Source: Prochlorococcus sp. AG-355-N16 (GTDB lineage Bacteria; Cyanobacteriota; Cyanobacteriia; PCC-6307; Cyanobiaceae). Taken from it: 64,000 nucleotides of DNA. The stretch spans positions 1-64,000 of the forward strand of contig QCEF01000006.1 in NCBI GenBank assembly GCA_003278545.1, in the 5' to 3' direction. The notes below the pieces were generated by a model. It searched no databases. It worked only from the letters and a program-made list of their open reading frames with translations, and had not been told where the DNA came from. The translations under genes were made by a program, and so were the position numbers. Shown piece by piece: positions 1-64,000 of this stretch. Position 1 is the stretch's first letter. Each line of letters opens with the position of its first letter.

Positions 1-896
1 TCACAACAACTGCCAATACAACTAATGTATCCGAAGGAACTACTCTTTATTGGTCATTAAGTGGAACAGATATTTCTATCTCAGATTTTTCAGACGGATC
101 TTTAACTGGTTCTGGAACCGTTGGTAGTGATGGAACTTTTTCTTTTAAACATTCACTAGCCAATGACGGAGAAACAGAAGGTTATGAAACTATAGATATC
201 AAACTATTTTCTGACTCGGATAGAACAAAACAAGTTGGAGAAACTAAATCAGTGTTGATCAGAGACTCTGCAATAGAAGAGAAAATTGCAGATATTGTTG
301 AGGATTTAGATGGAGTAAAGCAAATTGTTTCTCAGCTTATAGAAGGTCAAAATTATACCCTTAGTCATATAAGAGATTTTGACGGGAATTTACATGCAGA
401 TACTGGCAGTGTCTCTGATGCTACAAAAACTTCATATAAATATCAAGGTTTACTTGATGTAAATGCAGATGGAACTAAAGAAGCAATTTACACAAACAAA
501 GAGAGTGGAAGATGGGTTACAGCTTCTGTAAATTCTGAAACTGGTCAAATTGACTATACAGATTATGGCAAAGGCGGAACTACCAGAATAGTGGGAATAT
601 ATATAGATCCTTTAGTTGCATCTGGAGATGTAGTAAAGGATAGTGATCATGATAGCCAAAAAAGATTTCAAAATGATTTAGCAATAGATAACTTGATAGT
701 TAAAAAAGCTGGCGATTTTGATAGTGATAATTTTCAAGAGGTTTATTGGAAAACTAACGATGGAACAGCATATTTAAGAGCATTAATGCATGTAGATGGG
801 AACATTCAATATGCAAACTATCAGAGTGAAGCTCAAATGACTAATTATTTAACTAATAATGGATATGAATCAAACGTTTCTGAAATCATTTCTTAA
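1..896 (+). CDS. C-terminal part of a large secreted protein: Calx-beta-like 'TLYWSLSGT' module plus shared C-terminal module (copy A); 5' truncated by window edge
   Basis: Frame is open from nt 3 (TTTANTTNVSEGTTLYWSLSGTD…), so the ORF-track start at 252 is internal; the C-terminus aligns with six other ORFs here. Confidence 0.85.
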   Translation, partial: TTTANTTNVSEGTTLYWSLSGTDISISDFSDGSLTGSGTVGSDGTFSFKHSLANDGETEGYETIDIKLFSDSDRTKQVGETKSVLIRDSAIEEKIADIVEDLDGVKQIVSQLIEGQNYTLSHIRDFDGNLHADTGSVSDATKTSYKYQGLLDVNADGTKEAIYTNKESGRWVTASVNSETGQIDYTDYGKGGTTRIVGIYIDPLVASGDVVKDSDHDSQKRFQNDLAIDNLIVKKAGDFDSDNFQEVYWKTNDGTAYLRALMHVDGNIQYANYQSEAQMTNYLTNNGYESNVSEIIS

Positions 897-924
897 ATAG
901 AGCTAATTTTTCTATAATTTTTAT

Positions 925-1038
925 ATGGAATTTTTAACTAATCTTTGGAATAATCAACCAACTACAGTTATGGGTATTGGTGCAGCGATAGTTGCATTAA
1001 TTGGAATTTATATATCTTTGCTCCAAAAATATCGATAA
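925..1038 (+). CDS. 37-aa single-TM small protein MEFLTNLWNNQPTTVMGIGAAIVALIGIYISLLQKYR
   Basis: Translated by hand; same length and pattern as the ORF at 10621-10734; not in the ORF track. Confidence 0.7.
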   Translation: MEFLTNLWNNQPTTVMGIGAAIVALIGIYISLLQKYR

Positions 1039-1061
1039 ATGAGGTGCAAGTAGAAAGCGTT

Positions 1062-1478
1062 TCATCTAGGAAGTATTCTATTTAATTCGGGATATTCAAT
1101 TCTTAATTCTTCTATAAATGCATCAACGGTCTTTGATATCTCGTCAGTAGTATTCAAAATAGAATTTTTATATTTTAGATATTCGGAAACTTGAAATAAT
1201 TTCATAGTTGATTTTGTTAAAAGTAATGTTGCAAGAGGAGATTTATCTGCCAATTTAGTTGAAGGAAAATATTTTATAGTTTCAGGATAAGTTTTTTCCA
1301 TATCCTCAATATAGTCTTCTATCTTTTCATTTAATTCATCATATTTTGATGATAAAAACTTTTTGGTATTTAAATATTCAAAACCTGCGAATAAAAAACC
1401 AATAGGAAAACTTAAAAATAATATTGAAAGAGAAAGCCTAAGAAGATTTTGGGAAAATTTTTCCATAGAAATAATCAA
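1062..1478 (-). CDS. Hypothetical protein with N-terminal TM segment
   Basis: ORF 138 aa; hydrophobic N-terminus. Confidence 0.6.
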   Translation of the reverse strand: MIISMEKFSQNLLRLSLSILFLSFPIGFLFAGFEYLNTKKFLSSKYDELNEKIEDYIEDMEKTYPETIKYFPSTKLADKSPLATLLLTKSTMKLFQVSEYLKYKNSILNTTDEISKTVDAFIEELRIEYPELNRILPR

Positions 1479-1629
1479 TTAAATTTATTTAAAACATATC
1501 AAGGTTAAAAGTAAGTAAAGCATGTAATATTTTTGCTTTCTTCTTCCGATCTACTGAAATATTTAATTTTTATAATTTCTATATCGACTGTCAATCGTAT
1601 TTAATATAGCGGTGCAATTAGTAAGCGTT

Positions 1630-2025
1630 TCAATTTTTATTGTTAACTAATCCATAGATACATAAAAGAGGATTCACTATCAAAACAATCCAGAAAGGAG
1701 GAGGGGGTCCTCCATCAACAATTGTCCCAGCGTTAAAAGTATTAAATAGAGCTACTGCCAAAAAACAAAACATCAAAGCTAATTCACCTGATAAAACTTT
1801 TCTTAAGGAGGCTTTATCTTTAATGGAACTACAAATAATCAATAAAAAACCTATTCCTAAATTACTAGCAGCTACAACATCTGCAGTACCTCTAACAAGA
1901 AGCAATGTTTCACTTGAAGCGTTGCCTGCAATAGTTTCCACTGAAAAAATTAGTAGAGAAATAATTAACAACCCCAACAGGATATGAAGCGCTCCAGTAG
2001 TTTTTAAAATATTTTTTAACTTCAT
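1630..2025 (-). CDS. Hypothetical small integral membrane protein
   Basis: ORF 131 aa with about four hydrophobic segments. Confidence 0.65.
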   Translation of the reverse strand: MKLKNILKTTGALHILLGLLIISLLIFSVETIAGNASSETLLLVRGTADVVAASNLGIGFLLIICSSIKDKASLRKVLSGELALMFCFLAVALFNTFNAGTIVDGGPPPPFWIVLIVNPLLCIYGLVNNKN

Positions 2026-2136
2026 AAAAAAAGGAGCTTATTTCCCCCTTATTGTAGATCGACTGTCAATCGTATTTAATATAGCGGTGGAAGTAGTAAG
2101 CGTTTCATTTAAGCTTTCCTTATTTTGTAAAAATTT

Positions 2137-3021
2137 TTATTTATTTTGATATATTAATTCTGGGTTATAAGAATGAACAAATAACATTGGCTCTTCATTA
2201 TCTACATCAGTAACTATGTGAAATTTATTATCATCATAATTTACTGCTATTCCTCCAGCCCAATTCATGTAGGGGATTTTATATTGATTAATAATTGTAT
2301 TTGAATCCCAATCATAAATATAGATTTCCCTATTTAAACCACTCAATATCCAGATTTTTTTATTTAATACATCATAATCAAGCCCACTAATATCAAAACT
2401 ATTTAATTGATTTTCATAGTTGGAGAACTTTTCAATTTTTCTAAAACTAAGTATTTTATTTAATTCACCGTTAATTTTTATTAGCATTGCTGGAAAATCT
2501 TGTTTTGCAACAATATATGTTTCCTCTTCTGGTAAAAAAGTTATTGCCTCTAGTCCATGACTTTTATTTAAGGTCTGCAATTTAAAGAATTTTTTTATAA
2601 GTGAAAAATTCTTCATTTCACTTAATAAGTAGTTTTTATGTTTTCCGCTATCCAATTCAACAGTAACTACTTTAGGATATTGAGATTCTATTACAGCTAC
2701 TAAAAGATTACGTTTTTTATTCAAGGTAATACCTTCACTTTCATCGAGAGGAGAATTAATTGTTTTTTTTCGATTTATATCTCCTTTAAGATCTAAATTA
2801 AACAATTTGGAAGTGTCGTCACTAACCGTCCAAAGAGACTTTTTATCTACATCAAAAACTAAACCTGAAGGTTCATCAAATTCTAAGTCAACATTGGCTA
2901 TTGCTCTTTGACTAATAAAATTAATATGAGGAGTATCTAATCTATCTTTGATTTGTATATTTGCATTAACAGAATTAGGTAAAGCAATAGTAGCTATTAG
3001 TGGAAATAGTAAGCGTTTCAT
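2137..3021 (-). CDS. Secreted SdiA-regulated/esterase-like beta-propeller protein with signal peptide MKRLLFPLIATIALPNSVNA
   Basis: Signal peptide; 'EPSGLVFDVDKKSLWTVSDDTSKLFNLDLKG…ESEGIT' resembles the SdiA-regulated family. Confidence 0.6.
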   Translation of the reverse strand: MKRLLFPLIATIALPNSVNANIQIKDRLDTPHINFISQRAIANVDLEFDEPSGLVFDVDKKSLWTVSDDTSKLFNLDLKGDINRKKTINSPLDESEGITLNKKRNLLVAVIESQYPKVVTVELDSGKHKNYLLSEMKNFSLIKKFFKLQTLNKSHGLEAITFLPEEETYIVAKQDFPAMLIKINGELNKILSFRKIEKFSNYENQLNSFDISGLDYDVLNKKIWILSGLNREIYIYDWDSNTIINQYKIPYMNWAGGIAVNYDDNKFHIVTDVDNEEPMLFVHSYNPELIYQNK

Positions 3022-3048
3022 TAATAACCCATTCTCCTTAAAAAGTCT

Positions 3049-3519
3049 TTAATATCCAGAGACTACATTAGGACTACGCACCATATTTCCGTAGGAGTCA
3101 AAAGCACAACGACCAAAACTTGGAGAATTTCCACCAAAAGAATTTTTAGCATCAAAACTTATTCGTGTATCTACAACTGCATCTGGGTGTTCGTTCATCT
3201 TGTGTGGGGTATATCTAACCTTTACCGCTTTATATGATCTTTGATCTACTAATTGAGATTTAATTGCATCTTCACAAGCCCATCTCATCTTTAGCTCATG
3301 CTTATCAACAACTTCTTGAGCAGTTAATTTATAAGTTTTTGGAGTAGCATTTCTTTTTTCTAGTATTTCTTTGTTTACACCACTTGGAGGAGTTGGATTG
3401 TTGTATGTAGCGTTTTCCATTTTAAGTGAAAAAACAAAACCAATTAATATAAGTAAAGCACCAAAACCCATAACTGTATTTGGTTGGGTCTTCCAAAGGT
3501 TCTTTAAAAATCGAATCAT
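3049..3519 (-). CDS. Hypothetical membrane-anchored protein whose N-terminus matches the 37-aa small-protein family
   Basis: ORF 156 aa; MIRFLKNLWKTQPNTVMGFGALLILIGFVFSL resembles the ORFs at 925 and 10621. Confidence 0.65.
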   Translation of the reverse strand: MIRFLKNLWKTQPNTVMGFGALLILIGFVFSLKMENATYNNPTPPSGVNKEILEKRNATPKTYKLTAQEVVDKHELKMRWACEDAIKSQLVDQRSYKAVKVRYTPHKMNEHPDAVVDTRISFDAKNSFGGNSPSFGRCAFDSYGNMVRSPNVVSGY

Positions 3520-3717
3520 TTAGTACTTAATAGCCATTTGCCAATAAGGATAGCAACCATAAGATTTTTCTCTAATTAATTGTAATTTTCTAGAATTTAT
3601 TTTTACTACTATCCCATCAGTTGGCCAATTAGAAAATAGCTTTCCAGACTTCCAAGCTTTAATGTGGGGTTGTGCAAACACATCAAATAAATTAGTTAAT
3701 CCTGAGATTTCTGACAC
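3520..3717 (-). pseudogene. Possible fragment of NAD-dependent DNA ligase (LigA)
   Basis: 'NWPTDGIVVKINSRKLQLIREKSYGCYPYWQMAIKY' resembles the LigA 'TDGVVVKxN…LQ…PRWAIAxKY' segment; ends right after it, abutting the ATG of the next gene. Confidence 0.5.
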
Positions 3718-3897
3718 CCAAAGGCAAAGAGAAGTGTGTCTAGATTGGTATGGCTACAGAATTGATACTAAGAAGGCAATTAATGATTTAAATCTCAAAA
3801 TTGAAACCGAATCAGAATTGATGACTTATTGTGATTTCTTTAAGAATGTAGCTGATACAAAATAGTAAAGATTCGATATCTGCAATATATTTTTGAT

Positions 3898-4080
3898 TTA
3901 TTTTATTTGTAACTCCTCAGCTTCCCTCAATATTTGATTCTTTAAAAAAACAAGCGCATCTAGTTTTTCTTCTTTTTCTTCAAAATTTTTAAATTTCATT
4001 TGTGCAATTTCAACAATTGCTTTATCTACATTTTTAATCCGTTTCTTAATAACTCTTTTTGGGCTTTTGGTTGATTCCAC
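3898..4080 (-). CDS. Small hypothetical protein (60 aa, charged, likely coiled coil)
   Basis: ORF only. Confidence 0.35.
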   Translation of the reverse strand: MESTKSPKRVIKKRIKNVDKAIVEIAQMKFKNFEEKEEKLDALVFLKNQILREAEELQIK

Positions 4081-4308
4081 TGGAATTACCTTTTTTCTTT
4101 ATATTCTCTTTATTTTCTTTAAAATCAAGTCCCTTAATTTAAATTTTGGTTAAATTTTCTACTTGCATAAAAAAGAGCTAGGTCTGCACTCCTTAAAAAA
4201 GTGGTCAAATAGTGGTCAAATGTTGCTTAAATTGTCCGGACAAGTCACGCAGAATTAAGCAAAAAATTTGCTATGGCTTGAAAACCTAGTGCTGAACTAT
4301 AGCTGTTT

Positions 4309-4355
4309 AGTGCTTTGGGAGCACTAGGTCGCAGGTTCGAATCCTGTCGCCCCGA
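4309..4355 (+). repeat. Partial tRNA-Pro(TGG) 3' half, att-like copy 1
   Basis: AGTGCTTTGGGAGCACTAGGTCGCAGGTTCGAATCCTGTCGCCCCGA: anticodon stem-loop with TGG, T-arm, 3' acceptor strand; no 5' half upstream. Confidence 0.85.
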
Positions 4356-4360
4356 TCAGT

Positions 4361-4440
4361 TATAGCAGTAAGTCTCAGCTAATAACAAAAAACACCATAA
4401 AAAGGTTGCACCCAAAATGCACCCAAATTGCACCCAAAAG
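4361..4440 (+). repeat. Subterminal repeats: TATAGCAGTAAGTCTCAG plus 3x TGCACCCAAA
   Basis: Direct reading; same motifs recur at 5681-5796. Confidence 0.75.
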
Positions 4441-4560
4441 TTATGTTCTCCAAAATAGTTGGCATAACTTTAGAAGTAAATTTGGTATTAGGTTCTGTCC
4501 GACTTGGCGTAACTTTAAAAGGGGTTTTCTGTCGTCCCTTTTTTTGTCTATTATTAATTT

Positions 4561-4809
4561 ATGGAGAAATTTACTCTTATAAATAAGTTCAGATCAAGAA
4601 TTAAAGTCTTTGAACCATTTGAAAATGTTTCCAAGCCTTCGCCATCTATTGATGCAATGATGATTTCTTACGGCTGTGTTTATAAGAGAAGTAGTAAACC
4701 GGTTATGAAAGGTAGCAGGGTAGAGACTATAGAAGCTGCAAGAAAAGAATATAAGCAACTTTTAGATGAAGGTTGGAAGAAGACTTCTATTTTTAGAAGT
4801 TATTTTTAA
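4561..4809 (+). CDS. Hypothetical protein, 82 aa
   Basis: ORF in the segment between att-like copies 1 and 2. Confidence 0.55.
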   Translation: MEKFTLINKFRSRIKVFEPFENVSKPSPSIDAMMISYGCVYKRSSKPVMKGSRVETIEAARKEYKQLLDEGWKKTSIFRSYF

Positions 4810-4947
4810 AATTTTTGCTATAAATTAATTGAGGCCAAACCTCATCAGCACACTCTACGTTTGCTGCAAGACATAGATTGATTCAATATAGTTGCGAGTC
4901 GATTTAATAACCCTTTCAGTAGTTGGAATTTCTGGAGGGGTTTCTTG

Positions 4948-5079
4948 TTACTGATATTTATTGAGTAATCGATTATAAATTATGAACAAAACTATTAATC
5001 CGCCAATACCATAAGCTGCATGAGTTGGGTCATGATGATCCTGCCAAAGCTCTTGTAGTGGGAGTAGTAAGCTTTTCAA
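4948..5079 (-). CDS. 43-aa small TM protein (TTG start) MKSLLLPLQELWQDHHDPTHAAYGIGGLIVLFIIYNRLLNKYQ
   Basis: Hand translation; starts right after the stop of the upstream small ORF; C-terminal half resembles the 37-aa family. Confidence 0.5.
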   Translation of the reverse strand: MKSLLLPLQELWQDHHDPTHAAYGIGGLIVLFIIYNRLLNKYQ

Positions 5080-5202
5080 TTAATAATTAACTAATTTTCT
5101 TTTTCCATCTCTAATTTCTACTTTATTTATTCTTAACCCAACAAAAGCAGCCCAAATAACTGCAAAGAGAACTGGTAAGAAAATGATTGCAAGTTTCATC
5201 AT
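5080..5202 (-). CDS. 40-aa small TM protein MMKLAIIFLPVLFAVIWAAFVGLRINKVEIRDGKRKLVNY
   Basis: Hand translation; hydrophobic segment followed by a basic tail. Confidence 0.5.
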   Translation of the reverse strand: MMKLAIIFLPVLFAVIWAAFVGLRINKVEIRDGKRKLVNY

Positions 5203-5274
5203 TGGCTTAATCCTAATTATTTGCTCAAAAGAATAACCTTTAAATAAATAGGAAAAAATAGGTACTTTATCTAA

Positions 5275-5559
5275 TTAAGCAGCATCATATTCTTCATCTT
5301 CAAGCTCTCTCATAAATCTTTTATCTAATATGTAAGCGTCTAAAAGCTCTGCTGCCATCAGTATCTCAGGAGCATTTTTAGATGCTTCTTGTGGATCTTT
5401 GTCTAATAAGTAATTGTCTAAAAGCTCTAGATTGTTATTTTCTTTAATTTCTTTATCGCTGTCTAGTAGCTCTTTTATGTAGTTATATACAAGCTTTTTA
5501 TCGTACCCACTTTCTCTAATTTCTTTCAACATTTCGATTGGAATTTTCATAATCGTCAA
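5275..5559 (-). CDS. Hypothetical acidic protein, 94 aa
   Basis: ORF. Confidence 0.55.
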   Translation of the reverse strand: MTIMKIPIEMLKEIRESGYDKKLVYNYIKELLDSDKEIKENNNLELLDNYLLDKDPQEASKNAPEILMAAELLDAYILDKRFMRELEDEEYDAA

Positions 5560-5680
5560 CCCCTATGAGAAAGCCTATATACACATACTTACGAAAAAAT
5601 AAGGAAAAAGCTAGTCTTTAGACCATTGATGGGGAACTAATCCACCTAATGCAGGTAAATTATATTTTGTATCTTTCTAA

Positions 5681-5796
5681 AATGCACCCATAATGCACCC
5701 CAAAATGCACCCAAAATGCACCCAAAATAAGGCTTATTAGTCCAAATCAGTCCATACTTATTACTCTAAAAGTCCTTTTATAGCATTAAGTCTCAG
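5681..5796 (+). repeat. Subterminal repeats: 4x TGCACCC direct repeats then TATAGCATTAAGTCTCAG
   Basis: Direct reading; same motifs in reversed order relative to the att-like copy at 4309. Confidence 0.75.
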
Positions 5797-5815
5797 TAAT
5801 ATCCTTGTTTTAGCG

Positions 5816-5862
5816 AGTGCTTTGGGAGCACTAGGTCGCAGGTTCGAATCCTGTCGCCCCGA
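5816..5862 (+). repeat. Partial tRNA-Pro(TGG) 3' half, att-like copy 2
   Basis: 47 bp identical to 4309-4355. Confidence 0.85.
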
Positions 5863-5886
5863 CTCAATCAAATCCAAGTCATACTT

Positions 5887-5911
5887 GCGAGTTACCCAGA
5901 CTCGCTTTTTT
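5887..5911 (+). terminator. Rho-independent terminator
   Basis: GCGAGT TACCCAG ACTCGC TTTTTT. Confidence 0.7.
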
Positions 5912-6061
5912 ATTATTTGTTGTCTCATATTAAGAAAAGGTAGCTAGAGGGGTAGCCAAAAACTTATTAAAACGACTTAAGTATAATTATTTTTTATTTT
6001 TTAAACCAAAATGCATAATTTTATAAATAAAAATATACTTAAAAGGAGTAATTTAATTTAA

Positions 6062-9000
6062 GTGTCCAATTATAGATTTTCTCAAATTGGTTCTGATATA
6101 GATGGAGAGGCCTTATTTGATTACTCTGGTAATACTGACACAGGTGAAGTTGGATCATTAAGTATATCTGCAGATGGATCTATTGTTGCTATTGGAGCAA
6201 GAGGTAATGATGGGAATGGAGATAATTCTGGGCATGTAAGGATTTATCAAAATAATAATGGAACTTGGGAGCAGATTGGCAGTGATATTGATGGAGAAGC
6301 AAATGGAGATGGTTCAAGTGTTATAAGTATTTCTGATGACGGGTCAATTGTTGCTATAGGAGCTTCTGGCAATGATGGGAATGGAGATAATTCTGGCCAT
6401 GTAAGAATTTATAAAAATAACAATGGCACTTGGGAACAGATTGGCAGTGATATTGATGGAGAAGCGAGCGGAGATAGTTCTGGATCCTCTCTCAGTCTTT
6501 CTGCAGATGGCTCAATAGTTGCTATTGGGGCATATGGTAATGATGGGAATGGTTCAAATACAGGACACGTAAGGCTTTATAAAAACAATGGTGGAACTTG
6601 GGAGCAGATTGGCAGTGATATTGATGGGCAACAACCTTATGATGATCAAGGTAGTTTTGGAGTTCGATCTGGGTTTTCAGTAAGTCTCTCTGATGATGGA
6701 ACCGTTGTTGCAATAGGTGCTCAAGGATGGGATGACTACGACGGTTACACTCATGGTGAAGTTCGAATTTATGAAAATAACTCAGGAACTTGGCAGCAAA
6801 TTGGTAGCATAATTGATGATATTAGCGACGACGACAAGACTGGAGAGAGAACTTCCATCTCGGGAGATGGAACGGTATTAGCCGTATCCTCTTGGTCAAG
6901 GGGTCTAGTACGTATTTATGAAAGATCAGGAAGTAGCTGGAACAAAACCAAAGAATTTTCAGGTAGCTCTGGCTTCGGTTACTCCGTTAGTCTTTCTGAA
7001 GATGGTTCAGTGATAGGGATTGGGTCTTTATATACAGACAATGAAAAGGGGTCAGTTTATGTTTATAAGAAAAATAGTGGGACTTGGGAATCGGTTGGAC
7101 AAATTGATGGAGAGGCAAATTATGATCGGTCAGGAAGTTCTGTAGAAATATCTGATGATGGTTCCACTATTGCAGTAGGTGCACCGTGGAATGACGGAGG
7201 TGGTAATAAATCTGGTCATGTTCGGGTTTATAATACTGGTTTTGCTAGTTTCACTGGTAGCCCTTTAACTGGTTCAATTTCGCAAGGGTCAATTTATGGA
7301 ACATATGAGGGTGAGGGAGGAGAAAATGCCATTAAAGATTTCAATCTAATTGACAACTCTGGAAATAACACTATAAATGCAACAAATAAGATTGATTCAA
7401 ATCTCTATTATTATTCTTTTGCAATAGATAGTTCTGATATTCAGACGGGTGATGGAAATGATACTTTTAATATTAAAAATTATAGAGGTTACTATGCCAT
7501 TGGATTAAAGGACTCAAAAATTAGTACTGGAGGCGGTTCAGATCAAATTAATATTGATTTGCTTGAAAATAATTTCTATTATGGTGCGTTTGCATTAGAA
7601 GATAGCGAAATAAATACAGGATCAGGAGATGATGAAATAGTAATTAATGTTACTAGTAGTAAAAATGATGCATTTACTTCTTACGTAATAAAAAGTTCAA
7701 AGATTGAGTTAGGCGATGGCAATGATAGCTTAATAATAAATAAAGAAAATTCTTCATCAAATCTTGATATTGCTATTTCTGGAGAGATAAGTAATGCCGT
7801 TGAGTATGAATTTGGAGCAGGAAATGACACAGGAACTTTTACTTCAGAAGGATATGGATTAAAAGGTAGTGATAGCGTTACACATAAAGTAACCTTAGGG
7901 GAAGGGAATGATATCTTTACAATTAATGCAAACTATTCCGCTTTATATAAATCCAATCTTTTTGCAGATAGTGGGGAAGACCAAATAAGATTAACTTCAT
8001 CAAGTTCACTTTTTTATGGTATTGATGATAGCAATATTTATTTAGGCAGTAATGATGATGTGATTACTGTTGATAGCTCAAAAAATTCAGTAATTTATGG
8101 CGGTTCAGGTTACGATGAGCTGGTAATTCTTGATAATTATAGTGAATTCATCTTAACAAATAACCAAGAAAGTACCGCAACGATTACAAAAAATAATGAT
8201 GGTTTTTATAAATTATATGTTAACGGTATTGAGAAGTTATCTTTCAACGACAAAACTATATTTTTTGATTCAATTGCGCCAACAATTTCTTCATCTTCCC
8301 CTACAGATGATGCCACGGATGTGACGACAACGAGCAATATTGTTCTCAATTTCTCAGAAGTTGTTGATGTAGAAAATGGTAATATCGTCATCTATAACGC
8401 ATCCAATGATGTGGCAGTAGAGACTATTGATGTAACCAGCAGTCTAGTTACAGGTACTGGATCTACTCAAATCACAATAAATCCCAGCAGTGATTTAACA
8501 GAATCCACTTCTTATTATGTACAGATTGCAGCCACTGCTTTCGATGATTCCTCCAGCAATTCCTATGCAGGCATAAGCGATAAAACTTCTCTCAGTTTTA
8601 CAACCTCTGATGAAACATCTCCCATAACCGATGTAGAAGAAGTAGTTTCCTCTCCTACCTATAGAATTTTTACTTCTATAAATGTTCCTCAAGAAAATTA
8701 TTTATTAACTACAACTGCACAAACGAGTAATGTTTCTGTTGGAACAAAATTATATTGGTCTTTAAGTGGAGATGGCATTAATCTCGCAGACCTCGCATCT
8801 GGATCTCTTACTGGAGAAGGGACTGTGGGGAGCGATGGTTCTTTTAGTTTTGAACATTTACTGGCTGATGATGGAGAGACAGAAGGTTATGAAACTATAG
8901 ATATCAAATTATTTTCCGATAATTCTTTAACTAATCAACTAGGTATAACTAAATCACTTCTAATAAGAGATTCAGCGGTGACACAAAAGCTTGCAGAGAT

Positions 9001-9589
9001 TAATAGTCAACTCAATTCAATCAAGGAACTTTTAACTCAGGGGAAAGAATATACTCTTTTAAATATTAGAGATTATGATGGTAATCTGCATGCGAATGAT
9101 GAAGAAGTTTCTGAAGAAATTAAAACTTCTTATAAATATCAAGGATTATTAGATGTAAATAAAGATGGGACAAAAGAAGCTATCTATACAAATAAAGAAA
9201 GTAGTCGTTGGGCTACATCTTCTGTTAATTCAATAACTGGATTAACTGATTATTCAGATTATGGGAAAGGGGGAACGACGCGTATTGTTGGGATTTATAT
9301 TGACCCATTAGTAACTTCTGGTGATGTTGTTCAATTTAGTGATCATGATAGTCAATATAGATTTCAAAATGACTTGCAAATTGATAATTTATTTGCAAAA
9401 ACTGCTGGTGATTTTGACGGAGATGGGTTTCAAGAAGTGTATTGGAAAACAGCTGACGATAGTGCATATTTGAGAGCTCTTATGCATGCAGACGGAAATA
9501 TCCAATATGCAAATTATCAAAGTCAAGAACAAATGAGTAACTATTTAACTAATAATGGATATGAATCTGTTATTAGCGATATTCTTTAA
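6062..9589 (+). CDS. 1175-aa secreted protein: FG-GAP-like propeller repeats, degenerate RTX-like repeats, SbsA/Big_5 Ig-like domain, Calx-beta-like module, shared C-terminal module (copy B)
   Basis: GTG start; repeated 'GTWEQIGSDIDGE…ADGSIVAIGAxGNDGNG…GHVRIY'; 'TGDGNDTFNI', 'LGEGNDIFTI', 'YGGSGYDEL'; C-term from ~9050. Confidence 0.85.
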   Translation: MSNYRFSQIGSDIDGEALFDYSGNTDTGEVGSLSISADGSIVAIGARGNDGNGDNSGHVRIYQNNNGTWEQIGSDIDGEANGDGSSVISISDDGSIVAIGASGNDGNGDNSGHVRIYKNNNGTWEQIGSDIDGEASGDSSGSSLSLSADGSIVAIGAYGNDGNGSNTGHVRLYKNNGGTWEQIGSDIDGQQPYDDQGSFGVRSGFSVSLSDDGTVVAIGAQGWDDYDGYTHGEVRIYENNSGTWQQIGSIIDDISDDDKTGERTSISGDGTVLAVSSWSRGLVRIYERSGSSWNKTKEFSGSSGFGYSVSLSEDGSVIGIGSLYTDNEKGSVYVYKKNSGTWESVGQIDGEANYDRSGSSVEISDDGSTIAVGAPWNDGGGNKSGHVRVYNTGFASFTGSPLTGSISQGSIYGTYEGEGGENAIKDFNLIDNSGNNTINATNKIDSNLYYYSFAIDSSDIQTGDGNDTFNIKNYRGYYAIGLKDSKISTGGGSDQINIDLLENNFYYGAFALEDSEINTGSGDDEIVINVTSSKNDAFTSYVIKSSKIELGDGNDSLIINKENSSSNLDIAISGEISNAVEYEFGAGNDTGTFTSEGYGLKGSDSVTHKVTLGEGNDIFTINANYSALYKSNLFADSGEDQIRLTSSSSLFYGIDDSNIYLGSNDDVITVDSSKNSVIYGGSGYDELVILDNYSEFILTNNQESTATITKNNDGFYKLYVNGIEKLSFNDKTIFFDSIAPTISSSSPTDDATDVTTTSNIVLNFSEVVDVENGNIVIYNASNDVAVETIDVTSSLVTGTGSTQITINPSSDLTESTSYYVQIAATAFDDSSSNSYAGISDKTSLSFTTSDETSPITDVEEVVSSPTYRIFTSINVPQENYLLTTTAQTSNVSVGTKLYWSLSGDGINLADLASGSLTGEGTVGSDGSFSFEHLLADDGETEGYETIDIKLFSDNSLTNQLGITKSLLIRDSAVTQKLAEINSQLNSIKELLTQGKEYTLLNIRDYDGNLHANDEEVSEEIKTSYKYQGLLDVNKDGTKEAIYTNKESSRWATSSVNSITGLTDYSDYGKGGTTRIVGIYIDPLVTSGDVVQFSDHDSQYRFQNDLQIDNLFAKTAGDFDGDGFQEVYWKTADDSAYLRALMHADGNIQYANYQSQEQMSNYLTNNGYESVISDIL

Positions 9590-9711
9590 TTAAAATATTT
9601 TGATTAAAACGCACCAGTTTGTAAGTTAGCGATTATTTAGCGATTAAATGCATATCTTTGCAATATTATGCGGCATTTTGAATCTCATATAAATCCCAAT
9701 AAGCGTTTCAT

Positions 9712-9975
9712 TTAAGCAACAAGTTCGATCGAATATACAGTATCCTTACAATTATTTTTTTTATCCCATTCCTTTGCGATAGGAGATTCCATCTCTGCGC
9801 CTAATTTTTCTAAGTCAGTACAATTCATTAATAAATGAGATTTGTGTTCGTTGACTTTTACAAACTCATAGTCAGTTACAAACTCCTTGCACATTTCTTC
9901 AAGAAATAATGTCGTTACATCATTTTTAAATTCTTCAAATGTACAGCTAAAAGTAGAAATGATGAGAGTGTTCAT
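9712..9975 (-). CDS. Hypothetical protein, 87 aa
   Basis: ORF; start abuts a terminator-like hairpin. Confidence 0.5.
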   Translation of the reverse strand: MNTLIISTFSCTFEEFKNDVTTLFLEEMCKEFVTDYEFVKVNEHKSHLLMNCTDLEKLGAEMESPIAKEWDKKNNCKDTVYSIELVA

Positions 9976-9977
9976 AA

Positions 9978-10005
9978 AAAAAGGAGCTAATTGCTCCTTA
10001 TTTTA
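9978..10005 (-). terminator. Rho-independent terminator-like hairpin immediately upstream of an ATG
   Basis: Minus strand: AAGGAGC AATTA GCTCCTTTTTTTATG. Confidence 0.6.
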
Positions 10006-10025
10006 GATCTACTGTCAATCTCAAT

Positions 10026-10298
10026 CTATGAGTAGACTTTGGCAACTATTGGGCCAGCTTCTTCATCAGTAAATACGGGTGTGGTTTCCCAATTTAGAAA
10101 TTCACCCCATTCAGCGGCATGTTGATATATTGCTTTTGGATCATCAGTCTTTAAAACTATCCAACCCTCTAAAGATCCGGGCGCGTGATATCTTCCAATC
10201 ATCTCAACTCCAGGATAATCTCCCCCTCCACCAAGAAATTTTTCTGCACCTTTTTGATGATATCCGGCCTTAAATGACCAATGCTGAACGTAAAGCAT
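10026..10298 (-). CDS. DUF3303-like protein, 90 aa
   Basis: MLYVQHWSFKAGYHQKGAEKFL…GRYHAPGSLEGWIVLKTDDPKAIYQHAAEWGEFLNWETTPVFTDEEA pattern recalled from DUF3303. Confidence 0.65.
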   Translation of the reverse strand: MLYVQHWSFKAGYHQKGAEKFLGGGGDYPGVEMIGRYHAPGSLEGWIVLKTDDPKAIYQHAAEWGEFLNWETTPVFTDEEAGPIVAKVYS

Positions 10299-10482
10299 TT
10301 TATTTTTTAATTTTTATTGGCTTTTTATTACTAGCAAAAAAAATAATTCCTGAAAATAAATATTGTTAATTGCCACTTATTTTAAATCGACCGTCAATTA
10401 TTAAAAATATCTCCTATGAAGTCTTTTAAAAGTTGGCAGTTTTAATGAGATTTGCTTTTATGAGTGTAGAGTTATTGTTATT

Positions 10483-10608
10483 ATGCAAATCTCATTTTTT
10501 GCAAAAGTAGTTTTGTTTTTAACTCTTTATTGTATTTCAGATTTATCAATTAAAAATAATATTTTGAGAAAATTAATGAATAGAGCTAATAGAGCTAAAA
10601 AAATTTAA
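10483..10608 (+). CDS. 41-aa small ORF MQISFFAKVVLFLTLYCISDLSIKNNILRKLMNRANRAKKI
   Basis: Hand translation; hydrophobic N-term, basic C-term; just upstream of the 37-aa ORF at 10621. Confidence 0.35.
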   Translation: MQISFFAKVVLFLTLYCISDLSIKNNILRKLMNRANRAKKI

Positions 10609-10620
10609 ACTTCCCAATCA

Positions 10621-10734
10621 ATGGAATTTTTAATTAATTTTTGGAATAATCAACCCACTATAGTTATGGGAATAGGTGTAGCAATATTTGTATTATTAGG
10701 AATTTATATATCTCTACTCCAGACATATCAATAA
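10621..10734 (+). CDS. 37-aa single-TM small protein MEFLINFWNNQPTIVMGIGVAIFVLLGIYISLLQTYQ
   Basis: Same length and strongly similar to the ORF at 925-1038. Confidence 0.7.
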   Translation: MEFLINFWNNQPTIVMGIGVAIFVLLGIYISLLQTYQ

Positions 10735-10739
10735 ATTAG

Positions 10740-11054
10740 TTAAATATTTTTCTTAATTTTTTCTAGATTCCATTTATCAAATATTAATTTCATTTCTCTT
10801 TCGTAGTGTCTAACTTTCTTTGCAAAAGGTAGTTGTTGAATAATTATCCCAAAGGGAAATTTAAAAAAAGAAGAGACATAAACAATATAAAACTCGACAA
10901 ATGAAGGTTTTGGTGGGACAGGTAAATTTTTTATATATGCCCAATTAATGCAAGGTTCTAGTTGCTTATCACTAGCGACAATATTCTTTTTACATCTCCA
11001 CCAAGAGAATAGATAAATGCAAATAAAAATCGGTAAAGGAAGAAGTCGCAACAT
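10740..11054 (-). CDS. Hypothetical protein, 104 aa
   Basis: ORF with hydrophobic N-terminus. Confidence 0.5.
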   Translation of the reverse strand: MLRLLPLPIFICIYLFSWWRCKKNIVASDKQLEPCINWAYIKNLPVPPKPSFVEFYIVYVSSFFKFPFGIIIQQLPFAKKVRHYEREMKLIFDKWNLEKIKKNI

Positions 11055-11148
11055 TAATTAAAAGGGTATTTCTTCAGGAGTTATTGGTTCAGGATAACCA
11101 AGCCTTAATTTACATGCGGCGCAAGTAGTAAGCGCCTTATTTGTGCAG

Positions 11149-11193
11149 GTGCTTTGGGAGCATTAGCTCACAAGTTCGAATCCTGTCGCCCCA
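11149..11193 (+). repeat. Degenerate tRNA-Pro 3'-half copy 3
   Basis: GGTGCTTTGGGAGCATTAGCTCACAAGTTCGAATCCTGTCGCCCCA. Confidence 0.75.
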
Positions 11194-11336
11194 ATCAGTC
11201 ATACCAAAGGATAGAAATAATGTAGCTTGTCTCATTTTGCGAAAGGGGAGCTAGAAGGGGGGCTAGGAAATATTAATTGATATCGTCACTTACTTATCTA
11301 TTGCCTTTATATAAGTTTTAGTAAGCATTTCATAAA

Positions 11337-12608
11337 CTAAACAATATCGCTGATAACAGATTCATATCCATGACCAGTTAAGTAATCACTCATTTGAGTT
11401 TGGTTCTGATAATTTGCATACTGGATATTTCCATCAGCATGCATTAAAGATCTTAAATAAACATCCCCATCATTGGTCTTCCAATACACTTCCTGAAAAC
11501 CATCACCGTCATAATCACCAGATGCTTTTACAGAAAGATTGTCATAAAGTAAATCATTCTGAAATCTGACCTGACTGTTAAGTGCTAAACGATCAATAGT
11601 TTCTCCATTTACAACCAGATAACGGTCAGATCCCTTTGCTCCAAATTGACAAGGAGCTGGAGTTACTCCATCATTCAAAAATCCACCATTTGAATTTCCT
11701 ACTGCAATTAATGGGTCATCATAAATACCAACTACTCTTGTTCCACCACCTTGTCCATAATCTGAGTAATCGATTTGACCAGTAACAGAATCTATCTTTC
11801 CTGCTGCCCAACGACCACTAACTTTATTTGTATAGATTGCATCCAATACTCCGTCATTATTGACATCTAATTTTCCTTGATACTTATAGGAGTTTTTTAA
11901 TTCATCAGAGACACTACCAGAATTAGCATGTAAGTTACCATCAAAATCTTGAATACCTTTAAGGAAATAGGAGTTGCCGGTGGTGTGATTGCCAATATTT
12001 TCGAGATTCCATATTTCTTTAAGTGCTTGCAAATCAACATCTTGATACCACCTCATTACTTGGCCGTTGTAATCATCATGCCACCCCATGACAGTTGGAG
12101 ATCCAAAACTTTCTGAAGGAGATGAGAATGCTGCATCCCCATCAGAATTATCCCAAGGATGTTCTAATCCCAAAAGATGACCAAGCTCGTGAATAAAAAC
12201 TTTTTTCCATGATTCTTCTGACATATTTGATGAAGGAATATCACCTGTCATTGTTATGTGCACTGGATTATTGTATGAAGGATTCCATTGCCCCCCGACA
12301 GCATATCCGTCCTCAAGATTATGAATTAATATTGGTGCATCTGCCTCGGCTAATGAATTGACTTCTTTAATTTCTAACGCCAAAAATTGATTTAATTTAG
12401 AAATTGTTTCTCTAATGGCTGAAAATTGTGCTGTAGTCGGAGATATTGTTGTTGTATTTACTTGGTAACCTAATTCACTACTGTAAATAGACCAATTATC
12501 GCCACCTGGAGAAATATATAATTTTATTGTGTGGTCATTGCCAGCCCATAAATTTATATCATCAATTTCTGACTGAGACATTATTAAATCTCTGGCTAAT
12601 ATTGTCAA
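11337..12608 (-). CDS. Secreted zinc metalloprotease (HELGHLLGLEH) with shared C-terminal module (copy C, long subtype)
   Basis: HExxHxxGxxH and downstream VMGW Met-turn-like motif; C-term aligns with the family. Confidence 0.85.
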   Translation of the reverse strand: MTILARDLIMSQSEIDDINLWAGNDHTIKLYISPGGDNWSIYSSELGYQVNTTTISPTTAQFSAIRETISKLNQFLALEIKEVNSLAEADAPILIHNLEDGYAVGGQWNPSYNNPVHITMTGDIPSSNMSEESWKKVFIHELGHLLGLEHPWDNSDGDAAFSSPSESFGSPTVMGWHDDYNGQVMRWYQDVDLQALKEIWNLENIGNHTTGNSYFLKGIQDFDGNLHANSGSVSDELKNSYKYQGKLDVNNDGVLDAIYTNKVSGRWAAGKIDSVTGQIDYSDYGQGGGTRVVGIYDDPLIAVGNSNGGFLNDGVTPAPCQFGAKGSDRYLVVNGETIDRLALNSQVRFQNDLLYDNLSVKASGDYDGDGFQEVYWKTNDGDVYLRSLMHADGNIQYANYQNQTQMSDYLTGHGYESVISDIV

Positions 12609-12920
12609 AATTGGGATTTTCTAACTCGCTAAAATATAGCTAACTTTTCTAAAAATAAAAGTTCAAAAAATTCAGAAAATCATATCACTTACTGCAGGCT
12701 CATATCAGTTATTTGTTAAATACAAGGTCTTTTGAGCCTTTCGCCCAGATTAACTTCTCACGATTCTTAAATAATCTTTGAACAAACCCAGTTCGATCAT
12801 TCGCGATAGCTTATTCAGCTTTGATTGAAACAATAAAAGATCAAAATTAAAAATGATTATTAAATTGTTGAAAATAAAGGGATCCTAAATTAACATTTTT
12901 TTAAATGAACTTCACGAAAA

Positions 12921-14072
12921 TTGGCACTAAAGATTGGAAATTATGTTGTTGAGTATTCTTCTGATAGCTACAGTAAGTCGCTAAAATCCGGCGAAGCTAT
13001 TGTTGATACCTCAGAGGAAGGAAATAATTTTTATTTCAACTCCAGTGCGACCTTGTATCAAGATGGTATTACTTGGATGATCCCTGGTATAGCTATAGGA
13101 GGAGAAGGTAACGATACTTATTATATTGGGATGAATGAATTTGGGATTATAGGAGATGCATCAACTTCATCTTCTGATATTCTTGACTTATATGACTATG
13201 CGTCGAATCTTACAGAATTCTATTCAATAGAAGAAAGACATATATTTGTTCAAACCTACTGGGGAGCTACTGCATTGATCATAGATGGGCTAAATGCCCG
13301 CGGAAGTATAGAAAAAATAAGTTTTTATGATTTATCAGTTTCTGGTTCTCCTGATTCAATGTCTAGTCTATTGAATTCTTATAAAACTAAAGAGGACCAA
13401 ACATTTGATCAATTGATATCAAACAACTTATTTAGACCGTCATTAATGGGGGTCAACTCTGCTGATGAGGTTAGAAATATTATTGAAGCAGTTAATGAGA
13501 ACAGTAACAGTAAGCCGCTTTCTTTAAATTTAAATTCAAATTACCTTTTAGGAGGACTTAGAGATTATGGTGGAAATCTACATGGAGGACAATCAGCTGA
13601 ATCCCGTTCTTACTATAAATATCAGGGATCTCTTGATGTAAACAATGATGGTTTAAAAGAAGAAATATTTACCAATAAAAAGAGTGGAAGATGGGCAACT
13701 ATTTCTTTAGATCAAGAACTTAAAACCACAAATTACGAAGAACACCAAGAAGGAGGCATTACCAGAGTTGTAGGAATCTATATAGATCCTTTAGTTACTT
13801 CAGGAGATGTAATTGCAGGAAGTGATCATGATAGTCAAAGAAGATTCCAGAATGACTTAAAGATAGATAATCTCTTAGTTAAAACCGCAGGTGATTATGA
13901 TAGTGATGGTTTTCAGGAGGTCTATTGGAAGACATCTGATGGAACTGCTTACTTGAGAGCTTTAATGCATGCTGATGGAAATATTCAATATGCAAACTAT
14001 CAATCTGAAGCTCAGATGAGTGATTATTTGACTAGTAATGGATTTAATTCAGTTATTAGCGATATTCTTTAG
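12921..14072 (+). CDS. Secreted protein with one RTX-like motif (GGEGNDTYYIG) and shared C-terminal module (copy D)
   Basis: TTG start; C-term from ~13542. Confidence 0.8.
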   Translation: MALKIGNYVVEYSSDSYSKSLKSGEAIVDTSEEGNNFYFNSSATLYQDGITWMIPGIAIGGEGNDTYYIGMNEFGIIGDASTSSSDILDLYDYASNLTEFYSIEERHIFVQTYWGATALIIDGLNARGSIEKISFYDLSVSGSPDSMSSLLNSYKTKEDQTFDQLISNNLFRPSLMGVNSADEVRNIIEAVNENSNSKPLSLNLNSNYLLGGLRDYGGNLHGGQSAESRSYYKYQGSLDVNNDGLKEEIFTNKKSGRWATISLDQELKTTNYEEHQEGGITRVVGIYIDPLVTSGDVIAGSDHDSQRRFQNDLKIDNLLVKTAGDYDSDGFQEVYWKTSDGTAYLRALMHADGNIQYANYQSEAQMSDYLTSNGFNSVISDIL

Positions 14073-14091
14073 GTAAGATATGTTATTTATA

Positions 14092-14127
14092 GAACACTAG
14101 GTCGCAGGTTTGAATCCTGTAGCCAAG
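14092..14127 (+). repeat. Degenerate tRNA-Pro 3'-end copy 4
   Basis: GAACACTAGGTCGCAGGTTTGAATCCTGTAGCCAAGA vs GAGCACTAGGTCGCAGGTTCGAATCCTGTCGCCCCGA. Confidence 0.7.
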
Positions 14128-14249
14128 ATTGACTTCACACGATTCTTAAATACTCTCTAGGCAGTCATTTGCTATACCTTGCATAGCTATGCTGATTCAA
14201 TTACTCATTATCAGTCTTATATGTTAATATTCTAAAAATTTTTCTTAAA

Positions 14250-15329
14250 ATGTACCTTCTTGAGGACAAAGGGAAAGTAGCTCTATATAGAAATGATAGT
14301 AATGCAATAATCATCAAATATGGAGATAAGACATTTAATTTAGCTAAATTTGGAATTTTATGGGATTACAATACTGAGGTAAAAGGCCACGGCTGGCATG
14401 CTATCTCGGCGGATATATTTGATGATCCACTATCTGCAAATGACGGGAATATATTATTAATCTGGAGGAGAGGAAATGGAGGTTTATGGCAAGCTTTATC
14501 CTTTTCTAATGAAGATGGAATGCCTCTTGGTATGTACGGGACCACTGGATATTTTTATTCTACAGAAGAGATGAGATCAGTCACTCCCGATACTCCAGAG
14601 AGTGCCGCTTTACAAAGTGATATTACTTTTGGTCAGGATCGATCTATCACCACCGCTGGTGTATGGGTAACAACCTCTACAGAGGAACATGAAACATGGG
14701 AAAAAAATCAAATAAGCGTTTTATTTCCAGATATCTACTATGGAGTAGCTAAAGAAAGTTCACAAGAATATTCCGTAAATCAAGAATACGAACTTGGCGG
14801 CATAAGAGATTTTGATGGTAATCCTCATGCTAATACTGTATCTATTTCTGCTGAAGCAAAGCAAGCTTATAAATATCAAGGAATATTAGATGTAAATAAT
14901 GATGGAGTAAAAGAAGCGATATTTACTAATAAAGAAACAGGTAGATGGGTAACAGCACGAACCGAGGAAGGAACCGGAGAAATTGATTACACAAATCATG
15001 GATCAGATGGCATCACCAGAATTGTTGGTATTTATGAGGATCCACTGGTGCTTTCTGGTGAGGTCGAAAAAGGTAGTGACCATGATAGTCAAAAAAGATT
15101 TCAAAATGATCTTCTAATAGATAACCTAATAGTCAAAACTTCTGGAGATTATGATGGTGATAATTTTCAAGAGGTTTATTGGAAAACTAGTGATGGAACA
15201 GCATATTTAAGAGCATTAATGCATGTAGATGGGAACATTCAATATGCAAATTATCAAAGTGAAGATCAAATGACTAATTATTTAACTACTAATGGATATG
15301 AATCAAACGTTTCTGTAATCATTTCTTAA
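14250..15329 (+). CDS. Secreted protein with unique N-terminal domain and shared C-terminal module (copy E)
   Basis: ORF 359 aa; C-term from ~14787; last ~150 nt nearly identical to copy A. Confidence 0.8.
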   Translation: MYLLEDKGKVALYRNDSNAIIIKYGDKTFNLAKFGILWDYNTEVKGHGWHAISADIFDDPLSANDGNILLIWRRGNGGLWQALSFSNEDGMPLGMYGTTGYFYSTEEMRSVTPDTPESAALQSDITFGQDRSITTAGVWVTTSTEEHETWEKNQISVLFPDIYYGVAKESSQEYSVNQEYELGGIRDFDGNPHANTVSISAEAKQAYKYQGILDVNNDGVKEAIFTNKETGRWVTARTEEGTGEIDYTNHGSDGITRIVGIYEDPLVLSGEVEKGSDHDSQKRFQNDLLIDNLIVKTSGDYDGDNFQEVYWKTSDGTAYLRALMHVDGNIQYANYQSEDQMTNYLTTNGYESNVSVIIS

Positions 15330-15338
15330 ATAAAGCTG

Positions 15339-16172
15339 CTACTTTTTTTTTCTTATAATTTTAAATAATTTTACAAATTTTTTTATTTTTGAATAAGTGA
15401 TATTTTTAAAAAAGACAAAAATATTAATAAGAGCAGTTATGATTGAAAATTTTGTTTTCTCATAAAGTACAAATGGATAAATAGCATTATTAAGTCTCTC
15501 ATTTATATTTTTTTCAACTCTATAAATTTCTATTTGATTTAAGGATTTTGCCCCTCTTCCAGCAACTCCAACATTGAATTGAGTAAAACGCTTTTTTGTG
15601 ATTGCTTTAATATCGCTAATTAATAATTTAGGTTTTGAAGTTATAAAGGCTATGTATTGAATTATTGTTTTAGCATCTTTTATTGTCTCCTCATATGGGA
15701 TAACTTTTGCAATACCTTCTTCAATAAGTGGGCGCCAAGTTTCTAAACGCCAAAGATCCTCCTCAATATTTTTTAATGCATCTTTAAAAGAAATTATATT
15801 AATAAAGCCCGTTTCATTAATGGATCTATTTTTTTTTGATATTTCTAAAAGTGAAATAACTATATCCTTAGGATCTCTTACTGATATGGTTACTGGAATT
15901 TTAAACTTTCTTATAAAATTCAAAAGTTTTTCATTAGCCGCTCCATGAGTCTTAAATACTACAAAGTTATCTAGAGTTTTTTCATTTATTTTTTTTAAAG
16001 AATTTATATCGCTTAAGTATTTTTCAGGAAGATAATTTTCAATCCAGCTTTCCAATCCTTCGATAATTATTTTCTCTTGAGGCATTCCATATTTTTCTAA
16101 AATTGCTTTTTCAGTCTCAAAAGCCAAGGTAGAACCAGATCTTGTCATCCCATAGGAAATGAATAAAGTCAT
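15339..16172 (-). CDS. Sulfotransferase-like protein
   Basis: 'ISYGMTRSGSTLAFE' PAPS-loop-like start; 'VVFKTHG…ISVRDPKDIVISLLE'. Confidence 0.65.
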   Translation of the reverse strand: MTLFISYGMTRSGSTLAFETEKAILEKYGMPQEKIIIEGLESWIENYLPEKYLSDINSLKKINEKTLDNFVVFKTHGAANEKLLNFIRKFKIPVTISVRDPKDIVISLLEISKKNRSINETGFINIISFKDALKNIEEDLWRLETWRPLIEEGIAKVIPYEETIKDAKTIIQYIAFITSKPKLLISDIKAITKKRFTQFNVGVAGRGAKSLNQIEIYRVEKNINERLNNAIYPFVLYEKTKFSIITALINIFVFFKNITYSKIKKFVKLFKIIRKKK

Positions 16173-16489
16173 GATTTATATTCAAATTTAGTAATTTCTA
16201 ATGGCACTTAAGTAATTCAAAAAGATTCTTACTACCAAATAATAATTCATAGAACTTATAAACTATAACCTTATTGAGGCGACACCTTTTTAAATCGCAA
16301 CAAAATAAATATTAGATTTTTTATTTAATATTTATTTTTTCTTTATTTTTACATGATTTCGTAAAATCAAAACCTTTATATGAGTCTTTTTACTGATATA
16401 ATCAAAATTTATTTTAAAGAGCTCTTAAAAAAGATCTAACCATTTCTAATGAAATAATCTATTTTATAAAACTTTACCCTCATTTAAGA

Positions 16490-18934
16490 ATGTCTTCCAA
16501 CTATCAAACTACGGGAATAATACATACTGAACTAGGCAACTCCTATCTTTCTGATGATGCTCAAAATTTATTAAAAAGTTATTACAATTGGATAGATACA
16601 AAATATGGTGTTTCAAATGTATCTTATATCTCGACAAATGGAGAACATAACAATATTTATAGTGGGGGTAATTTAATTGATTTTAACTTCATAACAAAAA
16701 CTAGTTTTTCATATAATTCGCTTTCTAATTTTCAAACAGATGATATAAACATTACTGATAACTCCATTACTTTGTCTAGTATCTCCAATATTGAGGTTGG
16801 TGATTTTATAAATTTAGGTGGGAGTACAATTCAAGGTTCTTTACCAAGTGATCTTCCAGATCAAAATAATCTATATGTAAAAACAATTGAGGAAGTATCA
16901 TCCTCTAGCTATAAACTTACATTCTCAGAAACATATGGTGGAGAAACTTTCGATTTTACTGACCAAGGATCTCTGAACTCTGCAAGCGATACTTTTTCAA
17001 TTAATTATGCACGTAATTTAGCTCATAACTTCAATTTTAAATATGATAAATCCTCTAATGAATGGAATATTACTAATTTCACTGGTGATGTAAATAATTT
17101 CGATATAAGCAAACTAACTACTAATCCTAATTTACATTATGCGGTAACAAACAACACAGCATATATAAACCCTATTAATGGAGAAGATTACTTATATACT
17201 GCTACTAATGGTTATTCTGTAAGTCTCACAGGAACAGATGCGCCTTCCTCAAATACATTGGTTCAGAATTTAAACTCTTTAGGTATTAATTTAAGTGAGA
17301 GTACATGGGGAACTTGGATTTATGATCAAATAAGTACCCCTAATTATGGTTTAGTATCAGTTATTGGAGATTCATCACAATATAAAATAGTTATCAATTC
17401 TGATAGCTCAAACCCAGAGGTAATACAAGAGTTAGATAGACCAACAGAAAGTGGAAGTTACAAGGGTATACAGCAACTTCTTGAAGGTAAGGATGGTTCT
17501 CTTTATTATATTTTAGAGCATCAATATTATCTTGATTCTACATATTACCAAATAGATTATTCAGTAGAAAAAATTTCAACTGATAAAAGTGTTCAATCAA
17601 CAACCTTAATATCTCGAACATTTCCAAGAGATAATTCTACAGTTAATGGCATTGGCAATTATGATTATTCTTTAATTCCTGAACAAGATGGGGATATATG
17701 GCTAATTAAATCTGAGAGGGTAAATGGCATTGATGGGGATTCTGATGAAGCCCATAAAATTACAGGTTGGAGATTTAATAATTCTAATTTTGCATTATCT
17801 AGTCCGGATATTGTTATAGATTCAGTCCTTGATATGTCAAATCATTATGATACTTCATCTGGGGCATGGTTAATAGATAACGGGGGTGAAGAATATGAAC
17901 TAAATTTTTCCTACACTAATGACGATACTACGCATAATAATTTTTTAACCCAAGCAAATGATATTGAACAGACAATCGGATATGCGGTTTCAATAAATGA
18001 TAATTTCAACGTAGTTGAGAATTCTCTTTTTGTTAGATCCTTTTACTCTTATGAGGATGTGAATTGGAGCATAAGTGGAGGTGATGATGCTAGTAAATTT
18101 AAAATAAACGAAAATACAGGTTCTTTAACTTTTGTTAGTAGGCCAGATTATGAAAACCCAAACGATAGTAATAAAGATAATACTTACAGTATTTTAGTTA
18201 GATCTACAAACTCAAGTAATGTATCTATTGATCAAAAAGTTTTAGTAAATATTGTTGATACTGATGAACAATTCGGAGAGATAGAAACTGAAATTATTGG
18301 GGAAAGTAATTCATCATATAATCCAAATCCAAAAGGGAATTATTCACTGAAAGATAGTTCTCCCATAACCGTCGATTCTTACACTGTAGGTGCCAAATAT
18401 AGTCTTTCAAATATAAGAGATTACGATGGAAGTCTACATGCTGGCGACACCTTAGAGGCAACGCCAAGTTCTTATAAATATCAAGGTATATTAGATGTAA
18501 ATAAAGATACTTCTTTTGAGGCGATTTTCACAAACGAATCATCAGGGAGATGGGCAACAGCATCAATCGATTCAGAGAATGCAGAAATTAACTACAATCA
18601 ATACGGTAAGGGTGGGACAACAAGAGTAGTCGGTATTTATATTGATCCTTTAGTTACCTCAGGAGATGTTATTGCAGGGAGTGATCACGATAGTCAGAGA
18701 AGATTCCAAAATGACCTTAAGATAGATAATTTAATTGTAAAAGCTGCTGGAGATTACGATAACGATGGATTTCAAGAGGTTTATTGGAAAACAGGTGATA
18801 ATACAGCTTATCTAAGAGCATTAATGCATGCTGATGGAAATATCCAATATGCTAATTATCAAAGTGAGAAGCAGGTAAGAGACTATTTAACAAGTAATGG
18901 TTATAGCTCGGAAATTAGCGACATTGTTTCCTAA
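16490..18934 (+). CDS. 814-aa secreted protein with cadherin-like repeat and shared C-terminal module (copy F)
   Basis: 'DASKFKINENTGSLTFVSRPDYENPND…YSILVRST' cadherin-like; C-term from ~18398. Confidence 0.8.
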   Translation: MSSNYQTTGIIHTELGNSYLSDDAQNLLKSYYNWIDTKYGVSNVSYISTNGEHNNIYSGGNLIDFNFITKTSFSYNSLSNFQTDDINITDNSITLSSISNIEVGDFINLGGSTIQGSLPSDLPDQNNLYVKTIEEVSSSSYKLTFSETYGGETFDFTDQGSLNSASDTFSINYARNLAHNFNFKYDKSSNEWNITNFTGDVNNFDISKLTTNPNLHYAVTNNTAYINPINGEDYLYTATNGYSVSLTGTDAPSSNTLVQNLNSLGINLSESTWGTWIYDQISTPNYGLVSVIGDSSQYKIVINSDSSNPEVIQELDRPTESGSYKGIQQLLEGKDGSLYYILEHQYYLDSTYYQIDYSVEKISTDKSVQSTTLISRTFPRDNSTVNGIGNYDYSLIPEQDGDIWLIKSERVNGIDGDSDEAHKITGWRFNNSNFALSSPDIVIDSVLDMSNHYDTSSGAWLIDNGGEEYELNFSYTNDDTTHNNFLTQANDIEQTIGYAVSINDNFNVVENSLFVRSFYSYEDVNWSISGGDDASKFKINENTGSLTFVSRPDYENPNDSNKDNTYSILVRSTNSSNVSIDQKVLVNIVDTDEQFGEIETEIIGESNSSYNPNPKGNYSLKDSSPITVDSYTVGAKYSLSNIRDYDGSLHAGDTLEATPSSYKYQGILDVNKDTSFEAIFTNESSGRWATASIDSENAEINYNQYGKGGTTRVVGIYIDPLVTSGDVIAGSDHDSQRRFQNDLKIDNLIVKAAGDYDNDGFQEVYWKTGDNTAYLRALMHADGNIQYANYQSEKQVRDYLTSNGYSSEISDIVS

Positions 18935-19650
18935 AAAAGCTCTCCATATATTCTCTGCGAATTCCACAATTCATTATAGTTATTAGTACCTTGACAACCT
19001 AACGACTTCAAATTACCTCCAGGAGCATCTTTATTAAATGCAAAGATTGATCCATCAGGCAAAACCATTGCTTTATTCTTTTTATTATGAGTAGGTGTTA
19101 ATTCCATAAAATCTCCAATTATTACATTTTGATCTATTCCTATACTCGCTATAGCTTTACCCCATAATGTTGGGCCTGTTGGACATAAAGGGGTGAGTCC
19201 GTAATAATTATTTTTCACATTTTCGACTATAAGTTGTATTGCTTTTGAAAGTATTTTATTACCTGGTTTTGAATAAATCATCCCGCCAGCGCAAGCCCAA
19301 GAAGTTTGTGAATAAAAATTTATGTCTCGAAAAAAAACTAAATTTGTGCTTTCATCAACCTCGAATCTTTTATTTAACTTTAATCCAATATCAAAGTACC
19401 ACCCACCCATTTCATATAAAATACAAAATCTTGCGAAATCAGATTTATAAGAAAATGGAACTAAAGCTTGATATGTATTTAAAATATAAGATTCATAATA
19501 TTTACTAAGAAAACTTTTTATTAAATCATCATCAAAAAGTTTGTAACTATAATCAGGATATAAGTCTTTTACCTTATTACAGTTTTCCTGTAAATCATTG
19601 CTAAGACCATAGCCTCCTTCACTAATAAATATTTGGGCAATGTTGGACAT
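18931..19650 (-). CDS. Glycosyltransferase, DXD sugar-binding/capsular type
   Basis: 'FARFCILYEMGGWYFDIGLKL'; likely start MSNIAQIFISEGG, downstream of the ORF-track start at 19746. Confidence 0.7.
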   Translation of the reverse strand: MSNIAQIFISEGGYGLSNDLQENCNKVKDLYPDYSYKLFDDDLIKSFLSKYYESYILNTYQALVPFSYKSDFARFCILYEMGGWYFDIGLKLNKRFEVDESTNLVFFRDINFYSQTSWACAGGMIYSKPGNKILSKAIQLIVENVKNNYYGLTPLCPTGPTLWGKAIASIGIDQNVIIGDFMELTPTHNKKNKAMVLPDGSIFAFNKDAPGGNLKSLGCQGTNNYNELWNSQRIYGELF

Positions 19651-20758
19651 TTTTTTTAAGTCTTTAGAATATTCTAATAAAATTTTTAAATTTACATTTC
19701 CATATATATTTTTATTATTAAATTTAACTGCTTTTGCAGATAGCAAAAAAAATCAAAATGAAAATAGTCAAAATAATAATCAATTAAAATGGGAAAAAGT
19801 TAAAACTCAATTAAAAAATCAAAAATCAAAAATTAAATGGGAAAAATATCATAATCAATCTGATAAAGAAAACTATCAACTAGGGAATATAAAACAAAAA
19901 AATTACAATGATAAAACCAATTTATTATTGAATGAAAAATTCATAAATAACTCTGTTAATAGTTTTAATCGTTCAATAGTTATAAATGAAGAAGATGTTG
20001 GACCAGATATTTCATTTCTTGTTCCAATAGGCTTGAAATCTTCAGATCAAATGAATATAGATTTTTCCATTCGAGGATGGAGCAGAAGACCAAAAGATTC
20101 AAATTTATTTGCTTGGAATAACGGAGATGCAGTGGGACAAGTATTTCTAAATATTTTCAAAAATCCAAAATATAGCGTTGGTTTGAATTTAGGGGTTAGA
20201 AGTCTATATTCAGGTTCTCAATTTATTGGGGGATCAAGTGCTATTGGGGAAGGGGTATCTATGGGTTTTAGATTTGACCGAGCTCTTTCAGATTCTTCAG
20301 GACTAGCATTGGGTGCAGAACAGTTAATACATTTTGATGATCTAACTGATACTGGAAGAGATATTTATATTACGTACTCGAAAGCTTTCTGGAATAAAAA
20401 AGATGAAAATGTTTTTCCCTTAACTGTTCTAACTGGTGGTATAGGAACAGGTTATTTAGCATTATGGGAAGATACTAAATTTGCATGTTCTGATCTAATG
20501 GGAGGTGCGGCAGTAAGTATTAATAAATATCATCCGCTATGTTGGGGACCATTTGGTGCTGTTTCATTCGTATTTAATGATAAATTTTCATCATTCATTG
20601 AATATAATAATTACTCATTTATGATAGGAAGTTCACTTGCACCAACTAATAAAATCAGATTCACATTTGGTTTTACTTTAGCTGAATCTTTCGATGATTA
20701 TAAATTTAAGAATTTTGATGAATTAAGATGGTTTAGTAGAATTAGTTTAGGATTTTAA
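19640..20758 (+). CDS. Predicted outer-membrane beta-barrel protein
   Basis: Signal-peptide-like N-term; repeated amphipathic strands; terminal 'RISLGF' aromatic ending. Confidence 0.5.
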   Translation: MLDIFFKSLEYSNKIFKFTFPYIFLLLNLTAFADSKKNQNENSQNNNQLKWEKVKTQLKNQKSKIKWEKYHNQSDKENYQLGNIKQKNYNDKTNLLLNEKFINNSVNSFNRSIVINEEDVGPDISFLVPIGLKSSDQMNIDFSIRGWSRRPKDSNLFAWNNGDAVGQVFLNIFKNPKYSVGLNLGVRSLYSGSQFIGGSSAIGEGVSMGFRFDRALSDSSGLALGAEQLIHFDDLTDTGRDIYITYSKAFWNKKDENVFPLTVLTGGIGTGYLALWEDTKFACSDLMGGAAVSINKYHPLCWGPFGAVSFVFNDKFSSFIEYNNYSFMIGSSLAPTNKIRFTFGFTLAESFDDYKFKNFDELRWFSRISLGF

Positions 20759-20777
20759 TTATTTGATGATATTTTTT

Positions 20778-22262
20778 CTAAAGTTTTGAGTAAAATCTAG
20801 CTAATTGATTGGAAAAATTATCTAAAATTTTATTAGATATTTCTTTATATCTTTTTATTCTGTTAAATCTTTTTTCTTCTGCATCAAGAATATTAACATA
20901 ACCTTTCTTTAAAAAAATATTGGTCCATTGAATTTCAGATTCTGGTGAGTATAGTTCCAAATAAGAATTAAAATCATACAATTCTAAAATTTCTTTATGT
21001 GATAAACAATTGCTTGCGAAACAAGGCAACCCTAAGCAACATGCATCTAATACTGGAATTCCAAATCCTTCAATTATTGATGGGCTAAGAAGACATAATG
21101 CATTTAGATATAAAGTGCTTTTTAAAGTTTCACTTATGTAATCCGTTAATATAATTCCAGGATTATTAATAATAATTTTCTTTAATTTTTTGCTGTATGA
21201 ATCATTCTTTAGTTTTCCAGTTATAACCAAGCAAATACCATCCTTCTGTAAATTAGAATTCTGGTAAGCATTAACTAATAGAAAAACATTTTTCCTTGAA
21301 TCTATACTTGCATTAAAAAGAAAATATTTAAATGGTTTAATAGGTAACTTTTTTACTTTATTTATAGTATTTAATATATTTTCATAGATAATTTGATCTT
21401 CAATTTCCTCAAATAATAAAGTTGGAGGTTGAGTAATGACAGTATCTTCTAAAATATCATTTTTAAAATTTCTAGCATTAGGTGATTTACTAAACATATT
21501 AAATTTAAATTTATTTCTTGAAATTCCCGATACGAAAATGTTATTTGAATATATGCAACTTTTTAGCATTTTTGAAAAGGAATTTACCATTATTTTATTA
21601 GGTTCATATTCAAGAGGAATAAGATCATGGATTGTTTGTATAAGAATCTTATTTCTAGAATTTTTACAGAGATTTAGATTTAAAGGTGCAGATGTAATTA
21701 TTGAGTCAAAGTTTTCTAAATCAATTTTAATTTGATTATTAAATGGAAGTAAAGATGAAAATTTACAATTTTCGTAAATATAAGGCGCTAAATAAAAACC
21801 CTCAACATGTCTTAAATACGAAGTTCTTTCTACATTAATATAAGGATTGTCTTTTTTATTAGAAAAAATTACTTTTAGAGAATTAGATGGAGTATATGAT
21901 TTATAAAAGAAAATAATTTTAAAAATAAAAATTAGATTTATATAATTTTGATATAAAAAATCAATTATTTTTAAAAATTTATTTCTTCTAAATTCTATTT
22001 TTAAATTAGGTTTTTTTTCTACACCTTTACTTAAATAATCAGAAATAAAAGTGGAAATTATACTATTTTTAAAATTTTCATTATATTTTTTGAACTTTAA
22101 TTTATTAAAATCCATACCAACCAACAACCAAATTTCGGCTTCAGCTTTATTGAGGGCTAGTATTAATGATTTTGTATAAGATGCAATTCCTCTATGCTCT
22201 TTATTTTCAAGTTCTTGAATGGTAACTAATATTTTTTTTCCCTTTAATGAGCTCATAGTCAA
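20778..22262 (-). CDS. GT4-type glycosyltransferase family 1 protein
   Basis: 'LSPSIIEGFGIPVLDACCLGLPCFASN' motif. Confidence 0.8.
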   Translation of the reverse strand: MTMSSLKGKKILVTIQELENKEHRGIASYTKSLILALNKAEAEIWLLVGMDFNKLKFKKYNENFKNSIISTFISDYLSKGVEKKPNLKIEFRRNKFLKIIDFLYQNYINLIFIFKIIFFYKSYTPSNSLKVIFSNKKDNPYINVERTSYLRHVEGFYLAPYIYENCKFSSLLPFNNQIKIDLENFDSIITSAPLNLNLCKNSRNKILIQTIHDLIPLEYEPNKIMVNSFSKMLKSCIYSNNIFVSGISRNKFKFNMFSKSPNARNFKNDILEDTVITQPPTLLFEEIEDQIIYENILNTINKVKKLPIKPFKYFLFNASIDSRKNVFLLVNAYQNSNLQKDGICLVITGKLKNDSYSKKLKKIIINNPGIILTDYISETLKSTLYLNALCLLSPSIIEGFGIPVLDACCLGLPCFASNCLSHKEILELYDFNSYLELYSPESEIQWTNIFLKKGYVNILDAEEKRFNRIKRYKEISNKILDNFSNQLARFYSKL

Positions 22263-22334
22263 AGATGATTGAATATATAATACTTTATGATGGGTTTTAC
22301 TAATTTAAGAAAATTAATCATTAATTCTCTTAAA

Positions 22335-23495
22335 TTAAAGTTGTTGAATTGATCTAGATTTATCTGTAAAAAGATTAAATAATAATTGTAAATAACTTAG
22401 CCTTCTTAACTTTATATTTGCAGAAAGAGACATTCCTGGCTTCAAAGGTAAATTCTTGCCTGAATTTAATTCTATAAGTTGATTATTTAAAGTAACTTTT
22501 ACTTCATAAAAAAGATTATTATCTCTATCATCAATTTTCCTAGAATTTGCACTTATAAAGCTAATTATCCCCTCAACCCCTCCAAAATCTGCTGCTGGAT
22601 AGGAATCTATGTTTAATTCTACTTCCTGTCCTGTAAGAATAAAGCCTATATCTTTTGAATTTATAAAAACTAAAGCCTCTAAATTTTCCTGAGGTACTAT
22701 CTTAAGAATATCTTGATTTGCGCCTATCACAAATCCCTTATCCTTTGCATTTATATCGTAAACATAGCCAGATATTGGACTTTTTATTATCGAGTATTTA
22801 AGAATATCTTCTATTTCTTCTAATTGAGTTTTGTAATTAAAAAGATTATCTTGAATAAATTTAATTTCTTGACTTAATTCGGATGTTTTAACTTTAATAA
22901 GGACTTTTTTATTCCTTAGATCATTTAAATAATTTAAAACTTTTATTTTTTGCGCATCGTAATCAATCTTAGAGATTGCCCCTTCATCATAAACACTTGA
23001 AAATTTATCTAAATTATCTCTTTCTATTGAAAGAACTGAATTAATTTCATTTATTTCATTTTTTAAAATAAGAACAGAATTTTCTAATTCGGATTTTTTT
23101 AATTTTAATTCTTCTTCTTTTAACAAAATTTTTTCTATTAAATTTTGCTTTGTTTCTATATTTAAATCATCATTAATTTTCAACAATTTTTCATCTTTCT
23201 CTACTAGATTTCCTTCATTAACATATACCTCTTCAACAACACCTGAAATTGGTAATTTTATTGATCTTACTCTAGTGGTTGGTTGTAATTCACCATTAGC
23301 AATAACTATTTGATCAGTCTTAGCAAAAATCAACCAAAAAAAAGTTAATCCGCTTAAACCTATAATGGACAAAGTAATAGTATTTGCAATTTTTTTACTT
23401 TGTTCTAAATGTAGGTTTTGGTAATTATTTTCTTCATCATGACTAGTTGATATAAATCTTCTATATTTACTTTTTAAATATTTAAAGATATTCAT
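22335..23495 (-). CDS. HlyD-family type I secretion periplasmic adaptor
   Basis: N-term TM; 'PTTRVRSIKLPISGVVEEVYVNEGNLVEKDEKLLKI'; 'KPGMSLSANIKL'; overlaps the ABC gene by one base. Confidence 0.9.
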   Translation of the reverse strand: MNIFKYLKSKYRRFISTSHDEENNYQNLHLEQSKKIANTITLSIIGLSGLTFFWLIFAKTDQIVIANGELQPTTRVRSIKLPISGVVEEVYVNEGNLVEKDEKLLKINDDLNIETKQNLIEKILLKEEELKLKKSELENSVLILKNEINEINSVLSIERDNLDKFSSVYDEGAISKIDYDAQKIKVLNYLNDLRNKKVLIKVKTSELSQEIKFIQDNLFNYKTQLEEIEDILKYSIIKSPISGYVYDINAKDKGFVIGANQDILKIVPQENLEALVFINSKDIGFILTGQEVELNIDSYPAADFGGVEGIISFISANSRKIDDRDNNLFYEVKVTLNNQLIELNSGKNLPLKPGMSLSANIKLRRLSYLQLLFNLFTDKSRSIQQL

Positions 23496-26389
23496 TATTC
23501 AAATTTATTTTCAATAGACATTGCGTAAAAAAGGCCTCTTTGATTTATTAGCTTAGAGAAATTTCCCTCTTCAACAATTTGCCCATTAGACATTAAAAGA
23601 ATCTTTTCAACATTTACCAAATTTGTAATTCTGTGAGTAACAAAAATAACAGTACAATTTTCATTCATTTTATAAATATTTCTTAAAACCTCTTTCTCTG
23701 TTATAAAATCTAGTGCACTAGTTGCTTCATCTAAAATTAATATTTTTGGCTTATTTATTAAAGCTCTTGCAATAGCAATTCTTTGTTTTTGGCCTCCTGA
23801 TAAAGATCCTCCTCTTTCTTCAATATGTGTACTATAACCATTCTCTAAATTCATAATAAATTCATGCGCACACGCTCTCTTTGCTGCCTCTACTATTTCA
23901 TTTTTATTAATTCCTGGATCAGAAATACTTATGTTTTCTAAAACGGTTCCAGTTATTAGATTAGGTTCTTGTGAAACAAATCCAATCTGTCTTCTTAGAG
24001 AAGATAATTCAACTTTTTGAATATCAATATCATCAATTAATATTCTCCCATTATTTGGCTTATAAAGCCTTGCTAGCAGTTTAACAAATGTACTTTTGCC
24101 ACTTCCACTTCTCCCTACTATCCCAATTAAAGATTTACTTTTTAGTTCCACATTAATATTATCTAATATCTTATTTCCATTACCATGATATGTATAATCG
24201 ACCTTCTGATATTTAATTTCACCTTTAATTTCTGGCATTGAAATATTATTTTTATCCAAAACATTTGATTCTGCTTCTTGATTAATTACATCCCCAAGCC
24301 TCTCAAAAGATACTTTAAGTTCTTCAAATCTTTGTGATAAGGAAGAAAGCCTAAGAATTGGTTGAGTAACGTAACCAGAAATAATTCTAAAAGCGATTAA
24401 TTGTCCCAACGTTAATTGTCCCTTAAGCACCATTGAAGCTCCAACCCATAAAACAATAATTTGAGATATTTTTTGCAGTAAAGATGAACTTTCGGAGAGT
24501 ATTGTTCCTGTAATTGTTTTATTGAAAATCTTTTGTATAAAATTTGTATAATTTTCAAACCATTTTTTAAATGTATTATTTTCAATATTTTGAGTTTTTA
24601 TTGTTTGAATAACATTCATTGATTCAATCAAATGATTTTGAGTATTTGCATTTGATTCGGCGACTTTACGATATTGGTTTTTAAATAATGGAACCCCTAA
24701 AATGGTAATTACTATTTGTATTGGCAATACTGATAATGCAATAAGAGTTAAAATCCAACTATAAATTAACATTATGCATATATAAATAATTGAGAATAAA
24801 GCATCTATAATTGTTGTTAAAGTTTGTCCAGTAAAAAAATCTCTAATTTTTTCTAATTCAGAAATTTTTGTACTTAATTCTCCCACTCTCCTTTTTGAGA
24901 AAAAATTTAGTGGTAATTTAAATAAATGAGAAATAATCTCACTTCCTAAATCCAAATCAATTCTATTTGTGGTATCAACTAATAAAAAAGTTCTTAATGA
25001 TCTTAGAATAGATTCAAAAATAGTAACAAGAAAAAGAGCTACGCCAATAATTTGCAAAGTATTCAAACTTCTTTGACTTATCACTTTATCAATGATTACT
25101 TGTATTAAAAGAGGGTTAGCCAAAGAAAGTAATTGAACTACAAAAGAAGCAAGCAAAAGTTTTATAAAAATATTTCTATATTTTTTTAAAAATGGAATAA
25201 TCCAATTAATTCCAAATTTATTTATATGACTTTTCATACTTCTTTTTGGAATAAGAACATTACTTATTTCTGGGAAAGAATTTTCTAATTGCGATTTTTT
25301 TATAACTACTTTTCCAAATTTTGGAGATATTAAAACAAATTTTTCAACATTGGCTTCGCTTACAATGCATATATGTTCTTTGTAAAAAATTAAGCTATTT
25401 TTTTTTAACCTAAGGAGATTATTTCTATTTACATATGCATCTCCAATTATAAATCCATTTTGCAAAAGAATTTCACCTAAAATTTCTAAAGTTAAGATAT
25501 TTTTTTTTGATAATTTTTTTGCAAGAACTTCATCTAAAGATTCATAAGAGAATTTAACTTTATATTGCTTACAAATCATTTTTAAACAAGCCAAGCCTTC
25601 TTCAAAGGGGCCATCTCCATTAATGTATATTTCTTCATTTTTCAATCCGCCAAGATTAATTGCCGAAGGTAAAGGTAATATTGGTGAATTATTTTCATCA
25701 GTAATTTCAGTATTAATATCATCTAATATCTTGTATAAAATATTTCTATTAATTTCTAATATTCTTAAGTCTATCTTATCTATATATTTTTTTCTTAAAT
25801 CGTTAGAATTTATTTGGTCTCCAATTATTTTTTGTTTTACATTATTTGAACCTAGAATATAGATATTATCTTTATCACAAGATCTTTCTAAATTATTTTT
25901 AAGTTTAATATTATTTTTTAATTTTTTGGATGATTCAAAAATTTTATTAAAGTCGTTATCCTCAGATTTATTTAACTTTAATATAAGATCTATAACCTCT
26001 ATAAGTTGAATACCAATAGTAAATTTCTGATTTTTATTATTGTTAATAATCTTAATTATTAATTCATCAGGAATGCATAATAATTTAATTTCTGTTATTG
26101 CGATTACCTCTTCAATTGGTGAATTTCTTAAATAAGAAATTAATCCAATCCAATCAAATTTTTTTAACTTTTCTATTGTATAAAAATCATTTTTATAATT
26201 AAATGTAATCCTTGCATTGCCTTCTAGAATAAAAAATACTTCTGACTGGATATTTTCCTTATTAGAAAGAATTGTTCCTGGTTTAAATTTTTTTATAGAA
26301 GTTGATTCTTTTATTTCTAAAATTAATTCTTTATCAAGACTTTTTATCCAGTTAAGCTTAAATATATCTTCCCAATCTTTTTTATTCAT
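23495..26389 (-). CDS. Type I secretion ABC exporter: N-terminal cNMP-binding-like domain, C39-like domain (catalytic Cys apparently absent), TMD, ATPase
   Basis: 'ILSNKENIQSEVFFILEGNARI'; 'FEEGLACLKMICKQYKVKFS'; 'GIVGRSGSGKSTFVKLLARL'; 'LSGGQKQRIAIARAL'. Confidence 0.9.
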   Translation of the reverse strand: MNKKDWEDIFKLNWIKSLDKELILEIKESTSIKKFKPGTILSNKENIQSEVFFILEGNARITFNYKNDFYTIEKLKKFDWIGLISYLRNSPIEEVIAITEIKLLCIPDELIIKIINNNKNQKFTIGIQLIEVIDLILKLNKSEDNDFNKIFESSKKLKNNIKLKNNLERSCDKDNIYILGSNNVKQKIIGDQINSNDLRKKYIDKIDLRILEINRNILYKILDDINTEITDENNSPILPLPSAINLGGLKNEEIYINGDGPFEEGLACLKMICKQYKVKFSYESLDEVLAKKLSKKNILTLEILGEILLQNGFIIGDAYVNRNNLLRLKKNSLIFYKEHICIVSEANVEKFVLISPKFGKVVIKKSQLENSFPEISNVLIPKRSMKSHINKFGINWIIPFLKKYRNIFIKLLLASFVVQLLSLANPLLIQVIIDKVISQRSLNTLQIIGVALFLVTIFESILRSLRTFLLVDTTNRIDLDLGSEIISHLFKLPLNFFSKRRVGELSTKISELEKIRDFFTGQTLTTIIDALFSIIYICIMLIYSWILTLIALSVLPIQIVITILGVPLFKNQYRKVAESNANTQNHLIESMNVIQTIKTQNIENNTFKKWFENYTNFIQKIFNKTITGTILSESSSLLQKISQIIVLWVGASMVLKGQLTLGQLIAFRIISGYVTQPILRLSSLSQRFEELKVSFERLGDVINQEAESNVLDKNNISMPEIKGEIKYQKVDYTYHGNGNKILDNINVELKSKSLIGIVGRSGSGKSTFVKLLARLYKPNNGRILIDDIDIQKVELSSLRRQIGFVSQEPNLITGTVLENISISDPGINKNEIVEAAKRACAHEFIMNLENGYSTHIEERGGSLSGGQKQRIAIARALINKPKILILDEATSALDFITEKEVLRNIYKMNENCTVIFVTHRITNLVNVEKILLMSNGQIVEEGNFSKLINQRGLFYAMSIENKFE

Positions 26390-26536
26390 TATTATTGGTA
26401 AATAAAATTTTATAAACTATCAATTAATTTTCCAATTATATAAAATACTTGTACAAATACCAACCCATCTAGAAAAACCTTTACTCAATTCTGTAGTAGA
26501 ATAAAATCATATTAATTAAAACAATAAATATATTAA

Positions 26537-27619
26537 GTGCTAAAAAATCGAATCATTTTTAATGGTAGTTATTTTTCAAAAAAACCTAATGGTATTTCTT
26601 TAGTTTCTCGTGAGTTAGCAAAGTCTATAAATCCGAATTTAATGACTCTATTAGCGCCATTCTCTGACAACCAAACTAATTTTCAAAAGATATCTGATAA
26701 ACTTTCCCCTGATTTTGGTCTTTACTCCCATGCTAGAAGATTATTCTGGAACCAATTCCATCTAGGTAATTATCTAAAAAAAGAAAAAGATTCAATTCTC
26801 CTTTCACCTCTACCAGAAGCTCCTATCTTTAGAGGTATTCAATCAATAGTCTTGGTGCATGATCTTCTCCCATTAAGAATACCCTACTTAACACCTTTGC
26901 TTCCTTATCATTTATTCTACGTTCCAATAGTTTTAAAAAATGCCACAAAAGTACTCTGCAACTCTTTAGCGACAGCAACTGAAGTTCATGAAAAATTAAA
27001 TATTTCGCATAAAAAAATTGAAATTGTAAAATTAGGGTTCAATCGCAATACTCTGAAACCGCTTAAAAGAGTTAAAGAAAATTTTTTTCTAATTATTGCA
27101 AGACATGCTCCACATAAAAACATTCCAAGAATTTTAAAGGCATTCTGCAATTTAAAGAAGTTCAACAAATCAACAAAAGATTTAAGATTAAAAATTGTTG
27201 GACAATATAATAAGAAATTCACCCCAAGTTACATTAAATTATCTTATAAGCTTGGTATAGAAAAATATTGCGATTGGATATATTTGATTTCTGAAAATGA
27301 AAAACTTGAATTATTGAACAGATGTCAGGCATTAATCATAGCAAGTCTTTGGGAAGGCTTTGGATTGCCTGCTTTAGAGGCAATGGCTTGTGGTACTTTA
27401 GTTATTGCATCTAACAAAGGAGCACTTCCAGAAATATTAAATAATAATGGAATATTAATTGATCCTAATAATTTATCTTCAATAGAAGCTGGTATGAAAA
27501 GGGCTTTAAATGATGAATTACTTAGAGATGAATTTAGAGCAACTGGCCCGTTAATTGCTAATAAGTTTTGTTGGAAAACTACTGCAAAACAAATTGAAGA
27601 AATCATATCTGAGATTTAA
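26537..27619 (+). CDS. GT4-type glycosyltransferase
   Basis: 'ASLWEGFGLPALEAMACGTLVIASNKGALPEI'; GTG start. Confidence 0.85.
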   Translation: MLKNRIIFNGSYFSKKPNGISLVSRELAKSINPNLMTLLAPFSDNQTNFQKISDKLSPDFGLYSHARRLFWNQFHLGNYLKKEKDSILLSPLPEAPIFRGIQSIVLVHDLLPLRIPYLTPLLPYHLFYVPIVLKNATKVLCNSLATATEVHEKLNISHKKIEIVKLGFNRNTLKPLKRVKENFFLIIARHAPHKNIPRILKAFCNLKKFNKSTKDLRLKIVGQYNKKFTPSYIKLSYKLGIEKYCDWIYLISENEKLELLNRCQALIIASLWEGFGLPALEAMACGTLVIASNKGALPEILNNNGILIDPNNLSSIEAGMKRALNDELLRDEFRATGPLIANKFCWKTTAKQIEEIISEI

Positions 27620-27670
27620 GCTGGGAAGTATTATTAATATTTAAATTAATTTTAAGAGATTATTTTATCC

Positions 27671-28471
27671 TTACAAAAGAAATGGAATCTTTGATCTCAA
27701 TCTATTTAAATAAAGAAGTGAAAAAATAACTCCAAAAAAATTCATCAATAAGACACTTATTAGTGGAAATAAATTTAGGTTTCCTTCTATAATTGAGTCT
27801 CTTAACTGACTTATTACTAAATAGATAGGATTTAAATTTACAATCCAAATCAAATTACCCAAGTTTTCTTTCATATATAAAATTGGTGAAAGAAGAAAAG
27901 TTAATTGCAAAAGAATAGGAACTAATTGATATATATCTCTGAAACGTACTCCTAGTAGGCAAATCAAAAGTGGACACCAAAACATAAAAATTAGAAAATT
28001 TATAAGAGGTAAAACTGAAATGAAGAGATTTATAAATATTGATTTATCAAAAAATATAAGAGCAAAAAAGACTATAAAAAAAGACTGTATAAAGTTATGA
28101 AGTTGAAAAGACCATTCTTCAAATGGATAAAAAAGAATATTTAAATTTGTATTTTTTATTTTAATTTCATTTTGAATAAGAAGATTAGGAGCAGATCCTA
28201 TAGAAGTACTAATCGAGGACCATAAAACCATGCCCAAACCAAGATAAACAACATACTTATTAAAATTATCCACTTTAAATACTGTTCCGTATACAACTGA
28301 CAATAAAGATATGGATAATAAATTTGAAAGCCCTAACCAAAAACTTCCTAAGGATGTCCTAGCAAATCGCTCTTCAGTTCTAGACCATGCAGTAAACCAC
28401 CATACCTTTCGAAGTTTTATAGCTTCAAAAAGAATATTCAATATTTGTATTTTTTTTTTATTTTTAATCAT
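27671..28471 (-). CDS. ABC-2 polysaccharide exporter permease (Wzm-like)
   Basis: Multi-TM; overlaps the Wzt-like gene. Confidence 0.85.
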   Translation of the reverse strand: MIKNKKKIQILNILFEAIKLRKVWWFTAWSRTEERFARTSLGSFWLGLSNLLSISLLSVVYGTVFKVDNFNKYVVYLGLGMVLWSSISTSIGSAPNLLIQNEIKIKNTNLNILFYPFEEWSFQLHNFIQSFFIVFFALIFFDKSIFINLFISVLPLINFLIFMFWCPLLICLLGVRFRDIYQLVPILLQLTFLLSPILYMKENLGNLIWIVNLNPIYLVISQLRDSIIEGNLNLFPLISVLLMNFFGVIFSLLYLNRLRSKIPFLL

Positions 28472-29229
28472 ATTTTTTCTTCATAAAAATTTAGAGCTTT
28501 TTCAATAGGACCATCATATGCGATTGCACCTTTTTCAAAAACCAAACCTCTTTTGCAGAATCTTATAAGCAATTCATTGGAATGAGAAGCTAAAAATAAT
28601 GTTCCTGAATTAGAGATAAAATCAGTCAATCTGTTATATGCTTTTTTTTGAAAATCTATATCCCCAGTCGCAAAACCTTCATCTAATGCTAAGCACTCAT
28701 GAGAACATCCAGTCAAAATTGCAAATTGCAATCTAGAGAGCATTCCTTGACTATATGTTTTTAAGGGTAAATATATATATTCTCCTAAACCAGAAAAATC
28801 TATTACATTTATACAAAAATTCTCAAATCCCTTAAGATTTTGATTTATTAAAAGGTAATGTGCCTTCATTGCTTTAATTCCGCTTAATTCTTCACTTGTC
28901 AAAAGACTTTTATGTATCATTGGATATATTTTTGATCTTGTTTTAATTGTTCCTTTAGACAAGCTATATATGCCTGATATTAATCTTAGGAAAGTTGTTT
29001 TACCAGCTCCATTATGGCCAATAAGTCCAACTCTCTCACCTTCTAAAAATTTTATATTTAGATTATTTAATGCATTTATGTAAGTAATATTTTTAATCTT
29101 TTTAAATTTTCCTCCTGTTAAAGAATTGATAAAAGAAGATTTCAAAGTTCTGTTTGTATTATGAAATAAAGGTATATCTAATGAAGCTGATTTTAATTCC
29201 AATATGATTTTGTTTTTTTTCTTAGTCAT
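28468..29229 (-). CDS. Polysaccharide ABC exporter ATPase (Wzt/KpsT-like)
   Basis: 'GLIGHNGAGKTTFLRLISGIY', 'YSQGMLSRLQFAI', 'LDEGFATGD'. Confidence 0.85.
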   Translation of the reverse strand: MTKKKNKIILELKSASLDIPLFHNTNRTLKSSFINSLTGGKFKKIKNITYINALNNLNIKFLEGERVGLIGHNGAGKTTFLRLISGIYSLSKGTIKTRSKIYPMIHKSLLTSEELSGIKAMKAHYLLINQNLKGFENFCINVIDFSGLGEYIYLPLKTYSQGMLSRLQFAILTGCSHECLALDEGFATGDIDFQKKAYNRLTDFISNSGTLFLASHSNELLIRFCKRGLVFEKGAIAYDGPIEKALNFYEEKI

Positions 29230-29328
29230 CTAAATAAATATTTTCCTCATATAAAATTGCATTTTAAATAAGATATTTACAAGAAATTAACTTAAATAAT
29301 TGCCGAAGTCAATATATAATATCATTAT

Positions 29329-30060
29329 TTGCGAATAGTTAATTTGATTTTAAAAATGGAATATAAAGTACTTGAGGAGTTATCAAAATATGGCTTATTA
29401 ATTGAATTCTTAAAATCAAAAATTTTAGAAAACAAAATAAAAGATATTAATTTAAGTGAAGATGAAAAAGCTGATGCTAGAAATCACTATACAAAATTTT
29501 TTTCTCTTAAAAATGAAATCCTAATAGAAGAACATAGAAAAAAAAATTTATTAAGTAGAGAAAATTTAATTTATAGAATGAATTTAAATAAAAAAGTCCA
29601 AAAATATTGCGAAGACAAATATGATGAATTTATTGGGAAGGAATACCTTTCAAATAAAGAAAAAATGGATATTGTCAAATACAGTATGCTTCGAGTGAAA
29701 GAATATGGATTAGCTATGGAGTTATATTTAAAAATAAAAGATGATAATGAAGATTTTAATAAATTAGCTGGAATTCATTCTATAGGAATTGAAAAAAAAA
29801 CTAATGGAGTAATTGGACCATTACCACTTGAGAGAATTAATGAACTAATGAGGCCAAAACTTAGCAAAAATAAATTAAATATTTTAAATAAACCGTTTAA
29901 AATTAATAATGAATGGATACTTTGCAGATTAGAGGAATACAAAGAATCTAAATTAGATGATAAGACAGTGATGAATTTAAAAAGTAAGATACTTGACAAT
30001 GAGATAGAGCGTGAAATTCTGAATGTTTATAATAAAGAATTGAATACAATTTTAAATTGA
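29329..30060 (+). CDS. PpiC-like peptidyl-prolyl isomerase-type protein, possibly T1SS-associated
   Basis: 'HSIGIEKKTNGVIGPLPLERINELMRPKL…KPFKINNEWILCRLEEYKESKLDD' parvulin-like; TTG start or ATG at 29356. Confidence 0.65.
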   Translation: MRIVNLILKMEYKVLEELSKYGLLIEFLKSKILENKIKDINLSEDEKADARNHYTKFFSLKNEILIEEHRKKNLLSRENLIYRMNLNKKVQKYCEDKYDEFIGKEYLSNKEKMDIVKYSMLRVKEYGLAMELYLKIKDDNEDFNKLAGIHSIGIEKKTNGVIGPLPLERINELMRPKLSKNKLNILNKPFKINNEWILCRLEEYKESKLDDKTVMNLKSKILDNEIEREILNVYNKELNTILN

Positions 30061-30278
30061 TTTTGAAAAATAACTATTTTTTATTTTTATTTACAATTTT
30101 TGTAAGTACTTCTTTTTCATTATCTTTCTATTTAATTAAAGATTTAGTTAGAAAGGGAAATTGCATTGAAGTAAAAAGTGAGGAATTTCTTTCTTCAAGA
30201 AAATTTGATTTAAGAAATACCTCAACAAAAAAAATAAAGAAAATTGTTAGTGCTGAAGCTTATAAATTATGTAATTAA
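30057..30278 (+). CDS. Small membrane-anchored hypothetical protein
   Basis: 73 aa; TM followed by soluble tail; overlaps the end of the PpiC-like gene. Confidence 0.5.
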   Translation: MILKNNYFLFLFTIFVSTSFSLSFYLIKDLVRKGNCIEVKSEEFLSSRKFDLRNTSTKKIKKIVSAEAYKLCN

Positions 30279-30350
30279 AATAATTTTCATCTTTAAGATA
30301 AAAATTATTAAAATAAAATGTAAATCAAATTTTGATATTCATTTTCACTC

Positions 30351-33300
30351 ATGTGTAAATACTGCGTATCGATTTCCTCAGAATTTGAATATGTTGATTT
30401 ATCAGACTCGCTTTCCTCAATTGGGGCTGATAATAATAGATCCCCTAATTCTAATTTAGACAGAGTTGATCCTAATTTGCTCGTTAGTGCTTATTTTGGA
30501 GATGTTTTAGCAGGACATATTAATTGGTCTGGAGGGAATGAAACTGTTAAATACTTCATCTATGATCAAGCGGACACATTAAATATAAATGTTTGGAATT
30601 ATGATGGAACATCTCAAACTGGAACTGAAACAGCTACAACAATCGCTCATAATAATGATTCTGAAAGTTTTATTAGAAATATATTTAATACATTAGATTC
30701 TCTTGTTGATATTGATTTTGAAGAGGTCAACTCTTTTGATGATTCAGATTTAGATATTATCTCTGTTTCTGACTACTCATCTTGGTCTTCAGGTGTTGTA
30801 GGTCAAGTTGAAAACGGAGCAGATGAATGGAATATTTTATGGAAAAATACCAATATTGGCGGATCTTTAAGTGATTTTGATAAAAATACAATCGTTCATG
30901 AAATAGGGCACGCTCTAGGTCTATCTCATCCAAATGAAGACCCTTACAATGCTGCATGGAATACAGTTGAAGACACTGTAATGTCCTACAACTCTAATTC
31001 AGGAACTTGGGGTTATGACTTTACACAGGATGATAATTCTGCTTTAGCTTCTATTTGGAATTCAGAAAACGACGATACCGCTGCTCCTACATTTTCCTCC
31101 GCAGCAACAAACTCTGCCGGCACAAAGGTAATTCTTACTTACAACGAGGCTTTATCTTCTACTACTGCAGCAACTTCTGCTTTCTCAGTTACATCAGGGG
31201 GTTCCAGTAATAGCGTTACTGCAGTAGCGATATCTGGATCAACTGTAGAACTTACACTTACAACAATTGTTAAAAATGATGAGGCAGTTACCGTTGCTTA
31301 CACTGATCCTTCCAGCAGTAATGACTCTAATGCAATCCAGGATTCTTCTGGTAATGATGCTATTTCTTTAAGCTCTACCAACGTTACCAATAATTCGACA
31401 GTAGCCTCTAGTAGCGGAGCAATATTAGGAACTAATTATTATAAAGTAGTCAATGGCTATGAATGGACTACTGCAAGGACAAATGCGCAGAACTTAGGGG
31501 GAGATCTAGTAGTAATAGACGACTCAACAGAAAATACATTTCTTATAGATAACTTTCGGAGTCAGATCGTAATTGATGATTGGGGTGGCGGAGCTAGAGG
31601 TGGTGCATGGATAGGTCTACACCAAAACACCACAAGAGCTGATAGAGCATGGGTAGATGGTACAACTATCAGCTATACAAATTATGGAACAAGCCAAGAC
31701 AAGGCGTCTTTGCCCTACCACGGCGGATATTTAATTTTAATGAAGCAAGGTGGTAATAATGATGATACGTGGTGGGTAGAGCCTGTAGACCCACTAACTT
31801 ATTACAATCTTAGTGAAAGTGCTTGGGCTTACAGATATGGAATTGCTGAAGTACCCTTATCATATTTTTCAATAAGTGATCTTAGTATCGACGAGGGCAG
31901 CACCGGTTCAGTAACTATTAGTAGGACTGGAGGCTCAGATTCTGTTCAGAATATCGTTGTCAGTTCAAATAATGCAACTGCATCTAATTCTGATTACACC
32001 TCTATTAGCCAAACTATTACTTTTGCCACAGGTGAAACATCAAAAACATTTAACTTTTCTGCATCCTCTGATTCTTTGTCAGAATCAAACGAGACATTAA
32101 CTATCAGCATTTCAGGATCAAGCTCAGATGATATCCCAGCTCAATTTACAGATAGTTCTTCAACAATTACGATTCGGAATATCGATTCAACTGCTCCTAC
32201 ATTTTCTTCTGCTGCTACCAATACTGCCGGGACAAAAGTAATCCTTACCTATAACGAGGCGTTATCTTCTACAACTGCAGCAACTTCTGCTTTTGCCGTA
32301 ACCACTGGTGGGTCCAGTAATGCCGTTACTAACGTAGCAATTTCAGGGTCAACCGTAGAACTAACTCTGACAACAACCGTTAAAAATGATGAGACTGTTA
32401 CCGTTGCTTACACTGATCCTTCCAGCAGTAATGACTCTAACGCAATCCAGGATTCTGCTGGTAATGATGCTATTTCCTTAAGCTCTACCAGCGTTACCAA
32501 TAATTCAACTGTTGCAGGGACTGCTCCTACATTTTCTTCTGCTGCTACCAATACTGCCGGTACAAAAGTAATCCTTACCTATAACGAGGCGTTATCTTCT
32601 ACAACTGCAGCAACTTCTGCTTTTGCCGTAACCACTGGTGGGTCCAGCAATAGCGTTACTAACGTAGCAATTTCAGGGTCAACCGTAGAACTAACTCTGA
32701 CAACAACAGTTAAAAATGATGAGACTGTTACTGTTGCCTATACAGATCCATCTAGCGGTAATGACTCTAATGCAATCCAGGATTCTTCTGGTAATGATGC
32801 TATTTCTTTAAGCTCTACCAGCGTTACTAATAATTCAACTGTAGAGAATACCTCAAGTTCTTCTGATTCATCTGATTCTTCTAGTTCTTCTGATTCTTCA
32901 AGTTCATCTGGGTCCTCAAATCCAACATTATCAAGCTCCTCCCCTTCAGATAATTCTTCAGCAGTTGCAGTAGGAAGTAATATTGTACTGAACTTTTCAG
33001 AAGTTGTTTATACCTCAAATGAAGATACAAATATATTCATATATAAATCATCGGATGATTCTATTGCAGAAATGATCCCAATAAGTGACGACAGAATTAC
33101 TGGTAGTGGAACCGAGCAAATAACAATTAATCCAGCCTCCGATTTGCTTGAAGACACAGATTATTATGTAATGATAACGCCGGTATCTTTTAAAGACTTA
33201 GCAGGAAATTTTTATCAAGGCATTCTTGATAGCACCAGCCTCAATTTTAAAACTGCATCATCTAGTTCTGCAGGTTCTTCTAGTTCATCTGATTCTTCTA

Positions 33301-34076
33301 GTTCATCTAGTTCTTCCTCATCCACTCCGATTACAGATGGTGTTGAGGTGGCACAAGTTAACTCTTCATATTCTGCAGATTCCAATGGATTTTCTAGTGT
33401 AAGTGGTTCTGCTCCAGTTACCATTACTACCTATACCATTGGTCAGGAAACAACTCTTGATTCCATAAAAGATTATGATGGCTTCCTACATGCCGGAGAT
33501 AATTTAGCTGCAACCGCATCATCTTATAAATACCAGGGGATGTTAGATGTAAATGGAGATGGCGTCTTTTCAGCTATCTTCACTAATAAATCATCTAAAA
33601 GATGGGTAACAGCAAAGGTTGATTCCACAACTGGTCAAATTGATTTTGATGATAATGGTAAAGGCGGCGGGACCAGAGTTGTTGGAATCTACGCAGATCC
33701 ACTAATTGCAGAAGGTGAAAAATACGGTGGGTTTTTATCAGATGGAACAACTCCAGCTCCTGCAAACTTCGGAGTTTCTGATGCAGATAGATATGTGGTA
33801 GTTAACGGAGAAAGAATTGATCGTTTAGCTCTTAATAGTCAGGTAAGATTCCAGAATGATTTAGAAATAGACAATTTAGTGGCTAAACATGCTGGAGATT
33901 ATGATTCTGACGGCGTGCATGAGGTTTACTGGAAAACAGCTGATGGCAGTGCTTATCTAAGATCATTAATGCATGCTGATGGAAATATTAGATATGCTAA
34001 TTACCAAAGTGAAACTCAAATGCGGGAATATTTAACTTCTAACGGTGATGAATCTGCAATAAATGATATTGTTTAA
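30351..34076 (+). CDS. 1241-aa secreted metalloprotease/adhesin: HEIGHALGLSH protease, three SWM-type repeats, C-type lectin-like domain, Calx-beta, Ser-rich linkers, shared C-terminal module (copy G, long subtype)
   Basis: Motifs read directly; SWM-like repeats 'APTFSSAATNxAGTKVILTYNEALSSTTAATSAF…'; C-term from ~33450. Confidence 0.85.
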   Translation: MCKYCVSISSEFEYVDLSDSLSSIGADNNRSPNSNLDRVDPNLLVSAYFGDVLAGHINWSGGNETVKYFIYDQADTLNINVWNYDGTSQTGTETATTIAHNNDSESFIRNIFNTLDSLVDIDFEEVNSFDDSDLDIISVSDYSSWSSGVVGQVENGADEWNILWKNTNIGGSLSDFDKNTIVHEIGHALGLSHPNEDPYNAAWNTVEDTVMSYNSNSGTWGYDFTQDDNSALASIWNSENDDTAAPTFSSAATNSAGTKVILTYNEALSSTTAATSAFSVTSGGSSNSVTAVAISGSTVELTLTTIVKNDEAVTVAYTDPSSSNDSNAIQDSSGNDAISLSSTNVTNNSTVASSSGAILGTNYYKVVNGYEWTTARTNAQNLGGDLVVIDDSTENTFLIDNFRSQIVIDDWGGGARGGAWIGLHQNTTRADRAWVDGTTISYTNYGTSQDKASLPYHGGYLILMKQGGNNDDTWWVEPVDPLTYYNLSESAWAYRYGIAEVPLSYFSISDLSIDEGSTGSVTISRTGGSDSVQNIVVSSNNATASNSDYTSISQTITFATGETSKTFNFSASSDSLSESNETLTISISGSSSDDIPAQFTDSSSTITIRNIDSTAPTFSSAATNTAGTKVILTYNEALSSTTAATSAFAVTTGGSSNAVTNVAISGSTVELTLTTTVKNDETVTVAYTDPSSSNDSNAIQDSAGNDAISLSSTSVTNNSTVAGTAPTFSSAATNTAGTKVILTYNEALSSTTAATSAFAVTTGGSSNSVTNVAISGSTVELTLTTTVKNDETVTVAYTDPSSGNDSNAIQDSSGNDAISLSSTSVTNNSTVENTSSSSDSSDSSSSSDSSSSSGSSNPTLSSSSPSDNSSAVAVGSNIVLNFSEVVYTSNEDTNIFIYKSSDDSIAEMIPISDDRITGSGTEQITINPASDLLEDTDYYVMITPVSFKDLAGNFYQGILDSTSLNFKTASSSSAGSSSSSDSSSSSSSSSSTPITDGVEVAQVNSSYSADSNGFSSVSGSAPVTITTYTIGQETTLDSIKDYDGFLHAGDNLAATASSYKYQGMLDVNGDGVFSAIFTNKSSKRWVTAKVDSTTGQIDFDDNGKGGGTRVVGIYADPLIAEGEKYGGFLSDGTTPAPANFGVSDADRYVVVNGERIDRLALNSQVRFQNDLEIDNLVAKHAGDYDSDGVHEVYWKTADGSAYLRSLMHADGNIRYANYQSETQMREYLTSNGDESAINDIV
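31081..32850 (+). repeat. Three ~330-bp SWM-type coding repeats (31081-~31405, 32191-32520, 32521-~32850)
   Basis: Copies 2 and 3 are direct tandem repeats, near-identical at nucleotide level. Confidence 0.9.
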
Positions 34077-34386
34077 AAATTAGAGCTATATTCAATATTA
34101 TTTTTATTTTCACCCCAACCAATTTCTGACTCAATAAATTCTTCATAAAAATTATCTATTGTTAAATTAAATTTACTTTTAAGTAGAAAAAATAACATGT
34201 TTGGATTTTATTAATTGCCTTGTTGTAGCAACCCATTTTGGAGATTTCATTTCTGCAACAAAAAAAATACTTCTAAGAGCATTTTAGAGAGCAGAATTGC
34301 ATAAACAAGCTTGGACAAGTACGTACAAAAGTTATGTTATTACTAAACGCCGTCTGAAAACTGTTGGTATGAATGGAAAAATTCAA

Positions 34387-34459
34387 TGGAGCCAAGGGGA
34401 TTTGAACCCCTGACCCCCTGCATGCCATGCAGGTGCTCTACCAGCTGAGCTATGGCCCC
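34387..34459 (-). tRNA. tRNA-Ala(GGC)
   Basis: GGGGCCATAGCTCAGCTGGTAGAGCACCTGCATGGCATGCAGGGGGTCAGGGGTTCAAATCCCCTTGGCTCCA folds as a cloverleaf; loop ATGGCAT gives anticodon GGC. Confidence 0.92.
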
Positions 34460-35147
34460 ATGATAATTTTTTTATAGCATTCCATTTATGCGAGACTCAC
34501 CTATACAAGTATCAAAATTATTTTCAGACTTTAGTGTTATATCTAATTTATGCAAAATAATCTGCACAAGATTGATTTACAAAAAGCAATGGATAATAAT
34601 TAAGATTAGTTAATCATATTGCCTCAGAAAAGTATTCTATTCTTTAATGGCAAAGGATAGGGTATTTAAGGCATTAAGTCTGGCAAACAAAAAAACTTTA
34701 AATAACTCACATGATCGTTGATGATTTTCAGGTTGAAAATATCGAATTAATCCTAACATCTATAGAATTTGAAAAAAAAATTTTTTCTTTTTTATAAATA
34801 TTTATTAAAAAGTTTTAAAAACTTAATTTACCAACGAAAAGTATTATTAACCGATACTTATAAAATTTCTATAGAGAAAAGTTAATTAAAATTAAAATTT
34901 AATTTAAATTAAAGAATAAATATTTACATCAAATAATTTGGGTATTAAACAAACCTTTAAAATAATGTTAAAGATAATAAAGGTTTTAAATAAGCTATTA
35001 GGATCTTATAAATATTCTTTTGGAAATTTATTAGGTTTAGTAGACGTTGTTAATTTTTTTCTTAATTTAGGTTTATAGTTATTTTTTTTATTTATAAAAA
35101 TAGTAAATTTATAGTATGAATAGCTAATTTTTAATAAAATTAACGAA

Positions 35148-35660
35148 ATGAGAATAAGTAAAGGCTATTGGATATGGGGATTATTCTCATCAAAAGATAC
35201 TTATTTTTTAAATCAAATTAAAGCTAAAGTTCAAAGTAAACTAAAAAGTCCATTTTTTCAAACCCACCTAACTCTTTCAGGACCTTATTTAAACATAAGT
35301 GATATTTTTTTAAACAAATTAAAAAATTTTGCAAAAGATAATTCTGCTATTAGTTTAAATGTTGATGGATACGATTTTAGACAAGAAATATATAAATCAT
35401 TTTTTATTGCAATTAAAAACTCTTGCAGTTTAAAGGAACTAAGAAGAAATATTTATAATTTAAGTAAATTTGATTTAGAAAATAATTATTCTCCACATAT
35501 TAGTTTATCTTATGGAAATCATGAATTAAAAGAAAAAAAAGAGTTGATTTCAAAATTATCTAAAATTAATAAATCTATTACACTATCAAAAATCGCATTG
35601 GTTTTTGTTGATGAGAATATAAATCTTTGGAAAATTATAGAAAGTTTTGACTTAAATTAA
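35148..35660 (+). CDS. 2H phosphoesterase superfamily protein (cyclic phosphodiesterase/2'-5' ligase-like)
   Basis: Two HxTL/HxSL motifs: 'THLTLSGPY' and 'PHISLSYGN'. Confidence 0.7.
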   Translation: MRISKGYWIWGLFSSKDTYFLNQIKAKVQSKLKSPFFQTHLTLSGPYLNISDIFLNKLKNFAKDNSAISLNVDGYDFRQEIYKSFFIAIKNSCSLKELRRNIYNLSKFDLENNYSPHISLSYGNHELKEKKELISKLSKINKSITLSKIALVFVDENINLWKIIESFDLN

Positions 35661-35842
35661 AAAAATTAATTAGTCAATTTTTTTATTATTGAAAACTTAC
35701 TTAAAAAACAAAAAGATCAAACTTTTTAGTGCTATTTTTTTTTCTATAGACTTAAATTTAAATATGTTTTAGCGGTACTATCTATCGTAATTAATCTATG
35801 AAAATAGGCTGGGAAAATTAAAATCCATACTAATAAAATAAA

Positions 35843-36751
35843 TTATTTAATAGTTTTAAATAATAGAGTATGAACTTTATTTGAGATGAAAAGTTTAAAT
35901 TTTCTAAACGGATCAAATAAATTTAATTTATCTAAAATTTCATAAAATTTGTTTTTGTATATAGCTTTATGACTTCCGAAATGTGCTACTACAGGTTTGC
36001 TAAGAAAACCACCGTAGAGATATAGTGGGTATTTTTTTTTGAAATTGGAAATCGATAAATTGAAATGATCCTGAAAAATTTTTTGAATAACAGGACCCTC
36101 TATGAATCCGCCAAACAATCCATTCCAATTTGGGATTTGAAAGTTAACATCGTTCCATAAATCTTGGCAATAGTTTTTTTCAGCTAGAAATGGTCCATTA
36201 TCATAGTAAGGGAAATAAAGTAAATTCTTATCGAAAACACAAGTTTCTGGATATTGTTTCACTCTTTCAATTAAATGATGATGCGGATACGAATTTTTTC
36301 TGTTTATATCTCTATTGAAACGTAACATCTTCCCATTGGCTTTGAAACAATTTTTTATTGTATCCCAATTAATTTTTTCTACAAAAAGATGATCATGTTC
36401 CCAAAATAATAAATAATCCTTAGATAAGTTTTTTAAACCTAATTTAAAGGCAAGAGATGCTGAAAGTTGAGATGGCATTCTAATTGAAGTTGGCGAAACA
36501 ATTAAATTTATGCCGCTGATATTCTGAAGTATTTCCTGATAATTTTGAGAGTATATAGAATCAAATTTGTAGTCATGCACAATTGTAAAATTAACTATTT
36601 GAGTTTTTGATTTTATATTATTTATTACATTTGTCATGAAATCGGATTTATCGATTCCTCTAGGAGTCAATAACATGCCTCCCCTCATCTCAGAAACATT
36701 TCTTATCGCTGAGGTGACTATTAAAGCTTCTGTATTATTAGGATCGATCAT
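35843..36751 (-). CDS. Glycosyltransferase-like protein
   Basis: 'DYLLFWEHDHLFVEKINWDTI' DXD-like; in sugar cluster. Confidence 0.55.
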   Translation of the reverse strand: MIDPNNTEALIVTSAIRNVSEMRGGMLLTPRGIDKSDFMTNVINNIKSKTQIVNFTIVHDYKFDSIYSQNYQEILQNISGINLIVSPTSIRMPSQLSASLAFKLGLKNLSKDYLLFWEHDHLFVEKINWDTIKNCFKANGKMLRFNRDINRKNSYPHHHLIERVKQYPETCVFDKNLLYFPYYDNGPFLAEKNYCQDLWNDVNFQIPNWNGLFGGFIEGPVIQKIFQDHFNLSISNFKKKYPLYLYGGFLSKPVVAHFGSHKAIYKNKFYEILDKLNLFDPFRKFKLFISNKVHTLLFKTIK

Positions 36752-36836
36752 ATATTTTTCATGGATTCTAATTTAATTATTTATCAATAACTAAACTACA
36801 AAATAACATAAAATAATCTTGCATAGTTTAATCTTT

Positions 36837-38099
36837 TTAAGAATCTAATTGATCAACATTAATAAATCGCATTCTGCAAAGATTTGATGAGAATTCATCT
36901 CTCCAAGAATCTCCTATTAAACATGACTCTTCTAAATTGATATTCCTTTCAAATGCTGCTTCCATAAACATACCAGGTGATGGTTTTCTGCAAAAACAAT
37001 TTGATTTAAGACTTTTTATTTCATGATCAAAACCTTTATGAGGATGATGAGGACATATATAAAAAGCCGAAATATTTAGACCCATTTTTTGACAAGCTTT
37101 AATTAAATAGCCATTTATTTCAATTACTTTTTGCCACTCAACAAAACCCATAGCAATTTGAGGCTGATTTGAAGCTATGATCGCAATATCATAATTTGTA
37201 AGAATTTTAATAATTTTTTTTATTCTTTTTGTAAAAAGTTTAATTTGGCTTAATTCTGTAATGTATTTCCCTTCTTTACATTTTATAAGGGTGTTGTCTC
37301 TATCTAAAAATAAAGCTCTTTGCTTATTTAAATAACACTTTCTGCTAATTAAGCCGTTTTTGATATCTTTTTCTACACTTAATAATCTTTCTGGAGTTCC
37401 CATATCTTTGAGATATTCAGAAGTATTGTAACTAAAAACCTTAAAACCTTTTTCATAAGAATTTATTATGAAATCTTTAAAAATACTTAACTGTGAATTT
37501 TTACAAATATCTGAATTTTTTATTCTTGAAACTACTTTTTTCTTTAAAACCGCAATTCCTGCAAATCCTAAAAACATACCATTAATATTAAGTTTCTGCG
37601 TTTTTAACTTATATCTATTAATTGATAATTCTGGGGTTTCAATAATACAATCTGAGTCCTCCGGATGGTTTGTTAAGTGGGTTATAAAAGTAATATCAGC
37701 ATTATTTTTTATATGAAAGAGATTGATTCTTTTTAGGTCAATTTCAAAAATAATATCTCCATTTATAAAAATAAAATTATCTTTTAATTTTTCTTCAATA
37801 AATAGTAGACTTCCTGCTTCGCCTTTAGGCTCTTCTTCCTTATAAATAAAAATTTTTATATTAAACTTTTTTGATAACTTAATAGACTGCTCTTCAAAAA
37901 TGTTAGCCTTATAACCTACTAAAAATATAAATTCTTTAATTCCCTGTTTATTCAGAAATTCTACTGTTCTTTCAAGTGTATGCTTTCCTAAAATTGGCCA
38001 AAGAGGTTTTGGTACTTTATCAGTAATAGAACTTAAACGTGTGCCTTTCCCACCAAGAGTAATAATAGCTTGCGATATATTATTAATTAAATCACCCAA
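36837..38099 (-). CDS. Bifunctional heptose-1-phosphate guanylyltransferase (HddC-like)/heptose bisphosphate phosphatase (GmhB-like)
   Basis: N-term 'QAIITLGGKGTRLSSITDKVPKPLWPILG'; C-term 'ALFLDRDNTLI…CPHHPHKG…CFCRKPSPGM…LIGDSWRD'. Confidence 0.85.
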   Translation of the reverse strand: MGDLINNISQAIITLGGKGTRLSSITDKVPKPLWPILGKHTLERTVEFLNKQGIKEFIFLVGYKANIFEEQSIKLSKKFNIKIFIYKEEEPKGEAGSLLFIEEKLKDNFIFINGDIIFEIDLKRINLFHIKNNADITFITHLTNHPEDSDCIIETPELSINRYKLKTQKLNINGMFLGFAGIAVLKKKVVSRIKNSDICKNSQLSIFKDFIINSYEKGFKVFSYNTSEYLKDMGTPERLLSVEKDIKNGLISRKCYLNKQRALFLDRDNTLIKCKEGKYITELSQIKLFTKRIKKIIKILTNYDIAIIASNQPQIAMGFVEWQKVIEINGYLIKACQKMGLNISAFYICPHHPHKGFDHEIKSLKSNCFCRKPSPGMFMEAAFERNINLEESCLIGDSWRDEFSSNLCRMRFINVDQLDS

Positions 38100-39076
38100 G
38101 ATTCACATCCCTCTGCATGAATATTCACTGGTATTAAATCAAAAGAACAATTTTTTAATTTCTTTTTATCTCTTTCTAAATTTTCTCCTTGGTATTTTAT
38201 CAGAATATAGCCTCCACCTCCTGCTCCAAGAATTTTCACAGTTTTGAAATTTGCTAAATTTATATTTTCTTCTATTTTTAAAATATTATCATTCATTACA
38301 CCTCTTATACTTTTTTTTATTTCCCACGAAGCTGAAATGGCTGACTCTAAATTATTAACAATTTGATCTATATCATTTAATTCCCTTGAATCTGATAAAA
38401 ATTTGCTAGCAATATTTAATATATTTTCTATTTGCATAAATGATTTATCTTTATTTTTTATATTTAAAAGCTGTTTATTTGCAGATCTAGAAATATAAGT
38501 ATTTAATAGAAACAATTTTTCTGTATATTTAGAAATCGCTTTTGTAATATTTGGATAATTTTTTATGTTTACTTTGTTGTCTTTTTGGAACTCAAGATAA
38601 TTGACTCCTCCGAGCGCACAAAGATACTGATCTTGTCTACCTATAGGACTATTGAGATTATTTATTTCTATTTCGCATGCAAGATGCGCCGCTTCAGAAT
38701 TTTTAATTTTTTTTCCTTCCAAATTATATATTGCTTTTATCATCGCGACTGTAAAAGATGAAGAACTGGCTAATCCACCCCCCATTAATGCATCTCCAAA
38801 AGAGGCCATTTCGATTGGTTTTTTAATTGAAAACTTTGTGAGACAAGCCCGTATAATTGGATGAGAAATTGATTCAATTTCCAAATATTCTTCTCTTGAG
38901 CTGTAATTTAATAATCCTCTATTATTATTACTACGAAATCCGATAGCAACTCTCGAAAAAATTGGAATTGAGAATCCAATTGTCAAACCATATCCAAGTT
39001 TTTTAACGAACCATTCTAGATCTGAGCCTCCACCTAGAAGTGAAATTCTGCAAGGGCATTTTGATACTACGATCAT
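38087..39076 (-). CDS. hddA: GHMP family D-glycero-D-manno-heptose 7-phosphate kinase
   Basis: 'CPCRISLLGGGSDLEWF', 'GGGLASSSSFTVAMIKA', 'ILGAGGGGYIL'. Confidence 0.85.
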   Translation of the reverse strand: MIVVSKCPCRISLLGGGSDLEWFVKKLGYGLTIGFSIPIFSRVAIGFRSNNNRGLLNYSSREEYLEIESISHPIIRACLTKFSIKKPIEMASFGDALMGGGLASSSSFTVAMIKAIYNLEGKKIKNSEAAHLACEIEINNLNSPIGRQDQYLCALGGVNYLEFQKDNKVNIKNYPNITKAISKYTEKLFLLNTYISRSANKQLLNIKNKDKSFMQIENILNIASKFLSDSRELNDIDQIVNNLESAISASWEIKKSIRGVMNDNILKIEENINLANFKTVKILGAGGGGYILIKYQGENLERDKKKLKNCSFDLIPVNIHAEGCESWVI

Positions 39077-39708
39077 GCGATTAAATCTTCCCCTACTCTT
39101 TTAATATATTTAGCCATTGGTGCAGCATCCTTAGATAATAATTTGTATAGTTTTTGTTTTACAAAGTGAAAAGTTGCAATTTGAGCATCCTCCGCAATTT
39201 CCATATCATTAACATTTACATGTATTGGAATATCAACTAAATCTCTTAAAGCTCCGCCAGAGTACCCCAGGATCGCAGCCGATGTTATCATTTTGGTTTT
39301 AGCAATTCGGGCTGATTTTACTAAGTTCATTGAATTACCACTTCCTGAAAGGAAAATTATTAAATCATTTTTTCTTACTCTAGAATTAATTAATAGTTCA
39401 AATACTTCTGAATAATCTAAATCGTTCGAAACAGCTGTTATGTAACAAGAATTGTCTGCTAAAGAATACATATTTATACATTTACCTATCATCGCAAAAG
39501 TTTTAGAATAATCCCCAACAATATGGTGAGCATTGGCAGCACTACCACCATTTCCAATTAAAAAAATTTGGTCAATTGTACCAATCCTATTAAAGATTTC
39601 TTCTTTTAGCTTATTTACTAAAGATTCGTCTATTGTTTCTAATGCCTTTGCAAGGGTGTTTCCATAATCTTTGAGATTTTTATAATCCAAAATTAAACTA
39701 TTACCCAA
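39073..39708 (-). CDS. gmhA: Phosphoheptose isomerase (SIS domain)
   Basis: 'IFLIGNGGSAANAHHIVGDYSKT', 'IIFLSGSGNSMNLVKSA'. Confidence 0.85.
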   Translation of the reverse strand: MGNSLILDYKNLKDYGNTLAKALETIDESLVNKLKEEIFNRIGTIDQIFLIGNGGSAANAHHIVGDYSKTFAMIGKCINMYSLADNSCYITAVSNDLDYSEVFELLINSRVRKNDLIIFLSGSGNSMNLVKSARIAKTKMITSAAILGYSGGALRDLVDIPIHVNVNDMEIAEDAQIATFHFVKQKLYKLLSKDAAPMAKYIKRVGEDLIA

Positions 39709-39736
39709 GGTTATAGTCTCATTATAGATTTACTTA

Positions 39737-40867
39737 TTAGCAAGGGAAACTATTAAGGCATTTTCTCTTAATACTTTTTGCATAAGCTAATAATAATTTA
39801 CTTATGATTATTATCTCCCAAGGTATATCGATCAAAAACGCTTTCAACTCCTTAAGAAATGAATTATTTTGTGGATTTAAACAAAGTTTTTTAAATTTAT
39901 TCATTACATTTTCTGGCTCATAATCTCTATAACCATTCCAATCAATCCTAGAATTTTTAATATTACTAAAGTTTTTAAAGATTTTAATTAAGTCACCTTC
40001 GTTCTCATACAAAATTGCTTTCTGATTAAGTATTTTAATATGTTCTCTATCTTTAGATAGGTTAAAAGTAATTACAGGCTTGTTAGCTGCTGAAAACTCA
40101 GCTGGAGCTAAACCAAATGTCTCGCCATCTTTTCTTGCATGTATCATACCGTCACAAGTATCTATAAATGCATTTAATTCTTTATCATCTAAAAAATTAT
40201 CAATAAAAATTATATTTTTATGATTAGAAAATTTTTTTGTATTTAAAAAAAGGAAGTAAATATTTTTATTATTTTGGACGTATTTATTTATTGCATTTTT
40301 TACAAAATTAATATCAAAAGTATCTTTGCCCCCATGTCTTCCTATTACCTGAGCATCAGAAGGAATATTATATTTATCTCTAAAATTTCCATAATATCTA
40401 TGTTTTCTTACAATTGGTGAAAGAACTGGAATTTCTTTTCTATATCTTTTATTAAGGTAATCACCCACTACCAACCTTTTTTTCGAAGATTGTCTTGCCA
40501 TAGGTCCAAATGCACATTGATAAATTGTTTCGCAATTACCCCAAATCTTATGATTATTGAATTTAAAAATATCTCTATGAAAACCATGCGATTGAACAAA
40601 AAAATGTGTGATTTTATATTTTTTTAAAATTGTTTTTAAATCTTCTATTTGTAAGATCTCAATTAATTTGAATCTTTCTTGATATTTTTTTTTGACTTTG
40701 GCATTATTTTTGGCTAAACCTTTTTTTTGTAAAATAATATCGGAAAAACAAATTATTATTGATTCATTTTTAAGAATACTTTCATTAAAGTCAGCATAAT
40801 CATAAGTAGTTTTGTCAGTACCCCTCTCTGTAAAATGTTTTGCAAAGAAAGCAATTTTATGTTTCAT
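39737..40867 (-). CDS. Glycosyltransferase
   Basis: 'CDGMIHARKDGETFGLAPAEFSAANKPVITF'. Confidence 0.7.
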   Translation of the reverse strand: MKHKIAFFAKHFTERGTDKTTYDYADFNESILKNESIIICFSDIILQKKGLAKNNAKVKKKYQERFKLIEILQIEDLKTILKKYKITHFFVQSHGFHRDIFKFNNHKIWGNCETIYQCAFGPMARQSSKKRLVVGDYLNKRYRKEIPVLSPIVRKHRYYGNFRDKYNIPSDAQVIGRHGGKDTFDINFVKNAINKYVQNNKNIYFLFLNTKKFSNHKNIIFIDNFLDDKELNAFIDTCDGMIHARKDGETFGLAPAEFSAANKPVITFNLSKDREHIKILNQKAILYENEGDLIKIFKNFSNIKNSRIDWNGYRDYEPENVMNKFKKLCLNPQNNSFLKELKAFLIDIPWEIIIISKLLLAYAKSIKRKCLNSFPC

Positions 40868-41039
40868 GATAAAACTAGAATTAATCTTTAAATTTCAGTA
40901 TTATATCAATGTCCATAATCTCATTATTAAGTATTTTAAGATATTCTCTAAAATTAAATATTACGCCGTTATCATGAGCTAAAAATGTTAATGGCTTCTT
41001 ATTTATTATTATTAAAAGCAGGCTTTGAACTCCTATCAT

Positions 41040-41939
41040 ATGGAATTAAGTAGAAAAGGGATAATCTTAGCTGGGGGATATGGCACAAGATTAGCTCCAT
41101 TAACTAATTCGGTAAGCAAGCAATTAATGCCTGTTTATGATAAACCAATGATTTATTATCCATTAAGTACTTTAATGCTTTTTGGCATAAAAGAAATAAT
41201 GATCATAACTACTAAAAAGGACCTCAATTCATTTAAGAATTTATTAAGTGATGGAAGTCAGTTTGGAGTGAATATTGAATATCAAATTCAAGAAAAACCT
41301 GATGGTATTGCTCAAGCTTTTTTAATTGCTCGCAAATTTATTGGAAATTCTCCAGTAGTATTAATACTTGGGGATAATATTTTTTATGGCAGTAATTTAG
41401 TTAAATCTCTTAAAGAAGCAGACGCTAATAAAGACTTTGCAACGATTTTTGCATACAGGGTAAAGGACCCAGAAAGATATGGAGTGGTTGATTTTGATCA
41501 ATCTTTAAAAATTTTAAGCATAGAAGAAAAACCTAAAGAACCAAAAACTTTTTATGCAGTCACAGGAATTTATTTTTACAATAATACAGTATTAGAAAAG
41601 GTTTTGAGTTGCAAACCATCTCCTCGAGGTGAATTAGAGATTTCTTCTATCAATGAAGAATTCTTAAAAGAAAAAAAATTAAAACTAAAAATTCTTGGGA
41701 GGGGCACTGCTTGGCTAGATACAGGAACATTTGATTCTTTACATGAAGCTGGGTCTTTTATAAGGACTATTGAACAGAGACAAGGATTTAAAGTGGGATG
41801 TCCCGAAGAAATAGCTTGGAGAAAAGGTTGGATAACTAATAAAAAATTAGAAAATTTAAGTAAAAAATTAATGAAAAGTGGATATGGTGAATATTTAATT
41901 AATCTACTAAAAGATAAAAGTAAGATTTCCTCTCTTTAA
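41040..41939 (+). CDS. rmlA: Glucose-1-phosphate thymidylyltransferase
   Basis: 'RKGIILAGGYGTRLAPLTNSVSKQLMPVYDKPMIYYPLSTLML'; internal ATG at 41040 preferred. Confidence 0.92.
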   Translation: MELSRKGIILAGGYGTRLAPLTNSVSKQLMPVYDKPMIYYPLSTLMLFGIKEIMIITTKKDLNSFKNLLSDGSQFGVNIEYQIQEKPDGIAQAFLIARKFIGNSPVVLILGDNIFYGSNLVKSLKEADANKDFATIFAYRVKDPERYGVVDFDQSLKILSIEEKPKEPKTFYAVTGIYFYNNTVLEKVLSCKPSPRGELEISSINEEFLKEKKLKLKILGRGTAWLDTGTFDSLHEAGSFIRTIEQRQGFKVGCPEEIAWRKGWITNKKLENLSKKLMKSGYGEYLINLLKDKSKISSL

Positions 41940-41954
41940 TAAATAAAAAATCCA

Positions 41955-43055
41955 ATGTCAAATTTATCAGAGAATTTTAAGAATATTTTAGTTACTGGAG
42001 GAGCTGGATTTATTGGAGGAGCTGTAATTCGACAGTTACTAATTAATTCATGCGCAAATATTTTTAATATTGATAAGCTTGGTTATGCAAGCGATTTGAG
42101 TGGGATTAATGAAACCTTATCAAAGCTTAAATTATCTAATCAAAAAAGATACTCTCAACTCCATTTTAATCTTTCAAATTTTAGTGAAATTGAAGAGTTA
42201 ATCAACAAAATAAAACCTGATCTTATTCTACATTTAGCAGCAGAAACTCATGTAGATAGATCAATCGAAAACCCCAGGGAATTTATAGATAGTAATATAG
42301 TTGGCACATTTAATTTGTTAGAAGCCACTAGAAACTTCCTAAAAAATTCTTCTGTAGATAAGAAAAATATATTCAAATTTATTCATGTTAGTACTGATGA
42401 GGTATTTGGATCTCTTGGGGAAAATGGTATGTTTTCTGAGAAGTCTAATTATGACCCTAGGAGTCCGTATTCCTCAACTAAGGCAGCAAGTGATCATTTG
42501 GTCTCTTCTTGGTTTCACACATACAATTTTCCAGCTATCATTACAAATTGCAGTAATAATTATGGACCTTGGCAATTTCCTGAGAAGCTCATACCGCTTG
42601 TTATTAATAAAGTTTTGAATAAGGAACCTATACCTATGTATGGCGATGGTAAGAATATTAGAGATTGGCTATATGTTGAAGATCATGCTGAAGCGATTAT
42701 TTTGGTTGCGAATAAAGGCTTAGTAGGTGAAAGATTTTGTATAGGAGGTAATACAGAAAAAACAAATAAAGAATTAATAATATCAATCTGCGAATTTATG
42801 GATAAAATTCTTAATAGAGAGATATCTTCAACTGAATTAATTTCAAGTGTCCCTGATAGACCTGGTCACGATTTCAGATATGCAATGGATACGAGATTAA
42901 TAAATCAAAAGTTAGGCTGGAAGCCAAGTCATAATTTTAATGAAGGCTTAGAAAAAACAATTTTATGGTACTTAAATAACAAAGTTTGGACCAAAAATGT
43001 TTTACAAAAATCTAATTACAATAGTGAAAGAATAGGCTTAATAAAGGAAAAATAA
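41955..43055 (+). CDS. rmlB: dTDP-glucose 4,6-dehydratase
   Basis: '[19 protein letters not shown]', 'HLAAETHVDRSIENP', 'YSSTKAASDHLV'. Confidence 0.92.
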   Translation: MSNLSENFKNILVTGGAGFIGGAVIRQLLINSCANIFNIDKLGYASDLSGINETLSKLKLSNQKRYSQLHFNLSNFSEIEELINKIKPDLILHLAAETHVDRSIENPREFIDSNIVGTFNLLEATRNFLKNSSVDKKNIFKFIHVSTDEVFGSLGENGMFSEKSNYDPRSPYSSTKAASDHLVSSWFHTYNFPAIITNCSNNYGPWQFPEKLIPLVINKVLNKEPIPMYGDGKNIRDWLYVEDHAEAIILVANKGLVGERFCIGGNTEKTNKELIISICEFMDKILNREISSTELISSVPDRPGHDFRYAMDTRLINQKLGWKPSHNFNEGLEKTILWYLNNKVWTKNVLQKSNYNSERIGLIKEK

Positions 43056-43119
43056 TTTTTATACCAATAGAAATATAATAACTATCTATTAAAAAATTTA
43101 ATCTTATGGGAATTTAATA

Positions 43120-44121
43120 TTATTCATTACTTTTTTCTCTAATTTCTTCAATTAATCTTGCTTGCTCAAGTATGTAATTTGATTCTTCAAGAAATAACTT
43201 TTCATTTGATAATGTTTCATAAAAATAAAGCATTAAGTTTTTGAAATGATCATCTTTACCAATAACTATTGTTTCTGATGATCCATTTATTTCCAGATCT
43301 AATTTAGTAACCAAATCTGATGGAGAAGTGAAAATTCTGTTAGTTTTAATTTTTCCTTTAGAACCCCATATCTCAATATCACACTTGTAGTAATTATCGA
43401 ATCCAAATGATATTTGAGAATTAACTTTTTTATTAATGTCTACAAAATGAGCAGCGCCCCACATATCAATATTTAATTCATGATTTTTAATCAAAGATGC
43501 AGATTTAACTTTTAGCCCCAATCCATTTAATAAACTTACTATCTTAGTGGGGTAAACACCTGAATCAAAAAGAGACCCACCTCCATATTTATTTTGATAC
43601 CTGATATTTTCAGGGAAATTTATTTTTGGGAATCCAAAAGAAGAATTAATATTTCTCAAATCCCCAATTTTATTTTCCTTTATAATTTGTTTAATAAATT
43701 TAAATTGTTTATGAAAACGAAATTGAAAAGTCTCTACTATTGATAATTGATTTTTTTTAGCAATATTTATTAATTCCTGGGTTTCTTTAAAGGAACAAGT
43801 ACAAGGTTTTTCAACTAAAACATTTATTCCTCTTTGAAGACACTCTTTTGACCAATGATAATGAAGAGAATTAGGAAGAGGAATATAGATTGCATCAAGA
43901 TTTTCATTATCTAATAATTTGTAATAGTCATCATAAAATTTGCAGTTATATTCTGTTAAAGAATTAAAATCAGTTTTTCCCTTTGATGCAATGCCAACTA
44001 AATTAAATTTATCTTGCAAATTTAATAAAGAGGGTATAACTTTTCTTGTGGCAATTGAAGCCAATCCAAGAATCCCTATTTTGAATAACTCCTGCTTATT
44101 GGAGATTTTAGAAAAGTGCAA
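43120..44121 (-). CDS. Gfo/Idh/MocA family oxidoreductase, candidate NDP-hexose 3-ketoreductase
   Basis: 'KIGILGLASIATRKVIPSLL', 'VLVEKPCTCSFKETQELI'; overlaps the 2,3-dehydratase gene. Confidence 0.85.
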   Translation of the reverse strand: MHFSKISNKQELFKIGILGLASIATRKVIPSLLNLQDKFNLVGIASKGKTDFNSLTEYNCKFYDDYYKLLDNENLDAIYIPLPNSLHYHWSKECLQRGINVLVEKPCTCSFKETQELINIAKKNQLSIVETFQFRFHKQFKFIKQIIKENKIGDLRNINSSFGFPKINFPENIRYQNKYGGGSLFDSGVYPTKIVSLLNGLGLKVKSASLIKNHELNIDMWGAAHFVDINKKVNSQISFGFDNYYKCDIEIWGSKGKIKTNRIFTSPSDLVTKLDLEINGSSETIVIGKDDHFKNLMLYFYETLSNEKLFLEESNYILEQARLIEEIREKSNE

Positions 44122-45505
44122 TTAAATTCCTCAATTGTATATTTAAGATATTATTAAATTGATTCAAAAAAGAAAGTTGGTATAAATCAATCCATATATA
44201 TCCAGGTAAAAGTTCTTCGTCAAAATCATCATTTGCTAAAGCAAAAATATTTCTATTTTGTTCGTTTAAGAATCTACCACCCTCTTCCGATTGAATTGTA
44301 TCAATTAAGATTTGTTTATTTTTAGAACTAATTATAAAGTCATAATATTTATCTTTTTTTTCTAAAGGCTTATTTATATATTGAAAAGTAGGACCTAATT
44401 CAGCGATATCAAATATTCCTACTTCAGGCATTATCTTTACTATTACATGTAATTTATTTTTAATGATTTTACCAATAAGACCAAAAATCCCAATTCCATT
44501 TTGATAAATTATTGGCTGATCCCAATTAAATACTTCTCTTGTTCTTATGTTTGAAGATATTCCAACAAATTTAAATTCGGAATTACTTTTTTTTTCTATA
44601 CAATCAGAATCTAAATTCCATCCCCTTAAATTATTAAGAGGAATAAATTTTGTATTTATAAAATTGTTTGATTTAAATTTCATGAAAATCTTTATTATAT
44701 CTTCAATATTATTTTTAGAATCACCTATACCTGACAGCGAATTTAAATAGATAGATCCATTAGATATTATTTCTATAAATTTTTTATAATTTTTTTTATC
44801 AACTGAATTAACTTTAATATCATTAAATCTAATTAAAGATATTACAGACCTCGCGCACATATTTACGAGATTATCATATCCCATGCATATCTTTAGTTGT
44901 CTTAGTGTCATCCATTTATAATTATCTTTTAATTCAATTTCTTCATCGACATTAATTATTATGTTTCTATTCCTTTTCTTATAAAAGCGAGATGAATGTT
45001 CAGATTGCAAACTATCAAATAATATATTTTTATTTTCTACTTTAAGAAAATATGATAAATAATCTGGCTCTTTCCCCCCATGTTTTCGAGTATAATTACT
45101 TTTAGTAGCTTGAAGTGTTGGCGATAATTGTACGAAATTAATATTTCCTGGCTCAATTTTTGCTTGGACTAGAAAATAAAGTAAACCATTAATTTTTTTT
45201 ACGATAAAACCAAGAATCCCAACTTCTTTTTGCAAAATTATAGGCTGATCTAAATTATTTAACTGACTAAAACTAGATTCGATTTGTAATCCCTTAATTG
45301 AAAAAAAACTATTCTTTGAGTGTTGAATTGAATTATATTCATCGGTGAGTTTCCAATTTTCTAAATCGCTAAGTGGTTTTATTTTTACTTCCGAAAAAGA
45401 ATTATCTCGAATTTTTTTTATCCACAATAATATACTTTCAATATTTTCAAATGTTTCATCTGATGATGTATAACTTTCAAGAAAATCTAAATATCTTATT
45501 TCCAA
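44108..45505 (-). CDS. NDP-hexose 2,3-dehydratase family (EvaA/TylX/SpnO-like)
   Basis: Two homologous halves each with 'DQPII', 'SPTLQ/GPTFQ', 'QSExxxRFxxxxNRNI'. Confidence 0.85.
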   Translation of the reverse strand: MEIRYLDFLESYTSSDETFENIESILLWIKKIRDNSFSEVKIKPLSDLENWKLTDEYNSIQHSKNSFFSIKGLQIESSFSQLNNLDQPIILQKEVGILGFIVKKINGLLYFLVQAKIEPGNINFVQLSPTLQATKSNYTRKHGGKEPDYLSYFLKVENKNILFDSLQSEHSSRFYKKRNRNIIINVDEEIELKDNYKWMTLRQLKICMGYDNLVNMCARSVISLIRFNDIKVNSVDKKNYKKFIEIISNGSIYLNSLSGIGDSKNNIEDIIKIFMKFKSNNFINTKFIPLNNLRGWNLDSDCIEKKSNSEFKFVGISSNIRTREVFNWDQPIIYQNGIGIFGLIGKIIKNKLHVIVKIMPEVGIFDIAELGPTFQYINKPLEKKDKYYDFIISSKNKQILIDTIQSEEGGRFLNEQNRNIFALANDDFDEELLPGYIWIDLYQLSFLNQFNNILNIQLRNLIALF

Positions 45506-45815
45506 AGAATTAATAAGGCTATTATTTGAAAAAATTATAATACTAAATCATGTATTGCTCAAATTTTTATTTAAGGTAAGTTAATTTTTGAGTTGTTTAA
45601 ATTCTTTTAATAAAGTAGAAGTTTTAAAGTAAATTTTTTTTATTTATAGCTTAGATATTTTTCTATAAAAAATTGCTCCTATTTTTTTAATGGCCATGAA
45701 ATGATGAAATTCATGAAAATGAAAAATTAAATTACTAAAACTTCTTAACAAAATTATTCAGATGTAGTATCTTGAACGAATATTTGAAAATTCTAAAAAA
45801 TCAAAAAAATAACCA

Positions 45816-46592
45816 ATGAAAAATGTAAAGTTTCAAAATAGTAAAATCAATTTAATAACTTTTGTAGATTCGAAGTATAAATATACAGCTAAAAAGCTTA
45901 TTAAAGTAGCAAATAAAAAAAATATTTTTGACTCAACTAAAATCATTTTTAAGAAAGATCTTGATTTAAAGTTTGTAAATGATTTTAAGAATATCCTTAA
46001 TTTAAAAAAAGGCTCTGGATATTATATTTGGAAGCCTTTTGTGATTAACCAAGAATTACAAAAAATTCGGGAGGGCGATTTCCTTTTATATTTAGATGCT
46101 GGATGTACATTTAATAATTCCGGTTTAGAGAGATTTTATGAATATTTGGAGATCATAAAAGATTCCGAAGCTGGCATTATCTCATTTGTTTTAAAAGAAC
46201 CTGAGTGCTTTTGGACAAGTAGAGCTGCCTTTGAATATTTTGGAAAAATGCCAGAATCAGATAAATCTGGACAAATTCATGCGAGCGTTTTATTTATGCA
46301 GAAAACAAAAGTCTTGTTAGAACAAGTAAATTTATGGTTAAAAACCTTATATGAAAACCCCTTGTTGTTTACAGATGATTTCTTAGGAGATGAAATTAAA
46401 GGTTTTTGTGCGCATAAATATGATCAAAGTATTTTTAGTTTAATAAGAAAACAATTTAATCCATGCCTAATAGAAGATGAAACTTATTTTGAGGAATTTA
46501 ATAATAATATTTCCTTAAAGTATCCTTTTTGGGCTACAAGGCATGCAGACAATAGGCTTTCCTTTCTTAAATATTATTTAAATCTTAATTAA
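45816..46592 (+). CDS. Glycosyltransferase-like protein
   Basis: 'GSGYYIWKPFVINQELQKIREGDFLLYLDAGCTF'. Confidence 0.6.
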   Translation: MKNVKFQNSKINLITFVDSKYKYTAKKLIKVANKKNIFDSTKIIFKKDLDLKFVNDFKNILNLKKGSGYYIWKPFVINQELQKIREGDFLLYLDAGCTFNNSGLERFYEYLEIIKDSEAGIISFVLKEPECFWTSRAAFEYFGKMPESDKSGQIHASVLFMQKTKVLLEQVNLWLKTLYENPLLFTDDFLGDEIKGFCAHKYDQSIFSLIRKQFNPCLIEDETYFEEFNNNISLKYPFWATRHADNRLSFLKYYLNLN

Positions 46593-46674
46593 TAATATTA
46601 TTGTCGTATTAAAATATATGTTGAATAGATTTTGAATAAATTATAAATATTACAATAGATTATTTTTTAAAAAT

Positions 46675-48351
46675 ATGATATTAAGCAAAATAAATAAAGA
46701 AAAAAAAATAATAATATTTTTTTGTTTAGCAATAATAATTATTCATTCTTTTTTTTCAAGATTTCATTTCCATGAAACCGATTCTGCGATTGTATTCTAT
46801 AAATTAAATTTAGACTCTAATGATTTTTTCTTTAATATAAAAGGCCATGTTGAGAAAACTTCTTTAATAATTTTTTATCCAATAAGATTTTTTTTAGGGA
46901 TATTAAGTGATTATCTTCCCTTGCAACCTCTTAGGTCTGCAATAAGATTATCTTTAACTACAACCTATCCGTTTTTGCAGGGTTTTATCTATGGAATTTA
47001 TAATCCTAGGTCATTTGAATATTTTTATAGATACTCCTCTCTTGTAAACATAATTTGCTTATTAATTTCACTTTATTTACTTTATTTGTCAAATAAAAGA
47101 TTTGGAAATCTAAATTTAATTTCTTTTTTATTTTCTTTCGGATCTTTTTTCTTATACCAGGTAAATGCTTATTCTTATCATTTAGGATCAACCAACTGGT
47201 ATTTTTGTGCATCATGCTTGAGCATTTATAGCATTATTTTTTTAAAAGGTATTAGAAAAGATCTTTTTCTAATGGTTTCAATTCTCTCAAGCTATCCAAA
47301 CTTATTATTTTGGATAATAAATTTTATAAATGATTATATAAATAGATCAAAGCATAAATTTATTTTAAAATCAGAAAATCATCGTTTCAATATTCTTAAA
47401 GATCTTTTAGCTGAATATAAATATTCTTGTTTCACTTTTATCTCAACAATTATACTTTTTTACCCTTTTGGAGAGAATCAGAGAGGAATATTTGATTGGA
47501 GAGGAATATTTACACCTTTTTCATTTCTCCCTTTATATACAAAAATTGATTTGTGGACTTATTTTACTGCAATAATTTTAATTTCACTTTTTTTTATCGC
47601 TGCTGTAATTTTAATATTTAGGCTACATAATTCTGAAGAAATAGATTCAAAGCAAAAACAGCAAAATATATTATTAATAATGGTTACTTATTTATTGGTA
47701 ATATTTTTGTTAATCTCAATAAACACTCTTACTTTATCTACGACAAGACACCTTTTATTTATCCTTCCATATTTTTTATTTTTAACAAATTACAGTGCAC
47801 AAAGAATTTTAAAAAAAATTTATTTGAATTTTAAATTATTAGTTAATGCTTTTTTAATAGCTTTGCTCACGATAATGTTTTTTCTATCTACATATAGTAC
47901 TTTTTTAAGACTAGATCCACTTAAAGTAAAAGCATTACCTCAAGAAATTATCAACTTTCAATTAAACTCAACTAATGATAATTCTATTTCTGCTATAGAA
48001 GGCGGAATACATCTGCAGTACAATGATTTTACTAATTTCAGAGCAACATATAATAAATCTGAGCCATATAAAATTTTACCTCTTACCACTGAGGGTAAAA
48101 GATTAATTGTTGCTCAAAGACCATCTGAAGCGATTTTAAATTACAAGGATGATCTACGAAAAGGTGATTACTTGAAAACTAGATTTGAAAAATTAGAAAT
48201 TAAATTAATGGAAAACCCATTTGTAGTAGAAAACAAAATATATTTTGATAGTCTAAATTTTGATAAAGATACACCTGATAATCAAAGTAATGGCTATTCA
48301 AGACCAAATAGCATATTTATATATCCTGTTCAAATAAAGTTATTAAATTAA
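46675..48351 (+). CDS. Polytopic membrane protein, possible GT-C/polymerase
   Basis: 558 aa with about ten TM segments. Confidence 0.55.
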   Translation: MILSKINKEKKIIIFFCLAIIIIHSFFSRFHFHETDSAIVFYKLNLDSNDFFFNIKGHVEKTSLIIFYPIRFFLGILSDYLPLQPLRSAIRLSLTTTYPFLQGFIYGIYNPRSFEYFYRYSSLVNIICLLISLYLLYLSNKRFGNLNLISFLFSFGSFFLYQVNAYSYHLGSTNWYFCASCLSIYSIIFLKGIRKDLFLMVSILSSYPNLLFWIINFINDYINRSKHKFILKSENHRFNILKDLLAEYKYSCFTFISTIILFYPFGENQRGIFDWRGIFTPFSFLPLYTKIDLWTYFTAIILISLFFIAAVILIFRLHNSEEIDSKQKQQNILLIMVTYLLVIFLLISINTLTLSTTRHLLFILPYFLFLTNYSAQRILKKIYLNFKLLVNAFLIALLTIMFFLSTYSTFLRLDPLKVKALPQEIINFQLNSTNDNSISAIEGGIHLQYNDFTNFRATYNKSEPYKILPLTTEGKRLIVAQRPSEAILNYKDDLRKGDYLKTRFEKLEIKLMENPFVVENKIYFDSLNFDKDTPDNQSNGYSRPNSIFIYPVQIKLLN

Positions 48352-48516
48352 ATAATTAAGATATAAATTTTGTTCAAAAAAGATTCTATTTTTCAATAAT
48401 TTTTTTTTATTAACTTTAATAAGTAAAGTAAAAAATTTTGATTTTTTAAAATTAATGGCATAAAAAGTTTGATACTATTAACAACTAATAGATTTCTTTA
48501 ATTAAGAATATAATTC

Positions 48517-49665
48517 ATGAGAAATAATAAATCACGAAAAAAAGCATTAATAACTGGAATTAATGGGCAAGATGGTAGTTATCTGGCTGAATATCTACTA
48601 GAAAAGAATTATGAAGTGCATGGTATCAAAAGGAGAAGTAGTCTTTTCAATACACAAAGAATTGATCATTTATATCAAGATCCTCACGATAGTGATCAAG
48701 CCTTTATTTTGCATTATGGTGATTTGACTGATAGTTGCAATATAGTAAAAATAATACAAGAAGTACAACCTGATGAAATATATAATTTAGGAGCACAAAG
48801 TCATGTTGCTGTAAGCTTTGAGTCTCCAGAATATACTGCTAATTGTGATGCAATCGGCACATTAAGAATATTAGAAGCTATTAGATTATTGAACTTACAA
48901 AAAAAGACAAGAATTTATCAAGCTAGTACAAGTGAATTATTTGGAAAAGTTCAAGAAATTCCTCAAAAAGAAACAACCAGTTTTTATCCCAGAAGCCCCT
49001 ATGCTGTCGCAAAGATGTATGCCTACTGGATAACAGTTAACTATAGAGAAGCATATGGAATGTATGCCTGTAATGGAATTTTGTTTAACCATGAAAGCCC
49101 GAGACGTGGAGAAACTTTCGTCACAAGAAAAATAACAAGAGGATTATCCAGAATTGATGAGGGCTTAGAAAAATGTTTATATATGGGAAATATTGATTCA
49201 TTAAGGGATTGGGGGCATGCTAGAGATTACGTTGAAATGCAATGGTTGATGTTGCAACAAGATAAGCCTGAAGACTTTGTCATTGCTACTGGAAGGCAAG
49301 AAACTGTTAGAAAATTTATTGAACTGTCGGCAATTGAATTAGGATGGGACAAAAATCAAAAAGGAGTGCCAATAAAATGGAAAAATAAGGGAGTTGAGGA
49401 AATTGGTATTAGATGTGATACAGGAGAAGTTGTGATAAGGATTGATCATAGATATTTTAGGCCTACAGAAGTGGAAACATTACTTGGTGATCCATCCAAA
49501 GCAAAAGAGAAACTAGGATGGACACCAAAAATTTCTCTAGAAGAATTAGTAAAAGAAATGGTAAGATTCGATAAAGAGGAAGCTAAGAAAGAAGCCTTAT
49601 TAAAAAAGAAAGGATTTGATGTCTATGGTTCAATTGAAAATCCTCCAAATTCAATAAAAAATTAA
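48517..49665 (+). CDS. gmd: GDP-mannose 4,6-dehydratase
   Basis: '[44 protein letters not shown]'. Confidence 0.95.
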
Positions 49666-49677
49666 TAAAAACCACAG

Positions 49678-50673
49678 ATGTCTTTAATAAACTTAAATGA
49701 TAAAATATTTATATGCGGTCATAATGGAATGGTCGGAAGTGCAATATTGAGAGCTTTAACAAAAAAAAATTATCAAAATATACTTACAATCTCTAGGAAA
49801 CAATTAGATTTATCTTGTCAAGAAGCTGTAAATCAATGGTTTGTCTCTAACAAACCAGATGTTGTTATTTTGGCAGCAGCAAAAGTGGGTGGAATAATGG
49901 CTAATAATATTTATCCAACTGAATTTTTATTAGAAAATCTACAAATCCAAAATAATGTAATTGAATCAGCTTGGAGAAATAACGTTAAAAGACTTCTTTT
50001 CTTAGGCAGCAGTTGTATTTATCCAAAATTTGCTAAACAACCTATAACTGAAGATTCATTATTGACTGGGGAACTTGAGAGCACCAATGAATTTTATGCA
50101 ATTGCAAAAATTTCTGGAATTAAATTATGTGAGGCTTTAAGAAAACAATATGGATTTGATTCAATATGTTTAATGCCAACTAATTTATATGGTCCTGGCG
50201 ATAACTATAATCTAAAAAACAGCCATGTTTTGCCCGCTTTAATTAGAAAATTTTATGAGGCGAAGTTAAAAGATAGAGAAAGTGTTACATGTTGGGGGAC
50301 TGGAAAACCACTCAGAGAGTTTTTACATGTTGATGATCTTGGTGATGCATGTGTATTTTCTCTTGAAAATTGGAATCCAGACAACCCAGATTCTCCAGTA
50401 GATAGAAATGGGAAAAAATTAACTTTCTTAAATGTTGGAAGCGGTAAAGATATTTCTATAAAAAACTTGGCTGAAATCATAAGCAAAGAAATTAAATATG
50501 AAGGACAAATAATTTGGGATGATAATTTACCCGATGGCACTCCTAGAAAATTATTAGATGTTAGAAAAATTTCGAGTTTAGGATGGACTCCTAAAATTGA
50601 CTTAAAAATGGGCATCTCCAAAACAATTGAAGACTTCACTTACAAAATCAAAAATAAACAATTAAGACAATAA
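49678..50673 (+). CDS. fcl: GDP-L-fucose synthase
   Basis: 'ICGHNGMVGSAILRAL', 'LLFLGSSCIYPKFAKQPITEDSLLTG'. Confidence 0.95.
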   Translation: MSLINLNDKIFICGHNGMVGSAILRALTKKNYQNILTISRKQLDLSCQEAVNQWFVSNKPDVVILAAAKVGGIMANNIYPTEFLLENLQIQNNVIESAWRNNVKRLLFLGSSCIYPKFAKQPITEDSLLTGELESTNEFYAIAKISGIKLCEALRKQYGFDSICLMPTNLYGPGDNYNLKNSHVLPALIRKFYEAKLKDRESVTCWGTGKPLREFLHVDDLGDACVFSLENWNPDNPDSPVDRNGKKLTFLNVGSGKDISIKNLAEIISKEIKYEGQIIWDDNLPDGTPRKLLDVRKISSLGWTPKIDLKMGISKTIEDFTYKIKNKQLRQ

Positions 50674-50675
50674 TT

Positions 50676-52469
50676 ATGAATAGGAAAGTAGGAGAACGAA
50701 ATTTATACCAAATATATAGACAATTGTGGATCCTATTGAGTTTTAGAAGAAAAAGGCAGGTATTATGCGCATTTATTTTAATTATTTCATCTGCGCTTGC
50801 GGAAATGCTTAGTATTTTAAGTATTTATCCTCTTTTAAGAATAATTACATCCCAGAAAGATATATTAGAAGATAGATTAATCTCAAACTTTTCTAATTTT
50901 TTATCTTCTTACGATAGTAATAATTTAATAGTTATATTTACTATATTTTTTGTTGTTTCAGTTATCTTTAACGCGATACTAAAATTATCTAATATATATT
51001 ACAACGCAAGATTAATTGCAGCTCTAGGAGACGATTTAGGTTCATTTGTTTTTGACAAAACAATACATAGTTCATTTGAAGAGAAAGTTAAACAAAATTC
51101 TGCAGAAACAATTGCTTCAATAAACTCACATGTGCCAAGTACTATTACAGGTGTTGAGGTAGGTTTAAATATTATTTCATTTGGAATTACATCCTTATTT
51201 ATTTTATTTGGGATGACGATAATCAGTTGGAAAATAACATGTGTTTCTTTATTTTTATTTTCGTTTGTATATTTTGTAATTCTTAGTTTGCTCAGGAAGA
51301 GGGTATTTATTTATGGAAAAATGATATCTGAGGCTAATATTTCAATAGTTAAATTTGTTCAAGAATCTTTTGGCTCAATAAGGGAGATAATAATAGATAA
51401 TACTTTTCTTTTTCACAAAAAAAGATTCAAGCATATAAATAAATTGAGATACGTTTTAAATGCCAGATCAACTTTTTTAACATCCTCTCCTAGATATTTT
51501 ATTGAGACAGTTACTCTTTCTTCAATAGCATTATTTGCTTTTTATTATTCAAAAAATAGTTCAACTTCTAATTATTTTATACCTGCTTTAGGATCATTAG
51601 CCCTTGGTATGCAGAAATTATTACCCGCTCTTCAGCAGTTATACGCATCCTTTATGAATTTTTCTGTACAAAATTATCCTGCAAATATGACATTGGATGT
51701 TCTTGAAGGAGCCCAAAAAACTTATACTGAAGATTTCAATAAAGAAGAACTAGTATTCCAAAATAAATTAACATTCAAAAATGTTTCTTTCGAATATGAT
51801 AAAAATAATTCTGTTTTACGGAATCTAAATTTTGAAATAATTAAGGGTCAAAAAATTGGAATTGTTGGTGAAACTGGTAGTGGTAAAAGTACTTTAATAG
51901 ATCTTATTTTAGGTTTATTAACTCCAACAAAAGGAAATATCTACATTGATGGAGAAAGACTACATTATGAAAATAAACAGTTCTTGGTTAATTGGAGATC
52001 TATTATTTCTCATGTTTCGCAACAAATTTATTTGTCTGATACAAATTATGCTGAAAATATAGCTTTTGGAATGCACATTAATCAAATAGATATGGATAAG
52101 GTAAAAAAAGTTTCGGAAATAGCCTTAATTAAAGACTTTATAGAATCTTCTAAATATAAATTTCTTAGTCCAGTTGGAGAAAGAGGTATTCAACTTAGTG
52201 GTGGGCAATTGCAAAGAATAGGTATAGCTAGAGCAATATATAAGAATTCTCAAGTTTTAGTTTTAGATGAAGCCACCAGTGCTTTAGACAATAAGACCGA
52301 AAAGAAATTAATGAATTCAATAATTACCAATTTCCCAAATCTCACTTATATAATTATTGCTCATAGGCTTTCTACTTTATCTGATTGTGATCTATTGATT
52401 CACATTAAAAACGGTGAAATTTTTAATATAGATAAGCCAAGCGAAATAATTCCTGATCTAAGCAGATAG
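50676..52469 (+). CDS. ABC transporter, MsbA/PglK-like (candidate flippase)
   Basis: TMD plus 'GIVGETGSGKSTLIDLILGLL', 'LSGGQLQRIGIARAI'. Confidence 0.85.
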   Translation: MNRKVGERNLYQIYRQLWILLSFRRKRQVLCAFILIISSALAEMLSILSIYPLLRIITSQKDILEDRLISNFSNFLSSYDSNNLIVIFTIFFVVSVIFNAILKLSNIYYNARLIAALGDDLGSFVFDKTIHSSFEEKVKQNSAETIASINSHVPSTITGVEVGLNIISFGITSLFILFGMTIISWKITCVSLFLFSFVYFVILSLLRKRVFIYGKMISEANISIVKFVQESFGSIREIIIDNTFLFHKKRFKHINKLRYVLNARSTFLTSSPRYFIETVTLSSIALFAFYYSKNSSTSNYFIPALGSLALGMQKLLPALQQLYASFMNFSVQNYPANMTLDVLEGAQKTYTEDFNKEELVFQNKLTFKNVSFEYDKNNSVLRNLNFEIIKGQKIGIVGETGSGKSTLIDLILGLLTPTKGNIYIDGERLHYENKQFLVNWRSIISHVSQQIYLSDTNYAENIAFGMHINQIDMDKVKKVSEIALIKDFIESSKYKFLSPVGERGIQLSGGQLQRIGIARAIYKNSQVLVLDEATSALDNKTEKKLMNSIITNFPNLTYIIIAHRLSTLSDCDLLIHIKNGEIFNIDKPSEIIPDLSR

Positions 52470-52475
52470 TTTTAT

Positions 52476-53561
52476 TTATAAAATAAATTGAGATAAGCTT
52501 TTTTTCATTTTTGCTATTATTTCATTCTTGAAATTTAAAACTTTATTTTCTTCTAATAAGGCAGGCACAAAAACCTTATTATTTTCATTTGTAATAGAAA
52601 GTACTTTATCTAAAATCAAATCGTATGATTGATCTGGATTTATATTTACAAATAATGGATGATCATTAAAAGGAGAATATTCTCGAGAACCCCAATATAT
52701 AGTTTTCGAACCTCCAAGGAAAGCATGCATTCCTTTTTCTGTTATGTATCCAGGATAAATAGAATTTTCCATCGCTAAAGTACCCTTATATTTACTTATC
52801 AGACTGATTTTGTCTTTAATAGGTTTAGTATGAGAGCCAAATCTATCTATCTTTATTTTATTGTCTTGTATCTCTTGTATTATACTCTCTCTAAAAGGTT
52901 CAGAATTATTCCCTATATAAACAATACCTGACTCTCTTTTTGAAAAGTCTATAATTCTACTCTTACAAAAATTATTAATATTATAAACTTTTCTATCTGG
53001 ATAATCTTGCCCTCTTTTAAAAAGATCTATTTCAAATAGCCATAAAGGAAGATAAATATTTCTACCTCTGTATGTATTTATGTCAGAAGAAATACTTAAA
53101 TCATAATTACTGAAATATGGTCTTAAATTTTCTCCAAGAAAAAGAATTTTAAAACAATGATTATATTTTCTTGAAATTGGATTATTTCTTCCTAAGCATG
53201 AACTAATAAGTATGTCAGCTTTACCTGAATTGTTAGTAACTAAAAATTCCTCATCTGGTAAACTTTCCTTTAAAAAATCTAGTATTTGACAATCTTTAGA
53301 ATTCATATCAGGCCAAAATCCCTCCCACATTAAAAAGATAGGTGGCTTAACTCCTGTAAGAATGTATTTCTTTTTTCTTTTTGATATATTTTTTAACCTC
53401 TTCTCCATTCTTTTCCAATAATCTGTGTTTTTAGAATTGCTATTTTTAATAATATTTAAACATTTATCAATATTTCTTTTAGATATTTCTTTCTCAAAGA
53501 TTAAAGCATCATTACTTAATCCCTCTTGAGAGGCTTCAGAAAACCATTGTTTTTCAAACAT
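52476..53561 (-). CDS. GT10-like (alpha-1,3-fucosyltransferase-type) glycosyltransferase
   Basis: 'LAMENSIYPGYITEKGMHAFLGGSKTIYWGS'. Confidence 0.7.
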   Translation of the reverse strand: MFEKQWFSEASQEGLSNDALIFEKEISKRNIDKCLNIIKNSNSKNTDYWKRMEKRLKNISKRKKKYILTGVKPPIFLMWEGFWPDMNSKDCQILDFLKESLPDEEFLVTNNSGKADILISSCLGRNNPISRKYNHCFKILFLGENLRPYFSNYDLSISSDINTYRGRNIYLPLWLFEIDLFKRGQDYPDRKVYNINNFCKSRIIDFSKRESGIVYIGNNSEPFRESIIQEIQDNKIKIDRFGSHTKPIKDKISLISKYKGTLAMENSIYPGYITEKGMHAFLGGSKTIYWGSREYSPFNDHPLFVNINPDQSYDLILDKVLSITNENNKVFVPALLEENKVLNFKNEIIAKMKKSLSQFIL

Positions 53562-53640
53562 ATATTATTATTGCTTTTATTGATAATGTTATATTAATAT
53601 GAGACTTATTGTTGTTCAAATAAATTTGAGATATTACTAA

Positions 53641-55284
53641 ATGAATTCAGAAAAGATTGGTAATGAAACGGAGCTTGATGTTGATTTAGGCAATATAAAA
53701 AAAATAATTCAAAAGTATATCTATTTAATTCTAATATCTACATCCCTTTCTTTTTTTGTTGGATATCTCAGAGGAAAAACGTTACCTAAAATTTGGCAAG
53801 GCCAGTTTCAAATAGTTTTAAATTCAAGTGACAAAGCATCTTCTACAAATAATATTGAAGCAAGTTTGAAATCTCTTTTAGGAAAATCAACTTCAAGTAC
53901 TGATCTGTCTACGCAATTGGAAATTATGAATAGTCCTCTTGTTTTAATACCAACTTATGAGAATATATTAAAGTTAAATGAATTTAAAAAGCTTGATATT
54001 AAAGAATTTAGTTTTGGAGATATAAAATCAAATCTCAAATCAAAGTTTAAAGATGGAACAACAGTACTAAATATAAAATTTAATAATACAAACAAAGAAT
54101 TAATACCTATTGTTCTTAAAGAGATATCTAAAACATATCAAGCTTTTTCTTATAGAGACAGACAATCTAATTTAGATAAAGGAATTAAATTCTTACAAAC
54201 ACAACAAAATATTTATAAAGATAAATTAATGAAATCTACAAAAGAATTAAAAGAATTTAGTAGAGAAAATAATTTATCATTCGAAGTTATTGGGGATGAA
54301 ATAATAATAAATACTGAGGTTCAAAGAATGAAATCAGCAAATGAAATTAGAATCTTAGAACAAAGAATATCTTTACTGAAATCTTTGGATAATGAGGAGG
54401 AATTTATCTATGCAGCAAAGATTTATAATCCTAATTCACAAATTTTGGAAGAAATTCAATCAATTGAAAAGTCATTGGTAGTTAATAGCCTTGTATACGC
54501 AGAAACTGATAAATTGATGATCTTGCTAAGGGATGCAAAAGCGAATTTATATGAAAGTTTGCGAAGAGATTTATTAGCATTTTTAGAGTCAGAGAAAGAT
54601 GCAAAAGAAGCTGAAATGATTTCAGCTGAGAGGCCTATTAAGGTATTATCTGAATACGCTAGATTAATTAGAGAAAACAAAAGAACAAATTCTTTTTTAA
54701 CTAAATTTGAACAAATTAAAAATGAAATTTCTTTAGAACTTGCCAAGGCTAAAGATCCATGGGAAATAATAACAAATCCGAAAGTTTTTGATACTCCAAT
54801 AGGCCCAGATTTGAAAAAAATATCATTTATTTATACATTTGTAGGTTTTTTTGGGAGCATTATTTTATTTTTGATTTATGAAATACGTAAAGGTATCGTT
54901 TTAACTTCATCAGAAGCAAAAAAAATTCTTAATCTTCCAAATTTATTAGACACCCCTCCTTATCTTGATAATAACAATTTCAAAGAAGCCTTAACTCTTT
55001 TAATAAATTCTTATCTTGGGATTAAAAATAAAGAAGAATTAGTTTTTTTATTTATGGGTGATGAAGATAATCAAACTATAATAAATTTCAAATCAACTTT
55101 AAATAATCTATTTAAAAATAAAATAACTATATCCAATAATCTTTCAGAAGCAAATAAATATAAAAGTCAAATTATCGTTGTAATTTTGGGATATAATAAT
55201 AAATCAGAACTCCAAAATCTCAAATTTAACATGAAAATGCAAAGACTTGATAATACAGGATTCATTGCATTAAATAATAATTAG
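53641..55284 (+). CDS. Wzz/Wzc-type chain-length determinant; C-terminal kinase-like region apparently degenerate
   Basis: Two TM segments with coiled coil between; no Walker A in C-term. Confidence 0.75.
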   Translation: MNSEKIGNETELDVDLGNIKKIIQKYIYLILISTSLSFFVGYLRGKTLPKIWQGQFQIVLNSSDKASSTNNIEASLKSLLGKSTSSTDLSTQLEIMNSPLVLIPTYENILKLNEFKKLDIKEFSFGDIKSNLKSKFKDGTTVLNIKFNNTNKELIPIVLKEISKTYQAFSYRDRQSNLDKGIKFLQTQQNIYKDKLMKSTKELKEFSRENNLSFEVIGDEIIINTEVQRMKSANEIRILEQRISLLKSLDNEEEFIYAAKIYNPNSQILEEIQSIEKSLVVNSLVYAETDKLMILLRDAKANLYESLRRDLLAFLESEKDAKEAEMISAERPIKVLSEYARLIRENKRTNSFLTKFEQIKNEISLELAKAKDPWEIITNPKVFDTPIGPDLKKISFIYTFVGFFGSIILFLIYEIRKGIVLTSSEAKKILNLPNLLDTPPYLDNNNFKEALTLLINSYLGIKNKEELVFLFMGDEDNQTIINFKSTLNNLFKNKITISNNLSEANKYKSQIIVVILGYNNKSELQNLKFNMKMQRLDNTGFIALNNN

Positions 55285-55293
55285 AAGAAGTTA

Positions 55294-56523
55294 ATGAGAA
55301 GTAGAATTAAAACTATTTTTAAAGTTAAAAAAATTAAAAATTTCTCTTTATTTTTTTTGTTTTTATCTTTTCCTCTTTTTGTAAATAGTATAAAAAGTGA
55401 AAATCTAAAAAATTATAATAATATTCTTTCTCAAAGTTATTTTGATAAAAAAGGATCTATTGATTATATAGTTGGCGTCGGAGATATATTAGCAATAAGC
55501 TTTGTAGATGGTTCTGGCTTAAAACCCAACAGTTTGATTTTAGATTTAGATATCTATAAAGATTTCACGGTTGAGGGTGATGGAACTTTATTTGTGCCTC
55601 GTTTTAAAAAACTATATGTAGAAGGATTAACTTTAAATGAATTGACTCTTTTACTTAACGAAAAATACAAAGAAGTTTTTATAAATCCTAACGTGAAAAT
55701 TAAAGTAAAAAAATATAGATCAATTCAGGTATTTGTTGATGGCGAGGTAGAAAATCCTGGGTTATACACTTTCAGTGGTAGAGGGGGGAGTGAGTTTTAT
55801 GAAATAAATCCATCTAATTCAGATCAAATTGTGGGGACTTACAGATCTAATCAAATTAGAAAGCAAAAGGTGAATCTCACAAATAATAATACAGAACCAA
55901 CTGAAAGATTTCCAGATTTATATTCAGTTTTGAAAAAGGCAGGAGGTATAACAGCGTTTAGTGATTTATCAAATATTCAAGTAATAAGGAAAAATTCTAT
56001 TTCAAAGGGTGGAGGGAAAATAAAGGCTGAGATAAATTTTATTGATGTTATTCAGTTGTCCGATAATTCAAACAATATAAGAATACTAGATGGAGATAAA
56101 ATTTTTGTAAAAAGAAGTCCCATAGAATTAACTAAGCAATTAAGTAAAGCTGTTCAAACTAATTTAAATTCAAAATTCATTAATGTAATTGTTAGTGGAA
56201 GGGTAGAAAATGAAGGAACATTAACTGTTGCAAAAAATTCGACATTGAACGATGTTTTAAAAATGGCTGGCGGTACAAAGATTTTAAAAGGTGCTATTGA
56301 ATTTACTAGATTTAGAAATAATGGTGAAGTGGTGTCTAGAAAGTTCAATTATTCACCAAATGCAGCTAGAGGTGGACGAAAAAACCCATTTATGAAGTCA
56401 GGTGATATAGTTACAGTTAATAAAGGTGCAATTATTGCAACTAAAGATGTAATTACTGAAGTTACATCTCCCTTTATTGGTATTTATTCAACATACGCAG
56501 TCTTAGATTCAATACTTAATTGA
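55294..56523 (+). CDS. Wza-like polysaccharide export protein (Poly_export/SLBB)
   Basis: 'DYIVGVGDILAISFVDGSGL', 'VFVDGEVENPGLYTF', 'SGRVENEGTLTVAKNSTLNDVLKMAGG'. Confidence 0.9.
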   Translation: MRSRIKTIFKVKKIKNFSLFFLFLSFPLFVNSIKSENLKNYNNILSQSYFDKKGSIDYIVGVGDILAISFVDGSGLKPNSLILDLDIYKDFTVEGDGTLFVPRFKKLYVEGLTLNELTLLLNEKYKEVFINPNVKIKVKKYRSIQVFVDGEVENPGLYTFSGRGGSEFYEINPSNSDQIVGTYRSNQIRKQKVNLTNNNTEPTERFPDLYSVLKKAGGITAFSDLSNIQVIRKNSISKGGGKIKAEINFIDVIQLSDNSNNIRILDGDKIFVKRSPIELTKQLSKAVQTNLNSKFINVIVSGRVENEGTLTVAKNSTLNDVLKMAGGTKILKGAIEFTRFRNNGEVVSRKFNYSPNAARGGRKNPFMKSGDIVTVNKGAIIATKDVITEVTSPFIGIYSTYAVLDSILN

Positions 56524-56647
56524 TACTAAATTTTGAATATTAAAAAATTTATTAAAGATAGCTAGTGTGAATTTTATAATTATTATGTGAATTTCAAAAA
56601 TAAAATTAATCAAAATGCTAAAATTTCTAAATTAGTTTATCAATAAA

Positions 56648-57592
56648 GTGCAAAAATTTAATATAAAAAATTTAGTTACTGGTGGTGCAGGATTCATCGG
56701 CTCACATCTTATAGATAGATTAATGGATAAAGGAGAAGAAGTAATTTGTTTAGATAATTTTTATACAGGTGTAAAATCTAATTTAGACAAATGGTATACC
56801 AATCCTAGATTTGAATTAATAAGGCATGATGTCACAGAGCCAATAACAATTGAAATTGATAGGATATGGCATTTAGCTTGTCCAGCGTCTCCTGTTCATT
56901 ACCAACGTAATCCTATAAAAACATCTAAAACGAGTTTTTTAGGTACCTACAACATGCTTGGATTAGCAAAAAGATTAAATGCCGAAATATTATTTGCATC
57001 TACTAGTGAAATTTATGGAGATCCTGAGGTAAGTCCTCAAAGAGAGGACTACAAAGGATCTGTAAATCCCATTGGTATTAGGTCTTGTTACGACGAAGGT
57101 AAGAGAATTGGAGAAACATTATGTTTTGATTATCATCGAAAACATCTAACTAAAATTAAAGTAATGCGTATTTTTAATACATACGGACCGAGGATGTCGC
57201 CTGATGACGGAAGGGTAGTTAGTAATTTTATTGTTCAAGCTTTGAGAGGCGAGAACTTAACAATTTATGGCGATGGTAGCCAGACAAGAAGCTTCTGCTA
57301 TGTTGATGATCTTGTTGATGGAATGCAAAGATTAATGGAAAGCAAGCTTATAGGCCCTGTAAATATTGGTAATGATGAAGAGTTTACTATTTATGAACTT
57401 GCTAAAGTTATAATAAAAAAAATAAATCCAGAGCTTGAAATTATATTTAAGCCTTTGCCCGAAGATGACCCGCATCAAAGAAAACCATTTTTAGAAATTG
57501 CTAAAAAAGAACTCAAATGGTATCCCAATATAAGATTAAATGAAGGTTTAGATAAAACAATAGACTACTTCAGGTCTATCAAAATAACTTAA
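56648..57592 (+). CDS. UDP-glucuronate decarboxylase (UDP-xylose synthase)
   Basis: '[18 protein letters not shown]', '[18 protein letters not shown]', '[18 protein letters not shown]'. Confidence 0.9.
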
Positions 57593-57597
57593 CAAAA

Positions 57598-59013
57598 ATG
57601 GTCGAAAAGTTTAAAAAAAAAATTAAAAATATTTGTTGCATTGGTGGAGGCTATGTAGGAGGTCCAACAATGGCTGTAATAGCTGATAACTGTCCTGATA
57701 TAAATGTAACTGTTGTGGACAAAAATGTCGAACGAATAAAATCATGGAACGATGGGGATCTTACTAAATTGCCTGTATTTGAACCTGGCTTAGAAGAAAT
57801 CATTAAAAGAGTAAGAAATAAAAATTTATTTTTCAGTTCAGATGTAGATATAAATATTAGTAAAGCGGATATTATATTTTTATCTGTAAATACTCCTACA
57901 AAAACAAAAGGTATTGGTTCTGGTCAAGCTAGTGATCTGACATGGATAGAAGCTTGCGCTAGGCAAGTTGCTGATGCTGCTAAAGGACATACAATTGTGG
58001 TTGAGAAAAGTACAATTCCTGTTAGAACTGCAGAAACGGTAAAGAAGATTCTTGAATCTAATAATAAAGATAATTCATTCTCAGTTTTATCAAATCCTGA
58101 GTTCCTTGCAGAGGGTACAGCAATAAATGACTTAGAGATGCCAGATCGCATTTTAATAGGTGGAGAGGATCATGTTGCTATTGAATTATTAAGTGATATA
58201 TATAGGAAATGGGTTGATGAAACAAAGATTCTTAAAACTAATATTTGGAGCAGTGAATTATCAAAATTAATTGCTAATGCTTTTTTAGCCCAAAGAGTAA
58301 GCTCAATTAATTCTGTATCTGCTATCTGTGAAGTAACAGGAGCTAATGTTCAAGAAGTATCAAAAGCTGTTGGATTCGATTCAAGAATTGGGAACAAATT
58401 TTTAAATCCTGGCCCAGGATTCGGGGGGAGCTGTTTTAAAAAGGACATACTAAATTTAATCTATCTATGTAATTATTATGGTTTAAGTGAAGTAGCTAAG
58501 TACTGGGAGCAGGTTATAAATATTAATAATTGGCAGCAAGATCGAATTTACAAAACTGTAGTTGATAAATTGTTTGGGACTGTATACAAAAAGAAAATAA
58601 TAATTTTAGGTTTTTCGTTTAAAGCTAATACAAACGATACCAGAGAATCAACATCAATATCAATATCAAAAAATTTGATTAATGAAGGAGCTCATTTGTT
58701 AATTCATGATCCAAAAGTATCATCAAAGCAAATTGCTAAAGACTTAGAAAAAGAACCACTGACTGAAAATTCAAACTCAGCGGAAGTTAACAATTATGGC
58801 ACATGGGAATATATTACTAACTTAGAAAATGCATTTATAAACGTTGATGCAGTTATAGTTCTGACTGATTGGAAAGTTTATAGAAATTTGGATTGGAATG
58901 AAATATCTAATCAAATTAGACCCCCTGCATGGGTATTTGATACAAGATTAATTTTAAATAAAAATAAAATTATTTCTTCAAATTTAAATTATTGGGGACT
59001 AGGGATCGGTTAG
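57598..59013 (+). CDS. ugd: UDP-glucose 6-dehydrogenase, metazoan-like subfamily
   Basis: 'KNICCIGGGYVGGPTMAVIADNCPDINVTVVDKN', 'GPGFGGSCFKKDILNLIYLC'. Confidence 0.93.
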   Translation: MVEKFKKKIKNICCIGGGYVGGPTMAVIADNCPDINVTVVDKNVERIKSWNDGDLTKLPVFEPGLEEIIKRVRNKNLFFSSDVDINISKADIIFLSVNTPTKTKGIGSGQASDLTWIEACARQVADAAKGHTIVVEKSTIPVRTAETVKKILESNNKDNSFSVLSNPEFLAEGTAINDLEMPDRILIGGEDHVAIELLSDIYRKWVDETKILKTNIWSSELSKLIANAFLAQRVSSINSVSAICEVTGANVQEVSKAVGFDSRIGNKFLNPGPGFGGSCFKKDILNLIYLCNYYGLSEVAKYWEQVININNWQQDRIYKTVVDKLFGTVYKKKIIILGFSFKANTNDTRESTSISISKNLINEGAHLLIHDPKVSSKQIAKDLEKEPLTENSNSAEVNNYGTWEYITNLENAFINVDAVIVLTDWKVYRNLDWNEISNQIRPPAWVFDTRLILNKNKIISSNLNYWGLGIG

Positions 59014-59038
59014 AGTTAAAGAATATTAAAAAAGTTTT

Positions 59039-60004
59039 GTGGCATTTCATACACCTATTCTTTTAATTACTTGGAAAAGACCTAAAGAGACTTTAAGGGT
59101 AATAAAAGCTTTGAGTATTATAAAGCCCTCCAAAATATATATTTCCAGCGATGGAGCTAGATTAAACCATAAAGATGAATTTAAAAAAGTCAATGATACA
59201 AGGGAAATAGTTGAAAAGTATATTAATTGGAACGCAAATATTAAGACCTTGTATCATAAAAAAAATAATGGATGTATGAGGGGTGTAAGTATTGCAATAA
59301 ATTGGTTTTTTGATAATGAAGATGAAGGGATCATACTTGAGGATGATTGTGTTCCACATCCTGACTTTTTTCCTTTTTGCGAAGAGCTTTTGCAAAAATA
59401 TAGAGATGATAAGAGAATTTGGTGTATAACAGGGAATAATTTACAAGGTAATAAATGGATAGGTAAAAGCTCTTATTATTTCAGTAGATACAATCATTGC
59501 TGGGGATGGGCAAGTTGGAAAAGATGTTGGAGTAATTACGATGTACTAATGAAAGATTGGCCAAATTTCTATAAATCAGGTTTATTCGAGTCACTATTCT
59601 TCCATAAAAAAGAATTAAAACATTGGAAAAGTACTTTTGACTCAATTTATTATTTTGGAAAACCTGATACATGGGATTATCAATGGACTTATACTTGTTT
59701 CATCAATAGTGGATTAACTGCAATTCCTAATAAGAATTTAATAGAAAATATTGGTTTTAATGAAGAGGGAACTCATACAAAAAAAGGCAATTCACCAGCA
59801 ATATTAGAAAATCATGAAAAAGGAAAGAGTGGTATTTTGCCTTTATCTCATCCAGAATATATTATCAGATCTGAAGATGCTGATAGGTATACAGAACTAA
59901 TGTATTTTTCTGGACCGAATCGTTTCTCTTTGCTTTATTTATTTAAACTATTTAAAAGAATTTTTAACAGGTTAAAAATTATTAGATCCTCTTTAAAAGG
60001 TTAG
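59039..60004 (+). CDS. Glycosyltransferase (GT2/GNT-I-like fold)
   Basis: 'EGIILEDDCVPHPDFFPFCEELLQKYRDDKRIWCITGNN'. Confidence 0.75.
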   Translation: MAFHTPILLITWKRPKETLRVIKALSIIKPSKIYISSDGARLNHKDEFKKVNDTREIVEKYINWNANIKTLYHKKNNGCMRGVSIAINWFFDNEDEGIILEDDCVPHPDFFPFCEELLQKYRDDKRIWCITGNNLQGNKWIGKSSYYFSRYNHCWGWASWKRCWSNYDVLMKDWPNFYKSGLFESLFFHKKELKHWKSTFDSIYYFGKPDTWDYQWTYTCFINSGLTAIPNKNLIENIGFNEEGTHTKKGNSPAILENHEKGKSGILPLSHPEYIIRSEDADRYTELMYFSGPNRFSLLYLFKLFKRIFNRLKIIRSSLKG

Positions 60005-60013
60005 TTTTTAAGA

Positions 60014-61261
60014 ATGTTAGTACTTCATATATCTACTTCTGACATTGAGGGTGGTGCCGCAAGAGCATCATTTAGATTAAATCAAGCTCTTAATAATAAT
60101 AAAAAACTTGATATTAAAAGTTCAATGAGAGTTTTAAATATGAGAAGTGATGACAAAACAGTGTTTACTTCTAAATCCAAAATAGAAAAATATAAATCAA
60201 AAATGAAGAATATTGCGAGTATAAAGATTCAAAGATTACAAAAATCAACAAATAATATATTACATTCATCATCAATTTTTTCTTCAAGTATTTTGCATGA
60301 AATAAACAATTCAAAAGCAGATATTATTCATCTACACTGGATTCAAGGAGAGATGCTTTCAATAGAAGATATTGGTAAAATTAATAAAAAAATTATTTGG
60401 ACTTTCCATGATGCTTGGCCATTTTGTGGGTCAGAACATTATCCAAATGGATTAGAAGATAAAAGATATGTTGAAGGTTATTTTAAAAATAATAGAAATT
60501 CTCTTCATTCTGGAATTGATTTAGATAAAAGGGCCTGGGAAAGGAAAAGAAAATACTGGAAAAGAAAAAATATGATTGTTTGTCCAAGTCAATGGCTTAA
60601 GTCCTGCGTAAAGAGTTCCAAATTGATGTCGAAATGGCCAGTTTATTTAATCCCACATGCCTTACCATTAAATATCTATAAACCTATGTCAAGAGAATTT
60701 TCTCGAGAAATATTCAATTTACCTAAAGATAAAATATTAATTTTATTTGGGGCACTTAATGCTACAAGCGATAAAAGGAAGGGATGGAGTCTTCTTACAA
60801 AAGCGCTAGAAAAGATTAGTCATGAATATTCATCCTATGAGGCAGTGGTATTTGGTTCGTCAGCACCAGTTGAACCACTCAAAATTGGAATGCCAATAAA
60901 TTATGTAGGTAGAATTTATGATGATCAAACATTAGCTCTACTTTATTCTGCGGCTGATGTAATGGTTGTACCCTCTTATATGGAATCTTTTGGACAAACT
61001 GCAAGTGAGGCTCAATCATGTGGATTGCCTGTTGTAGCATTTGATTCTACTGGTCTTAAAGATATCGTTTTACATAAGAAAACTGGTTATTTAGCGAAGC
61101 CTTACTATTGGGAAGATATTTACAAAGGAATAAAATGGGTTGTTTTGAATGATGATATACAAAACATCAGAAAAAAATCTAGATTAAGATCTGAAGAATT
61201 ATGGTCTCCCGATTTGGTCTCTGGCCAATACTATGATCTTTATAAAAAATTATTAAGTTGA
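60014..61261 (+). CDS. GT4-type glycosyltransferase
   Basis: 'VVPSYMESFGQTASEAQSCGLPVVAFDSTGLKDIV'. Confidence 0.85.
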   Translation: MLVLHISTSDIEGGAARASFRLNQALNNNKKLDIKSSMRVLNMRSDDKTVFTSKSKIEKYKSKMKNIASIKIQRLQKSTNNILHSSSIFSSSILHEINNSKADIIHLHWIQGEMLSIEDIGKINKKIIWTFHDAWPFCGSEHYPNGLEDKRYVEGYFKNNRNSLHSGIDLDKRAWERKRKYWKRKNMIVCPSQWLKSCVKSSKLMSKWPVYLIPHALPLNIYKPMSREFSREIFNLPKDKILILFGALNATSDKRKGWSLLTKALEKISHEYSSYEAVVFGSSAPVEPLKIGMPINYVGRIYDDQTLALLYSAADVMVVPSYMESFGQTASEAQSCGLPVVAFDSTGLKDIVLHKKTGYLAKPYYWEDIYKGIKWVVLNDDIQNIRKKSRLRSEELWSPDLVSGQYYDLYKKLLS

Positions 61262-61290
61262 TAAACTTGTTATTTATTAAATAATGAATT

Positions 61291-62328
61291 ATGGATAGAT
61301 TAATTATCTTTTTTGATAATGCACCAAGTATACATAAAGAAGGGATTATTCAAGATTTCTCATCATATAATGATATCTTGATAATTCACTTTCCATTATT
61401 TTCAGATGAAAAACATTTCTCAGAGATTTCTATGAAAAATTTATCTTTTGAAAATTCAAGATTAAAGTTAATACCCAATGTTTCAAAAAAGGAAAATCTT
61501 ATAAAAATTGAAAATTTTATTAATAAGAAAATCAACAATAAAAACTATAAAAAGATATCGATTTTACATTCTTTTTTAGATATTTATAGATTGGGTTTTG
61601 TCGTAAAGTTAAAAACTTTATGTCAATTTTCCTGTAATTTCATTTATACAATTCCACTTTTAGAACCAATAAGACTTAATGATATTTACATTTTGCCTAG
61701 ATTAATAAGATTATTTATTAGCTTAACTTATCAGAAAATTTATTTAGATAGTAATAAAATTTTTGTTTTTGCTTCTTTAAATTCTTTTATTTACAAATTA
61801 TTTTTCAGAAAAGTTAATTTATTACCATATAAAAAAATAAAAAATAAAATTTTCTCTAATAAAGAAGTTAATAATCTAAATATTAAACATAAGAAACTCA
61901 GAATTTTATTTATAGGAAAATTAATTGATAGAAAAAATCCAATGATTCTAATAAATGCTTTTAAAAATTTAAAATTTGATGCTCAACTTACAATTGTTGG
62001 AGAAGGATACATGGCTGACAAAATAAAAAATAAATGTAAGAAAATAATGGATTTTTCAGATTCTCATATTAAAATTTTTAATCGATTAGATAATCAACAA
62101 GTTAATGATTTAATGTCTGAGCATGATGTCTTAGTTCTTCCAAGCAAATTCGATGGGTTTGGATTTGTAGTTTCTGAAGCTATTGATTCAAAAGTATATG
62201 TAATAGTTAGCAATAAAGTAGGTTCTAAAGATTTAATACATAATGGCAAAATAGGAGCAGTTTTTAAAAATAATTCTCTTTCGGAACTACAAAATTTATT
62301 AAATTTGCATTATCTGAGATCTATATAG
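61291..62328 (+). CDS. GT4-type glycosyltransferase
   Basis: 'VLPSKFDGFGFVVSEAIDSKVYVIVSNKVGSKDLI'. Confidence 0.8.
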   Translation: MDRLIIFFDNAPSIHKEGIIQDFSSYNDILIIHFPLFSDEKHFSEISMKNLSFENSRLKLIPNVSKKENLIKIENFINKKINNKNYKKISILHSFLDIYRLGFVVKLKTLCQFSCNFIYTIPLLEPIRLNDIYILPRLIRLFISLTYQKIYLDSNKIFVFASLNSFIYKLFFRKVNLLPYKKIKNKIFSNKEVNNLNIKHKKLRILFIGKLIDRKNPMILINAFKNLKFDAQLTIVGEGYMADKIKNKCKKIMDFSDSHIKIFNRLDNQQVNDLMSEHDVLVLPSKFDGFGFVVSEAIDSKVYVIVSNKVGSKDLIHNGKIGAVFKNNSLSELQNLLNLHYLRSI

Positions 62329-62332
62329 TTAT

Positions 62333-63169
62333 ATGAGTCAGGCAAAATATTACCTACCTTTAATACATAATTCAAAGGTTTCCATTTATCCATACTTTAG
62401 ATTAGGGGGCTTTGGGTTGGGCAATATATTATTTCCTTTTTGTAGGGCACTATGTCAATCTTTAAAAAATGGAGCTAATTTGCTTCATCCACATTCTAAT
62501 CAAATTCAACCAAGGAATTTTTTAAGAGAATTGAATGTAAAATCATTGCGCAATTATTCATATGACTTTAACAAATTAAAATGGATATCTTTACCTCAAA
62601 ATAAATCTGCTTTTATATTTTATTTAAATAAATTTAAAGATGAAACTCATATTGGTTCTTATAAATATATTTATTTTGAGGGATTAAAAAATTATTTTTA
62701 TGATCTTTACGAATATAGAGAAATCATAAGAAAATTCTTTTATTATTCTCTTCAAAGAAATTTAAAAATAGAGTATAACACTGTTGCATTTCATATCAGG
62801 TTGGGAGATTTCTTGATAAATAATCAAAGTATTTCTCCTGAGAAAATACGTTTTTCTATTGAGTTCTTCTTAAAAAGATCATATAAGATAAAAATATTTT
62901 CAGATACTAATCTCTCACAATTAAAGGATTATATTGAACTTTCAGAATTACCTAAAAACGTTAGCTTAGTGAGATCTGAATCTCCATTAATTGATATTAT
63001 TGAAATGTCTCAAGCTGAATTTATTTGTGGATCGCCTCAGTCAACTTTTGTTGAATGGGCTAGATTTCTCAGAATTAGAAAATATGATATTAATTCTTAT
63101 TCCCTTTTAAGTAGAAGAAAATATGAAGAAATTGATATTTCTCCATCCAAGTGGAATCATTTTATATGA
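62333..63169 (+). CDS. GT11-like (alpha-1,2-fucosyltransferase-type) protein
   Basis: 'RLGGFGLGNILFPFCRAL', 'VAFHIRLGDFL', 'GSPQSTFVEWARFL'. Confidence 0.6.
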   Translation: MSQAKYYLPLIHNSKVSIYPYFRLGGFGLGNILFPFCRALCQSLKNGANLLHPHSNQIQPRNFLRELNVKSLRNYSYDFNKLKWISLPQNKSAFIFYLNKFKDETHIGSYKYIYFEGLKNYFYDLYEYREIIRKFFYYSLQRNLKIEYNTVAFHIRLGDFLINNQSISPEKIRFSIEFFLKRSYKIKIFSDTNLSQLKDYIELSELPKNVSLVRSESPLIDIIEMSQAEFICGSPQSTFVEWARFLRIRKYDINSYSLLSRRKYEEIDISPSKWNHFI

Positions 63170-64000
63170 TTAAAAAAAAAGACAATAAAATTTTTATTTT
63201 TGCTGAAATAGGAAAATCAAATTTATCTTCAAAAGCTAGTGAAGATTTATTAAATGATTTAGCTATTAGATTAAATCAAAAATATAAAAAAAATATTGTT
63301 AATATTTATTATTATCCTATTTATAGTATTAAAAATAAACTCAATTGGATTATTTCTTTTAATAAAGAATCAAAAAATAAACAAACAAAATATTTACTTT
63401 CAACAAGTATTAAATTATTGAGGGACTTGCTTTACATATTAACTTCAATAATAACTATAAATAATCTAAAGCCAAAATTTTCTTTCTTTTATAATTTAAA
63501 TAAACTTCAAATATCTATTTTGTCATTTATAAAAATATTTATTAAAATTAATATAAATATTATTCAGGCTGATGGATACTTATTGGATAAAAACTATATA
63601 AATTTATTTGATAATATTATTGTCTTTTCAAACTATACTTATAAAGTATATAAAAGAAATATTGCTACCAAAATATATTTTGCATATCCATTTATAAATA
63701 AAAAAAATAATCAAAAATTTATATCGAAAATTAAAAATAAGGATTTCAATTTATTACATGCAGGCTCTATATCAAAATATAATGTATGTGAAGAATCAAT
63801 AAATAAACTATATAAATTTTGTGAATTATACCCTAAATGTAAAGTTTATTTCACAACAAGCCAAAAAAACATTCCTGAATATTTTAAATTATTATTGCAA
63901 AGAAAACCAAATAATTTCATATATAAGGGATTTATGAATAAATATGAGTTTGATATATTTATCAAAAAAATACATTTTGGTATTGATTTAAGAAACTTTC
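63166..64000 (+). CDS. Glycosyltransferase-like protein, truncated by window end
   Basis: ATG overlaps the previous stop (ATGA); open to window end. Confidence 0.5.
   Translation, partial: MIKKKDNKIFIFAEIGKSNLSSKASEDLLNDLAIRLNQKYKKNIVNIYYYPIYSIKNKLNWIISFNKESKNKQTKYLLSTSIKLLRDLLYILTSIITINNLKPKFSFFYNLNKLQISILSFIKIFIKININIIQADGYLLDKNYINLFDNIIVFSNYTYKVYKRNIATKIYFAYPFINKKNNQKFISKIKNKDFNLLHAGSISKYNVCEESINKLYKFCELYPKCKVYFTTSQKNIPEYFKLLLQRKPNNFIYKGFMNKYEFDIFIKKIHFGIDLRNF

What the first reader, a model, noticed from the sequence alone, without database searches (positions are those of the whole stretch)
4309..5862. Putative ~1.5 kb integrative mini-element bounded by tRNA-Pro 3'-half direct repeats
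Identical 47-bp tRNA-Pro(TGG) 3' halves at 4309-4355 and 5816-5862 flank a segment with matching subterminal motifs inside both ends: att–TATAGCAGTAAGTCTCAG–TGCACCCx3 on the left and TGCACCCx4–TATAGCATTAAGTCTCAG–att on the right. This resembles core plus arm sites of a tyrosine recombinase. No recombinase is inside, so it would be a non-autonomous element carrying small ORFs (82 aa, 94 aa and two small TM peptides). Further short repeats (GTGGTCAAAT x2, 4201-4221) lie just outside. Tycheposon-like biology is a plausible frame.
Basis: partly seen in the sequence, partly recalled or inferred. Interest (0 to 1): 0.72.

Follow-up and report, generated by a model that had tools for sequence, protein, structure and literature searches.

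The report
Hitchhiking mini-element beside proline tRNA fragments
A 1.5-kb stretch of a Prochlorococcus chromosome has the complete DNA ends of a tRNA-targeting mobile element but no integration enzyme, and its ends match those of larger virus-satellite-like elements that do carry one, so it probably moves by borrowing their enzyme.

Summary
Segment 4356-5815 is a real unit between two identical 47-bp tRNA-Pro(TGG) 3' halves; closely spaced TGCACCC pairs occur nowhere else in this 1.65-Mb genome. It is one of 189 such modules I extracted from tandem tRNA-Pro arrays in Prochlorococcus. Modules typically carry an 11-12-bp-spaced repeat at each end; where both ends have one, the motif agrees in 82 of 107 modules (about 9 expected), with 24 different motifs.
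I found a candidate enzyme: a divergent ~400-aa arm-binding tyrosine recombinase ("IntPro", my name), inside the right end of 28 modules and beside phage attP sites. An autonomous element with the same two end types lies in P. marinus MIT 9401 (7.2 kb, VapE plus IntPro); another IntPro of that class has CGCACCC repeats, one base from the window's motif. Homology between genomes breaks at att edges, and TGCACCC modules have varied neighbours, twice directly behind the intact tRNA-Pro gene.
Best reading: a non-autonomous element recombined by an IntPro integrase from elsewhere, a satellite counterpart of streptococcal CIMEs. Excision was not shown, no strict empty site was found, and no integrase with exactly TGCACCC repeats was found.

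The parts
4309..4355 (+). Left att core: tRNA-Pro(TGG) 3' half without its 5' half
   Evidence: 100% identical to 5816-5862; matches the intact tRNA-Pro on C16; homology to other genomes breaks here
4361..4378 (+). Left subterminal motif TATAGCAGTAAGTCTCAG (class-A left end)
   Evidence: shared with the autonomous MIT 9401 element, L260:4888-4920, 94%
4407..4435 (+). Left arm array: TGCACCC x3 at 11-bp spacing
   Evidence: 38 of 73 left-end alignments stop at 4420-4439, just past the arms
4561..4809 (+). Cargo ORF, 82 aa, weakly DUF1651-like (below cut-off)
   Evidence: a clear DUF1651 protein lies in the MIT 9401 element
4948..5079 (-). Cargo ORF, 43 aa, hydrophobic stretch
   Evidence: no Pfam match
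5080..5202 (-). Cargo ORF, 40 aa, hydrophobic stretch
   Evidence: PsbY only at E=0.036, not accepted
5275..5559 (-). Cargo ORF, 94 aa, unknown function
   Evidence: no Pfam or PHROG match
5683..5723 (+). Right arm array: TGCACCC x4 at 11-12-bp spacing
   Evidence: 24 of 38 right-end alignments begin at 5700-5709, the last two arms
5779..5796 (+). Right subterminal motif TATAGCATTAAGTCTCAG (class-A right end)
   Evidence: the same end lies between arms and att next to IntPro genes in L258 and L260
5816..5862 (+). Right att core: tRNA-Pro(TGG) 3' half
4201..4308 (+). Right end (class B) of the left neighbouring module, arms GTGGTCAAAT x2; outside the element
5863..5957 (+). Left end of the right neighbouring module: terminator-like hairpin (5887-5911) and GGTAGC x2 (5939-5944, 5951-5956); outside the element
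   Evidence: the same kind of sequence follows the intact tRNA-Pro

Best explanation
Segment 4356-5815 is a non-autonomous integrative mini-element in a tandem array of elements at tRNA-Pro(TGG). The two tRNA 3' halves are core (strand-exchange) sites. The TGCACCC repeats, one helical turn apart just inside each end, are arm sites for the N-terminal arm-binding domain of a tyrosine recombinase of a family I call IntPro. The element has no recombinase; an incoming satellite or phage with an IntPro of fitting arm specificity (class A, close to the CGCACCC enzyme) would excise and integrate it in trans. Shown: the anatomy, end-matching of arms over many modules, IntPro genes beside the same class of end, exchange of modules at att edges. 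Inferred: binding of TGCACCC by an IntPro, movement in trans, spread in virus-like particles.
For: TGCACCC arrays only at the two ends. Arm motifs at the two ends of 179 modules agree far beyond permuted partners: mean longest shared word 9.31 vs 2.46, sd 0.28; with arms called independently at each end, 82 of 107 agree vs 9 expected, 24 motifs; tandem repeats found in 139 of 184 left ends vs 3 of 121 internal windows. IntPro in 28 of 189 modules, typically starting 114-177 bp from the att with the arms in between. Class-A autonomous element with the same two end types, 7170 bp, in MIT 9401; class-A IntPro with CGCACCC x2. End class clusters on the IntPro tree: 14 changes vs 47.3 shuffled. Tyrosine recombinase fold with an N-terminal strand-strand-strand-helix region. 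Homology breaks at att edges. TGCACCC modules have varied neighbours and twice follow the intact tRNA-Pro directly. A 22-mer of the repeats was found in 2 viral contigs, both flanking a tRNA-like 3' end beside an unrelated integrase.
Against: No circular form or strict empty site seen. No IntPro with exactly TGCACCC arms found. The only IntPro at E<=1e-20 in the own genome has other arms, GTGGGAAAA. Only two class-A IntPro genes were examined. Related modules are not independent, so permutation figures overstate the number of independent events.
Confidence: 0.78

Rival explanations
1. Stranded remnant: it once belonged to a class-A integrase element, lost its integrase, and now moves only together with an element that integrates beside it (cis-mobilization), or not at all.
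For: No class-A IntPro was found in the own genome. Many modules lack IntPro: 161 of 189. Some class-A modules have decayed arms at one end. Streptococcal CIMEs are held to move in this way (PMC7563491).
Against: Both arm arrays and both cores are intact here, and arms still match in 70% of modules without IntPro. TGCACCC modules without IntPro occur in about 20 of 266 genomes with varied neighbours.
Confidence: 0.3
2. Homologous recombination between the repeated tRNA fragments, not site-specific recombination, shuffles the segments.
For: 47-bp identical repeats can recombine, and the islands are mosaics with breakpoints also inside modules.
Against: It does not explain end-matched arm motifs, their helical spacing, or IntPro genes beside the arms.
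Confidence: 0.1
3. The TGCACCC repeats are iterons for a replication initiator rather than arm sites.
For: Short tandem repeats at about 11-bp spacing are also typical of iterons (own knowledge).
Against: They lie at both ends at similar distances from the core, and in autonomous modules between integrase start and att.
Confidence: 0.05
4. The widespread 389-aa Prochlorococcus recombinase encoded elsewhere in the chromosome (C4:128261), a distant relative of IntPro, moves all these modules.
For: It resembles the attP-linked phage enzymes (E down to 8e-13, 21-25% identity) and a 389-aa form recurs across the genus.
Against: One arm-binding domain would not be expected to read two dozen arm motifs, while end classes follow IntPro clades. 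Its branch is very long (2.7 changes per site).
Confidence: 0.05

Closest known systems
CIMEs and microCIMEs of streptococci (cis-mobilizable elements)
   Same: att-bounded, recombinase-less, in tandem with integrase-bearing elements; cargo forms of 1.2-13 kb and gene-less forms of 130-220 bp (PMC7563491) parallel the 1.5-kb element and the 144-172-bp shells here
   Different: Autonomous relatives here are satellite-like (VapE or head protein), not conjugative as in streptococci; at least 24 arm motifs; trans rather than cis movement is proposed
Tycheposons of Prochlorococcus
   Same: Same genus, integration at tRNA genes, tyrosine recombinase, satellite and cargo forms (abstract from memory; PMC10872708)
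   Different: Described as 4-200 kb with a recombinase (PMC10872708); this is 1.46 kb without one. Whether IntPro belongs to the published recombinase set is unknown
Picocyanobacterial integrase family cluster158946 (language-model study)
   Same: Divergent tyrosine recombinase missed by standard profiles, in picocyanobacterial islands (PMC10187409)
   Different: Reported upstream of tRNA-Phe or tRNA-Cys, not tRNA-Pro; sequences not compared
Phage satellites with VapE primase or capsid genes (PICI, P4, VEIME type)
   Same: The MIT 9401 element has integrase and VapE in 7.2 kb; the own-genome element has IntPro, an excisionase-like, a helicase-like and a major head protein
   Different: The window element has none of these genes

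Membership tests
CIME (cis-mobilizable element) | Retains att sites at both ends | tested here: met
CIME (cis-mobilizable element) | Lacks recombination and transfer genes | tested here: met
CIME (cis-mobilizable element) | Derived from an ICE or IME (conjugative parent) | tested here: not met
   The parents found are satellite-like, with VapE or a head protein; no conjugation gene was sought systematically
Tycheposon | Own tyrosine recombinase | tested here: not met
   None inside 4356-5815
Tycheposon | Integrated at a tRNA gene | tested here: met
   tRNA-Pro(TGG) 3' halves at both ends; related TGCACCC modules directly behind the intact gene
Tycheposon | Size 4-200 kb as cited in PMC10872708 | tested here: not met
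   1460 bp
Tycheposon | Recombinase of the published tycheposon lineage (for the partner enzyme) | not testable with these tools
   Paper and sequences not held
Arm-binding tyrosine recombinase (for the partner enzyme IntPro) | Catalytic fold and conserved Arg, Lys, Arg and Tyr | tested here: met
   R251, K277, R355, H356, Y387 invariant in ten phage copies; fold matches Tn1549 integrase, XerH, integron integrase
Arm-binding tyrosine recombinase (for the partner enzyme IntPro) | N-terminal arm-binding domain of three strands and a helix | tested here: met
   Strands 32-37, 40-47, 50-59 and helix 65-80 in the model, mean pLDDT 81.9; form as described in PMC8138268. DNA binding not tested
Integron gene cassette | attC-type structured site and integron integrase | not tested
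   The boundaries are tRNA 3' halves and the enzyme has an arm domain, so this was not pursued

The most novel reading that the evidence does not exclude
Prochlorococcus tRNA-Pro islands are a two-component cassette system. A few satellites or phages supply IntPro integrases, while many small recombinase-less cassettes carry only end units whose arm motif acts as an address for one enzyme. Arm motifs diversify together with the integrase arm-binding domain, so each enzyme moves its own set of cassettes, and cargo-less shells can take up new cargo.
Probability: 0.3. Interest if true: 0.8.

Novelty: new variant of a known kind. Interest (0 to 1): 0.64.

Why it matters
Many variable genes of the abundant ocean photosynthesizer Prochlorococcus sit in islands beside tRNA genes, and how small cargo moves there is unclear because most modules hold no recombinase. 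This gives a specific mechanism with a readable signature (the same arm motif at both ends), a candidate enzyme family that Pfam covers weakly, and a named strain in which to test it. The arm motif may predict from sequence alone which cassette belongs to which integrase.

Tried and rejected
Long recombinase family A1 (409-444 aa): in 27 of 266 genomes; where a tRNA was detected in the locus it was tRNA-Asn or tRNA-Ser, never inside tRNA-Pro modules; rejected as the mover. The 321-aa-class PF00589 proteins (open frame 359) mostly sit beside tRNA-Tyr/Thr. One IntPro (L218) was not found in 50,697 isolate phage records. Class-A IntPro and the exact att-plus-left-end string were not found in IMG/VR. 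Right-neighbour search for an empty site: no other genome holds that junction. Empty-site searches from the tRNA-proximal TGCACCC modules of G095 and G222: no other genome matched the first; for the second, G089 holds the same downstream module at 94% behind a different upstream module, with the att as boundary. No metagenome scan was available. The tycheposon and VEIME papers were not held. A first reading of GTGGTCAAAT as part of this element was dropped: it belongs to the left neighbour.

Full report
Where it is. The window is the first 64 kb of an 83-kb contig (C6) of a 1.65-Mb genome in 23 contigs, 95% complete. Class-A integrases from genomes of the same genus were matched in a named collection to Prochlorococcus records, so I take the genus to be Prochlorococcus or a close split of it.

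The observation. The 47-bp tRNA-Pro(TGG) 3' halves at 4309 and 5816 are identical. The one intact tRNA-Pro gene I found is on contig C16, followed by a terminator-like hairpin of the kind that also follows the right att. TGCACCC arrays are confined to the two ends: 7 of 8 window copies, and all 5 spaced pairs in the genome. Ten other tRNA-Pro 3'-half remnants, some degenerate, lie on C4, C16, C17, C19 and C21 and at 11149 and 14092 of the window, next to other short repeats.

A genus-wide pattern. Stretches fetched around these repeats from relatives gave 189 unique modules between consecutive same-orientation atts: median 2.1 kb, 28 with IntPro (2.1-13.7 kb), 161 without (median 1.8 kb). The longest word shared between the two ends averages 9.3 against 2.5 for permuted partners, with a maximum of 3.5 in 5000 permutations. 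Calling the tandem repeat at each end without looking at the other gives 82 of 107 agreements against 9 expected, mostly at 11-12-bp spacing, and 24 motifs that share no 6-mer. Within end classes A, B and D agreement also beat permutation; class C, with 7 modules, did not. Related modules are not independent, so the number of distinct motifs is the safer figure. Examples: TGCACCC, TCACGCAAA, GTGCCCAA and TTCCCTCAAA in class A; GCCGTCAA, GTGGACAAA and GTGGTCAA in class B; GGGGAGCTAG and GGGATCT in class C; TTAGCGATTA and TGAGCGAG in class D.

The enzyme. PF00589 finds one recombinase in the own genome, a 389-aa protein on another contig. A 37-bp piece of the att found 20 stretches in viral contigs; most carry it without the tRNA 5' half, with a pair of short repeats beside it and a ~400-aa integrase starting about 100 bp away. 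This family, which I call IntPro, scores below the Pfam cut-off. A profile of ten of them finds relatives at E<=1e-20 in 76 of 266 genomes, including C16:1350-2513 of the own genome. Most IntPro genes examined begin 114-177 bp from a tRNA-Pro 3' half with the arms in between; one group lies 224-245 bp upstream of the intact tRNA gene, and two copies adjoin what reads as a different tRNA. End class is clustered on the enzyme tree, 14 changes against 47.3 shuffled. The model has a tyrosine recombinase fold and an N-terminal region of three strands and a helix; arm-binding domains have this form (PMC8138268).

Integrase-bearing relatives of the window element. L260 is Prochlorococcus marinus MIT 9401. 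Its 7170-bp element has the left end TCAGTTATAGCAGTAAGTCTTAGC, TTCCCTCAAA x3, a VapE protein, a DUF1651 protein, an IntPro of 412 aa, TTCCCTCAAA x2 and the class-A right end. L258 (uncultured AH-287-O17) has a 64%-identical IntPro with CGCACCC x2, one base from TGCACCC; its contig ends before the left att. Between these two enzymes the first 72 columns are 45% identical, columns 73-215 76% and the rest 63%, as expected if the arm-binding part changes with the arms, but this is one pair only.

Mobility. Alignments to other genomes stop at the att edges: 46 of 61 begin at 4306-4311, 28 of 38 left-flank alignments end at 4355-4356, and 24 of 62 end exactly at 5862. Some loci in that count overlap, so these are not independent events. 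End units are conserved while cargo changes just past the arms. TGCACCC modules have varied neighbours; in L127 and L135 one follows the intact tRNA-Pro directly. The module downstream of the L135 one is found at 94% in G089 behind another module. Shells of 144-172 bp consist of the two end units around a single arm array.

Mechanism. Inferred steps: an IntPro of fitting specificity enters with a satellite or phage, binds arms at both ends, recombines the two cores to excise a circle, and integrates it at another tRNA-Pro 3' half. Intact, matched arms favour movement in trans over movement in cis, but neither has been observed.

Comparison. The nearest described parallel is the CIME and microCIME series of streptococci (PMC7563491), with conjugative rather than satellite parents. 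Tycheposons are the nearest system in the same genus; the window element itself fails two stated features (own recombinase, size). From memory, repeated tRNA-Pro fragments in Prochlorococcus islands have been reported before; I could not check this, nor whether arm motifs have been described.

Noticed in passing
L035-L051: The cargo pair 5076-5576 also occurs at 85-89% identity in loci without an att within about 1.5 kb, so this cargo may be host-derived.
   Followed up: partly
L015:1202-9857 (C16 of the own genome): An 8.66-kb tRNA-Pro module with IntPro, an excisionase-like, a helicase-like and a major head protein, arms GTGGGAAAA: a candidate capsid-bearing phage satellite in the same genome.
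   Followed up: partly
L065:89-249, L125:1342-1513, L278:16369-16512: Cargo-less shells of 144-172 bp made of the two class-A end units around one arm array.
   Followed up: partly
4356-5815: Inside the module, homology to other genomes breaks again at gene edges (about 4561, 4809, 5076-5080, 5274, 5614), so the cargo itself is a mosaic of gene-sized pieces; no mechanism was found.
   Followed up: no
252-896, 6062-9589, 11337-12608 and L015:10080-11486: Proteins in neighbouring modules share a similar C-terminal stretch (...DFDGNLHA...YKYQGLLDVN.DGTKEAIYTNK...); one is a 1175-aa FG-GAP/Ig-like protein.
   Followed up: no
C4:128261 (L014:835-2001): A widespread 389-aa recombinase, distantly related to IntPro, of unknown role.
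   Followed up: partly
L219:6048-6280, L220: Viral contigs of 59% GC with TGCACCC x2 on both sides of a tRNA-like 3' end beside an integrase with no clear similarity to IntPro: apparently convergent arm motif.
   Followed up: partly
L264, L265, L287, L308, L309: IntPro genes placed 224-245 bp upstream of the intact tRNA-Pro gene, unlike the other IntPro genes.
   Followed up: no
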